Part shown: positions 1 through 47,128 of the stretch, piece by piece
Layout of the letters: each line of letters begins with the position of its first letter
Numbering within the stretch: position 1 is the first letter of the stretch
Assembly (NCBI GenBank): GCA_902541825.1
Contig: CACBRY010000006.1
Location: 1 to 47,128 of the forward strand
DNA from: an uncultured Pelagibacteraceae bacterium
GTDB lineage: Bacteria; Pseudomonadota; Alphaproteobacteria; Pelagibacterales; Pelagibacteraceae
Length of the DNA: 47,128 nt
Direction of reading: 5' to 3'
Program-made: the position numbers and the translations under genes
Notes under the pieces: model-generated
Databases searched by the model: none
What the model saw: only the letters and a program-made list of their open reading frames with translations
Told to the model about the DNA's origin: nothing

Positions 1-777
1 AATAACCCTCTAATTATTCATTATTATGATTTAAAAAAATTAAAAGATGATTGTGATCTTAATGGTAATTTTTTAAAATTATATGAAAGATTTTGTCCTG
101 GGCCAATAACATTTATTTTAAATCAAAAAAAAAAATCAAAAATCTCGAAAGTCGCAACTAATAAAAAAAATACTCTTGCTGTGAGATTTCCAAAACACCC
201 AGTAGCAAGAATTCTATTAAAACATTTAAAATTTCCTATCGCAGCACCTAGTGCAAATATTTCTTCAAGAGTTAGTGCGGTAACTTCTTCAGATGTAAAA
301 GACGATTTTGGAAAAAAAATTAAGTATATACTTGAAGGTGGAAGATCTTCGGTTGGGGTTGAGTCTACAATTATTGATCTCAGAAAAAAACCAAAAATTT
401 TAAGATTAGGTGGTTTAGAAGTTGGAACTATCCAAAAAATATTAAAAAAAAAAATTTCAATTAATACAGATCCTCCCAAGATTTCAGCTCCTGGACAATT
501 AAGAATTCATTATTCACCTGGTATCCCAATCAGACTTAATGTTAAAAAAATAAAAAAAGATGAAGCTTTTTTACTAATTAAGAAAAATAAGATTAACAAA
601 ACGAACTATTATTTTTTATCAAAAAAGGGCAATTTAAAAGAAGCTGCTAAAAATCTCTACACTATTTTAAGAAAAATAAAAAAAGATAATTACAAATCTA
701 TAGCTGTTGACAAAATCCCAAATAGAGGAATTGGCAAAACTATTAATGATAGATTATTAAGGGCTTCAAAATTTTAA
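1..777 (+). CDS. Threonylcarbamoyl-AMP synthase, Sua5/TsaC family (5' end cut by window)
   Basis: This enzyme makes threonylcarbamoyl-AMP from threonine, bicarbonate and ATP for the t6A37 modification of ANN-decoding tRNAs. The reading frame is open from the first base of the window, so the N-terminus is missing and 258 residues are visible. Family motifs appear in order: NPLIIH at the left edge, CPGPITFIL, VRFPKHPVA, PIAAPSANIS and GVESTIID. A linker with PGQLRIHYSPG follows, then a further C-terminal domain of about 85 residues. That second domain marks the long Sua5 form rather than the short TsaC form. An internal GTG at 181 is not the start because the conserved domain runs on upstream. 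The stop codon overlaps the next start (TAATG), so it is probably co-transcribed with the ABC exporter. Function is seen from motifs; the missing start is the only gap. Confidence 0.9.
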   Translation, partial: NNPLIIHYYDLKKLKDDCDLNGNFLKLYERFCPGPITFILNQKKKSKISKVATNKKNTLAVRFPKHPVARILLKHLKFPIAAPSANISSRVSAVTSSDVKDDFGKKIKYILEGGRSSVGVESTIIDLRKKPKILRLGGLEVGTIQKILKKKISINTDPPKISAPGQLRIHYSPGIPIRLNVKKIKKDEAFLLIKKNKINKTNYYFLSKKGNLKEAAKNLYTILRKIKKDNYKSIAVDKIPNRGIGKTINDRLLRASKF

Positions 778-1505
778 TGACCATTCCTCTTGAAATAATA
801 GATTTATCAAAAACTTATGACACAAAAGAAGCTGTTCGAAATATTTCTTTTAAAGTAAATGAAAATCAAATTATTGGAATTCTTGGACCTAACGGATGTG
901 GTAAAACTACAACAATAGGTATGATTCTTGGTTTACTAAAGCCTACTAAAGGGAAGATTCTTATAAATGGTATTGAAATTGAAAAACAAAGAGTAGAATT
1001 ATTAAACGAATTAAATTTTATTTCACCATATATTGAGTTACCAAAAAAATTAACTGTAAAGCAAAATCTTGAGGTTTATGGAAGACTTTATGATGTAAAA
1101 GAACTCGGAATTAAAATTGATTATCTTTGTGAAAAACTAAGGCTTAATGAATTTATTAATAAAATAACAGGAGAACTTTCCTCTGGTCAAAAAAATAGGG
1201 TCAGTCTAGCTAAATCTATTATTAATGATCCATCAGTTCTTCTTCTTGATGAACCAACTGCATCTCTAGATCCTGAAACAGGAGATTTTGTTAGAAGTTT
1301 TTTAGAGGAATATCAAAAAGAAAGAAAAACTTCTATTCTGCTTGCCTCGCATAACATGGCAGAAGTTGAGAGATTGTGTTCTTCAGTTCTAATGATGAAT
1401 AAAGGATCTATTATTGATCAAGGAACTCCTTGTGAATTAATTAAAAAACATGGAAGGAGAAATATGGAGGAAGTTTTTTTAAAACTTACAAGAGATTTAA
1501 TATGA
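777..1505 (+). CDS. ABC-2 type exporter, ATP-binding protein
   Basis: Cytoplasmic ATPase of a two-gene exporter with the permease that follows. In its 242 residues the Walker A motif GPNGCGKTT is at about 37-45, the signature LSSGQ at 134-138, Walker B LLLDEP at 155-160, and the H-loop histidine is in ASHNMAE near 210. The Q-loop position, after LNFI near 82, reads S-P-Y rather than containing the usual glutamine, a deviation from the canonical ABC ATPase. It overlaps the previous stop by one base and the next start by four (ATGA), so translational coupling is likely. The substrate cannot be told; the family includes drug, lipid and polysaccharide exporters. No accessory periplasmic or outer-membrane partner is beside it. 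Confidence 0.9.
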   Translation: MTIPLEIIDLSKTYDTKEAVRNISFKVNENQIIGILGPNGCGKTTTIGMILGLLKPTKGKILINGIEIEKQRVELLNELNFISPYIELPKKLTVKQNLEVYGRLYDVKELGIKIDYLCEKLRLNEFINKITGELSSGQKNRVSLAKSIINDPSVLLLDEPTASLDPETGDFVRSFLEEYQKERKTSILLASHNMAEVERLCSSVLMMNKGSIIDQGTPCELIKKHGRRNMEEVFLKLTRDLI

Positions 1506-2293
1506 ATATAAATAAAATGTATGGACTTTTTTTGAGACATTTTTATCTCATCAAAAGTTCTTTACCAAGAGTTTTGGATTTAATCTATTGGCCAACAATA
1601 CAAATTATTCTTTGGGGATTTATTTCTAAATTTTTTTCAATTTATAGTGATTATTACAATAATACACTTGGAATAATTCTTACATGCGCAATTCTTTATG
1701 ACATTCTTTTTAGATCTAGCATAAGTTTTAATATGCTTTTTTTAGAGGAAATCTGGAGTAGAAATTTTACGAATTTATTTATTGCACCATTGAAGCTTAA
1801 AGAAATAATTATATCTTTAATTTTTACTGCTTTGATAAGGACATTAATCGGTCTAGTGCCCGCAATTATTTTAACTTCTCCATTGTTTGGAGTTTCAATT
1901 TTAAAATTAGGTTTTCCACTCTTTATCTTATTTTTAAGTTTATATATATTTGGGATTACACTAGGTTTATTTGTGAGCTCAGGTTTAATGAGATATGGAC
2001 CATCCTTCGAAAATATAGCTTGGTCATCATTATTTTTACTTGCTCCATTAGGCTGTATCTACTATCCAATAGAAATCCTTCCTGAATTTTTCCAAGTAAT
2101 TGCAAAAGGCTTACCATTAGTTTACATTTTTGATGAAACCAGAAATATTTTAATAAATGGTCTTGTAGATTACGAAAATATAAAACAAGCCTGTTTATTA
2201 AATTTAGTTTATTTAATTTTTGGAATAGGACTGTTTTATCTCTCTTTTTTAAGAGCGAGAATAAAAGGAACATTAATAAATATGGGTGAATGA
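1502..2293 (+). CDS. ABC-2 type exporter, permease protein
   Basis: Inner-membrane partner of the preceding ATPase. The 263 residues contain about six hydrophobic segments, with an amphipathic N-terminal stretch and the ABC-2 permease layout. The segment LAPLGCIYYPIEILPEFFQ matches the conserved region of ABC-2 permeases in which a P-[IL]-x-x-[LF]-P element precedes the last membrane helices. The ATG overlaps the ATPase stop by four bases. The stop codon lies one base before the 3' CCA end of the oppositely oriented tRNA-Arg gene, so there is no intergenic terminator. Transported compound unknown. Confidence 0.85.
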   Translation: MNINKMYGLFLRHFYLIKSSLPRVLDLIYWPTIQIILWGFISKFFSIYSDYYNNTLGIILTCAILYDILFRSSISFNMLFLEEIWSRNFTNLFIAPLKLKEIIISLIFTALIRTLIGLVPAIILTSPLFGVSILKLGFPLFILFLSLYIFGITLGLFVSSGLMRYGPSFENIAWSSLFLLAPLGCIYYPIEILPEFFQVIAKGLPLVYIFDETRNILINGLVDYENIKQACLLNLVYLIFGIGLFYLSFLRARIKGTLINMGE

Positions 2294-2294
2294 T

Positions 2295-2371
2295 TGGTGC
2301 GCCTGCTAGGAGTCGAACCCAGAACCTCCTGATCCGAAGTCAGGCGCTCTATCCAGTTGAGCTACAAGCGC
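2295..2371 (-). tRNA. tRNA-Arg (anticodon UCG)
   Basis: The complement folds as a 77-nt cloverleaf. The acceptor arms GCGCTTG and CAGGCGC pair over 7 bp with one G-U. The D arm is GCTC/GAGC, the anticodon stem CCTGA/TCAGG encloses CTTCGGA (anticodon TCG), and the T arm CTGGG/CCTAG encloses TTCGACT. The 3' ACCA is genome-encoded. It should read CGA and, depending on wobble modification, other CGN codons. It lies antisense between the exporter permease and rluD. Confidence 0.95.
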
Positions 2372-2394
2372 ATATCATATTAATATATCATTTT

Positions 2395-3375
2395 ATGGAA
2401 AAAAAAATAAATTTGACAGTTGATAAGACCGAAAATGAACTCCGTGTTGATATTTTCATTAAAAAGAGAGAGGATATTATCAGTCGAACGAGAATAAAAA
2501 ATCTTATTCTAGATAATAAGTTAAGAATAAATAATAAGGTAATAACTGATCCATCAAAAAAAATTTTTTTTAATGATGAAGTAAGATTAGTCATACCTGA
2601 ACTAAAAAAAGCTTCCTTAAAACCTTATGAGTTTAATTTAGATATAATATTTGAGGATAAAGATTTAATTGTTTTAAACAAACCGTCTGGAATAGTAATA
2701 CATCCTGGTGCGGGTAATTTTGATAACACAATCGTAAATGCGCTTATGAATTATACTAAAAATTCTTTTTCTAATATTGGAGGTGAACTAAGACCTGGAA
2801 TAGTACATAGAATTGATAAAAATACATCTGGATTAATTGTTGTTGCAAAAAATAATCAAACTCACGAACACCTGTCTAACCAGTTTAATAAACATACAAT
2901 CCAAAGAGTTTACCAGTTATTAATCTGGGGTAAAATTAGACCATCAGAAGGAAAAATAGAAACCTTTATTACAAGAAGCTCAAAAAATAGACAAATGATG
3001 GAGGTAAGCACTGGTAAAGGAAAAAAAGCAATTACAAATTACAAAACTTTAGAAATTTTTGAAAACAAAAATATTCCAACTTTTAGTTTGTTAGAGTGTA
3101 AATTAGAAACAGGTAGAACTCATCAAATAAGAGTTCACATGAATTATTTGGGTAATAGTATAGTTGGCGACGATAAATATAAAAAAAAGTTTAAAAAACT
3201 TAAAGATATAGAACCATCATTAGAAAAAATTTTAACAAAATTAAACAGACAATTTCTGCACGCTAAAACATTAGGCTTTATACATCCAAAAAAAAATAAG
3301 CAGATGATTTTTAATTCAAATTTACCGAATGAGCTTGAAATAATACTAAAAACACTCAGAAATATAGGTAAATAA
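2395..3375 (+). CDS. rluD: Large-subunit pseudouridine synthase, RluD type
   Basis: Converts specific uridines of 23S rRNA (in E. coli RluD: 1911, 1915 and 1917, helix 69) to pseudouridine. The frame is open back to 2290, but that part lies in the antisense tRNA gene. The ATG at 2395 gives 326 residues, near the family norm, and begins just before the S4 RNA-binding domain (about residues 10-65). The catalytic domain shows PGIVHRIDKNTSGL, with the catalytic aspartate at residue 141, and ends with GRTHQIRVH and HAKTLGF motifs. rluD directly upstream of rpoH is a common alphaproteobacterial order. RluC-like specificity cannot be excluded from sequence alone. Confidence 0.88.
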   Translation: MEKKINLTVDKTENELRVDIFIKKREDIISRTRIKNLILDNKLRINNKVITDPSKKIFFNDEVRLVIPELKKASLKPYEFNLDIIFEDKDLIVLNKPSGIVIHPGAGNFDNTIVNALMNYTKNSFSNIGGELRPGIVHRIDKNTSGLIVVAKNNQTHEHLSNQFNKHTIQRVYQLLIWGKIRPSEGKIETFITRSSKNRQMMEVSTGKGKKAITNYKTLEIFENKNIPTFSLLECKLETGRTHQIRVHMNYLGNSIVGDDKYKKKFKKLKDIEPSLEKILTKLNRQFLHAKTLGFIHPKKNKQMIFNSNLPNELEIILKTLRNIGK

Positions 3376-3379
3376 AACA

Positions 3380-3407
3380 TTGAAAAATTTTTAATATTAA
3401 TTAGATA
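3380..3407 (+). promoter_or_regulatory. Candidate sigma-70-type promoter for rpoH
   Basis: TTGAAA (3380-3385), a 16-nt spacer and TAGATA (3402-3407) lie between rluD and rpoH. Transcription from it would begin near 3414-3416, at or just before the ATG at 3416, leaving little or no leader. In DNA this AT-rich, promoter-like hexamers arise by chance, so this is tentative. Confidence 0.35.
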
Positions 3408-3415
3408 AATTGCCT

Positions 3416-6410
<2,995 letters not shown>

Positions 6411-6411
6411 A

Positions 6412-7743
6412 TTATCTAATTTTTTTCAAAATAATATTTAAACATTTTACAAGAAGTTTTTTATTTTCACTTTCTCCCATAATTCTTATTTTAGATTCTG
6501 TTCCAGACTTTCTTACAAGGATTCTGCCACTACCTTTTATTAATTTTGAAGCTAACCTAATAGATTTCTTAATTTCAGGTTTATTAATTATATTTTTATT
6601 TTTTACTTCAATATTTTTAAGTAATTGTGGCGTTTTTCTAAATTTTTTAAAAAATTCACTGGCTCTTTTTCCTTTTCTTAGAGCAAATAAAGACTCCAGG
6701 GCTACAAGTAAGCCATCTCCTGTAGTTGCAAATTTACCTAGAATAATATGTCCTGATTGTTCTCCACCTAAATTAAACTTATTTTTTTGCATTGCCTCTT
6801 TTACGTATCTATCACCAACATTAGCACGTACAAATTTTATTCTTTTTCTTTTGAAATACTTTTCAAGACCATAATTGGACATTAATGTTCCAACAACCCC
6901 ACCTTTTAACATTTTTTTATTTTTCCACCTTGTTGCTAGTGCAGCAATAATTTGGTCACCATCGATAATATTACTTTTTTCGTCACACATAATTATTCTA
7001 TCTGCATCACCATCAAGTGAAATACCTATATGAGCCTTATACTTTTTAACTGCAAATTTTATTTTTTCTGGAAATGTAGAGCCGCAATTTTTATTTATAT
7101 TTAATCCATTAGGATTAACTCCTATTGCAATCACCTTGGCTCCCAAAGATTTTAATAATTCTGGTCCAGCTTTGTACCCTGCTCCATTTGCACAATCAAT
7201 TACAATTCTAAGTCCTCTTAAATTGAATTCTTTGGTAAAATTTTTTTTTAATATCTTAATGTAATCATTTGTACCTGTCTCTAATCTTTTTACTCTACCT
7301 AATTTTTCTGGCTCAGAGAGATTTTTGATAATTTTTTTATCTATTAAACTCTCAATTTTTTTTTCTATTTTATCTGATAGTTTCATACCATCAGGTCCAA
7401 ATAGTTTTAATCCATTATCATTATGAGGATTATGAGAAGCAGTAATCATAATTCCCATATTTGCCCTCATAGCTTTTGTAAGCATCGCTAAACCATTTGT
7501 GGGCAAAGGTCCTAAAGTATATACATGCATACCTGCTGATGCCAATCCTGATACGAGTGCTGGTTCTAAAGTATATCCAGATAATCTAGTATCTTTTGCA
7601 ATTATTGCAGTTTGTTTTCTTTTTTTTTGAGATTTAAAATATGTTCCACTAGCTAAGCCAAATTTAAAAAACATGTCTCCATTAATATTTTCACTATTAA
7701 TAGCCCCCCTAATACCATCAGTACCAAAATATTTTTTTGTCAT
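6412..7743 (-). CDS. glmM: Phosphoglucosamine mutase
   Basis: Interconverts glucosamine-6-P and glucosamine-1-P for UDP-GlcNAc, the peptidoglycan and lipid A precursor. The phosphoserine loop TASHNPHNDNG is at about 101-111, with the catalytic serine at 103. The metal loop DGDADR is near 245, the sugar loop GGEQSGH near 325 and the phosphate loop RKSGTESKIR near the C-terminus. Length (443) and motif set match GlmM rather than the longer PGM/PMM enzymes. It sits downstream of folP, with its start overlapping the folP stop by one base; ftsH-folP-glmM is a widespread order. Confidence 0.95.
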   Translation of the reverse strand: MTKKYFGTDGIRGAINSENINGDMFFKFGLASGTYFKSQKKRKQTAIIAKDTRLSGYTLEPALVSGLASAGMHVYTLGPLPTNGLAMLTKAMRANMGIMITASHNPHNDNGLKLFGPDGMKLSDKIEKKIESLIDKKIIKNLSEPEKLGRVKRLETGTNDYIKILKKNFTKEFNLRGLRIVIDCANGAGYKAGPELLKSLGAKVIAIGVNPNGLNINKNCGSTFPEKIKFAVKKYKAHIGISLDGDADRIIMCDEKSNIIDGDQIIAALATRWKNKKMLKGGVVGTLMSNYGLEKYFKRKRIKFVRANVGDRYVKEAMQKNKFNLGGEQSGHIILGKFATTGDGLLVALESLFALRKGKRASEFFKKFRKTPQLLKNIEVKNKNIINKPEIKKSIRLASKLIKGSGRILVRKSGTESKIRIMGESENKKLLVKCLNIILKKIR

Positions 7744-8798
7744 TAATTATTTATTATATTCTTAAAGATCTTTAAGCCTTGTATTATTTCATTAACATCA
7801 TGAATTCTTAAAATTTGAACACCTTGCATCATAAGATATATTGATGATGCTATTGTTCCTCCATTTCTTAATTTACTATCATTTTTTCCAGATAACTCCT
7901 TAATAAATCTTTTTCTTGAATTGCCTACAAGTATAGGAAAACCAAGAGAATGAAAAACAGAAATATTGCGTATTAAACTCATATTATGTTTCAAATTTTT
8001 TCCAAAACCTATACCGGGATCTAGAATAATTTTATTATGCTTAATACCCTTCGATCTTAAAAGTTTTATTTTTTTTTCAAAAAAATCATATATGTCTAGT
8101 AATTCATTTTTATACCTGGGGTTTTTTTGCATTTTATCTGGAGTTCCTTGTGAATGCTGAATTACAAATGGTACTTTATATTTTTTTAATATATTTAAAG
8201 TTTCAGTATCAAATTCTAGTCCTGAAACATCATTAATTAATTTTACTCCTAAATTTATTCCTTTACTCATTATTTGAGACTTTCTGGTATCTAAAGAAAT
8301 CGGTATTCTTTTTTTGATTAATGATTTTAAAATTTCATTAATTCTTTGCCATTCTAAATTTTCTTTAATTACTTTTGATCCTGGGCGTGTCGACTCACCA
8401 CCAACATCAATCAAATTTGCTCCACAATTAATTAAATTAATTGCATGATCAATTCCTTTTTTTTTTGAATTAAATTTCCCACCATCTGAGAAGCTATCAG
8501 GTGTCAAATTTAAGACACCCATAATATTAGGTATTTTACGAAAATTTAAATTTGAAAAATTTTTTCTTTTTGATTTAATCTTTTCTAAATCGGAGTTAAT
8601 TTTTTTCCTAATCAATTTAGGCAAATACTTTATTTGATCAACAAATATCTTTTTTTTTGAATATCTTGTTATTATCTCTATTTGATCAAATGAAATCTCT
8701 TTAATTCCGTTAAGTGGTATAGTTTTATTTTTATTAACTAATTTTTTTGAGTTATTACCATAGTAGAAATTACACAATCTTGTGTAATGTCTTAACAT
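7743..8798 (-). CDS. folP: Dihydropteroate synthase, long N-terminal extension
   Basis: Condenses p-aminobenzoate with dihydropterin pyrophosphate in folate synthesis. The TIM-barrel core begins at residue 94 with GVLNLTPDSFSDGG, followed by the second pterin-site motif GGESTRPGS near 127 and a C-terminal GTIASSIY...RIHDV. About 90 residues precede the core, which makes the protein 351 residues against about 280 for the E. coli enzyme. Extended N-termini of this kind occur in alphaproteobacterial DHPS, so I accept the ATG at 8796-8798. Five bases separate it from the ftsH stop upstream. Confidence 0.93.
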   Translation of the reverse strand: MLRHYTRLCNFYYGNNSKKLVNKNKTIPLNGIKEISFDQIEIITRYSKKKIFVDQIKYLPKLIRKKINSDLEKIKSKRKNFSNLNFRKIPNIMGVLNLTPDSFSDGGKFNSKKKGIDHAINLINCGANLIDVGGESTRPGSKVIKENLEWQRINEILKSLIKKRIPISLDTRKSQIMSKGINLGVKLINDVSGLEFDTETLNILKKYKVPFVIQHSQGTPDKMQKNPRYKNELLDIYDFFEKKIKLLRSKGIKHNKIILDPGIGFGKNLKHNMSLIRNISVFHSLGFPILVGNSRKRFIKELSGKNDSKLRNGGTIASSIYLMMQGVQILRIHDVNEIIQGLKIFKNIINN

Positions 8799-8803
8799 TA
8801 AGA

Positions 8804-10705
8804 TTAATGAACAATTTTAGGTTTAAGTCCCATTGCACCTAAAGCAGAGCTCTTATCATCGTCAACTTTTAGATCTTGTTTATCAGCAGGGTATATATTT
8901 TTAGTAATTATATTTTCGATTTCTTCACCTGTTAATGTTTCATATGTCATTAGAGCTTTGGCAATTTTGTGTAAATCATCAATTTTTTCGGTTAATATTT
9001 CTTTAGCTTTGTTATAGCCCTCATCAACTAATTTTCTGATTTCTTTGTCTATCTTTTGAGCCACTTCCTCAGAAACTGATTGGGTTTGAGTTACAGATCT
9101 TCCTAAGAAAACTTCTTCTTGATTTTCACCATACTCAACTGGACCCATTTCTTCACTCATACCGTATTTTGTAACCATGGCTCTTGCAAGTTGAGTTGCT
9201 TGATTTATATCTGAACCACTTCCTCCCCCTGCACCCGTTGAAATATTATCTTTTCCAAAAATTACTTCCTCAGCCACTCTTCCACCAAAACAGACTGCTA
9301 ATCGTGCTTTCAAGTATTTTATTGAATGACCATGTTTGTCTCTTTCAGGTAAATTCATTACCATTCCTAAAGCTCGACCTCTAGGTATAATTGTTGCTTT
9401 ATGTATTGGATCGTAACTAGGCATATTAAAAGAAACTAAAGCATGTCCACCTTCATGATATGCTGTTAATTTTTTTTCATCTTCAGTCATAACCATTGAT
9501 CTTCTCTCAGCTCCCATCATTACTTTATCCTTTGCTTCCTCAAACTCATTTAAAGTAACAATTCTTTTATTTTTTCTAGCTGCTAGTAATGCTGACTCAT
9601 TTACTAAATTAGCAAGATCAGCACCTGAAAATCCAGGAGTTCCTCTCGCTATAGTTCTCAAATTTACATCAGGAGCCATCTTGATCTTTTTAACATGTAC
9701 TTTAAGGATTTTTTCTCTTCCAATTATATCTGGATTTGAAACTACAACTTGTCTATCAAATCTACCAGGTCTTAATAATGCAGGATCAAGAACATCAGGC
9801 CTGTTTGTTGCTGCAATTATAATGACACCTTCATTAGTATCAAAACCATCCATCTCAACAAGAAGCTGATTAAGGGTTTGCTCCCTTTCATCGTTACCTC
9901 CACCTAGACCTGCGCCTCGACTTCTTCCAACAGCATCAATTTCATCAATAAATATTATACAAGGCGAATTTTTTTTTCCTTGCTCGAACATGTCTCTCAC
10001 TCTTGATGCTCCCACACCAACGAACATTTCGACGAAATCTGATCCAGAAATTGTAAAGAAAGGAACACCTGCTTCACCAGCAATCGCTCTAGCTAATAAA
10101 GTTTTTCCTGTTCCTGGAGGACCAACAAGAAGTGCACCTCTAGGTATTTTTCCACCCAATCTACTAAATTTTTTTGGATCTTTTAAAAACTCAACAATTT
10201 CTTCTACTTCCTCTTTAGCTTCCTCTACTCCGGCAACATCGTTAAAAGTCACCTTGCCTTTCATTTCATTCATCATTTTTGCTTTAGATCTTCCAAAGCC
10301 CATCGCTCCACCTTTTCCACCTTGCATTTGTCTCATAAAGAAAATCCAAACTGCTATTAATAACAACATTGGAAACCATGAGAGTAGAACACCAAATAAT
10401 GAAGGCATCTTTTCCTCAATAGGTGCTGCAGATATACTTACACCCTTCTCTGAAAGTTTTTCTATTAAATTAGGATCATTTGGTGAATAAGTTTTAAAAC
10501 TTTTCCCATTTGCATATACACCATTTATGTTGTTTCCTTGAATCTCAACTTTTAATACCTCGCCTTGTTCTACAGACTCCAAAAATTCTGAGAAAATTAC
10601 TTCATTAGAACTTCTTATGTTTGTTTGAGGATTTTTAAACATATTATAGAGACCAATCGTTAAAAAAACGATTATTGCCCACATTGCTAAGTTTTTAAGA
10701 TTCAT
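8804..10705 (-). CDS. ftsH: ATP-dependent zinc metalloprotease FtsH
   Basis: Membrane-anchored hexameric AAA+ protease that degrades misfolded membrane proteins and, in enterobacteria, regulators such as sigma-32. Two membrane helices (about 6-22 and 104-124) flank a periplasmic domain. The AAA domain has Walker A GPPGTGKT (195-202), Walker B IIFIDEID (about 250-257) and a second region of homology ending RPGRFDRQV. The zinc site HEGGH is at 417-421. The 633-residue length is typical. With rpoH also in this window, a FtsH/RpoH control loop like that of E. coli is possible but not shown here. Confidence 0.97.
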
Positions 10706-10747
10706 AGTTATAAGATAAGAATTATTATAAATTTAACAAGTGTATTT

Positions 10748-11776
10748 TTACACCTCTTTTGTTAAAATCACAGTGTGATTTACCATCTTAATGACGCATC
10801 CTCCTAATGTTTCTTTTCTTAGTTTCTGCTCTTTAATTTTATTCAAAATATTCTCTATTTTTTTACCTCTCACAAAATTCGGCTTTTTTCCCACTAAATG
10901 AATTAAATCGGATAGGGATCTAAAAATGACTTCATATGAATTATCAAAAAAATTATCTTTTAATATAAGTTCATTTTTTCTGTAGTTAAAAATCGAGTTT
11001 TCTTTCTTATTCTTTTCAACATAAAACTTTATTGATTGGTCCGACTTTTTTAAATTTTCTATTGTTAATTGAAATTTTTTCTTATCAAGGCCGAAATCCT
11101 CAAATTTCTTAATTAAGTATCTTACTTTAATTCTATTAAATTTGATATCATCATTAGTCGGATCATCTACATAAAAATTAAATATAAATCTCGATAAAAA
11201 TATTAAATCTCTTTTATCAAATTCAATCAAAGGTCTAATTAAATTTATATTTTCTATTTGAGTATTTGTCCCAAGTGATACCAGTCCTTTTAAACCACTC
11301 CCCCTAGCCATTCTTAAAAAAAAGTTTTCAATTACATCATCTATATGATGACCTAAAACTAAGTTGCTAATTTCAAGTTTTTTACATTTTAAGAATAAAA
11401 GCTCATATCTTTTACTCCTGGCTAAGGATTGAATATTGCTCACAGGTTTTTTTCCCTTCCAAGTAAGAACTTGAGAATTGATTTTTAAAGATTTAAGAAT
11501 TCTTTTTACTTTATAAGCCTCATAAGTAGATTCTTTTCTAAGTTTATGATCTACAATAAAATACCTTGGATTTAAGTTTTTTTTTAAAGCATATACTTTT
11601 GTTAAAAAAGCTAAAGCCAAACTATCTGCCCCTCCAGACACTGCAACTATAAAATTAGTGTCTATTTTGAATGACTTTTCAAATTTTTTAAAAATTTTAT
11701 TTACTTTATGATTTAAAATTTTTGATTTATAGATTTTAGGAATTTTTTTTCTTACACTCAAATTTTTGAGACTCAT
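10748..11776 (-). CDS. tilS: tRNA(Ile)-lysidine synthase
   Basis: Adds lysine to C34 of the CAU-anticodon tRNA-Ile so that it reads AUA, an essential step in AT-rich genomes full of AUA codons. The PP-loop motif SGGADS is at 47-52 of the chosen form, and the family motif GHHIDDVIENFFLRM follows near 150. The frame is open to 11833, but the ATG at 11774-11776 gives a 342-residue protein that starts about 45 residues before the PP-loop and overlaps cpoB by 41 bp. An ATG at 11833 would overlap by about 100 bp. The C-terminal part is short compared with the roughly 430-residue E. coli protein. Confidence 0.88.
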   Translation of the reverse strand: MSLKNLSVRKKIPKIYKSKILNHKVNKIFKKFEKSFKIDTNFIVAVSGGADSLALAFLTKVYALKKNLNPRYFIVDHKLRKESTYEAYKVKRILKSLKINSQVLTWKGKKPVSNIQSLARSKRYELLFLKCKKLEISNLVLGHHIDDVIENFFLRMARGSGLKGLVSLGTNTQIENINLIRPLIEFDKRDLIFLSRFIFNFYVDDPTNDDIKFNRIKVRYLIKKFEDFGLDKKKFQLTIENLKKSDQSIKFYVEKNKKENSIFNYRKNELILKDNFFDNSYEVIFRSLSDLIHLVGKKPNFVRGKKIENILNKIKEQKLRKETLGGCVIKMVNHTVILTKEV

Positions 11777-12725
11777 ACTTTGCTTTTTGAATAACAGACT
11801 GATTTGCGTCTGGGTATTGTTTTTCAACACCACTTATCATTTTACAGCCTTGATCTTTTTCTCCAATCTGTATCATTGATACACCTAGCTTTAATAAATT
11901 AATAGGAGCTTTTTCTCCTTTTGGGTATTTTTGATAACCTTCTAAATAAGCTGAAGCAGCATCAGTATATAATTGTCTTATTCTAAATGTTTCAGCATAC
12001 CAATATTGTGCGTTACCTGCCAATTTATGATCAGGATTAGAAATTACAAATTCTCTAAATGCTCTTTCAGCAGTAGGGTAATCTCCAACTTTTAAGAAAC
12101 TCGTTGCAAATTCATATTGCTCAGGCGCTGAAACATCTGGTAAAATTTTTTCTTCTGCTTGAAATGTCTCAGTAACGATTGATGCAGTCGTTTCAACTGA
12201 TTGTATTTTTTGAGTTGTATCGCTTGTAGAATTATCTTTATAAGATATTGAACCTAAATCTTGTGGTTGAGATGAGCCTGGTAAAATTTCTGTATCTGTT
12301 TCTGAACTTTTTTTTGAGGTCAAATTTATAGTTTCACCATTTGATAGAGCAGTTTCTAAGTCTTGAAATCTAAGTTGATTATCTGATTGAACTTTAGAAA
12401 GTCTATTTGATAACTTATCTAGCTTAAAATTTATTTCTTCAAATTTATTAGTGAGTTCCTGAAACTGATTTTCAATTTCAGATAATTTCAATAAATGTCT
12501 TGTAAGTACATCCTCAGAGTTATTATCAACGCTTGATAAAGCTGAATTGGTGTTATTGAATTCACTTGAATTTGAATAAACAGCTTTTTCAAGAGTTTTC
12601 AAATCTTTTTTGATTATCTCGAGTGTATCGTAAATATTATGATTATCAGCTAGAGATGGATAAAAAATTAAAAAATTAAATAAAAAAAAAATTTTGAATT
12701 TTAATAATTCTTTAAAGTATCTCAT
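11736..12725 (-). CDS. cpoB: Tol-Pal system protein CpoB/YbgF
   Basis: Periplasmic TPR protein that links outer-membrane constriction by Tol-Pal to septal peptidoglycan synthesis. There is a signal peptide (about residues 1-26, ending SLADN), an acidic low-complexity and coiled-coil region (about 30-130), and a Ser/Thr-rich linker. A C-terminal TPR block of three repeats begins YEFATSFLKVGDYPTAERAF and includes AGNAQYWYAETF. Residues and position after pal match the family. A terminator hairpin separates it from pal, so the upstream read-through level probably sets its dose. Confidence 0.9.
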   Translation of the reverse strand: MRYFKELLKFKIFFLFNFLIFYPSLADNHNIYDTLEIIKKDLKTLEKAVYSNSSEFNNTNSALSSVDNNSEDVLTRHLLKLSEIENQFQELTNKFEEINFKLDKLSNRLSKVQSDNQLRFQDLETALSNGETINLTSKKSSETDTEILPGSSQPQDLGSISYKDNSTSDTTQKIQSVETTASIVTETFQAEEKILPDVSAPEQYEFATSFLKVGDYPTAERAFREFVISNPDHKLAGNAQYWYAETFRIRQLYTDAASAYLEGYQKYPKGEKAPINLLKLGVSMIQIGEKDQGCKMISGVEKQYPDANQSVIQKAKYESQKFECKKKNS

Positions 12726-12752
12726 TCGATTAGGTTATGTCTAAAATAATGG

Positions 12753-12794
12753 CAAAAAAAAGACCTCTTAAATCATTATAATTTAAGAGGTCTT
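12753..12794 (-). terminator. Rho-independent terminator after pal
   Basis: A perfect 14-bp inverted repeat pairs 12760-12773 (AAGACCTCTTAAAT) with 12781-12794 around a 7-nt loop. Read on the minus strand, the hairpin is followed by a run of seven T (12753-12759 on the plus strand is all A). This is the only textbook hairpin-plus-U-tract terminator I found in the window. It lies between pal (ends 12812) and cpoB (starts 12725). Confidence 0.88.
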
Positions 12795-12811
12795 AAATAT
12801 TAATTAATTAT

Positions 12812-13291
12812 TTAATTTGCTTTGACTGTTACAGATCTTCTATTTTTTGACCAAGCTAATGGGTTAGATCCAGAGTCTACTGGTCTTTCTTTACCATAAC
12901 TTAAAACTGAAATTCTGTCAGAAGATATTCCGTAAGTCATTAAATAATCTTTAGCTGCATTAGCTCTTCTCTCACCTAATGCTAAGTTATATTCTCTTGT
13001 TCCTCTTTCGTCAGCATGTCCCTCTAAAACAATTGTAATTTTAGAATTCTTTCTTAACCATGCAGCTTGCTTTCTAAGAGTTTCTCTAGAAGCTGTAGTT
13101 AAAACTGACTCATTAGTTGCAAAAAATACTCTATCAGGAACACCTGAAGCTAAGTACTCAACTGTATCTGTTCCAGTGTAAACATCACCTTGCATCTGCC
13201 CTGTAGATTTTTTCGATGTAGCACATGCAGAAAGTGCTAAACACGCAACTACTATTAAAAATCCATTTTTTAGAATTTTGCTTAATTTCAT
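12812..13291 (-). CDS. pal: Peptidoglycan-associated lipoprotein Pal
   Basis: Outer-membrane lipoprotein that binds peptidoglycan and TolB and pulls the outer membrane inward during division. A lipoprotein signal with lipobox LSAC places the acylated cysteine at residue 23. The OmpA-like domain has VFFATNESVL, EGHADERGTREYNLALGERRA and the C-terminal SKNRRSV motif. The 159-residue length is typical. An 86-bp gap to tolB and an AGGAGT Shine-Dalgarno upstream suggest its own promoter or at least independent, strong translation. A strong terminator follows it. Confidence 0.96.
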   Translation of the reverse strand: MKLSKILKNGFLIVVACLALSACATSKKSTGQMQGDVYTGTDTVEYLASGVPDRVFFATNESVLTTASRETLRKQAAWLRKNSKITIVLEGHADERGTREYNLALGERRANAAKDYLMTYGISSDRISVLSYGKERPVDSGSNPLAWSKNRRSVTVKAN

Positions 13292-13377
13292 TATTACTCC
13301 TTGATCAATATTTCTTTAGTCTTAGTTTTTCACAACTAATTAGATCTTTCAAGGCTAAAAATCAAGCGAATTAATTA

Positions 13378-14718
13378 TTAATTACTTAATAAAGATGACC
13401 ATGATGGGTCTGATCCATCAGTTGGAGTAGGAACTTGTCTCTCATTATAGCCCGTTAAATCTATAGACCATAATTTTGCAGAAAAACCCTTTCCTTTAGA
13501 GTCTGTTTTTGTCTCCCTATAAAAAATTAGAACTCTTCCATTGGGTGACCAGGATGGAGCTTCTTGATAAAAATTTTCAGTTAATAATCTTTCACCGCTT
13601 CCATCAGTTCTCATTACTCCTATATAAAATTTTCCTTTATGTAATTTTGTAAATGCGATTAGATCACCTCTTGGAGACCAAACTGGAGTACCATAAATTC
13701 CTTTGCCGAAAGATATTCTTTTAACATTACTTCCATCACTCTTCATAACGTAAATTTGTTGATAACCACTTCTGTCGGAGTTGAAAGAAATAAATTTTCC
13801 ATCCGGAGAGTAAGAGGGTGATGTATCTATAGATGGATGATTTGTTATTTTTTCAACTATTCTATTTTCTAAATCCATCGTGTAAATTTCAGAATTACCA
13901 TCCTTAGCAAAACTCATTATTATTTTTTTCCCATCTGGAGAAAATCTTGGTGCAAAAGTCATACCAGGAAAATCTCCTACAACTTCTTGAGTTCCTGTTT
14001 CAATATCTAATAAATAAACTCTTGGTAAATTTCTAAAGTATGAAAGATAAGTCACCATTTGACTTGTTGGATTAAATCTTGGGGTTAAAACAAGTTCGTT
14101 TCCTAATGTCAAAAATTTATTATTAGCACCATCTTGATCCATGATAGCTAATTTTTTTACCCTTTGAGTTTTAGGTCCTTCTTCTGCAACATAAATTATT
14201 CTAGTGTCAAAATAACCTCTTTCACCAGTTAATCTCTCATATACTTTATCTGTTATTATATGACCAACTCGTCTCCAATTATTTGGAACAGTTGTAAAAG
14301 CTAGCGCCATCATTTCTTTACCCGCAAGCACATCCCACAATCTAAATTCTACTCTTAGTTTTTCCTCCACATAACTAACTTTTCCAGTGATCAAAGCCTG
14401 AGCTTTAATTAAGTTCCAATCTTCAAATCTTGGTTTTAAATTTGCAATATCTGGTTCTTGCAAAAAAGCATCTTTATTCAATGGATTAAATAATCCTGAT
14501 ACCTTTAAATTATTTTCTACAATGGAAGATATTTCAGAACCGATATTTTTCTTTTTAAGAATATTCTGAAAATTTTTTCTTGATTCCTCATCTATAGATA
14601 GTGGAGAAACTGCAATAGGTAATGGGTTTAGATTACCTCTTGTTATATCAACCTCAATTAAACCAAAGGATTTTACTGGTATTAAAATTATAATTAAAGT
14701 TATTAAAAAATTTTTCAT
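13378..14718 (-). CDS. tolB: Tol-Pal system beta-propeller protein TolB
   Basis: Periplasmic protein that shuttles between Pal and TolA and regulates Pal mobility. There is a signal peptide (about 1-19, hydrophobic and ending SFG), an N-terminal alpha/beta domain, and a six-bladed propeller with recurring [18 protein letters not shown] and [10 protein letters not shown] motifs. Its 446 residues are the usual length. It lies 16 bp after tolA in the tolQRAB order. Confidence 0.96.
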
Positions 14719-14734
14719 TTTTTTATGAGTTATA

Positions 14735-15544
14735 TTAACCTTCTAGCATTTCTCTTGCATCAAAATTTAACTGTAATTCTTTCCATCTTTCATAACCAGT
14801 GCTAGGAACTCTTAAAGGCTGACACAATTTAATAGCTCTTAAAGCACTTTCTGCTAACACTTTATAAAATCCTTGTCCTGGCTTATTCATTCTAGCATGA
14901 TCTAAAATTTCTGACTTAATTACTGACCCATCTGGTTTTAATTCAAGTTTTATTCTGACAAGTAAATTTTCATTATATGGTAGTCCAAGTGGAATACTCC
15001 AACAACCAAAAATTTGTGCTTTTAATGCATCTTCCTCACTTAATGATAGCCCTGTATTCTCAAAATTTTTATTTTGGTCTTGGCTTAAATCTGGATTTTT
15101 CTTTAAAGTCTCTGCTTTGCTCTCTTTAGATTTATCAATCAAAGCAGCAATATTATTTGGATCAAATAATTCCTCCTTTTCAAATTCAGAAACTTGCTTT
15201 ACTTCATTGTCAACTTTTTCAGGGTTTTGTTTATCCTCTTTTATTTTTTCAACTTTCTTTACTTTGTCCTCTGGCATTGGGACAGCATCAGGCTTGATTT
15301 TCTTAACTTTTTTAGGTGGAGCTTGTTCTGATACTAATTTTTTTTCTTTTTCTTTTACTTTTTCAATTATTTTTTTTGCTTTGGGTGCAAAGGGAATATT
15401 TGTTTTTTCAGTTATTTGAATTAATTCTACTGAAACGATTGGAGGAAGATCAATTGGTTTTTTTGCTAAAAAAGGAAGACTCATTGCCGTTAAAAAAATA
15501 ACAAATAGGTGTAAAACAGATGAAATTACAATACTCCTATTCAC
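14735..15544 (-). CDS. tolA: TolA-like inner-membrane protein with TonB-type C-terminus
   Basis: Links the TolQR motor to TolB/Pal across the periplasm. A single N-terminal membrane helix (about 5-24) is followed by a Lys/Glu/Pro-rich stretch (about 50-160), then a C-terminal TonB/TolA-like domain (about 180-265) with FGCWSIPLG and [17 protein letters not shown]. At 269 residues it is much shorter than E. coli TolA (about 420) but usual for alphaproteobacteria. The start codon is GTG. Its position between tolR and tolB supports TolA over TonB. Confidence 0.9.
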
Positions 15545-15551
15545 AAAAAAA

Positions 15552-15968
15552 TTACCTTTCTTTGTATGGTTCTGAAATTAAAGCTACTTTTGTAAATCCT
15601 GAACCTGAAAGTAACCCCATAATTTCAAGGACTCTACCGTAATTAATAGTTTTATCCCCTCTTACATAAATTCTTGTATCAGTCCGATTTTTTGAGACCG
15701 CTAACACTTTTGCAATGATTTTTTCATATTCGACTTTTGACTCTTGAATAAAAATTTCACCTTTTGAATTTATAGTTAAAGTAAGAGGCTCTTGCTCTTC
15801 CGGAAGCGAGTCAGCTGAACTTTCTGGTAAATCAACCTGAACTCCTACTGTTAATAAAGGTGCAGTTACCATGAAAATAATTAGTAGGACCAACATTACA
15901 TCTACAAATGGTGTCACATTTATTTCACTCATTGGTTCTTTTGATGAGCGATTTAACTTGAATGCCAT
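15552..15968 (-). CDS. tolR: Tol-Pal motor protein TolR (ExbD family)
   Basis: Proton-channel partner of TolQ. One membrane helix (about 22-42) follows the motif EINVTPFVDVMLVLLIIF, and Asp23 sits where the proton-carrying aspartate of TolR/ExbD lies. A periplasmic domain of about 95 residues ends with LISEP. The 138-residue length fits. It starts one base after the tolQ stop and precedes tolA by 7 bp. Confidence 0.95.
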   Translation of the reverse strand: MAFKLNRSSKEPMSEINVTPFVDVMLVLLIIFMVTAPLLTVGVQVDLPESSADSLPEEQEPLTLTINSKGEIFIQESKVEYEKIIAKVLAVSKNRTDTRIYVRGDKTINYGRVLEIMGLLSGSGFTKVALISEPYKER

Positions 15969-15969
15969 T

Positions 15970-16644
15970 CTAGATAATGGTTAAAAATCTTTTAGAAAAG
16001 TTTTCTAACTTTTGCGAATATTTCAAAGAGTCATTATTAAATTTATTGTATGCGATTACCGCGGGAATTGCTGCCAATAAACCTAATGCAGTAGCAAAAA
16101 GAGCTTCTGCAATTCCAGGTGCTACAATTGCTAAACTTGTATTCCTTGAAATTGCAATAGATTGAAAAGAATTCATTATACCCCAAACAGTCCCAAATAA
16201 TCCTATAAAGGGTGCTGTTGATCCAACAGTTGCTAAAAAGGTAAATCCCTTTGTAATTTTAGACATTTGTTTTTCTATCCCAGTTTCTAACATTGAAGTC
16301 ATTCTAGTATTCAAATCTGTTTTAGATCTTCTTTTAAGAAGATTTTGCATAGCGTCTTTAAAAATAAGTGCCATTGGGTCATTTATATTTCCCGGAAGGT
16401 TGTTGTAAAAAGACTCTGCAGATTTTGAATTCCAAAACTTAGTTTCGAATTCTTCTGAACTTTGATTGATTTTTTTAAATAATTTAAATTTTTCAAAGAT
16501 TACCGCCCATGAATAAACTGAGCATGCAATTAGAATAATAATGACTGATTTTACAATTATATCAGCTCTTATAAATAAGTTCATAAGCGAAAAATCAGCG
16601 CTTGATGCAAGTCCAACTGCTTGGGATGAAATATCAGCTTCCAT
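15970..16644 (-). CDS. tolQ: Tol-Pal motor protein TolQ (ExbB/MotA family)
   Basis: Inner-membrane proton-channel protein of the Tol-Pal motor. It has three membrane helices, about 28-48, 128-150 and 165-190. The MotA/TolQ motif runs through LATVGSTAPFIGLFGTVWG and continues with GIAEALFATALGLLAAIPA. The 224-residue length is usual. ybgC, which normally precedes tolQ in proteobacteria, is absent; instead a ruvC-like gene lies 52 bp upstream. Confidence 0.95.
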   Translation of the reverse strand: MEADISSQAVGLASSADFSLMNLFIRADIIVKSVIIILIACSVYSWAVIFEKFKLFKKINQSSEEFETKFWNSKSAESFYNNLPGNINDPMALIFKDAMQNLLKRRSKTDLNTRMTSMLETGIEKQMSKITKGFTFLATVGSTAPFIGLFGTVWGIMNSFQSIAISRNTSLAIVAPGIAEALFATALGLLAAIPAVIAYNKFNNDSLKYSQKLENFSKRFLTII

Positions 16645-16696
16645 AAGGTCTTCTCACACTTAAATGTGTCATGAATTTGACTTCAAAAGTCAAAGA

Positions 16697-17188
16697 TTAA
16701 TCCTCTTTTTGGTGAGTTTCATAGTAAAAACTCGCAATTAGAATAGCATCAGCTTTGTTAGAGTCTTTTTTTTTTGAAAGTTGTGTTGAGAAATAAGGAA
16801 ATATTTCAATTGCTCTTGTTCTACTGGCATCTTTTTGAGAATTAATTAAATTAAAATATTTTTTCCATTTAGCTGGTCTTACGAAAAACATTGGTAATTG
16901 CATTGCAGAACATATCCCTTTTAAAATCCCAAAAGACTGACCAAAATTAAACATACTAGTTACGCCTTGTCCTGGCATTGCAGAAACTTGTTCTATCACA
17001 ACTCTAATTTCATCATCTTTTTTATTAATTCTTTTTAAAAATTCGTTATAAATTTGGGCACCATTAACTTGTTTTTTATTTTTTTTGCCCTCTGTCATGA
17101 CTGGCATTTCAATTACTTCAAGAATTCTTCCATCTTTAAAAAAACAAATTGAGCCCGAAATACCTGGATCTATACCAATTATAAGCAT
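16697..17188 (-). CDS. RuvC-fold Holliday-junction-resolvase-like protein, phage-type branch
   Basis: RNase-H-fold nuclease in the chromosomal slot of ruvC, just downstream of yebC. The 163 residues show GIDPG with Asp7, VVIEQV with Glu66 and KKDSNKADAILIA with Asp142 and Asp147, plausible metal-binding acids. The text between them (PGQGVTSMFNFGQSFGILKG, then VRPAKWKKYF) matches phage-type RuvC-like resolvases better than the standard RuvC pattern ending DAADALA. It may resolve Holliday junctions in place of RuvC. No ruvA or ruvB follows. The fold is seen; the role is inferred from position. Confidence 0.75.
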   Translation of the reverse strand: MLIIGIDPGISGSICFFKDGRILEVIEMPVMTEGKKNKKQVNGAQIYNEFLKRINKKDDEIRVVIEQVSAMPGQGVTSMFNFGQSFGILKGICSAMQLPMFFVRPAKWKKYFNLINSQKDASRTRAIEIFPYFSTQLSKKKDSNKADAILIASFYYETHQKED

Positions 17189-17197
17189 ATTCTATAT

Positions 17198-17920
17198 CTA
17201 GTTTAAAAATTTAGCATTTGAATAAATATTTTGCACATCATCATCATCTTCCAAAATTTCAAAAAAACTAATTAGTTCATTTTTTTTCTCCTCTGAAATT
17301 TCAACTGCGTTTAAAGGCACCCACTCTATTCCTGTCGAAATAAAATTACTTATTTTTTTCTCCAACTCTTTTTTAACATTGTAAATATCATTTATTGAAC
17401 ACTGTATCTCATGAAATTCTTTATCCGATTTACACTCATTTGCACCAGCCTCAATAGCAAGTTCTAATATATCTTCATCCGAAATTTCATTTTTATCAAT
17501 TTTAATTACTCCTAGTTGAGAAAAATTATGTGATGCTGAACCTTGAGTTCCCAAACTTCCTCCTGATTTTTGAAAAATTGTTCTTATATTCGAAGCGGTT
17601 CTATTTTTATTATCAGTTAAAGTCTCAACTATAACAGCAACTCTATCAGGACCAAAACCTTCATATCTCAAATTTTCAAAATTTGACTGATTACTCATTG
17701 AGGACTTATCTATAGCTCTCGCTATATTGTCTTTAGGCATATTTGCTGACCTTGCAGCTTGCACAGCAGAACGTAATCTTGGGTTCATAGCTGGATCTTT
17801 ATCACCTAACTTAGCTGCAACGGTAATCTCTTTAGATAGCTTAGAAAAGATTTTCGATCTTTGTTTATCAGCTTTACCTTTTTTGTGTTTAATACCTGCC
17901 CAATGAGAATGTCCTGCCAT
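17198..17920 (-). CDS. yebC: YebC/TACO1-family protein
   Basis: Member of the YebC/PmpR family, described as a transcriptional regulator in some bacteria and as a translation factor easing ribosome stalling in others. The N-terminus MAGHSHWAGIKHKKGKADK is diagnostic. Also present are DNIARAIDK, ETLTDNKNRTASNIR and FQKSGGSLGTQGS. The 240-residue length is typical. Its place directly upstream of ruvC is conserved among many bacteria. The gene is 6 bp from the phosphoesterase upstream. Confidence 0.95.
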   Translation of the reverse strand: MAGHSHWAGIKHKKGKADKQRSKIFSKLSKEITVAAKLGDKDPAMNPRLRSAVQAARSANMPKDNIARAIDKSSMSNQSNFENLRYEGFGPDRVAVIVETLTDNKNRTASNIRTIFQKSGGSLGTQGSASHNFSQLGVIKIDKNEISDEDILELAIEAGANECKSDKEFHEIQCSINDIYNVKKELEKKISNFISTGIEWVPLNAVEISEEKKNELISFFEILEDDDDVQNIYSNAKFLN

Positions 17921-17926
17921 AAAAAA

Positions 17927-18730
17927 TTAAGTATTTTTTAAAAGACCTCCAAATATATAACTATCGATACTATCTGCTAAGCCAGTTTCTAAATTACAAT
18001 TTACTATAACTCCACTCAATGAAGCTTCTCCATTAGCTGGAAAATGTTTAGTTGATTCCTTTTTCATGAATCTATTAATAGAATTATCTTTATTCATACC
18101 TATAACTGAGTCATAATCTCCACACATTCCCGCGTCTGTTTGATAAGCAGTGCCATTTTTTAAAATTCTTGCATCATTAGTAGGTATGTGAGTATGAGTT
18201 CCAATAACGAGTGTTGCTTTTCCATCAAAATAATGACCGATAGCATTTTTTTCACTTGTTATTTCTCCATGGAAATCAACAATTAGAAAATCATAATCTT
18301 TTTTTAAATTATATTTTTCTAAAAAATCTTTTGAAATTTTAAAAACATCATCACACTTTTTCATAAAAACATTTCCCATTAAATTTAAAACTCCCACCTT
18401 GTAATTTTTTTTTGATTTATAAATCTCAAATCCTCTACCAGGAGCGGGTTCAAATAAATTTTTGGGTCTTAATAATCTATTCTCCTTATCAATAAAATTC
18501 ATTATGTCTTTTTGATCCCAAACATGGTTTCCAGTTGTAATAACATCAACTCCATTTTCAAAGAAATTTTGACATATTTCTTTTGTTAAACCAACGCCGG
18601 TATCATCAGCATTCTCAGCATTTATAATTACAAAATCGATATCTCTTTTTTTAATCTGACCTAATAAATCTTTAGTTATCTTTCTACATCCAGATAATCC
18701 AACAACATCACCTAAAAATAAAATTTTCAT
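17927..18730 (-). CDS. YmdB-family metallophosphoesterase
   Basis: Calcineurin-like phosphoesterase of the YmdB/TIGR00282 type; characterised members hydrolyse 2',3'-cyclic nucleotides. Metal-site motifs are visible: FLGDVVG with Asp8, NAENADDTG, TGNHVWDQKD, VDFHGEITSEK and GTHTHIPTND. The 267-residue length fits. No signal peptide. It lies between yebC and the folate ligase gene, a placement also seen in other alphaproteobacteria. The cellular substrate is unknown. Confidence 0.88.
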   Translation of the reverse strand: MKILFLGDVVGLSGCRKITKDLLGQIKKRDIDFVIINAENADDTGVGLTKEICQNFFENGVDVITTGNHVWDQKDIMNFIDKENRLLRPKNLFEPAPGRGFEIYKSKKNYKVGVLNLMGNVFMKKCDDVFKISKDFLEKYNLKKDYDFLIVDFHGEITSEKNAIGHYFDGKATLVIGTHTHIPTNDARILKNGTAYQTDAGMCGDYDSVIGMNKDNSINRFMKKESTKHFPANGEASLSGVIVNCNLETGLADSIDSYIFGGLLKNT

Positions 18731-18737
18731 AAAAAAA

Positions 18738-19271
18738 TTATTTATTTGTTATAATAAAATCTAACCCAATATCATAATTATTAGTTGGTATTTTTTTTAC
18801 TTTTTGAAAAGAGTAAGCAAATCCAATTGTTAGCACCTTTTTTCGTTTTCTAATCTTATTAATATACCTATCATAAAATCCTCCACCATAACCAATCCTG
18901 TTGAAATTTTTGTCAAACGCAACAAGGGGTACTAACAAGACATCTGGATGTTTTACCTTTTTTGAAATTGGTTCTGGTATTCCAAATTTATTAATAGCTA
19001 AGGGATCATTCGTTGACCATTGAAAGAAGTTCATTTGTGAATTTTTCTTTATTTTTGGCAATGTTATAATAAATTTTTTCTTTTCAAATTTTTCTAAGAT
19101 TTGTAGAATATTTATTTCATAATTATATGGGTAATAACCGCCAATTATTTTACCAAGAACCTTTTTTCTTTTTAAAATATTCAAAATTAAATCAAAATTA
19201 AAAATAAATTTTTTAATTTTTTTTTGTTTTCTTATCTTTAGAATTTTTTTTCTAATTTGAGATTTTTTCAC
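18738..19271 (-). CDS. 5-formyltetrahydrofolate cyclo-ligase
   Basis: Returns 5-formyl-THF to the active folate pool as 5,10-methenyl-THF using ATP. The diagnostic C-terminal loop RIGYGGGFYDRY is present near residue 130, preceded by LLVPLVAFDK. The N-terminus is lysine-rich. Its 177 residues are slightly short but normal. The start is GTG (19269-19271). Its neighbour zapA is the usual one (ygfA/zapA). In many proteobacteria 6S RNA lies between these genes; here there are only 6 bp, so it cannot. Confidence 0.9.
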   Translation of the reverse strand: MKKSQIRKKILKIRKQKKIKKFIFNFDLILNILKRKKVLGKIIGGYYPYNYEINILQILEKFEKKKFIITLPKIKKNSQMNFFQWSTNDPLAINKFGIPEPISKKVKHPDVLLVPLVAFDKNFNRIGYGGGFYDRYINKIRKRKKVLTIGFAYSFQKVKKIPTNNYDIGLDFIITNK

Positions 19272-19277
19272 GAAATT

Positions 19278-19724
19278 CTACTTAGATATTTTATCTATAT
19301 TTACTTTTTCAACAAAATTTGAAATTTCATCAGCAGCAGTATCAATTAACTTTTCATAATGTTTTTGATTCTGTTCAATTTCATCTTTTAATTCTAAGTG
19401 ATTTCTATTCAAATTTTTAATTTCCTCCTCTTTTCTATCTTTGTATTCATAGACTAATGATTTTAACTCTCTAAATTTATCTGAAAGTTCTTTTAATTCT
19501 GTCTTTTTCTGCTCAACTTTTTTTTTAGTTTCATAATATTCATCCATCACTTTGACTGCAGTAATCAGTAAAAGTTTATTTTCACCAATATTTCCTAAAT
19601 CATTTTTTAAGTCGTTAAACTTTTGATTGATTTGTATTAATAATTCTTCAAGATGTTCTTCCTGTCCATCATCACATGACAACAAAAACTCTTTGCCATT
19701 AAATTTAATAGTTACGTTTGCCAT
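19278..19724 (-). CDS. zapA: Cell division protein ZapA
   Basis: Binds FtsZ and bundles protofilaments at the division site. The N-terminal globular domain begins VTIKFNGKEFLLSCDDGQE and continues with NQKFNDLKND...LLLITAVKVMDEYYE. A long charged coiled coil (about 65-140) follows. At 148 residues it is longer than E. coli ZapA (109), as in other alphaproteobacteria. It overlaps the upstream coiled-coil gene by 13 bp. Confidence 0.88.
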   Translation of the reverse strand: MANVTIKFNGKEFLLSCDDGQEEHLEELLIQINQKFNDLKNDLGNIGENKLLLITAVKVMDEYYETKKKVEQKKTELKELSDKFRELKSLVYEYKDRKEEEIKNLNRNHLELKDEIEQNQKHYEKLIDTAADEISNFVEKVNIDKISK

Positions 19725-20035
19725 TTATCGATTTCATCCATTAAAGTATTGGTTTCTTGGTTTAATTCATCTATTTTTTCGGAAAATTCTAATCTTTTTT
19801 TTTCTTCAATTTTTTCTCTATTTTGTAATTCCTCTAATTTTCTTGATAAATTATCATGCTCTTCCACTAAAGTTTTATGTTTTTTTTCTAATTCTGCTTT
19901 TTCAATTTCTAATTGATTTTTTTGTTCTCCAAGAATTTCCATATTTTCTTTTGTGTCTGGATCCTCAAGGTTTAAATTTTTTAGTTTCGCCAATGCGATA
20001 TTAAGCTTTTTTTCTTTTTCAAGAATAGAATTCAT
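19712..20035 (-). CDS. Small coiled-coil protein upstream of zapA, ZauP-like (DUF4164 type)
   Basis: 107 residues, almost entirely heptad-like and rich in Lys, Glu and Leu, with no membrane segment. In alphaproteobacteria a small coiled-coil gene lies just upstream of zapA; the Caulobacter one, ZauP, forms a complex with ZapA and helps organise FtsZ. The 13-bp overlap with zapA suggests coupled translation in a fixed ratio, consistent with a complex. The assignment is from position, size and coiled-coil character, since low-complexity sequence gives little homology. First gene of the minus-strand run; a 53-bp divergent gap separates it from tkt. Confidence 0.65.
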   Translation of the reverse strand: MNSILEKEKKLNIALAKLKNLNLEDPDTKENMEILGEQKNQLEIEKAELEKKHKTLVEEHDNLSRKLEELQNREKIEEKKRLEFSEKIDELNQETNTLMDEIDKWQT

Positions 20036-20088
20036 ATATATATGTTTATATTATTAAATAGAATCTTCTAAGTCTAGACAGGATAAAT

Positions 20089-22020
20089 TTGAGTAAATTT
20101 TATAAAGAATTAGCTAATTGTATTAGATTTCTCTCAATTGATGCTGTTCAAAAAGCCAACTCGGGTCACCCTGGAATGCCGATGGGAATGGCAGATGTTG
20201 CTACAGTACTTTTTAAAGATTTTTTAAAATTTAATCCAAAAAATCCTAGCTGGATTAATAGAGATAGATTTGTTCTCTCTGCTGGGCATGGATCAATGTT
20301 ACTTTACTCTCTTCTTTATTTAACTGGTTATAAAAGTGTTTCTTTAAATGATATTAAAAATTTTAGACAATTGGAATCCATATGCGCTGGACATCCTGAA
20401 TATCATCCAAATACTGGTATTGAAACCACTACAGGTCCATTAGGACAAGGAGTCTCAAATGCAGTTGGATTTGCAATATCAGAAGAAATTTTAAAAAAAC
20501 AATTAGGGAAAAAAAAGATCAATCATAAAACTTATGTTCTCGCTGGAGACGGATGCTTAATGGAAGGTATTAGTCACGAGTCATTGAGCTTAGCTGGACA
20601 TCTAAAATTAAAGAATCTTATTTTATTATTTGATAATAATTCTATATCAATCGATGGTCCTACTAACTTAGCTGTTTCAGATGATCACGAAAAAAGATTT
20701 AAGAGCTACGGATGGGGCTTTTTAAAAATTAATGGTCATGATTTTAAAGAAATATCTAAAGCTTTAAAGAAAGCACAGAAATCAAAAAAACCTATTGCAA
20801 TTTCATGTAAAACAACAATCGGTTATGGATCTCCAAACAAAGAGGGTAAGGCTTCATCTCATGGAAGTCCACTAGGTGATGAGGAAATTAAACTGGTTAG
20901 AAAAAAACTAAAATGGAAATATGAGCCATTCAAGATTCCGACTGAATTATTAAATGAATGGAGAAAAATTGGAGAAAAAGCCTCACAGAAAGCTCAGAAC
21001 AATAAAGTAAACTTTTCAAATTTTAAAAGTTTAAATTCATTTAAAAAATTAATTGAAAAAGCAAAAGTTGAGTATACTAAAAATACTAAACCAATAGCTA
21101 CAAGGAAATCATCTGAAATATTTTTGAACATTATAGCAAAATTTCCTTACTTAATTGGTGGTTCAGCTGATTTGGCTGGATCAAATAATACTAAAACTAA
21201 AGATCATAAAATAATCAAACCAGGGGATTTTTCAGGAAATTATATTCATTATGGAGTTAGAGAGCACGCGATGTGTGGAATAATGAATGGTATAGCATTA
21301 CACAGTGGATTAATTCCTTATGGCGGAACGTTCCTAATATTTAGTGACTATTGTAAACCATCCATCAGACTAGCAGCAATGATGAAACAACAAGTTATAT
21401 ATGTTTTTACTCATGACTCTATTGGCTTGGGTGAGGATGGCCCAACTCATCAGCCAATAGAACAATTAACAAGTTTAAGATCTATTCCGAATTTAAACGT
21501 TTTTAGACCTTCAGACACCATTGAAACTTTTGAGTGTTGGGAATTAGCTCTTAAAAGTAAAAATACTCCAAGTGTAATTTCACTAACCAGACAAGGTGTC
21601 AATCCTGTTAGACTTGAAAATTCTCTTAAAAATAAATCATCTTTGGGTGCTTATGAAGTTTTGAGAACTGGGGATAATATAAGTGTAACAATTTTAGCAA
21701 CTGGGTCTGAAACAAGTTTAGCAAGTGATGTGGGTCATAAATTAGCCACAGATGGTATTTATTCCAAAATCATATCAATGCCTTGTCAAAAAATATTTGA
21801 TCAACAAAGTGAGGAATACAAAAAAAAAATACTAGGTGAAACTAAACTAATAGTATCTATAGAAGCCTCCGAAACGAATTATTGGAAAAAATATACTGGT
21901 ATAAATGGATTAAACTTTGGAATAAACGACTTTGGAAAAAGCGCACCATATAAAAAAATTTATGACCATTTCAAGTTAAATTCTGAAAGCATTATAAAAA
22001 GGATCAAAGAAAAATTATGA
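20089..22020 (+). CDS. tkt: Transketolase
   Basis: Thiamine-diphosphate enzyme of the non-oxidative pentose phosphate pathway. Motifs: [14 protein letters not shown] and [13 protein letters not shown] near the N-terminus, the ThDP/Mg site [14 protein letters not shown] near 153-166, [12 protein letters not shown], and the C-terminal half with [15 protein letters not shown]. The 643 residues are near normal. The start is TTG at 20089, supported by AGGA (20080-20083) 5 nt upstream; no ATG is in frame before the conserved region. It heads a run with gap, pgk and fba. The activity needs thiamine, which ties it to thiD and thiE. Confidence 0.96.
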
Positions 22021-23015
22021 AAATAAAAATTGGTATTAATGGAATGGGTAGAATTGGAAGAATGATTCTTCGCTCTATTTATGAGAGAAATAAAAAAATA
22101 GAAATTATGCATATTAATAATAGAACAAATTCTGAAACTTGCTCGGCTCTTTTAAAATATGACTCAATTCATGGAAAATTTGAAGCTGATATAAGCTATG
22201 ATGAAAATAATCTTATTGTAAATAAAAACAAAATTTCTTTTGGTCAAGAAACAGATTTAAATAAAATTAATTGGAAAAAATATGATGTTGATTACGTGTT
22301 TGAGTGTACTGGAAAATTTAATTCTAAAGATAAATTGCAACCACATCTTAATAATGGAGCGAAAAAAGTTATTGTCTCAGCTCCATGTAAAAATGCAGAT
22401 AAAACTATTGTCTTTGGAGTAAATGAATCTGAGCTAAAAAAAGAGGATAAAATTGTTTCTGCTGCATCCTGCACAACAAATTGCCTAGCACCAGTCGCTC
22501 ATATTTTAAATGAAAATTTTGGAATAGAAAAAGGTTTTATGACAACCATACATGCATTTACTAGCGATCAAAGAATTTTAGATAATTCACACAAAGACCC
22601 TAGAAGAGCTAGAGCTGCTAGTCAATCAATCGTACCAACTTCTACTGGTGCTTCAAAAGCTATAGGTGAAATAATTCCCTCTCTTAAAGGAAAGTTAGAG
22701 GGTGTAGCAATGAGAGTACCAACCCCAAATGTCTCATTAATTGAACTCGTCTTTTGTACTAAAAAAGATTTGAATATTGAAAAAATAAATTCAGCATTTG
22801 AGAATTTTAGTAAAAAAAATAAAGTTGTTGAAATCACAAAAGAAAAACTTGTTTCAATTGATTTTAATCATAATCCTGCTTCGTCAATTATTGATGCAAG
22901 TTTAACAAATGTGGTTGGTAAAAATATGGGAAAAATCTCAGCGTGGTACGATAATGAATGGGGTTTTTCAAATAGGATGTGTGACATAGCTGAATACCTT
23001 CATAAGATTTCTTAA
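22017..23015 (+). CDS. gap: Glyceraldehyde-3-phosphate dehydrogenase
   Basis: Interconverts glyceraldehyde-3-P and 1,3-bisphosphoglycerate. The Rossmann motif [10 protein letters not shown] is at 6-15. The catalytic cysteine is Cys152 in [12 protein letters not shown], with PTSTGASKA and [12 protein letters not shown] later. The residue after strand 2 that binds the NAD ribose (IND in E. coli GapA) is Asn35 here, followed by Arg36, which is unusual for a strictly NAD-linked enzyme. The 332-residue length is typical. The ATG overlaps the tkt stop by four bases. Confidence 0.95.
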
Positions 23016-24193
23016 TGAATAGTATAAAAGACCAAAAAAATCTTAGTCAAAAAAAAGTTTTATTAAGATTAGATTTGAATGTCCCATTAAAAAATGGATC
23101 AATTACAGACGAAACAAGAATAAATAAGATTATTCCTATGATAAATTTTTTAATTAAGACACAATCAAAGATTATAATAATTTCTCATGTAGGGCGACCA
23201 AAAGGTAAAGTAATTACAGATCTCTCACTTGAACCAATTTGTGAAAATATTGAAAAAAAAATAAATAGAAAAATAAGATTAGTAAAAGAGGATATTTTTA
23301 AATTAGAAAAAGAAGATTTGTTTGAAAATCCTAACGATCAAATAGTTTTTTTAGAGAATATTAGATTTTATGAAGAGGAGGAACAAAATGACGCTAATTT
23401 CGCAAAACATTTAGCTAAACTTGCTGATTTGTATGTAAACGATGCTTTTTCTTGCTCTCATAGAACACATGCTTCTGTAAGTAAAATTACCGAATTTCTT
23501 CCGTCTTTCGCTGGATTACAGTTAGAAACAGAGATTAGTGCTTTAAAAAAAATTACAACAGAAATCAAAAAACCAATCACTTGTATCATTGGGGGATCAA
23601 AAATTTCAACAAAAATTGGGATAATAAAAAATTTAATATCTAAATTTGATAATATTATCATTGTTGGTGGCATGGCTAATAACATTATTAAATACAAAGG
23701 AAACCAAATAGGTAAATCAATTAAAGAAGAGAATTGCGATCTAATGATAAAAGAAATTTTTGAGACTTCAAAAGGTTATTCTTGTAAAATTATTTTCCCA
23801 GAGGACGTTTTGATTGGAAAAAATTTAGATAGCGAACCTCAAATCAAACAACTAAATAATATCAAAGAAGATGATATTATTTTGGATATTGGCCCTAAAA
23901 CATTAAGTAAGATAAAAAGTATTATTGAAAATAGTGAAACAGTTCTTTGGAATGGACCAGCGGGATATTTTGAAAATCCAAATTTTGCTAATGGCAGTTA
24001 CGATATTGCAAAAGCTATCGCAAATAAAAATAAAAATAATTCAATTTACTCAGTTGTAGGAGGTGGAGATACAATAGCTCTTATCAATAAAATTAAATTA
24101 ATAGAAAATTTTAACTTTGTTTCAACTGCCGGTGGAGCATTTTTAGAATATCTTGAAGGAAAAGAGTTACCTGGTATAAAAGCTTTAAATTAA
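23015..24193 (+). CDS. pgk: Phosphoglycerate kinase
   Basis: Transfers phosphate between 1,3-bisphosphoglycerate and ADP. Visible motifs: LLRLDLNVPLKNG near 17-29, IIISHVGRPKG near 60, ENIRFY, NDAFSCSHRTHAS, the hinge/ATP region LWNGPAGYFE and the C-terminal GGGDTIAL. The 392-residue length is typical. The ATG overlaps the gap stop by one base (TAATG), so gap and pgk are surely co-transcribed. Confidence 0.97.
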   Translation: MNSIKDQKNLSQKKVLLRLDLNVPLKNGSITDETRINKIIPMINFLIKTQSKIIIISHVGRPKGKVITDLSLEPICENIEKKINRKIRLVKEDIFKLEKEDLFENPNDQIVFLENIRFYEEEEQNDANFAKHLAKLADLYVNDAFSCSHRTHASVSKITEFLPSFAGLQLETEISALKKITTEIKKPITCIIGGSKISTKIGIIKNLISKFDNIIIVGGMANNIIKYKGNQIGKSIKEENCDLMIKEIFETSKGYSCKIIFPEDVLIGKNLDSEPQIKQLNNIKEDDIILDIGPKTLSKIKSIIENSETVLWNGPAGYFENPNFANGSYDIAKAIANKNKNNSIYSVVGGGDTIALINKIKLIENFNFVSTAGGAFLEYLEGKELPGIKALN

Positions 24194-24194
24194 T

Positions 24195-25202
24195 ATGTCT
24201 GAATTAAATAACATTGCACTAAAAATACTTAATAATGGAAAGGGTATTCTTGCAGCTGACGAGAGTACTACAACTATGACTAAAAGATTAGAGTCAGTTA
24301 AAGTACAATCAACAGCTGAAAACCGATTATTATTTAGAGAAACATTGTTTAGCGCGTCTGGTATGACTGAATATATTGGAGGAGTAATTTTATACGATGA
24401 AACAATAAAACAAATAACTTCAAAAAAAAATAAAATTCCAGAATTAATTTCTGCTATGGGCAGTGCCCCAGGTATCAAAGTTGATACTGGAGCTAAAGTT
24501 TTAGCTGGTTCACCGGATGAAAAAATTACTGAAGGTTTGGATGGATTAAGAGAAAGATTAAAAGAATATTATAAATTAGGAGCCAAGTTTACAAAATGGC
24601 GAGGTGTTTATAGCATATCAAAAAAATATCCAAGTAAACTCTCAATTCAATCTAATGCACATGCGTTAGCTAGATATTCTGCATTAGTTCAAGAATGTAA
24701 TATGGTTCCAATTGTTGAACCTGAAGTCTTAATGGATGGTGAGCATTCAGCAAAAGAATGTTATGAAAAGACTTCTGAAGTAATAAAAAAATGTTTTGAA
24801 GAATTAATCTTGCATAAAGTTGATTTGAAAGGAATTATATTAAAGCCAAATATGATTTTAGCTGGTAATAAATGTAAAAACAAAATATCAAACGAAGAGG
24901 TTGCAAAGTTAACTCTTAAATGTTTAAAAGACTCTGTTCCATCAGAAGTACCAGGAATAGCATTTTTATCTGGTGGTCAATCAGAAATAGAGGCAACAGA
25001 AAATTTAAATTTGATTAATAAACATAATGATACCAGTTTTATAATGAGTTTCTCTTATGGACGAGCTCTTCAACAGAGTGCGTTAAAATTTTGGTCCCAA
25101 GACACAAAAAATATTGAAGGCACCCAAAAAATTTTTAACCAGAGAGCAAAAATGAATACATTAGCTGCTCAGGGTAAATGGTCTAAAGAACTTGAGAATT
25201 AA
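24195..25202 (+). CDS. Fructose-bisphosphate aldolase, class I
   Basis: Reversible aldol cleavage of fructose-1,6-bisphosphate through a Schiff base, with no metal. Class I motifs: GKGILAADES near 15-24, KFTKWRGVYSI at 131-141, VPIVEPEVLMDGEH, and Schiff-base lysine Lys217 in KGIILKPNMI. LSGGQSEIEAT and SFSYGRALQQSAL follow. The 335-residue length matches animal/plant-type class I rather than the archaeal type. It follows pgk by one base and overlaps thiE by 11 bp. Confidence 0.95.
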   Translation: MSELNNIALKILNNGKGILAADESTTTMTKRLESVKVQSTAENRLLFRETLFSASGMTEYIGGVILYDETIKQITSKKNKIPELISAMGSAPGIKVDTGAKVLAGSPDEKITEGLDGLRERLKEYYKLGAKFTKWRGVYSISKKYPSKLSIQSNAHALARYSALVQECNMVPIVEPEVLMDGEHSAKECYEKTSEVIKKCFEELILHKVDLKGIILKPNMILAGNKCKNKISNEEVAKLTLKCLKDSVPSEVPGIAFLSGGQSEIEATENLNLINKHNDTSFIMSFSYGRALQQSALKFWSQDTKNIEGTQKIFNQRAKMNTLAAQGKWSKELEN

Positions 25203-25806
25203 TAAAAAAAAATTTATTTATCTCATTTCACCGACAAAAATTGATAAGCTATTCTATCAAGATTTAACCAAGGTCCTTCAACAAAAAAAAGTGAGTTTTT
25301 TTCAGTTGAGGCTTAAAAAAGAAACTTTTAAAAAAAAATTGGTCATCGGTAGAAAAATTTTGAAAATTTGTAAAAAATTTAATGTTAAATTTCTAATTAA
25401 TGATGATGTTTTAGTTGCTAAGAAATTAAATGCTGATGGTTGTCATTTGGGTCAAAAAGATATGGATATTATCAAAGCAAGAAAATTAATTGGCAACAAG
25501 ATAATAGGTGTTACATGTCATAACTCTGTAAAATTATCAAAAATTGCTGTAAAAAATAAGGCTGACTACATAGCCTTAGGAGCTTTTAATAATTCAAAAA
25601 CCAAAAAAATAAAATACAAAGCCTCAATTAATTTGCTTAGAAAAGTCAAAAAAATCACAAAAACTCCTGTAGTTGCTATTGGTGGTATTAATTCTAAAAA
25701 TTATAAAAATCTTTTATTGAATAAAGCAAACTTTTTAGCTATTTCAGCCTACATTTGGAATAACAATAAATTGAAACCATTAGAGGCAATTAAGATTTTA
25801 AAATGA
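25192..25806 (+). CDS. thiE: Thiamine-phosphate synthase
   Basis: Joins HMP-PP and thiazole phosphate to make thiamine phosphate. TIM-barrel motifs: FFQLRLK, LINDDVLVAKKLNADGCHLGQKD near 67-90, GVTCHNS, ADYIALGAF and PVVAIGGINSKN. The 204-residue length fits. The start is TTG at 25192, inside the end of fba; no ATG occurs before the conserved core, and the 11-bp overlap implies coupling. It supplies the cofactor for transketolase, three genes upstream. No TPP riboswitch is visible. Confidence 0.9.
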   Translation: MRINKKKFIYLISPTKIDKLFYQDLTKVLQQKKVSFFQLRLKKETFKKKLVIGRKILKICKKFNVKFLINDDVLVAKKLNADGCHLGQKDMDIIKARKLIGNKIIGVTCHNSVKLSKIAVKNKADYIALGAFNNSKTKKIKYKASINLLRKVKKITKTPVVAIGGINSKNYKNLLLNKANFLAISAYIWNNNKLKPLEAIKILK

Positions 25807-26363
25807 AAATAAATGCTGGAGAAATTAGAGTGGGTATGCTGCTAGAACATAAAAATGACTTGTGGCAAGTACTAAAAACTCAACATGTGAAGCCCGGAAA
25901 AGGAGGTGCATTTGCGCAGGTTGAAATGAAAAGTTTAAATAAAAATACTAAATTGAATGAGCGATTTAGATCGAGTGAAACTGTTGAAAAGGCATCATTA
26001 GATGAAATGAATTATAATTATCTTTATGAAGATGAAAATAATTATTTTTTTATGGAACCAAAATCATTTGAGCAAATTGAAGTTAAAAAAAGTTTAATTG
26101 GTGAAAAGGGAAAATTGTTGACTGAAAATTTAGAAGTATCTGTTAGCTTTTATAATGAATTACCTATTTCAGTAGATTTACCAAAACAAGTTGTATGTAA
26201 AATAGAAACTACTGATGCTGCTTTAAAAGGACAAACTGTTTCATCATCTTATAAGCCGGCAACATTAAATAATGGTTTAAATATTCAAGTGCCTCCTTTT
26301 ATTGAAGCTGGAGACGAAGTAATTATAGATACGAGAAATCTTGAATATATTAAGAAAAATTAA
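25803..26363 (+). CDS. efp: Translation elongation factor P
   Basis: Rescues ribosomes stalled on polyproline. 186 residues in three beta-barrel domains. The lysine that is modified in many bacteria is Lys33, in HVKPGKGGAFAQ. The C-terminal signature (LNNGLNIQVPPFIEAGDEVIIDT) is intact. The ATG overlaps the thiE stop (ATGA). No modifying enzyme gene (epmA/epmB or earP) lies in the window; Lys33 rules out the EarP arginine type. Confidence 0.96.
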   Translation: MKINAGEIRVGMLLEHKNDLWQVLKTQHVKPGKGGAFAQVEMKSLNKNTKLNERFRSSETVEKASLDEMNYNYLYEDENNYFFMEPKSFEQIEVKKSLIGEKGKLLTENLEVSVSFYNELPISVDLPKQVVCKIETTDAALKGQTVSSSYKPATLNNGLNIQVPPFIEAGDEVIIDTRNLEYIKKN

Positions 26364-26365
26364 CT

Positions 26366-27109
26366 ATGAATTCTATATCTGCTAATTTGAATATTATGAT
26401 TAAAGCATGTGAAAAAGCATCGAAAATATTGATTAGAGATTTTGGTGAGATTGAAAAGTTGCAAGTAAAAAAGAAAGGACCTTCAGATTTTGTTACTAAT
26501 GCAGATTTGAGAGCTGAAAAAATAATCATAGAAGAATTAAAAAAAGCAAAACCAAATTTTTCAATCTTAAGTGAAGAGGCTGGATTTAAAAAAAATAAAG
26601 ATACAAAGAATATTTGGATTATTGATCCTATAGATGGGACTATAAATTTTTTACATGGCATACCTCATTTTGCTATTTCGATCGGTTTGATATCAAATGA
26701 TGAGATAAAATCTGGTTTAATTTTTGATCCTATTAAAAATGAAATGTTTTATGCGGAAAAAAACAATGGTGCTTATTTTAACAATGAAAGAATTAGAGTT
26801 TCTAAAAAAAATGAATTATCAGAATGTTTGTTTGCAACAGGTGGAAAAAAATATAATTTTTTAAATGAAATTTCCACTAGAAAGTCAGGTTGTGCAGCTT
26901 TAGATTTAGCATATGTTGCTTCAGGAAGATACGATGGATATTGTCAATCTGATCTAAATCTTTGGGATATAGCAGCTGGATTAATTATTATTAAAGAAGC
27001 AGGTGGTATAATTAATGATATTGACCTTAATAATCATAAAAATTTAAAAGTGATTGTATCAAGTCCTAATATTAATGATAAATTCATCAAAAAAATAAGT
27101 AACTTTTAA
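26366..27109 (+). CDS. suhB: Inositol monophosphatase family protein, SuhB type
   Basis: Mg-dependent sugar-phosphate phosphatase fold. Metal-site motifs: SEEAG near 70, [19 protein letters not shown] near 83-101 and the C-terminal [16 protein letters not shown] near 204-219. The 247-residue length is slightly under E. coli SuhB (267). In E. coli SuhB also takes part in rRNA antitermination and ribosome assembly; whether this one does is unknown, though its placement beside efp and rpmE is suggestive. It lies 2 bp after efp. Confidence 0.88.
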
Positions 27110-27137
27110 TTGTTTTAAAAAAAACTTTTGTTATAAG
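27110..27137 (+). promoter_or_regulatory. Candidate promoter for rpmE
   Basis: TTGTTT (27110-27115), a 16-nt spacer and TATAAG (27132-27137) lie in the 35-bp gap after suhB. The predicted start site would fall at about 27143-27145, on the rpmE ATG itself, and no Shine-Dalgarno precedes that ATG. This would make the message leaderless. Chance occurrence is likely enough in AT-rich DNA to keep the call weak. Confidence 0.35.
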
Positions 27138-27144
27138 TCTCCAA

Positions 27145-27369
27145 ATGAAAAAAAAAATTCATCCAAATTATCACTCAATAAAAGTTGAGATGACTGATGG
27201 AACTCAATTTGAAACTAAATCAACTTGGGGGAAAGAAGGTGATTTACTAAAACTAGAGATTGATCCAAAGTCTCATTCTGCATGGACTGGTGGAAAGCAA
27301 AAGTTGATGGATAAGGGAAGAATAAGCAAATTCAATAAAAAATTTCAAAATTTTAAAAGTGAAAAGTAA
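27145..27369 (+). CDS. rpmE: 50S ribosomal protein bL31
   Basis: Large-subunit protein bridging the 50S central protuberance and the 30S head. The 74 residues begin [19 protein letters not shown] and contain [22 protein letters not shown], the C-terminal bL31 signature. The zinc-binding cysteines of the C+ type are absent, so this is the zinc-free form. No Shine-Dalgarno is seen before the ATG. The stop is followed immediately by the next gene. Confidence 0.93.
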
Positions 27370-27372
27370 TTG

Positions 27373-27942
27373 ATGTCCAATGCACCATTAATGCCGATGG
27401 CAACAGCTGTTTGGCTAGTAGAAAACACTACTTTAACATTCAAACAAATCGCTGAATTTTGTAAACTGCATGTTGTTGAAGTTCAGGGAATAGCTGATGG
27501 AGAAGTGGCTAAAGGGATTAAAGGATATAATCCTATAATCGCTGGTCAGTTAACTAGAGATGAAATAAATTTATCTGCAGAAGATGAAAATAGACCTTTG
27601 CAAATTCAAAATACTGATGTTGAAATATCTTTTTCCGAAAAAAAAAACAAAAAATACATTCCTTTATCAAAAAGACAAGATAAACCAGATTCTGCTTTAT
27701 GGCTCATTAAACATTATTCTCAATTAAAAGACTCACAAATCGCAAAGTTAATTGGTATGACTAAAAATTCTGTTTCTTCCATCAGAAATAAAAGTTATTG
27801 GAATTTTAATAATTTAAATTCTAAAGATCCTGTGGCTTTGGGTCTTTTTTCTCAAAAAGATTTAATTGAAGCAGATGAAAAAGCTCAAAGACGATTAAAA
27901 AGAGAAAAAAGAGAGAAAGAAAAAGCCTTAAAGAAACAATGA
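27373..27942 (+). CDS. DUF1013 / TrcR-family cell-cycle transcription regulator
   Basis: Alphaproteobacteria-specific DUF1013 protein; family members are annotated as the cell-cycle regulator TrcR. The conserved N-terminal block has PLMPMATAVWLVENTTLTFKQIAEF, followed by GIKGYNPI. A second helix-turn-helix-like block has SALWLIKHYSQLKDSQIAKLIG and TKNSVSSIRNKSYWN, as in DNA-binding proteins. The C-terminal tail is Lys/Arg/Glu-rich. I prefer the ATG at 27373 (189 residues) over the TTG at 27370. It lies 3 bp after rpmE. Exact targets in this lineage are unknown. Confidence 0.85.
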   Translation: MSNAPLMPMATAVWLVENTTLTFKQIAEFCKLHVVEVQGIADGEVAKGIKGYNPIIAGQLTRDEINLSAEDENRPLQIQNTDVEISFSEKKNKKYIPLSKRQDKPDSALWLIKHYSQLKDSQIAKLIGMTKNSVSSIRNKSYWNFNNLNSKDPVALGLFSQKDLIEADEKAQRRLKREKREKEKALKKQ

Positions 27943-27984
27943 GTTTATTAAATAAAACTATTGGACATAAAATTTTAAAAATGT

Positions 27985-28013
27985 TAACTAACCTTTTTTT
28001 TAGGAGGTAGTTA
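27985..28013 (+). promoter_or_regulatory. Shine-Dalgarno of rpsU within a possible masking hairpin
   Basis: AGGAGG (28002-28007, AGGAGGT to 28008) is a near-perfect anti-SD match, the strongest I noticed in this window, 5 nt before the ATT at 28013. It fixes the rpsU start region. The stretch 27985-27994 (T AACTA A CCT) can pair with 28005-28013 (AGG TAGTT A) over nine pairs with one bulged A and a 10-nt loop. That fold would cover half of the Shine-Dalgarno and the first base of the start codon. The pairing is seen; regulation is inferred. Confidence 0.55.
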
Positions 28014-28207
28014 TTAAAATAGAAGTCAAAGATAATAATGTAGAACAAGCACTAAGAGTTTTAAAAAGAAAACTCCAAAGAGATGGGTTTTTTAAAATTA
28101 TAAAGTTAAAAAACACTTACGAAAAACCATCTGAAAAAAAAAAGAGAATTTTACAAGAAAATATTAAAAGAGTAAAAAAACTCAAAAAATTAAGAAATAG
28201 AATTTAA
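28013..28207 (+). CDS. rpsU: 30S ribosomal protein bS21, non-canonical (AUU) start
   Basis: bS21 sits near the 3' end of 16S rRNA and helps mRNA recognition during initiation. Translating from 28013 gives 64 residues. The initial residues after the start are KIEVKDNNVEQALRVLKRKL, then QRDGFF, and a basic C-terminus (KKLKKLRNRI): the full bS21 pattern. The frame contains no ATG, GTG or TTG at all. The upstream in-frame stop is TAG at 28001. The ATT lies 5 nt after AGGAGGT, the best-placed start. The stop is 6 nt before the initiator tRNA. Alternatives: ATA at 28019, or a sequence error changing ATG to ATT. Confidence 0.88.
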   Translation: MKIEVKDNNVEQALRVLKRKLQRDGFFKIIKLKNTYEKPSEKKKRILQENIKRVKKLKKLRNRI

Positions 28208-28213
28208 GTATAT

Positions 28214-28290
<77 letters not shown>

Positions 28291-28333
28291 AAAAATTAAA
28301 TTAACTTTTTTTCTAAATCTTTTATTATTAATT

Positions 28334-29044
28334 GTGAATAATATATCTTTAATAATACCTCTTTACAACGAGGAAAATAGAATAAAAAAAAATCTTATAT
28401 TTATAAAAAATTTTTTAAAAAGAAAAAATGTTGAAATTATTTTTGTTAATGATGGAAGTTATGATAGCTCAGAGAAAATAATTAAAAAATTTATATTTCA
28501 AAATAAAAACAAAAAATTTATCAAATATATATCTTATAAAAAAAATGTAGGTAAAGGGTATGCTATTAAGAAAGGAGTTCTTAATTCAAAAAAAAAATGG
28601 ATTTTAATTTGTGATGTAGATATGTCAGTTATGCCCAATCAAATAGATATATGGTATAAAAAAAAATATATTCTAAAAGAAAATGAAGCTTATTTTGCAT
28701 CCAGAAAACATTCATTATCTAAAATTAACACTTCACTAATCAGAGAATCACTAGGCGTAATTTTCAACTTAATCATTTTTTTACTTTTTGATATTAAAAT
28801 AAAGGATACACAATGTGGCTTTAAGCTATTTAACAAAAATTATGCAAAATCTATATTTCGTAAGATTAATTCTTACAGGTTTTCATTTGATGTTGAGTTA
28901 GTTTTGCTTTTAAAAAAAAAAAATATAAAGATAAGAGAATTACCAGTAAATTGGATACATAAAAGTGGTAGTAAATTAAATATTTTTTACGATATACCGT
29001 TAATGTTATATGACCTTTTAAAGATAAAATTTAAAATCAAATGA
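28334..29044 (+). CDS. Family 2 glycosyltransferase, dolichyl/polyprenyl-phosphate sugar synthase-like
   Basis: GT-A fold enzyme of 236 residues that probably transfers a sugar from a nucleotide donor to polyprenyl phosphate. Motifs: SLIIPLYNEENRI at the N-terminus, IIFVNDGSYDSS near 35-46, KNVGKGYAIKKG, the DxD-like ICDVDMS near 98 and DTQCGFKLFNK near 162. No C-terminal membrane helices are evident, matching the DPM1-type soluble form. The start is GTG (28334). It overlaps the following methyltransferase by four bases. First gene of an island just downstream of tRNA-fMet. Confidence 0.85.
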   Translation: MNNISLIIPLYNEENRIKKNLIFIKNFLKRKNVEIIFVNDGSYDSSEKIIKKFIFQNKNKKFIKYISYKKNVGKGYAIKKGVLNSKKKWILICDVDMSVMPNQIDIWYKKKYILKENEAYFASRKHSLSKINTSLIRESLGVIFNLIIFLLFDIKIKDTQCGFKLFNKNYAKSIFRKINSYRFSFDVELVLLLKKKNIKIRELPVNWIHKSGSKLNIFYDIPLMLYDLLKIKFKIK

Positions 29045-29667
29045 AAAACTTGATATTACAATTTAAATTTTTTTATAGGCTTTACCAGAAAATAATAAGA
29101 AAAAGAAAAAGTGAATATGATTTTATTAAATATATATTTAATCAAACTGGTAAAGTTAATGTTCTGGATCTTTGCTGTGGTGATAGTTATGTATTAAATT
29201 ACGTTGAAAATTACGTTGAAAATTACATTGGTATAGATAATAACCAAAATTATCTTAAAAACTCTGAATTTAAATACCCAAGATTCAAATTTATAAATTC
29301 AAATATTGAAAATCTTAGTAAGATAAAAGAATTAGAAACAACCCATATTGATTTTATATTTCTTAATGGAGCTATTCATCATTTAAATGATGATATTGTA
29401 AATAACTTATTGAATTTTTTGAATAATAAATACCCAAACGCTAAATATCTTACCATTGACCCAATTATTCATAAAAATAAATTTTTAAATAGAATTATGA
29501 TTGATTTTGATAGAGGTAATTTCATTCGTGATATAAGTAAATATAAAACCCTGATGAAAAAATTTAATTCTTTAATAACTGATGATTTTTTTATAATGAG
29601 TTTTAAATTAATATTTCATTATAAAAATATCGATTTAAAAAAAATCTACAGAAATTGGAAGAATTGA
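29041..29667 (+). CDS. Class I SAM-dependent methyltransferase
   Basis: 208 residues. SAM-binding motif I is VLDLCCGDSYVL near 41-52 and the acidic end of strand 2 is IGIDNNQNY. Between them a 12-bp tandem repeat encodes NYVENYVENY. A later block (IDFIFLNGAIHHLND) matches motif post-I of small-molecule methyltransferases. It overlaps the GT2 gene by four bases, so it probably methylates a sugar or lipid-linked product of that pathway. It converges on the next gene, with 4 bp between stops. Substrate unknown. Confidence 0.75.
   Translation: MKNLILQFKFFYRLYQKIIRKRKSEYDFIKYIFNQTGKVNVLDLCCGDSYVLNYVENYVENYIGIDNNQNYLKNSEFKYPRFKFINSNIENLSKIKELETTHIDFIFLNGAIHHLNDDIVNNLLNFLNNKYPNAKYLTIDPIIHKNKFLNRIMIDFDRGNFIRDISKYKTLMKKFNSLITDDFFIMSFKLIFHYKNIDLKKIYRNWKN
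29197..29230 (+). repeat. 12-bp in-frame tandem repeat in the methyltransferase gene
   Basis: The unit AATTACGTTGAA occurs at 29197-29208 and 29209-29220, with a third partial copy at 29221-29230 carrying one change (ACATTG). It encodes NYVE-NYVE-NYI between motif I and the strand-2 acid. Copy number changes would stay in frame. Confidence 0.85.
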
Positions 29668-29671
29668 ACTG

Positions 29672-31762
29672 TTAATTGAATACAATTTCATTCACCAATA
29701 TTCCTAAAAGCCTTCCATCTATGCTAGTAAGTTTTGATAAAGGAGTGGATGGATTTAATATATTAAACGTAATTACGTTATTACCATTTTTAAGGTAATT
29801 TTTTATATCATTAAGAATAATTTTTTTACTATTTGAGTCTAGAGAGATCTCTTTATAGCTTTTATTATTTATCAGTATTTTTATTTTTAAATCCTCATTT
29901 TTATTAGTAAAAACTTGATTTAAATAAACGTTAATAGAATTAATTTTTGTATTTTTTATTTTAAATATAATACTTGAAAAATATCCTTCTGACCAAACAC
30001 CACCACTACCTATACTTCTTCCATAATTTGGATGTGACCAACCTAGCCCCAAAATTCCATCTTTATCATTTTCTTTTAATTGAATTTTTTCACTTTTAAC
30101 TTGCCTAGCTTCTACAGAGTTAAATTTCAAAATATCATTTTCTAACATAAATTTTTTCTTGTTTGGTAAAAGCATCCATAATCCATTTCTGTTAAAAAAT
30201 CCGTGATCACTGTCTTTTAATAAAAATTTTATATGTCTTAAGTGATCTTTATTTTCAATTATAAAAGCTTTGTTAGAGTCTACTTCTTTAATCATTAATT
30301 TTTTTACAAATTTTGATCTATACTCTGATGCAAATTCTCTGTTGTATCTACCCAATCGAAAATAATTTGTACTTTCAAAATTATTATCTATCAAAAGATT
30401 TGATATAAATTTAAACGATTCTGTTCTATTTGAAATTTTTGTAGTTGAAATATTGTTATAGTTTTCTTCTACAAATTTCCAAATTGGGTCGTCCAATTTA
30501 TCGTCTCTTACTTTTTTTTCTTTTAAAAAATTCATATTTAATGAATTTGAAAAATCAAAAATTTGAATAAGTAAAAAAATTATTAAAAAAGAATATCGAT
30601 TTTTTTTCTCCGACTTATAAAGTTTATAAATAGTAAAAATTATAATTATATAATAAACCGGCCAAATTAATCTTCCTGAAGCACGCAAAATACTTAAAGG
30701 AGCGTAAAGGATATTTGGTAAATCTATACTCACAAGATTAAAAGAGCCAAAACTAACATTGTTACTTAACGCTAGTAAAAATAGAAATAAACATAATGTA
30801 AAATATTTCAAATTTAATCTAATATTCTTCAAATTCATTATATTCTTAATTATCAAATAAAAAATGAGAGTAAGAATTCCAAAACCAAGATAAGCAAAAC
30901 CTTCTTTCTCACCACTAAAATTGTAAATATCTGGCAAAATTATTGACCAGTCATTTGAATTTAATGATGGTACAGGGTCGATAAAACTTAAAAAATTTGT
31001 TTTGTAATAACCATAACCAAAACCTAATGCGTCTGTTGCTGGAATATGGAAATATCCCACAAAATACATTGTGATTATCAAAAATAAAAATATTAAAAAG
31101 TTTTCTTTGAAAAAGTTATATGTAAATTTTAACTTATTATTGAAAAAAGAGAAAAAAAAATTCATTAATAATAATATTATAGTGAAATAAAAATGAACAA
31201 GAGATGAGAAAATAATTAAAAAAATTTTTTTGGGTAATATATTTTTCTGATTTTTGTCTATATCTAAGAAAATTCCAGCAAGTATTAACCAATGTGCGCC
31301 CAATGATAAATGAAAATTCAACCTATAAATTAAGATCGGAGATATCAAAAAGAAAACTCCAGCAAAAAGAGAGTATAAATTATTTTTTGTTAGATAATAG
31401 ATTATTTTATAACCAAACAAAAATTGTAGAGAAAAACACAGAGCGATCCAGAGAGAGAAAAAATGAAAATTTTTAGGTAATATAAAATAAAATAACTTTG
31501 ATAAAAAAGAAAAAAATGGAACTGCACCTGAGAATACAATTGAATTCGAGATCTCTCCATAATTTGGATTAGAACCGATTGGAAATCTCCAATTATCATT
31601 TAAAAAAAATTTAAGTGCTAAAAAATCACTTTTTAAATCGTATGTTGTAAACCATTCTGTATTGTCGAGACCAATATTAGACAATCCAAGATATAGTGTA
31701 GTAGAAATAGTTCCAATTAAAAAACTTAAAGAAAAAATTAATACCTCAGATTTATTTATCAT
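29672..31762 (-). CDS. Large polytopic membrane protein with C-terminal beta-rich domain (DUF6311-like)
   Basis: 696 residues. The first about 400 hold ten or more hydrophobic segments, then a soluble part of about 290 residues. The N-terminal region has the loop pattern LNDNWRFPIGSNPNYGEISN after the first helix and SPILIYRLNFHLSLGAHWLIL later, which I recognise as resembling DUF6311 proteins of polysaccharide loci. A large first periplasmic loop with acidic residues suggests a GT-C-type lipid-linked sugar transferase. The C-terminal stretch (WSEGYFSSIIF ... GNNVITFNIL) looks like a beta-sandwich. Oriented against both flanking genes. Function inferred, not known. Confidence 0.6.
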   Translation of the reverse strand: MINKSEVLIFSLSFLIGTISTTLYLGLSNIGLDNTEWFTTYDLKSDFLALKFFLNDNWRFPIGSNPNYGEISNSIVFSGAVPFFSFLSKLFYFILPKNFHFFSLWIALCFSLQFLFGYKIIYYLTKNNLYSLFAGVFFLISPILIYRLNFHLSLGAHWLILAGIFLDIDKNQKNILPKKIFLIIFSSLVHFYFTIILLLMNFFFSFFNNKLKFTYNFFKENFLIFLFLIITMYFVGYFHIPATDALGFGYGYYKTNFLSFIDPVPSLNSNDWSIILPDIYNFSGEKEGFAYLGFGILTLIFYLIIKNIMNLKNIRLNLKYFTLCLFLFLLALSNNVSFGSFNLVSIDLPNILYAPLSILRASGRLIWPVYYIIIIFTIYKLYKSEKKNRYSFLIIFLLIQIFDFSNSLNMNFLKEKKVRDDKLDDPIWKFVEENYNNISTTKISNRTESFKFISNLLIDNNFESTNYFRLGRYNREFASEYRSKFVKKLMIKEVDSNKAFIIENKDHLRHIKFLLKDSDHGFFNRNGLWMLLPNKKKFMLENDILKFNSVEARQVKSEKIQLKENDKDGILGLGWSHPNYGRSIGSGGVWSEGYFSSIIFKIKNTKINSINVYLNQVFTNKNEDLKIKILINNKSYKEISLDSNSKKIILNDIKNYLKNGNNVITFNILNPSTPLSKLTSIDGRLLGILVNEIVFN

Positions 31763-31808
31763 TCTTGTTGATAATTTTTAAAATACCCTTAATTTGCAAC
31801 TATAATAC

Positions 31809-32483
31809 ATGTATAAAAAAGAAACATTTAGAGATCTAGATAAAAAATATAATTCCCATCTCTATACAGGTTTTTTAGGTATCTTGATGAATTACTGTCA
31901 TAAAAAACTTGAAAATTTTCAAAAAAAAGACACTTATGACAAAATTTTAGAAATAGGAGCTGGAAGCGCACCCCACATTAAATATCTCTCACATAAATAT
32001 AACGAGTATCATATTGTAGATACATCTGATTATGCTGATGAGATCTATAAAAATGAAAAAAACCCTAAAATAAAATTTAAAAAATATGATGGATATAAAT
32101 TACCATATGATAATGACTTTTTCGATAGGATAATAATATCACATTGCTTGGAGCATATTTTAAGTCCCGAAGAGTTTATTTTTGAGATGATGAGTAAATT
32201 AAAAAAAGGTGGCGTATTATCAATAGCATTACCAACAGATCCTGGATTTGCATGGCGGTTTGGTAGAATGATGATAAGACTATTTTCAATAAAAAAAACA
32301 TATAATATTTCAGGCGAAGAGTATGAATATATTAACGCAACAGAACATATAAATTCTGTTTTCAACTTACGATCGATTATACGATATCATTTTAAAGATA
32401 CAATAAATGAGGATTTCCTTCCGTTAAAAATCAAGTCTCCCGATTTAAATTTATTCTACAATGTCCAAATTTACAAAAACTAA
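31809..32483 (+). CDS. Class I SAM-dependent methyltransferase (Methyltransf_11 type)
   Basis: 224 residues. Motif I is ILEIGAGSAPHIKYL near 46-60, the strand-2 acid is in YHIVDTSDY, post-I is LPYDNDFFDRIIISHCLEHI, and GGVLSIALPTDPG follows. The pattern suits a methyltransferase acting on a sugar, quinone or small molecule; its place in a glycosyltransferase island favours a glycan. A 46-bp divergent gap separates it from the preceding minus-strand gene. Its stop shares bases with that of the convergent transaldolase-like gene. Confidence 0.75.
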   Translation: MYKKETFRDLDKKYNSHLYTGFLGILMNYCHKKLENFQKKDTYDKILEIGAGSAPHIKYLSHKYNEYHIVDTSDYADEIYKNEKNPKIKFKKYDGYKLPYDNDFFDRIIISHCLEHILSPEEFIFEMMSKLKKGGVLSIALPTDPGFAWRFGRMMIRLFSIKKTYNISGEEYEYINATEHINSVFNLRSIIRYHFKDTINEDFLPLKIKSPDLNLFYNVQIYKN

Positions 32484-33175
32484 ATTTTAAATTTAGATTT
32501 TTTACTATCAATTAAAAAAGTTTTTACAGTATCAATTGTGAGGGATTTATAAGATTTTCCAAATTTTTCAATTTTTTCAATTATTTTCGGTGGTATTGTA
32601 ATTATATGGCATCCTAATTGCCTCGCTTGTAAATAATTATATGGCTCTCTTACACTGGCCCACAAAATTTCCACATTCTTAAATGCTTTGGAGATTGAAA
32701 TACTTTTTTTAAACTCTGGTATAGGATCTTTTCCTGTGTCCGCTGCCCTTCCAGCAAAAATCGAAATTATAATTTTAGATCTTTTATTTATACACTTTAA
32801 AATTTTTCTTGTTTGATAAGCATTATATACAGCTGTGATATTCAATTTAATATTTTTATCATTTAACTCTTTTATAATTTTACCCATAAAAATACCTTTT
32901 GAATTTACTACGGGTATTTTCACATAAACTTTTTTACTCCAAGAGTTAATGATATAAGCTTGTCTTTTAATTGAATTATAGTCATCACCAAATACCTCAA
33001 ATGAAATAGGTTTATTGCAAACTTTTAATATTTTTTTTGAATAATCTTGATAATTTTTTGCACCTGCGGATCTCATTAGACTTGGGTTGGTTGTAAAGCC
33101 TTTCACAATTTTTTTTTTACTAAATTTTTGAATTAGATTAATATCTGCAATATCACAAAATATTTTTGTACCCAT
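32480..33175 (-). CDS. Transaldolase / fructose-6-phosphate-aldolase-like protein
   Basis: TIM-barrel class I aldolase of the TalC/transaldolase family, 231 residues. Visible: KIFCDIADINLIQKF at the start, VKGFTTNPSLMRSAG, the Schiff-base lysine in VYVKIPVVN near 84, LNITAVYN, FAGRAADTGKDP and LWASVREP. The short length matches TalC/MipB rather than the 320-residue TalB form. Together with transketolase it could complete the non-oxidative pentose phosphate pathway, though free F6P aldolase activity is possible. It follows pntB by 10 bp (upstream side) and converges with the methyltransferase gene. Confidence 0.8.
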   Translation of the reverse strand: MGTKIFCDIADINLIQKFSKKKIVKGFTTNPSLMRSAGAKNYQDYSKKILKVCNKPISFEVFGDDYNSIKRQAYIINSWSKKVYVKIPVVNSKGIFMGKIIKELNDKNIKLNITAVYNAYQTRKILKCINKRSKIIISIFAGRAADTGKDPIPEFKKSISISKAFKNVEILWASVREPYNYLQARQLGCHIITIPPKIIEKIEKFGKSYKSLTIDTVKTFLIDSKKSKFKI

Positions 33176-33185
33176 TAAATTTTAA

Positions 33186-34583
33186 TTACAAATTTTTTGT
33201 TATATCCTCTGTCATTTTTTTTGCATCAGCAAATAACATTAAGGTATTTTCTTTATAAAATAGATCATTGTCAATACCTGCATATCCAGGGGACAAACTT
33301 CTTTTGACGAATAATACTGACTTACATTTTTCTACATCTAAGACTGGCATACCAAAAATTGGACTTTGAGGATCAGTTTTAGCAACTGGGTTCGTCACAT
33401 CGTTAGCACCAATTACGAATGCTACATCTGCATTAGCAAAATCATTATTTATTTCCTCTAACTCAAACACCTCATCATATGGAACATTTGCTTCAGCTAA
33501 AAGAACATTCATATGCCCAGGCATTCTTCCAGCAACCGGGTGAATTGCATATGAAACTTTTATGTCGTTTTTTTTCAATGTATCAACCATTTCTCTTAAA
33601 GCATGTTGAGCTTGTGCGACTGCCATTCCATACCCTGGAACAATTATGACCGATGAGGCATTTTTCATCAAAAAAGCAGCATCATCAGCATTACCACTTT
33701 TTACTGGTCTTTGCTCTTTATTTGAGGAGCTTGAACTACTATCTGTTGCTCCAAATCCCCCTAAGATGACATTAAAGAATGAACGATTCATACCTTTGCA
33801 CATTATGTAAGATAATATTGCTCCAGATGATCCTACAAGTGCTCCGGTGATAATTAATGCAGTATTCTCTAGAGTAAACCCAATTCCTGCTGCCGCCCAT
33901 CCTGAGTACGAATTTAACATTGAAATTACAACTGGCATATCTGCTCCACCAATTGGAATAATTAATAGAAATCCAATTAAAAATGAAACTGCTAACAGTA
34001 TCCAAAATAAATTGGAAGATTGAGATGCACACAACATGTAAATTAAAATAACTATAGAAATTAAAATTAATGCATTTAGTGGATGCTGACCCTTAAATAC
34101 GATAGGTGAGCCAGACATGATTCCTTGAAGTTTTAAAAAAGCTATTATAGAACCTGAGAAAGTTATTGCACCAACCGCAGCGCCAATTGACATCTCAATT
34201 AAACTACCAAGTTTAATATTTCCTTTAGTGCCAAGATTAAAGGCCTCAGGATTTAAAAAAGCTGATATGGCAACAAAAACTGCAGCAAGTCCAACTAAGC
34301 TATGAAATCCAGCTACAAGTTCTGGCATAGCAGTCATTGGAATCCTATAGGCTATAAATGCTCCAATTGAACCACCTAATAAAATAAATATTAAAACAAA
34401 AATAAAACCTGTTGAAAAATTTCCAATAGAAAGAAATGTTACTGTTACGGCAATAATCATCCCTAAAATTCCAAATAAATTACCTTGTCTAGATGTTTCT
34501 GGAGATGACAGTCCCCTTAAGGCAAGAATAAAAAGAACGCCAGAAATTAGATAAAAGATTGCTGATAAATTAGCTGACAACAT
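33186..34583 (-). CDS. pntB: Proton-translocating NAD(P) transhydrogenase, beta subunit
   Basis: Membrane and NADP-binding part of the enzyme that reduces NADP with NADH using the proton gradient. Residues 1-265 have about eight or nine hydrophobic helices (for example FHSLVGLAAVF and GSIIAFLKLQG). The C-terminal NADP domain carries SVIIVPGYGMAVAQAQH, HPVAGRMPGHMNVLLAEA and VIGANDVTNPVA. The 465-residue length is standard. Its ATG overlaps the pntAB stop by one base. Important for NADPH supply in a streamlined heterotroph. Confidence 0.96.
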   Translation of the reverse strand: MLSANLSAIFYLISGVLFILALRGLSSPETSRQGNLFGILGMIIAVTVTFLSIGNFSTGFIFVLIFILLGGSIGAFIAYRIPMTAMPELVAGFHSLVGLAAVFVAISAFLNPEAFNLGTKGNIKLGSLIEMSIGAAVGAITFSGSIIAFLKLQGIMSGSPIVFKGQHPLNALILISIVILIYMLCASQSSNLFWILLAVSFLIGFLLIIPIGGADMPVVISMLNSYSGWAAAGIGFTLENTALIITGALVGSSGAILSYIMCKGMNRSFFNVILGGFGATDSSSSSSNKEQRPVKSGNADDAAFLMKNASSVIIVPGYGMAVAQAQHALREMVDTLKKNDIKVSYAIHPVAGRMPGHMNVLLAEANVPYDEVFELEEINNDFANADVAFVIGANDVTNPVAKTDPQSPIFGMPVLDVEKCKSVLFVKRSLSPGYAGIDNDLFYKENTLMLFADAKKMTEDITKNL

Positions 34584-34891
34584 TATTTATCCTTCTTCTT
34601 TTTTTTATACATTGCTAACATTCTTTGCGTTACAAGAAACCCACCAAAAATATTTATTGCAGCTAAGGCAATTGCAAAAAAACCAAAAATACTTGAGGTG
34701 TTAAATATACTTTCTGAATTTCCAGATAATCCTGCAATTATGGCTCCAACAATAATCACAGATGAGATCGCATTTGTGACGGACATTAAAGGTGTATGCA
34801 AAGATGGTGTTACACTCCAAACCACATAATACCCAACAAATATCGATAGGATAAATATGCTTAATCTAAAAATTAAAGGATCTATTTCCAT
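34583..34891 (-). CDS. pntAB: NAD(P) transhydrogenase, small membrane alpha-2 subunit
   Basis: 102-residue membrane subunit with three to four helices, equivalent to the C-terminal membrane part of E. coli PntA. The conserved VWSVTPSLHTPLMSVTNAIS and GFFAIALAAINIFGGFLVTQRML blocks are intact. A separate gene for this part is typical of alphaproteobacteria such as Rhodospirillum, where the enzyme has three subunits. It sits 1 bp after pntAA and overlaps pntB by one base. Confidence 0.93.
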   Translation of the reverse strand: MEIDPLIFRLSIFILSIFVGYYVVWSVTPSLHTPLMSVTNAISSVIIVGAIIAGLSGNSESIFNTSSIFGFFAIALAAINIFGGFLVTQRMLAMYKKKKKDK

Positions 34892-34892
34892 T

Positions 34893-35981
34893 TTATTTTA
34901 TTAAAGTTTTTTCTATTATTTCATCTTCTAAATTAATATTAATTTTTTTGTTTTTTTTATCGAATAGATTGTCAACAAAATTAAAAACATTTTTTGCGTA
35001 TAAACTTGATGCAGAAATCGGTAATTTGTTTAAAATATTGCTTTCTCCCATTATTTTAACTCCTTTTTTTTCGATAATCTTATCAGCCTCTGTATAAGCG
35101 GTATTTCCGCCCTGCACTGCTGCTAAATCATAAATTACAGATCCCGATTGCATATCGTTAATCATGTTATCTTTTATAATTAATGGGGCTTTTTTTCCAG
35201 GAATTAAAGCTGTACAAATTACAATATCAATTTTTTTTAAAGTTTCAGATAATAATTGCTCTTGTTTTTTCTTAAAATCTTCAGAGGCCTCTTTTGCATA
35301 TCCCCCTTCAGTTTCAAGGTTTTCAGAACCTTCGACAGTTAAGAATTTTCCACCTAAACTTTCGACTTGCTCTTTAGAGGCCATTCTAACATCTGTAGCA
35401 AATACTATTGCACCCATTCTTTTAGCTGTTGCGATTGCTTGAAGGCCAGCTACCCCAGCACCGACAACTAAAACTTTAGCTGCTGGAATAGTTCCAGCTG
35501 CAGTCATCATCATTGGTATTGCCTTCTCAAAATTGGAGAAAGACTCGATCACAGCTTTATATCCAGCTAAATTTGCTTGTGATGATAATATATCCATAGA
35601 TTGAGCTCTAGTAATTCTTGGAAGTAACTCTAAAGAGAAAAGATTAATTTTTTTTTTAGCTAAACTTTCTAACTTATCCTTATTTTCATAAGGATTTAAA
35701 ACTCCAATCAATATCTGACTTTCTTTTATTATCGAGCTATTATCGTCAGAAATCATTCCTAATTGAACTATAATGTCTGATGAACTAAGTATTTCTTTTT
35801 CATCTTTAGAAATTTTTACACCTAATTTTGAATATTCGTTGTCATTAATTCCAATATGACGGCCATAGTTTTCACTTAAAAAAATTTCAAATCCCAATGA
35901 AGTGTATTTTTTTATTATATCAGGAGTAATAGATATTCTTTTTTCAATTTTTTGATTTTCTAAAACAGATCCGATTCTCAT
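34893..35981 (-). CDS. pntAA: NAD(P) transhydrogenase, soluble alpha-1 subunit
   Basis: NAD(H)-binding subunit, 362 residues, related to alanine dehydrogenase. Motifs: RISITPDIIKKYTSLGFEI near 15-33, the NAD fold KVLVVGAGVAGLQAIATAKRMGA near 169-191 with the acid in FATDVR, and ICTALIPGKKAP. Soluble, no membrane segment. It follows the 36-residue CoxIV gene by 9 bp and precedes pntAB by one, the standard alphaproteobacterial order. Confidence 0.95.
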   Translation of the reverse strand: MRIGSVLENQKIEKRISITPDIIKKYTSLGFEIFLSENYGRHIGINDNEYSKLGVKISKDEKEILSSSDIIVQLGMISDDNSSIIKESQILIGVLNPYENKDKLESLAKKKINLFSLELLPRITRAQSMDILSSQANLAGYKAVIESFSNFEKAIPMMMTAAGTIPAAKVLVVGAGVAGLQAIATAKRMGAIVFATDVRMASKEQVESLGGKFLTVEGSENLETEGGYAKEASEDFKKKQEQLLSETLKKIDIVICTALIPGKKAPLIIKDNMINDMQSGSVIYDLAAVQGGNTAYTEADKIIEKKGVKIMGESNILNKLPISASSLYAKNVFNFVDNLFDKKNKKININLEDEIIEKTLIK

Positions 35982-35990
35982 AGAAGAACC

Positions 35991-36101
35991 TTATAACAAG
36001 AAAATCGCCATTAAAACTAATACAACTATAACAGCGACAGTTCCCCACAGAACAAACTTAGTAAAATTATTCCATGTATTTTTGTGACTTTCATCATCCA
36101 T
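35991..36101 (-). CDS. aa3-type cytochrome c oxidase subunit IV-like small membrane protein
   Basis: 36-residue ORF, too short for ordinary length cut-offs. It has a short charged N-terminus (MDDESHKNTWNNFTKF) and one membrane helix (about 17-36, VLWGTVAVIVVLVLMAIFLL). This is the layout of the alphaproteobacterial aa3 oxidase subunit IV family (COX4_pro_2), in which a T/W-x-x-F-x-K-x-x-x-W segment precedes the helix. Its place just upstream of pntAA is a recurrent neighbourhood for that family. The ATG is 5 nt after the rpmJ stop. Family call from pattern and context. Confidence 0.75.
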   Translation of the reverse strand: MDDESHKNTWNNFTKFVLWGTVAVIVVLVLMAIFLL

Positions 36102-36106
36102 ATGGA

Positions 36107-36232
36107 TTATTTCTGTCTCGCTTTAAATTTTGGATTTGTTTTATTTATAATATAAATTCTACCTCTTCTTCTCACAAGTTTAGAATTTAAATCTCTTTTT
36201 TTTAAAGATTTTAATGAACTTTTTATTTTCAT
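36107..36232 (-). CDS. rpmJ: 50S ribosomal protein bL36
   Basis: 41-residue basic protein, [22 protein letters not shown] then [19 protein letters not shown], matching the alphaproteobacterial bL36. The zinc-binding cysteines of the C+ form are missing. The frame continues upstream into the 5S rRNA gene, but the ATG at 36230-36232 is the conserved start. The gap to the 5S 3' end is about 12 nt, with no Shine-Dalgarno and no room for a promoter, so it probably shares a transcript with 5S rRNA. Confidence 0.92.
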
Positions 36233-36244
36233 AATATTTTTAAA

Positions 36245-36360
36245 TGCCGGCAACGTCCTACTCTCCCATGTCTTAAGACAAAGTATCATCGGCGCAGAAA
36301 GGCTTGACTTCCGAGTTCGGAATGGTGTCGGGTATAACTCTTTCGCAATAATTACCGGCA
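36245..36360 (-). rRNA. rrf: 5S ribosomal RNA, separated from 16S-23S
   Basis: About 116 nt. The ends TGCCGGT and GTTGCCGGCA form helix I. Inside are the conserved CCGAACTCGGAAGT (helix III/loop C) and GGGAGAGTAGGACG (helix V/loop E). No 23S or 16S sequence or tRNA spacer lies on its 5' side; instead a surface-polysaccharide island begins there. End positions are good to a base or two. Confidence 0.95.
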
Positions 36361-36365
36361 GGAGG

Positions 36366-36393
36366 TTTATACATAAAATAAGTTTAATGTAAA
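36366..36393 (-). promoter_or_regulatory. Candidate promoter of the 5S rRNA gene
   Basis: On the minus strand TTTACA (36393-36388), a 16-nt spacer and TATAAA (36371-36366) lie 5 nt before the mature 5' end of 5S rRNA. Both hexamers match the sigma-70 consensus at 5 of 6 bases, and the spacing to the RNA end fits a start at or next to the mature 5' terminus. A private promoter is needed because no 23S precedes it. Confidence 0.55.
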
Positions 36394-36403
36394 CTAATTA
36401 AGT

Positions 36404-37291
36404 CTAATTTTTACTACTTACTATGTTTTTGACGTAATTTTTTAGGCTAATTTTACCAAATATTTTATAAACTTTATTTGATAAATTCATATTTGTTAAA
36501 GCAGAGGCATATCTTTCGCCTTTTCTGGGAGCTAAAAATTTTATTTTTGTATTAAACATTTTGGCTACTTCTAAAATTGTGTAACTTTTTTTTGTAGAAA
36601 TACTATAATGCCTACATCTATTTTTTTTCCAAGCATAAAAACAAGCATTTACTGTGTCATCAATATGTGTGAATCTTCGAGATTGATTACCAGGTTTAAC
36701 AACAGTTAAAGGCTTATTATTTTTATATTGGTTTTCAAAAATACCAATTACTGTAGCCATTGGTCCAAAAGATATTTGTTTGGGTCCATATACATTATAA
36801 AAATATAAAATCTCATATTTAAATTGAAACCAATTTTTTAAATTTTCTAACATTTCTAGATTTTTAGATTTTGTAAAAGCATATGGCGATAAATTTTTAT
36901 CTTTTCCTCTATTTCCTATAGTTGCTGAGGTGGCAGAGTAAACTAATTTGATTTTATTTGATAAACAAAAATTAAATACAGCATGAGTTCCTATTGAATT
37001 TGACTTTATACACTCATCCATTTTTAAAAAACTTTGATATATTCTTGAAAATTCACCAAAGTGAAAAATTGTATGAATTTTAGATTTATGTTTGTTAAGT
37101 CTCTTTGAAATATTTGATGATGAGTCTTTAATGTATCTTACTCTTGTATTCTTAATATGATTTTTAATTGAACCAGAGCTGTAATTGTCAATGCTTATTA
37201 TTTTATAATTTGTACTCCTTAAGAGTTTATCTATTAAATTTCCACCAACAAAACCAGCTCCACCTGTCACTACAATAATTTTTTTAATCAT
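36404..37291 (-). CDS. NAD-dependent nucleotide-sugar epimerase/dehydratase (GalE-like SDR)
   Basis: Extended short-chain dehydrogenase of 295 residues. The NAD motif VTGGAGFVGGNLIDKLL is at the N-terminus, followed by SIDNYSSGS at strand 2. The catalytic region is VYSATSATIGN and SPYAFTKSKNLEM, with the Tyr-x-x-x-Lys pair. FYNVYGPKQ and RFTHIDDTVNA follow, typical of UDP-hexose 4-epimerases. It supplies an activated sugar for the surface glycan. The exact sugar is not readable. It overlaps the upstream membrane protein gene by four bases. Confidence 0.85.
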   Translation of the reverse strand: MIKKIIVVTGGAGFVGGNLIDKLLRSTNYKIISIDNYSSGSIKNHIKNTRVRYIKDSSSNISKRLNKHKSKIHTIFHFGEFSRIYQSFLKMDECIKSNSIGTHAVFNFCLSNKIKLVYSATSATIGNRGKDKNLSPYAFTKSKNLEMLENLKNWFQFKYEILYFYNVYGPKQISFGPMATVIGIFENQYKNNKPLTVVKPGNQSRRFTHIDDTVNACFYAWKKNRCRHYSISTKKSYTILEVAKMFNTKIKFLAPRKGERYASALTNMNLSNKVYKIFGKISLKNYVKNIVSSKN

Positions 37292-38940
37292 TTATTTAAT
37301 TGGATCTTTTTAATTAAATTTTTATTCAAAACAATATAAAAATTTTTTCCATCAATATCTCTTTTTTTTTCTGCTTTTAAAAATAATCCATTAAAATAGT
37401 CGTTATCATTATTAATGAAGAAATGTGCATTGATCATAGGATTATATTTATATTTGTCAGATTCTTTTAAGATTCTATCAATATTTTTGAATGAAAAGAT
37501 TGCGAAAGATAAAAAAATTAAAAAGGTTATTTTTTTTTTTAATTTAAAATTTAAATTAAGTCTTCTTTCGATGAAAATACTTAAAGGCACAAAAATAGAT
37601 AATGCGATTAGTGCAAAACCACCATATCTTAACGCAGGATGATTTAAAAACCACTCAAGTAGTAAAAGTAGAATTGCAGTATATAACAGATAAAAATTTC
37701 TTTTTTTAAATTTTACTTTTTTAAATTTCATCAAAAAAACTGAAGAAATTATTACGATTAAAAATAAAGATAATAGAAAATCTGAAATCTTGTTAAAAAA
37801 ATGATTTTCCACCCAATTAGGAAACCAATTAAGTCCAGACAAATAAAATTCAACATCATCCACTCGATATGTTGGACTTGCTCCTGCTTTTGACCAAAGT
37901 TCATACCAGGTTTTCATTTCTATTACCTCTTTTTTTGGTATCGACCAAGAAAATGACTCGATACAAGTAAAACTTGCAGGATAAATTAAACAACCAGTGT
38001 TTGATAAAATAGTAAATATAAATATTGTAGTTCCAATTATAAAATAGTAACTCACCTTTTGAAAAAAAATTTTCTTAAAAAAATTCCCCTCAAAAATAAT
38101 TTTTCTAAAATTAAAAAATAGTATCAATATAAAGATTATGTAAATTAGATAAAAACTTTTAAGTGAAACTATAAGGAGAATTGTAACTAATATTTTTTGG
38201 TAATAATGTTTAAAGTTTATTATACTTAATTTTCTATTTGTCCCCTCAAGATAATAAATTACAAGAATAAAAATAAGAATTAATGCTGATCTATCTGTTC
38301 CATGTTCAGCTAATCTGTAAAAAATTGTATTTATAAACAATAATGAAAATAACGATAATACCAATATAAAGTTATGTCTTTTATTTTTTAATTGATTAAA
38401 TATTTTCTGAATTAGTAATATATTCGAGAAAATTAAAAAATATACTGCACCACTATTTATTAAAGATTTTTCTAAAATTGGCAGGTAAAATAGAGAATTA
38501 AAGTAGAATATAGAAGATGGTGTACGAAATCCATGTTCTAAATTACCTACACCAAATATCTTTTTAAATTCAATTAGTGAAACTGTATAAGGTAAGTGAT
38601 AATAAAAAAAATCGTCGTGAGTTTTATACATAAGAATTCCAATGAATAAAACAGATGAAATTGATAAAATTAATTTTATTTTTTTTCTAAATAATTTCTT
38701 TTTAAATACAAAAAAAAAAGCAAATAAGCCAATTGCTAAAAAAATAAAATTATGAATGAAGCCATGTGCTACAAATAGATTAGTAACATATGATAAAATT
38801 GTCATAAATAAAATTCCACTTAGACCTAATTCTCCAAGAGAAAGTCTCAAAGATAAAACTTTTGAAGATAAATATCCAAAACCAATAATCGAAATTATTA
38901 TTATTAAGTAACCAAAATAAAGTGTAGGTAAACTTATCAT
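37288..38940 (-). CDS. Polytopic membrane protein of the surface-polysaccharide island, function unknown
   Basis: 550 residues with about 12 hydrophobic segments. The periplasmic-side loop KTHDDFFYYHLPYTVSLIEF has an adjacent acid pair near 107-112, and AEHGTDRSALILIF lies further on. Acidic residues in early periplasmic loops plus many helices recall GT-C glycosyltransferases that use lipid-linked sugars, but I see no definite family motif. It is not a Wzx flippase or O-antigen ligase pattern. It shares a four-base overlap with the epimerase gene, so a sugar-related role is likely. Very AT-rich. Confidence 0.5.
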   Translation of the reverse strand: MISLPTLYFGYLIIIISIIGFGYLSSKVLSLRLSLGELGLSGILFMTILSYVTNLFVAHGFIHNFIFLAIGLFAFFFVFKKKLFRKKIKLILSISSVLFIGILMYKTHDDFFYYHLPYTVSLIEFKKIFGVGNLEHGFRTPSSIFYFNSLFYLPILEKSLINSGAVYFLIFSNILLIQKIFNQLKNKRHNFILVLSLFSLLFINTIFYRLAEHGTDRSALILIFILVIYYLEGTNRKLSIINFKHYYQKILVTILLIVSLKSFYLIYIIFILILFFNFRKIIFEGNFFKKIFFQKVSYYFIIGTTIFIFTILSNTGCLIYPASFTCIESFSWSIPKKEVIEMKTWYELWSKAGASPTYRVDDVEFYLSGLNWFPNWVENHFFNKISDFLLSLFLIVIISSVFLMKFKKVKFKKRNFYLLYTAILLLLLEWFLNHPALRYGGFALIALSIFVPLSIFIERRLNLNFKLKKKITFLIFLSFAIFSFKNIDRILKESDKYKYNPMINAHFFINNDNDYFNGLFLKAEKKRDIDGKNFYIVLNKNLIKKIQLNK

Positions 38941-39113
38941 TTAAAATTTAATTAAATTGAGTAAACCTTAAAAAAGAAACTTGAATTAACTTCAATTTTT
39001 TTAATAGTTTTTTTTTTATTACCATAATAAATAAATATCGCTTAATTTTACCTCAAATAAACTTTGTTGTAAAAATTTAAAATCAATATAAGAATAATTA
39101 AGTATTTCTTATA
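38941..39113. other. Divergent AT-rich intergenic region
   Basis: 173 bp between two divergently transcribed genes, among the longest gene-free stretches in the window. It is rich in A and T runs and must hold the promoters for both sides, but no single promoter stands out. No hairpin terminator, tRNA or small ORF of note is seen. Confidence 0.6.
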
Positions 39114-40364
39114 ATGATATCTAAAAAATTAGATTTAAAAGACAGGTTTATTATTTTTCTATTTGCTACAATTCCTGTGGCAATAATTATAGGAAACTTT
39201 TTTATAAATTTTTATCTTCTTTGTATTTTTTTAATATTTATATTTAATGTCCTAAGAACTAAAAATTTTGATTGGTTAAAGGATAAAAACTTTATAATAC
39301 TCTCAATATTATATTTATACATTTGTTCGAATTCATTTATTAATTACTTTATTAACCCATCATTCGGTTACGATGGAATTTTACGCTCATTATTTTTTTT
39401 AAAATTTCTAATGTTGTTCCCAGCAATTCCTTTGCTATTAAATAAAAAAGAAATATTAGAAAAAATTTTTAAATTTTGGATATTTGTAATTGTAATAATT
39501 GTAACAGACATTTTTTTTGAGAAATACACTGGATCAAACCTTTTGGGATTTAAAAGTCAAGATGGTACAAGAATAACTAGTTTCTTCTATGACGAAAATG
39601 TAGTTGGGACTTTTCTTTTTGGTTTTGGATTTATAACAACAATTTTTTTTCTCCAAAATGACCTTACTAAGAAATACAAAATCACCCTAAATTTAGTTTT
39701 AGTACTTATTTTTTTAAGTATTTTTATCACTGGTGAAAGATCAGCCTTTTTAAAATCGACTTTGCTCTTTTTTTTAATTATTTATTTTATTGAGGAAAGA
39801 AAATTATTTCTAAAAAAATTTTATCTACTAGCATCTACAATCTTCATCGCAATATCATTATCTTTAATTTTTCCAACTGTTCTTATAAAACAAACAGAAT
39901 TTTTTAGTAGAGTTCTGAATGTAGAAAACCCAAAATCTATTTCTCAACGATTTGAGAATATAAAATATTTTGCCCACTATGACACTGCTATTGAAATTTT
40001 TAAAAATAAAAAATTAAATGGAGTTGGAAATAAAAATTTTAGATTCGAATGTTATGATGAAAAGTATTTTAAAGAAAATCTTAAATTTACACATCAGAGA
40101 TGCACAACACATCCTCATCAAATTCATTTTGAATTATTATCTGAACAAGGTTTAATAGGATACTTTATTTTTATGTTTTTTTTGTTCGTCTATTTTAAGA
40201 AAAAAATATTTAATGATTTAAGAGAAAAGAATTTTTTCAAAATTATAATGAATTTTTATTTACTTATTTTTTTAATACCATTTATACCGAGTGGTAGTCT
40301 ATTTTCGACATTTAACGGATTTTTATTTTGGTTTTTTCTTGGGCTTGCTAATTTAAAAAAATAA
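39114..40364 (+). CDS. O-antigen ligase / Wzy-like membrane protein
   Basis: 416 residues with about ten membrane segments and a large periplasmic loop near 270-340. The family pattern is visible: TGERSAFLKS in mid-protein, and in the loop THPHQIHFELLSEQGLIGYFIF (H-x-x-x-x-x-L-x-E-x-G-x-x-G). That fits the Wzy_C/WaaL superfamily, which joins O-polysaccharide to lipid A core or polymerises repeats. Ligase and polymerase cannot be told apart by sequence. It converges with the WecA-like gene one base away. Confidence 0.8.
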   Translation: MISKKLDLKDRFIIFLFATIPVAIIIGNFFINFYLLCIFLIFIFNVLRTKNFDWLKDKNFIILSILYLYICSNSFINYFINPSFGYDGILRSLFFLKFLMLFPAIPLLLNKKEILEKIFKFWIFVIVIIVTDIFFEKYTGSNLLGFKSQDGTRITSFFYDENVVGTFLFGFGFITTIFFLQNDLTKKYKITLNLVLVLIFLSIFITGERSAFLKSTLLFFLIIYFIEERKLFLKKFYLLASTIFIAISLSLIFPTVLIKQTEFFSRVLNVENPKSISQRFENIKYFAHYDTAIEIFKNKKLNGVGNKNFRFECYDEKYFKENLKFTHQRCTTHPHQIHFELLSEQGLIGYFIFMFFLFVYFKKKIFNDLREKNFFKIIMNFYLLIFLIPFIPSGSLFSTFNGFLFWFFLGLANLKK

Positions 40365-40365
40365 A

Positions 40366-41376
40366 CTACAAATTTTTTTTTCTCAAAAGAAAATAAACAA
40401 AGTTATATAAGATAATATTTAGGAGTATAAGAAATATTAAAGTTTTTGTTTGCGAAACATTTTTTAAAGCTACGAAAAAAATAATTAGATTATAAGTATT
40501 AATTGATACTCCTGTTAAAGAACTAATAATCCACCTTTTGAACTGAAATTTTTTTGTAAAAAAAATAAACAAAAGTTGATGAAGATGGCTATTATCTGGA
40601 CCAGTAATTTTTGATTTTTTAATTTTTTTTCTAACCATCGAAAATAAACACTCATATGCAGGATACCATAACAAACATGCAATAAAATAAGGTGAAATAA
40701 TTAAATTATAATTAGATAATTCTATTAAATAATATCCAATAATTAAAGATATTACGTATGAACCGCCATCTCCACAAAAGAATTTCTCAAAAAAATTAAA
40801 AATAAACAAAACTAAAAGAATAGAAAATATGATTTCTAGATTTTGAGCTTCAAAAACTAAATTATATTTATTACTCAAAATGATCACTATCAAAATTACA
40901 GACATGAAATATCCAATTAATAAAGTATTAATGCCATCGATAAAATTTGACCCATTAATCAAAATTAATAAACAAAAAATAACAAAAAAATACTTAAATA
41001 ACGTATATGTAAGTAAATGATCGAATATAGGAATTCTAATTGAAGATATAAAAATTTTACCAAAAAAAACTAAAGATAATATTACACCTATTTGTAAAAA
41101 AAATCTTTTATAAGGTGATTCTACTTTATTTAAGTCTGACAAAATACCAACAAAGAAAATTAAAAAAATTATATAGATGAAATTATTCTCAAGCCTTAAA
41201 AACAATAGTGTGCTTAATATGAAGATTAATCCGCCACTAATTGGTACAGAATTTTTGCTCACAAATGATTTATGTGCAAAGAACTTTTTATCAATTAAAA
41301 AATTATATTTTGCCAAAATATAATTAATGACTAAACATAAAGAAAATGAGATTAAAAATACACTAATCTCTAACAT
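40366..41376 (-). CDS. Undecaprenyl-phosphate sugar-1-phosphate transferase, WecA/MraY family
   Basis: 336 residues with about ten membrane helices. It starts surface-glycan synthesis by transferring HexNAc-1-P to undecaprenyl phosphate. Family landmarks: SGGLIFILSTLLF, an acidic loop GILSDLNKVESPYKRFFLQ, NGSNFIDGINTLL near 142-154, the catalytic CGDGGSYVISL near 196-206, and the HxH-type DNSHLHQLLF near 260. That set fits the WecA branch rather than MraY. It sits downstream of gmd with 3 bp between. Confidence 0.85.
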   Translation of the reverse strand: MLEISVFLISFSLCLVINYILAKYNFLIDKKFFAHKSFVSKNSVPISGGLIFILSTLLFLRLENNFIYIIFLIFFVGILSDLNKVESPYKRFFLQIGVILSLVFFGKIFISSIRIPIFDHLLTYTLFKYFFVIFCLLILINGSNFIDGINTLLIGYFMSVILIVIILSNKYNLVFEAQNLEIIFSILLVLFIFNFFEKFFCGDGGSYVISLIIGYYLIELSNYNLIISPYFIACLLWYPAYECLFSMVRKKIKKSKITGPDNSHLHQLLFIFFTKKFQFKRWIISSLTGVSINTYNLIIFFVALKNVSQTKTLIFLILLNIILYNFVYFLLRKKNL

Positions 41377-41379
41377 ATG

Positions 41380-42435
41380 CTAAATTTCGAATTTTTTTTT
41401 TTCCTCAATCAAGTCGCTTTCTATCATATCTTTTACTAAATTTTTAAAACTGTACTTAGGTTTAAATTTCAAAACTCTAAAAGCTTTTCTAGCATCACCT
41501 CTCAAATATTCGACTTCATTTGGTCTGAAATAATTTTTGTCTATCTTAATAATTACTTCCTTTTTTGATCCTTTTTTTAAATATCCAACTTCTTTCAGTC
41601 CTTTTCCTTGCCAATATATTTTTAGATTTAGGTAATTTGAGGCTATTTCCACAAATTGTCTTACCGAAAATGCTTGTCCAGTAGCTACTACAAAATCATC
41701 TGGTTTTTTTTGTTGCAAAACCCTCCACTGCATCTCAGTATAATCTTTTGCGTGCCCCCAATCTCTTTTTGCATTAAGATTACCTAGGTACAATATTTCC
41801 TTACTTCCTAATTTTTTTCTTGCTAAAAATCTTGTTATTTTTCTAGTCACAAAAGTTTCTCCTCTTCTTGGACTTTCGTGATTGAATAAAATTCCGTTAC
41901 AGGCGAAGATACCGTATGACTCTCTATAAACTGATGTAATCCAATATGAATACAGTTTGGCTACTCCATAAGGTGATTTTGGATGAAATTTAGACTTTTC
42001 ATTAAAAACATTCTTACCATATGTCTCACCAAAAAGTTCTGAGGTGCTAGCTTGATAAAATTTAATATTTTTTATTTTTAAAAATCTTATTGCTTCTAAC
42101 AATCTTAAAGTTCCAATTCCAGAAACCTCTGAGGTATACTCAGGATTTTCAAAAGAAACACCAACGTGGCTTTGAGCTCCTAAATTATATACTTCATTTG
42201 GCCTAATTTTGTGGATAATATTATAAACGCTATTAGTATCAGTTAAATCTCCATAATGTAAAAAAAAATTTGTCTTATTGTGTGGATCTACATAGATATG
42301 ATCTATTCTTTTTGTATTAAATGTTGATGATTTTCTAATTAGACCATGAACTATGTAATTTTTTTTTAATAACAGCTCAGCTAGGTAAGAGCCATCTTGT
42401 CCTGTAATTCCTGTTATCAATGCTATTTTTTTCAT
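41380..42435 (-). CDS. gmd: GDP-mannose 4,6-dehydratase
   Basis: Converts GDP-D-mannose to GDP-4-keto-6-deoxymannose, the precursor of fucose, rhamnose, perosamine and related sugars. The NADP motif is [17 protein letters not shown]. It also has [19 protein letters not shown], the catalytic [20 protein letters not shown] with the Tyr-x-x-x-Lys pair, and [16 protein letters not shown]. The 351-residue length is standard. No partner fcl, per or rmd gene lies in the window, so the final sugar is open. It overlaps the next gene upstream by four bases. Confidence 0.95.
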
Positions 42436-43106
42436 TTTTTAAATATAAATAACTTTAATATAGAAATTAAAATTAGAAATCCATCCTTTAGCTCATTTAC
42501 TTTCTTTTTTCCACTAATTCTTGGTCTTTCATAAGATGGAAAATCAAAAACTCTTAAAGATTTAAATTTTGCCTTTATCGGTAATTCAACACAAAATGAA
42601 AAATCGTTATAAGTCAAATCTAATTCTTTAAATGCACTAGTTTTACCCATTACATAGGTATAAAGAACATCCGAAATAGTTAATCTAAACAAGATTTTAC
42701 ATAATGAGGAAAAAAAATAATTTCCAAAAAATGTTAATATTGTATCATCATCACTTCCTCCAGGTTTTTTATATCTTGTACTAAATACAAATTCATAATT
42801 ATCTATATTTTTCCTCAACATTTCTTTTAAATATTTTGGATTAAAAGAGCCATCGGCATTGAAAATACAAGAATACTCTGTTGAAGAATAATTTAAACCT
42901 TCAATAAGAGCATTTCCAAAACCCTCTCCTTTTTGTATTAAAACTTCACAATCTGTGCCTACTAATGCTTTTTGTGTTTCCTCATCATATTTTGGGACAA
43001 CAACAATTTTTTTGCAGCAAAGATTTAAATCTTTAATTTCTTTTAAAACAATTGGAAGAGTAGTAGCCTCAAATTTTGCTGGTATTACTAAAGTTAGATT
43101 TTCCAT
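42432..43106 (-). CDS. Family 2 glycosyltransferase, soluble
   Basis: 224 residues. The GT-A N-terminus [20 protein letters not shown] is followed by [28 protein letters not shown] and the metal-binding [11 protein letters not shown] near 76-86. This pattern is of the polyprenyl-phosphate sugar synthase type. A weakly hydrophobic C-terminus ([13 protein letters not shown]) may be membrane-associated. Overlaps gmd by four bases and the next GT by one. Donor and acceptor unknown. Confidence 0.78.
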
Positions 43107-43879
43107 TAGATTTTAAAATATATATTAGTTTTTTTTACTAATGCATTTAAGCTTAGTCTTAATACACAAAAAATTGAAAACAAAAAACTAAAATTTAAAT
43201 GATTCTTATACAATTCAAATGCATCCTCTAGTTTTTGAATATTCGATGATGATAGGGAATTTTTCAAAAGTCTCCAATAAACTAGGTCCTTGTTTATACT
43301 TTTAAAATTTTTTAGATGTCTTATCAGTTTAATCCACAATAAATAATCCTCTTTTGTTTTTAAATCAGAAAAGAGATTTTTTCTAATTAAAAATCGGGAA
43401 ATCATAACTGTTGATAATCCAATATCACAACTTTTTATCAATTGATTATATGAAATATTTTTTGGAACTTTTAAATTACCAATTGTTTTTGAAGTATAAT
43501 CAATGATTAAGTAATTTGAGTGAGAAAATAGTATATTATTCTTTTTCATGAAACTTAATTGTATTTTAAGTTTATCTTTATTCCACAAATCATCAGCATC
43601 ACAAAAAGCAATATATTCACCTTTTGAAACTTTAATACCTTTGTTTCTTGATAATCCAGCACCTATAATTTTATTATTAATTATTAATTTTTTTTTAAAC
43701 TTAAAATTTCTTATAATTTTCTTTACATAGTCTAATTCTGATTTATCAGTATCATCATAAATAACAATTACTTCAAAATTTTTATAAGATTGATTATTAA
43801 TAGATTCAATTGTTTCTTTAAAAAAATTTTTTTTTTTGTGATAAGGTATAATTATTGATATGAAATTTTTTTTAAACAT
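43106..43879 (-). CDS. Family 2 glycosyltransferase
   Basis: 257 residues from the ATG at 43877-43879. The frame is open to 43999, but the GT-A domain starts at once after this ATG with FISIIIPYHKKKNFFKETIES. Then come NFEVIVIYDDTDKS, GAGLSRNKGIKVSKGEYIAFCDADDLW (DADD metal motif) and a typical C-terminal half with STVMISRFLI. The longer form would overlap the divergent gene by 140 bp and adds only low-complexity residues. Likely adds one sugar of the surface glycan. Confidence 0.8.
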   Translation of the reverse strand: MFKKNFISIIIPYHKKKNFFKETIESINNQSYKNFEVIVIYDDTDKSELDYVKKIIRNFKFKKKLIINNKIIGAGLSRNKGIKVSKGEYIAFCDADDLWNKDKLKIQLSFMKKNNILFSHSNYLIIDYTSKTIGNLKVPKNISYNQLIKSCDIGLSTVMISRFLIRKNLFSDLKTKEDYLLWIKLIRHLKNFKSINKDLVYWRLLKNSLSSSNIQKLEDAFELYKNHLNFSFLFSIFCVLRLSLNALVKKTNIYFKI

Positions 43880-45194
43880 CCTAGATAGACTTATGATAAA
43901 TAGACATTTTGTTTGGATATCTACAACTATATTTATAATAACATTATTAATAAGTTTTTTATTAAAAATCAATTTATCAAATATTCTTGGCAAATTCACT
44001 TATAGTCCACTTTTACTTGATTACGGTATTCAGACAAAAACAGGGGGGGTTGTAAGTGATTTAGTAACTCATTGGAATTATATAATTTTCTTAAAAAAAG
44101 ATCTGAGTAATCTTTTTACTTTAACATTAGGTGAAAACGTTAATTTAATTAATTTTCCTCTACATCATATAATATTTTCAAATTTAAACTTTATTGATTC
44201 ATTAAACACTTATTTAATTTCTGTATTAATAATCTCATTTTTACTTCCTTTAATTCTATATTTTTTAATAAAAGAGCGTTTTGAAAGTTTAGATAAATCG
44301 ACAATTATCATATTATCCTCAATTATAATTATTTTACCAGTTTTCCAATACTCGGCGATTTGGGGCAATAACCATAATACTGCACTTATATTTTTTTCTG
44401 CTGGAATTTTTTATTTCAACTCTTTTATAAAAACGAATTATAAAAAAAATACGAGATTAATATTTTCTATAATATTTTTGAGTTTAGCTTGTTATACAAA
44501 GCAATTTTATATTTTCTTTTTTATTTTTCTATTAACTTATTTAATAAACAAAATAAGTCTGAAAAGATTTTTTTTTATTTCCTTATTTATAGCATTATGT
44601 GCAATTCCAGGTATTTACTATGTAATTTTAAATCCTCTCTTGTTATTTGGTCTGAAACAAACCACAACAAATTTTAATTCTTCAATTTTAGTCAGCGCTT
44701 CAATGATTTTATTTTATTTAATTCCATTTGTGACTCAAACAATAATTAATAATTATGACCGTTATAAATTTAATCTATCCTATTTTTATAATAAAAAAAT
44801 TTTTATTATAAGCATTATTACATCTGTTTTATGTAGTCTGAATTTTATTTATAATGGTAACATTGGTGGTGGTGTTATTTTAAAAATTTCTTATATTTTA
44901 TTTAACAATTCATATTTAATTATCCCTATTTCTTTTTTTGGGATTTATTTTCTTCTATACTTTAGTCAAAATACTTTGGCTAATTATGTTCTTGTAATTT
45001 TATTGTTAATTACTTTTAGCTCAGGCTTTTTTATTTTTCAAAAATATTTTGAACCAATGTTTTATATTATTTTTTTAAATTATTTTGATAAATATAAAAT
45101 TTTGCAATCGCTCCAAAAAAGCAATTACATTATCTTATTTTATTTCATAATCTATTATATTGCGTCAAATTATATATATTTTCTAGGTTTATAG
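43860..45194 (+). CDS. Polytopic membrane protein of the polysaccharide island, function unknown
   Basis: 444 residues with about ten to eleven hydrophobic segments. After the first helix the loop reads LLDYGIQTKTGGVVSDLVTHWNYI, and a later segment ALIFFSAGIFYFNSFIKTNYKK resembles GT-C-type or Wzy-type membrane proteins, but no motif is decisive. The ATG at 43860 overlaps the start of the divergent GT2 by 20 bp; an ATG at 43893 would avoid overlap. A run of seven G (44043-44049) in the GGV codons is unusual here. Ends overlapping the convergent GT2 by 25 bp. Confidence 0.55.
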   Translation: MKFFLNILDRLMINRHFVWISTTIFIITLLISFLLKINLSNILGKFTYSPLLLDYGIQTKTGGVVSDLVTHWNYIIFLKKDLSNLFTLTLGENVNLINFPLHHIIFSNLNFIDSLNTYLISVLIISFLLPLILYFLIKERFESLDKSTIIILSSIIIILPVFQYSAIWGNNHNTALIFFSAGIFYFNSFIKTNYKKNTRLIFSIIFLSLACYTKQFYIFFFIFLLTYLINKISLKRFFFISLFIALCAIPGIYYVILNPLLLFGLKQTTTNFNSSILVSASMILFYLIPFVTQTIINNYDRYKFNLSYFYNKKIFIISIITSVLCSLNFIYNGNIGGGVILKISYILFNNSYLIIPISFFGIYFLLYFSQNTLANYVLVILLLITFSSGFFIFQKYFEPMFYIIFLNYFDKYKILQSLQKSNYIILFYFIIYYIASNYIYFLGL

Positions 45195-46054
45195 TTTAAT
45201 AATCCTATAAATCTTCCTGAAGCTCTTAAAAATAAAAAACACGCTTTTATATAATTTTTACGAAATGGAATTAGTATAAAAAATAAGGACGCACTTATTA
45301 AGTAAATTAATTTTATAAGAATAATTATAAAACCAATATTTCCATAAATCTTTTTATCAATTAAATTACCTGAATATCCATATCTCAAATTTCTTTTGAT
45401 AAACCATGTCTTTTTCTCTCTTTGAGGATTAAAATTTTCAGTGATGAATGATTTTTTATTCCACTTGATAATAAATTTTTGTCTATTTAATTCACTGAAA
45501 AATAACTGATCACTACCACCTACACTCGCAAATTGAGGATCAAAAAAAGTCTTTGATACACTCAAAACTTTTTTTGAAAAGAAGCAGTTGTTTGTTGCTA
45601 CCCACTTTACTAATTGACCGTGATGACGATTAGGCTCTAGAATATTATAATAATCTATAAAATTCTTATTTCTAACTTCATGGTATTGAGGGCCTCCAGC
45701 TATATCACAATTATTTTGTTCAAAAAATTTTGTCATATTTAAGAGCCAGTTTTTGTCTATTATGCAATCATCATCTATGAATCCTGCATATTGAACATTT
45801 TTATTTTTTAAAAACTTGAGAAAAACATTACGAGACTCTGGAATGTTATCTTTTATACTCTCAAGAATTAAATAATCTATTTTATCTAAAAAAATCCTTA
45901 GCAAATTTCTTATAAAATAAATTTTTGGATTCATTACAAATATGATCTTCAGTTTACAATTTTTTGGAATTTTCAAACTGTTAAGAGATTTTAAATGAGA
46001 ATTCAAAAATTTTAAATTTTTTTTACTTAAAAGGGAACAAATATAAATATTCAT
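45170..46054 (-). CDS. Family 2 glycosyltransferase with C-terminal membrane segments
   Basis: 294 residues. GT-A layout: KLKIIFVMN, PESRNVFLKFLKN, the DDD-type metal site YAGFIDDDCIIDKNWLLNM near 90-108, AGGPQYHEVRN, and the acceptor block FFDPQFASVGGSDQLFFSELNR, a G-G-x-D-x-x-F pattern common in GT2. A hydrophobic stretch near 245-265 may be a membrane helix. Overlaps the upstream GT by four bases. Role: surface glycan assembly; sugars unknown. Confidence 0.8.
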   Translation of the reverse strand: MNIYICSLLSKKNLKFLNSHLKSLNSLKIPKNCKLKIIFVMNPKIYFIRNLLRIFLDKIDYLILESIKDNIPESRNVFLKFLKNKNVQYAGFIDDDCIIDKNWLLNMTKFFEQNNCDIAGGPQYHEVRNKNFIDYYNILEPNRHHGQLVKWVATNNCFFSKKVLSVSKTFFDPQFASVGGSDQLFFSELNRQKFIIKWNKKSFITENFNPQREKKTWFIKRNLRYGYSGNLIDKKIYGNIGFIIILIKLIYLISASLFFILIPFRKNYIKACFLFLRASGRFIGLLNYKPRKYI

Positions 46055-46788
46055 CTTTTAATTTTTTTAAAATTTTTTAGAATTCTTAAAATAAAAATTA
46101 AATATACTTGAATTAAGTTTTGGCCATTATTAATCCTTATTCGATTACACTCCATTAGATAATCCAAAAAGTTTATTCTTGAGGATAAACCGCCTGGTCT
46201 AAACCTTCCAAAAATTTCATTTTTTTTTGTGGATATTCCTTTTAATTTATATTTCTTAATCATCCGCAAAAATAAATCATAATCTGCTGAGTAATTATAT
46301 TTTATATCATAAAGTCCTACTTTGAATTGAGACTTCTTTTTTATAAAAAAGCCAACAGAATGAGTGGTGTAAAATCCAAAGCTCCAATTAATGATATTTG
46401 GATTATAGCCATGTAAAAGTTTATGTTTATACACACTTCCAAATAAAAAATCTAAATCATCATATTTATTAAAATATTTGTTAACTATTTTTAATGTGTT
46501 TCGAAAATAAATATCATCTGAGTTTAATATTCCAATTATATCTCCAGATGATCTTTTAATTCCAACATTCATTGCATGATATAAGCCTTTATCTTTTTTA
46601 TTTTTTATTAATTTCACACTTTTTTTATGAGAATTAATAATCTTAATTGTCTTGTCCTTTGAGTTCCCATCCACAATAATATGCTCAAAATTTTTATATT
46701 TTTGAGATTTAACACTCAAAATATTTTGAGGTAAAAATTTTTCAGAATTTTTAGTAACAGTAATTATTGATATCTTATAATTTTTCAT
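46051..46788 (-). CDS. Family 2 glycosyltransferase, WcaA-like
   Basis: 245 residues. The N-terminus KISIITVTKNSEKFLPQNI is a typical GT2 start, followed by NFEHIIVDGNSKDKTI, GLYHAMNVGIKRSSGDIIG and the DxD-type LNSDDIYF near 88-95. The block FLFGSVYKHK and the acceptor segment NYSADYDLFLRM match the colanic-acid WcaA/WcaE-like group. It overlaps the downstream GT2 by four and the upstream GT4 by 14 bp, so the four glycosyltransferase genes on this strand form one transcription unit. Confidence 0.83.
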   Translation of the reverse strand: MKNYKISIITVTKNSEKFLPQNILSVKSQKYKNFEHIIVDGNSKDKTIKIINSHKKSVKLIKNKKDKGLYHAMNVGIKRSSGDIIGILNSDDIYFRNTLKIVNKYFNKYDDLDFLFGSVYKHKLLHGYNPNIINWSFGFYTTHSVGFFIKKKSQFKVGLYDIKYNYSADYDLFLRMIKKYKLKGISTKKNEIFGRFRPGGLSSRINFLDYLMECNRIRINNGQNLIQVYLIFILRILKNFKKIKR

Positions 46789-47128
46789 ACTCCTTCAAAA
46801 TTAATTTTGAATATTTTTTTGAATTTATTATGGGATCAAATCTTTTTAAATATTTTTTTGCATTATAGGATTTAAATTTTAAAATTTTTTTGTTTTGAGA
46901 AAAATTGTGTAATTTTTTAGCTAAAATCTTAAAATTACCAACTGGAAATAATTCTCCTAATTTGCCACCCATTAATATCTCATAAGGTCCTGTTGGACAA
47001 TTACTTGATATTGTTGGTACACCATATTTTTGAGACTCGATAAGAACATTGGGAAGTCCTTCAAACTTTGAAGATAATACAAAAATATCGCTTTGTGAAA
47101 TATATTGTTCTGCATGATTTTTAAAACC
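46775..47128 (-). CDS. Family 4 glycosyltransferase, C-terminal part (start beyond window)
   Basis: The minus-strand frame is open to the window edge, giving the last 117 residues of a GT-B fold enzyme. The donor-sugar motif is intact: SDIFVLSSKFEGLPNVLIES then QKYGVPTISSNCPTGPYEIL, with the E-G-L-P-N-V-x-x-E consensus of GT4 retaining transferases. An internal ATG at 46972 is not the start since the motif lies upstream. Overlaps the WcaA-like gene by 14 bp. Confidence 0.85.
   Translation of the reverse strand, partial: GFKNHAEQYISQSDIFVLSSKFEGLPNVLIESQKYGVPTISSNCPTGPYEILMGGKLGELFPVGNFKILAKKLHNFSQNKKILKFKSYNAKKYLKRFDPIINSKKYSKLILKEYEKL

What the first reader, a model, noticed from the sequence alone, without database searches (positions are those of the whole stretch)
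28001..28207. rpsU (bS21) has no canonical start codon; AUU start is the best reading
The 64-codon frame is an unmistakable bS21 but contains no ATG, GTG or TTG anywhere, and TAG at 28001 closes it upstream. ATT at 28013 lies 5 nt after AGGAGGT, the strongest Shine-Dalgarno I noticed in the window. AUU starts are rare; E. coli infC is the classic case, where IF3 rejects the codon and thereby controls its own level. bS21 works at the initiation step next to the anti-Shine-Dalgarno, so an AUU start plus an extreme Shine-Dalgarno would let the cell sense initiation capacity. Standard gene finders would miss this gene.
Basis: partly seen in the sequence, partly recalled or inferred. Interest (0 to 1): 0.72.

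Follow-up and report, generated by a model that had tools for sequence, protein, structure and literature searches.

The report
Ribosomal protein gene starting at AUU
In the abundant ocean bacteria SAR11 the gene for ribosomal protein bS21 begins at AUU instead of AUG behind an unusually strong ribosome-binding site, often sits right before the initiator tRNA gene, and belongs to a wider avoidance of AUG by this gene in its bacterial class, which suggests that the protein's synthesis is deliberately metered at the initiation step it serves.

Summary
The window's only bS21 frame has no ATG/GTG/TTG and begins at ATT 28013 behind the window's strongest Shine-Dalgarno (SD). It is not an error: in Pelagibacteraceae, 176 distinct sequences give ATT 152, ATC 2, ACG 5 (all with GGAGG or GGGGG) and ATG 17 (none with either). 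Ile, Thr and Met alternate only as AUG-like codons, so this site is the start. AUG and SD loss agree in 131 of 131 tree rows; a single AUG clade is rejected (p-AU 6e-6), but only 4 independent pairs exist (p 0.125) and local recombination is not excluded. The sister family uses ATA (37 of 38). In 130 other Alphaproteobacteria rpsU starts read GTG 59, ATG 24, TTG 18, ATC 13, ATA 8, CTG 5, ATT 2, ACG 1; control bL27 is ATG in 30 of 30. Class-wide, SD strength does not track the codon. New: the initiator tRNA gene follows rpsU after 0-8 nt in 131 of 131 Pelagibacter-genus loci, and is the only match to its pattern in 13 of 13 genomes. The start is close to settled; feedback through IF3, bS21 or fMet-tRNA is inferred and untested. 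Closest known: infC (AUU), Streptomyces sigR (GTC), Flavobacterium rpsU.

The parts
27962..27990 (+). Predicted rpsU promoter: -35 TGGACA 27962-27967, 17-nt spacer, extended -10 TGTTAACTA with hexamer TAACTA 27985-27990
   Evidence: The pattern NNGACA - 17 nt - TGnTA precedes the start in 157 of 160 distinct non-AUG leaders and 17 of 17 AUG leaders, always with a spacer of 17 although 15-19 was allowed; 0 of 177 shuffles. The generic sigma-70 scan did not flag it. Function inferred.
28001..28003 (+). In-frame TAG that excludes any upstream start in this genome (TTG in most relatives)
   Evidence: L063 and L220 also have TAG here
28002..28009 (+). Extended Shine-Dalgarno AGGAGGTA, 8 pairs with the genome's own 16S tail
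28013..28015 (+). ATT start codon of rpsU
28013..28207 (+). rpsU, ribosomal protein bS21, 64 codons and stop
28214..28290 (+). Initiator tRNA gene (tRNA-fMet, anticodon CAU, C1-A72 mismatch), 6 nt after the rpsU stop; probably in the same transcript (inferred)
   Evidence: adjacency in 131 of 131 genus loci and C1-A72 in 131 of 131; one pattern match per genome in 13 of 13 genomes

Best explanation
The AUU at 28013 is the true start of rpsU, read by initiator tRNA as fMet (shown by comparison, about 0.95; no protein evidence). The strong SD holds the 30S subunit on a start codon that it would otherwise reject (inferred from SD and codon changing together in SAR11). That would be a translational feedback of the infC type acting on a platform protein. 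In the Pelagibacter genus the same short transcript probably also carries the only initiator tRNA gene, so that bS21 and fMet-tRNA supply are set together. Shown: start position, covariation of start codon and SD in SAR11, no second copy found, class-wide scarcity of AUG at this gene, tRNA linkage. Inferred: metering, feedback, its sign, co-transcription.
For: ATT 152, ATC 2, ACG 5, ATG 17 of 176 distinct sequences, with GGAGG or GGGGG in all 159 non-AUG and in none of the 17 AUG; AUG and SD loss agree in 131 of 131 tree rows and AUG as one clade is rejected; 23 of 159 non-AUG frames hold no canonical start upstream of the core; sister family ATA 37 of 38; class sample 24 ATG of 130, control bL27 30 ATG of 30; outside the class 23 ATG and 1 TTG of 24; strongest SD of the window; short unstructured leader; only initiator tRNA gene adjacent. 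Precedents: AUU of infC and GTC of sigR under IF3 (passages of PMC5472188); bS21-lacking ribosomes favour rpsU mRNA in Flavobacterium (passages of PMC9976891).
Against: No expression or protein data. Across the class SD strength does not rise with weaker start codons; AUG genes have if anything the stronger SD (medians -12.8 for AUG, -10.5 for GUG/UUG, -9.3 for the others; no difference significant). Only 4 independent SAR11 pairs (p 0.125), and L227 and L234, apart on the tree, share an identical 20-nt leader, so recombination may have spread the AUG form. SAR11 infC itself appears to start with GTG, not AUU (30 of 30). In E. coli bS21 is said to promote SD pairing (passage of PMC10931766), which would reverse the Flavobacterium type of feedback. 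AUU is also present in genera without the adjacent tRNA, so the tRNA link is not the reason for AUU.
Confidence: 0.45

Rival explanations
1. Static tuning: AUU with a strong SD, or AUG without one, are two ways to reach the same modest bS21 output; there is no feedback, only stabilising selection on the rate.
For: In SAR11 strong SD and AUG never occur together and an SD-less AUG form replaces the AUU form; GTG and TTG starts, weak but ordinary, are the commonest class-wide.
Against: AUG is one substitution away and gives the same rate only after a second change, yet non-canonical codons recur in two families of the order and in many families of the class; phage copies, which need no host feedback, use ATG or TTG in 83 of 88 distinct sequences. 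None of this excludes it.
Confidence: 0.4
2. The weak start limits ribosome traffic into the initiator tRNA that begins 0-8 nt after the stop codon, so that tRNA folding and 5' processing are not blocked by terminating ribosomes.
For: Adjacency in 131 of 131 genus loci; no other initiator tRNA gene found.
Against: Genera g3, g5 and g6 lack the adjacent tRNA but keep ATT with an SD, as does the sister family with ATA. At most a later added constraint.
Confidence: 0.06
3. Relic: a weak codon frozen by history and compensated by the SD, with no present function.
For: The state is old, shared by the whole family; once AUG arises the SD is absent.
Against: Internal Ile codons vary (ATT 559, ATA 375, ATC 42) whereas the start varies only among ATT, ATC, ACG and ATG; codon-3 ATA is however equally fixed (170 of 178).
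Confidence: 0.06
4. The start is not the ATT: TTG at -12 in relatives, or ATA at codon 3, or an error in this genome.
For: TTG at -12 is present in 131 of 159 non-AUG sequences; codon 3 is ATA in 170 of 178.
Against: The TTG lies inside the SD with a T-run before it and is replaced by TAG, CTG, CCG, TGG or TCG in others; ATA would stand 11 nt from GGAGG; the ATG variants appear exactly at the ATT site; single-cell genomes agree.
Confidence: 0.03

Closest known systems
infC (IF3) with AUU start in E. coli, ATC in Streptomyces
   Same: A component of translation initiation whose own gene starts at an AUH codon (passages of PMC5472188)
   Different: Different protein; IF3 itself rejects the codon, whereas a role of bS21 in codon choice is not shown; SAR11 infC appears to start with GTG
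Streptomyces sigR with GTC start and extended ribosome-binding site AGGAGGTG
   Same: Non-canonical start with a conserved extended SD; misannotated to an upstream canonical codon in databases (passages of PMC5472188)
   Different: A stress sigma factor, not a ribosomal protein; IF3 repression was shown there and is not tested here
Flavobacterium rpsU autoregulation by ribosomes lacking bS21
   Same: Same gene; extraordinarily strong SD where strong SDs are few; bS21 status controls its translation there (passages of PMC9976891)
   Different: The passages seen mention no unusual start codon; the anti-SD is sequestered there by residues described as conserved in Bacteroidia; autoregulation is untested in SAR11
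Phage-encoded bS21
   Same: Same protein family in marine phages, Pelagibacter phage HTVC008M included
   Different: ATG 56, TTG 27, 5 without a near canonical start among 88 distinct sequences; most hosts unknown

Membership tests
Ribosomal protein bS21 (PF01165 / TIGR00030) | Score above the curated cut-offs | tested here: met
   58.8 bits vs 27; 51.2 vs 28.95
Genes started at AUU, AUC or AUA | No canonical start possible in the frame; non-canonical codon at a conserved, SD-spaced site | tested here: met
Genes started at AUU, AUC or AUA | Experimental N-terminus at that codon | not testable with these tools
   Needs proteomics or ribosome profiling
infC/sigR-type control by IF3 | Translation falls with more IF3 and rises in infC fidelity mutants, lost with AUG | not testable with these tools
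   Only the sequence layout (weak codon, extended SD) is shown
Bacteroidota-type rpsU autoregulation | Exceptionally strong SD at rpsU compared with other genes | tested here: met
   -12.3 vs best -9.3 kcal/mol of 50 window ORFs; the genome outside the window was not examined
Bacteroidota-type rpsU autoregulation | Anti-SD sequestered in a bS21/bS18/bS6 pocket; translation rises on bS21 loss | not tested
   Pocket residues were not compared; function needs experiment
Initiator tRNA | CAU anticodon and 1-72 mismatch (criterion recalled) | tested here: met
   C1-A72 in 131 of 131 genus loci
Initiator tRNA | Three G-C pairs at the foot of the anticodon stem (recalled) | tested here: not met
   A-U replaces the first pair (TCAGG/CCTGA 107, CAAGG/CCTTG 24 of 131); I recall such variants in other Alphaproteobacteria, not checked

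The most novel reading that the evidence does not exclude
Across Alphaproteobacteria bS21 synthesis is metered by a deliberately poor start codon that is read through SD pairing, a second infC-like feedback loop that monitors completeness of the 30S platform; in Pelagibacter it is wired to the sole initiator tRNA gene, so that one short transcript senses and sets initiation capacity.
Probability: 0.25. Interest if true: 0.9.

Novelty: new variant of a known kind. Interest (0 to 1): 0.77.

Why it matters
AUU, AUC and AUA starts are documented for very few bacterial genes (recalled, and as stated for infC in the passages of PMC5472188). Here one is the norm for a ribosomal protein gene of what are commonly called the most abundant ocean bacteria (recalled), and weak or non-canonical starts recur in the same gene through the class sample. 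The natural AUU, AUC, ACG and AUG alleles with matched SD changes are a ready-made experiment on how SD pairing buys tolerance of a poor start codon, and on whether bS21, IF3 and initiator tRNA supply are regulated together. Start annotation of this gene is at risk wherever software accepts only ATG, GTG and TTG.

Tried and rejected
Sequence error or pseudogene: rejected, because the codon is shared by independent genomes. A second rpsU: none found in the incomplete own genome, nor in the relatives except G057. TTG at -12 as the start: rejected. AUU at SAR11 infC too: no, GTG directly after TAA in 30 of 30 loci. Class-wide SD compensation: looked for and not found. Conservation of ATT as proof by itself: weak, because codon 3 is as fixed on ATA (170 of 178). 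Leader structure: none, less structured than its shuffles. Generic promoter and terminator scan: no plus-strand hit at the conserved promoter. Viral copies as AUU users: no. Plasmid copies and a Shinella record without annotation: not used. Canonical 16S tail GGATCACCTCCTT: 0 of 7 genomes; the tail was then read from loci of three genomes. First parsers missed or misread rows and were replaced; one search ended in a script error after printing its table. Its rule differed: it set seven loci aside as having a canonical codon at -9 or -7, which assigns to the near-cognate codon at -6 or -5 (L299, L301, L344, L437, L464, L336, L350). Rows dropped before counts: L210 and L214, the two extra bS21 of G057, not matched by the family motif; repeats with identical start, leader and protein (201 rows to 176; a slightly different rule gives 178). 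Papers: search listings, with no paper found; passages only, never a whole paper or supplement; in PMC4117421 (Caulobacter) none of the terms occurred in the main text.

Full report
WHAT IS THERE. The window is contig 6 of an incomplete genome (873 kb, 73.6% complete) whose relatives are named Pelagibacteraceae. At 28013-28207 lies bS21. TAG at 28001 closes the frame, the frame holds no ATG, GTG or TTG, and ATT 28013 stands 5 nt after AGGAGG. The SD forms 8 pairs with the genome's own 16S tail at -12.3 kcal/mol, stronger than the best start of any of 50 mechanical ORFs of at least 120 codons in the window (-9.3).

THE START IS REAL AND SHARED. In a genus sample of 101 genomes, 82 carry bS21 and all 82 starts were read: 74 ATT, 4 ACG, 4 ATG. 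Pooling these with 80 named genome records (some may be the same genomes), 12 loci of other genera of the family, six further genus loci and the pattern hits gives 201 rows, 176 distinct: ATT 152, ATC 2, ACG 5, ATG 17. The residue would be Ile, Thr or Met if it were internal; these codons form one class only as starts. The position aligns with the start of other alphaproteobacterial bS21. Of 159 non-AUG sequences, 23 have no canonical codon in the open frame upstream of the conserved core, 131 have the in-frame TTG that is itself part of TTGGAGG, and 5 have another; the TTG is TAG, CTG, CCG, TGG or TCG elsewhere. In genera g2, g3 and g4 a stop codon stands just upstream, with one or two codons between it and ATT (L141-L144, L151).

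CODON AND SD CHANGE TOGETHER IN SAR11. All 159 distinct non-AUG sequences have GGAGG (155) or GGGGG (4); none of the 17 AUG sequences has either (mean pairing 0.3 kcal/mol against about -10). Of 399 genus genomes 16 show ATG and 5 ACG at the site (how many of the 399 hold bS21 was not counted). On a tree of suhB, rpmE and gcrA (131 rows) AUG and SD loss need 5 changes each and agree in all rows; holding the AUG rows as one clade is rejected (p-AU 6e-6), and 4 independent pairs go 4:0, too few for significance (p 0.125). Short-range recombination of the rpsU leader could reduce the true number of events: L227 and L234, in different places on the tree, share an identical 20-nt leader.

THE WIDER PATTERN. 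The other family of the order has ATA in 37 of 38 loci and ATC in 1, with no canonical codon upstream in 35 of 38 frames. In a class sample of 142 genomes, 132 had bS21; one locus for each of the 130 outside the window's family was read. By a fixed rule (ATG, GTG or TTG at the aligned site, else one codon earlier, else a near-cognate codon at the earlier and then the aligned site) the starts are GTG 59, ATG 24, TTG 18, ATC 13, ATA 8, CTG 5, ATT 2, ACG 1. In seven of the near-cognate loci the frame is closed upstream and holds no canonical codon before the conserved core (L304, L329, L354, L355, L357, L359, L363); in others a canonical codon lies farther up, close by or inside the SD, so single assignments may be wrong. 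The control bL27 is ATG in the 30 best of 131 matching genomes of the same sample (the other 101 were not read). Outside the class, among the 27 new loci of the phylum search, 23 of 24 bS21 start with ATG and one with TTG, while the 3 alphaproteobacterial ones have GTG (best-scoring loci only). Against a general trade-off: across the class SD strength does not differ between start classes, and the AUG genes have if anything the stronger SD (medians -12.8, -10.5 and -9.3 kcal/mol; p 0.11-0.64). The compensation is thus seen in SAR11 only.

THE NEIGHBOUR. ARAGORN finds tRNA-Met(CAU) at 28214-28290. Its C1-A72 mismatch marks it as the initiator (criterion recalled). It follows the rpsU stop after 0-8 nt in 131 of 131 genus loci, and in none of 30 loci of the sister family, 30 of the class or 27 of the phylum. 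L141 and L142 (g2) and L151 (g4) also have it; g3 (L143, L144) does not, and six loci of g5 and g6 (L145-L150) run into a cspA-like frame (read by eye). A degenerate initiator pattern matches once in each of 13 genomes, 12 of them at least 90% complete; by coordinates it adjoins rpsU in 11, not in G109 and G102. A conserved extended -10 promoter with a 17-nt spacer precedes rpsU; if transcription starts 6-7 nt after the -10 box the leader is about 15 nt (inferred) and unstructured. So a short transcription unit probably carries bS21 and the only initiator tRNA gene. AUU is older than this link, since g3, g5 and g6 have AUU without it.

MECHANISM. IF3 represses non-canonical starts; infC (ATT in E. 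coli, ATC in Streptomyces) and sigR (GTC behind a conserved AGGAGGTG) are precedents (passages of PMC5472188). In Flavobacterium rpsU is the gene with an extended SD, and ribosomes lacking bS21 translate it better, in interplay with IF3 (passages of PMC9976891). I think the SAR11 gene combines both devices. Direct evidence stops at comparative sequence; feedback, its sign and the sensor are inference, and static tuning is almost as likely. The E. coli role of bS21 in promoting SD pairing (passage of PMC10931766) would reverse part of the Flavobacterium logic. Phage bS21 genes, Pelagibacter phage HTVC008M included, use ATG (56) or TTG (27) in 83 of 88 distinct sequences, the other 5 having no canonical codon near.

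NOVELTY. Searches for rpsU with AUU and start codon, rpsU with non-canonical start codon, AUU with S21 and Alphaproteobacteria, ribosomal protein S21 with GTG and start codon, Pelagibacter with Shine-Dalgarno and start codon, and initiator tRNA with rpsU listed no paper whose title or abstract start describes this; passages were read in only some of them, and most subscription journals are not held. I file it as a new variant of a known kind: a non-AUG start on a gene for an initiation component.

Noticed in passing
28214-28290 and 131 genus loci: The initiator tRNA has A-U in place of the first of the three G-C anticodon-stem pairs (TCAGG/CCTGA 107, CAAGG/CCTTG 24 of 131).
   Followed up: partly
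L245-L274: SAR11 infC: the frame opens with GTG directly after TAA in 30 of 30 loci, with no obvious SD.
   Followed up: partly
L422-L424: The 16S tail reads GGATTACCTCCTTTCT, with T where the usual tail (recalled) has C (GGATCACCTCC), in three genomes; 0 of 7 genomes match GGATCACCTCCTT.
   Followed up: partly
L145-L150: In genera g5 and g6 of the family rpsU is followed by a cold-shock-protein-like frame instead of the tRNA.
   Followed up: no
27962-27990 and relatives: A nearly invariant TAGACA/TGGACA element with a 17-nt spacer and extended -10 box precedes rpsU, missed by the generic promoter scan.
   Followed up: partly
L210, L214 (genome G057): Two extra, divergent bS21 genes in one genome of 3% contamination; phage or foreign origin not tested.
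   Followed up: no
L465-L601: Many phage bS21 genes start with TTG behind AGGAGGT (27 of 88 distinct sequences have TTG), perhaps a similar metering.
   Followed up: no
PMC10117765: A Sinorhizobium small protein newly found by ribosome profiling (SEP10) is said to resemble S21, possibly another rpsU-like gene missed by annotation.
   Followed up: no
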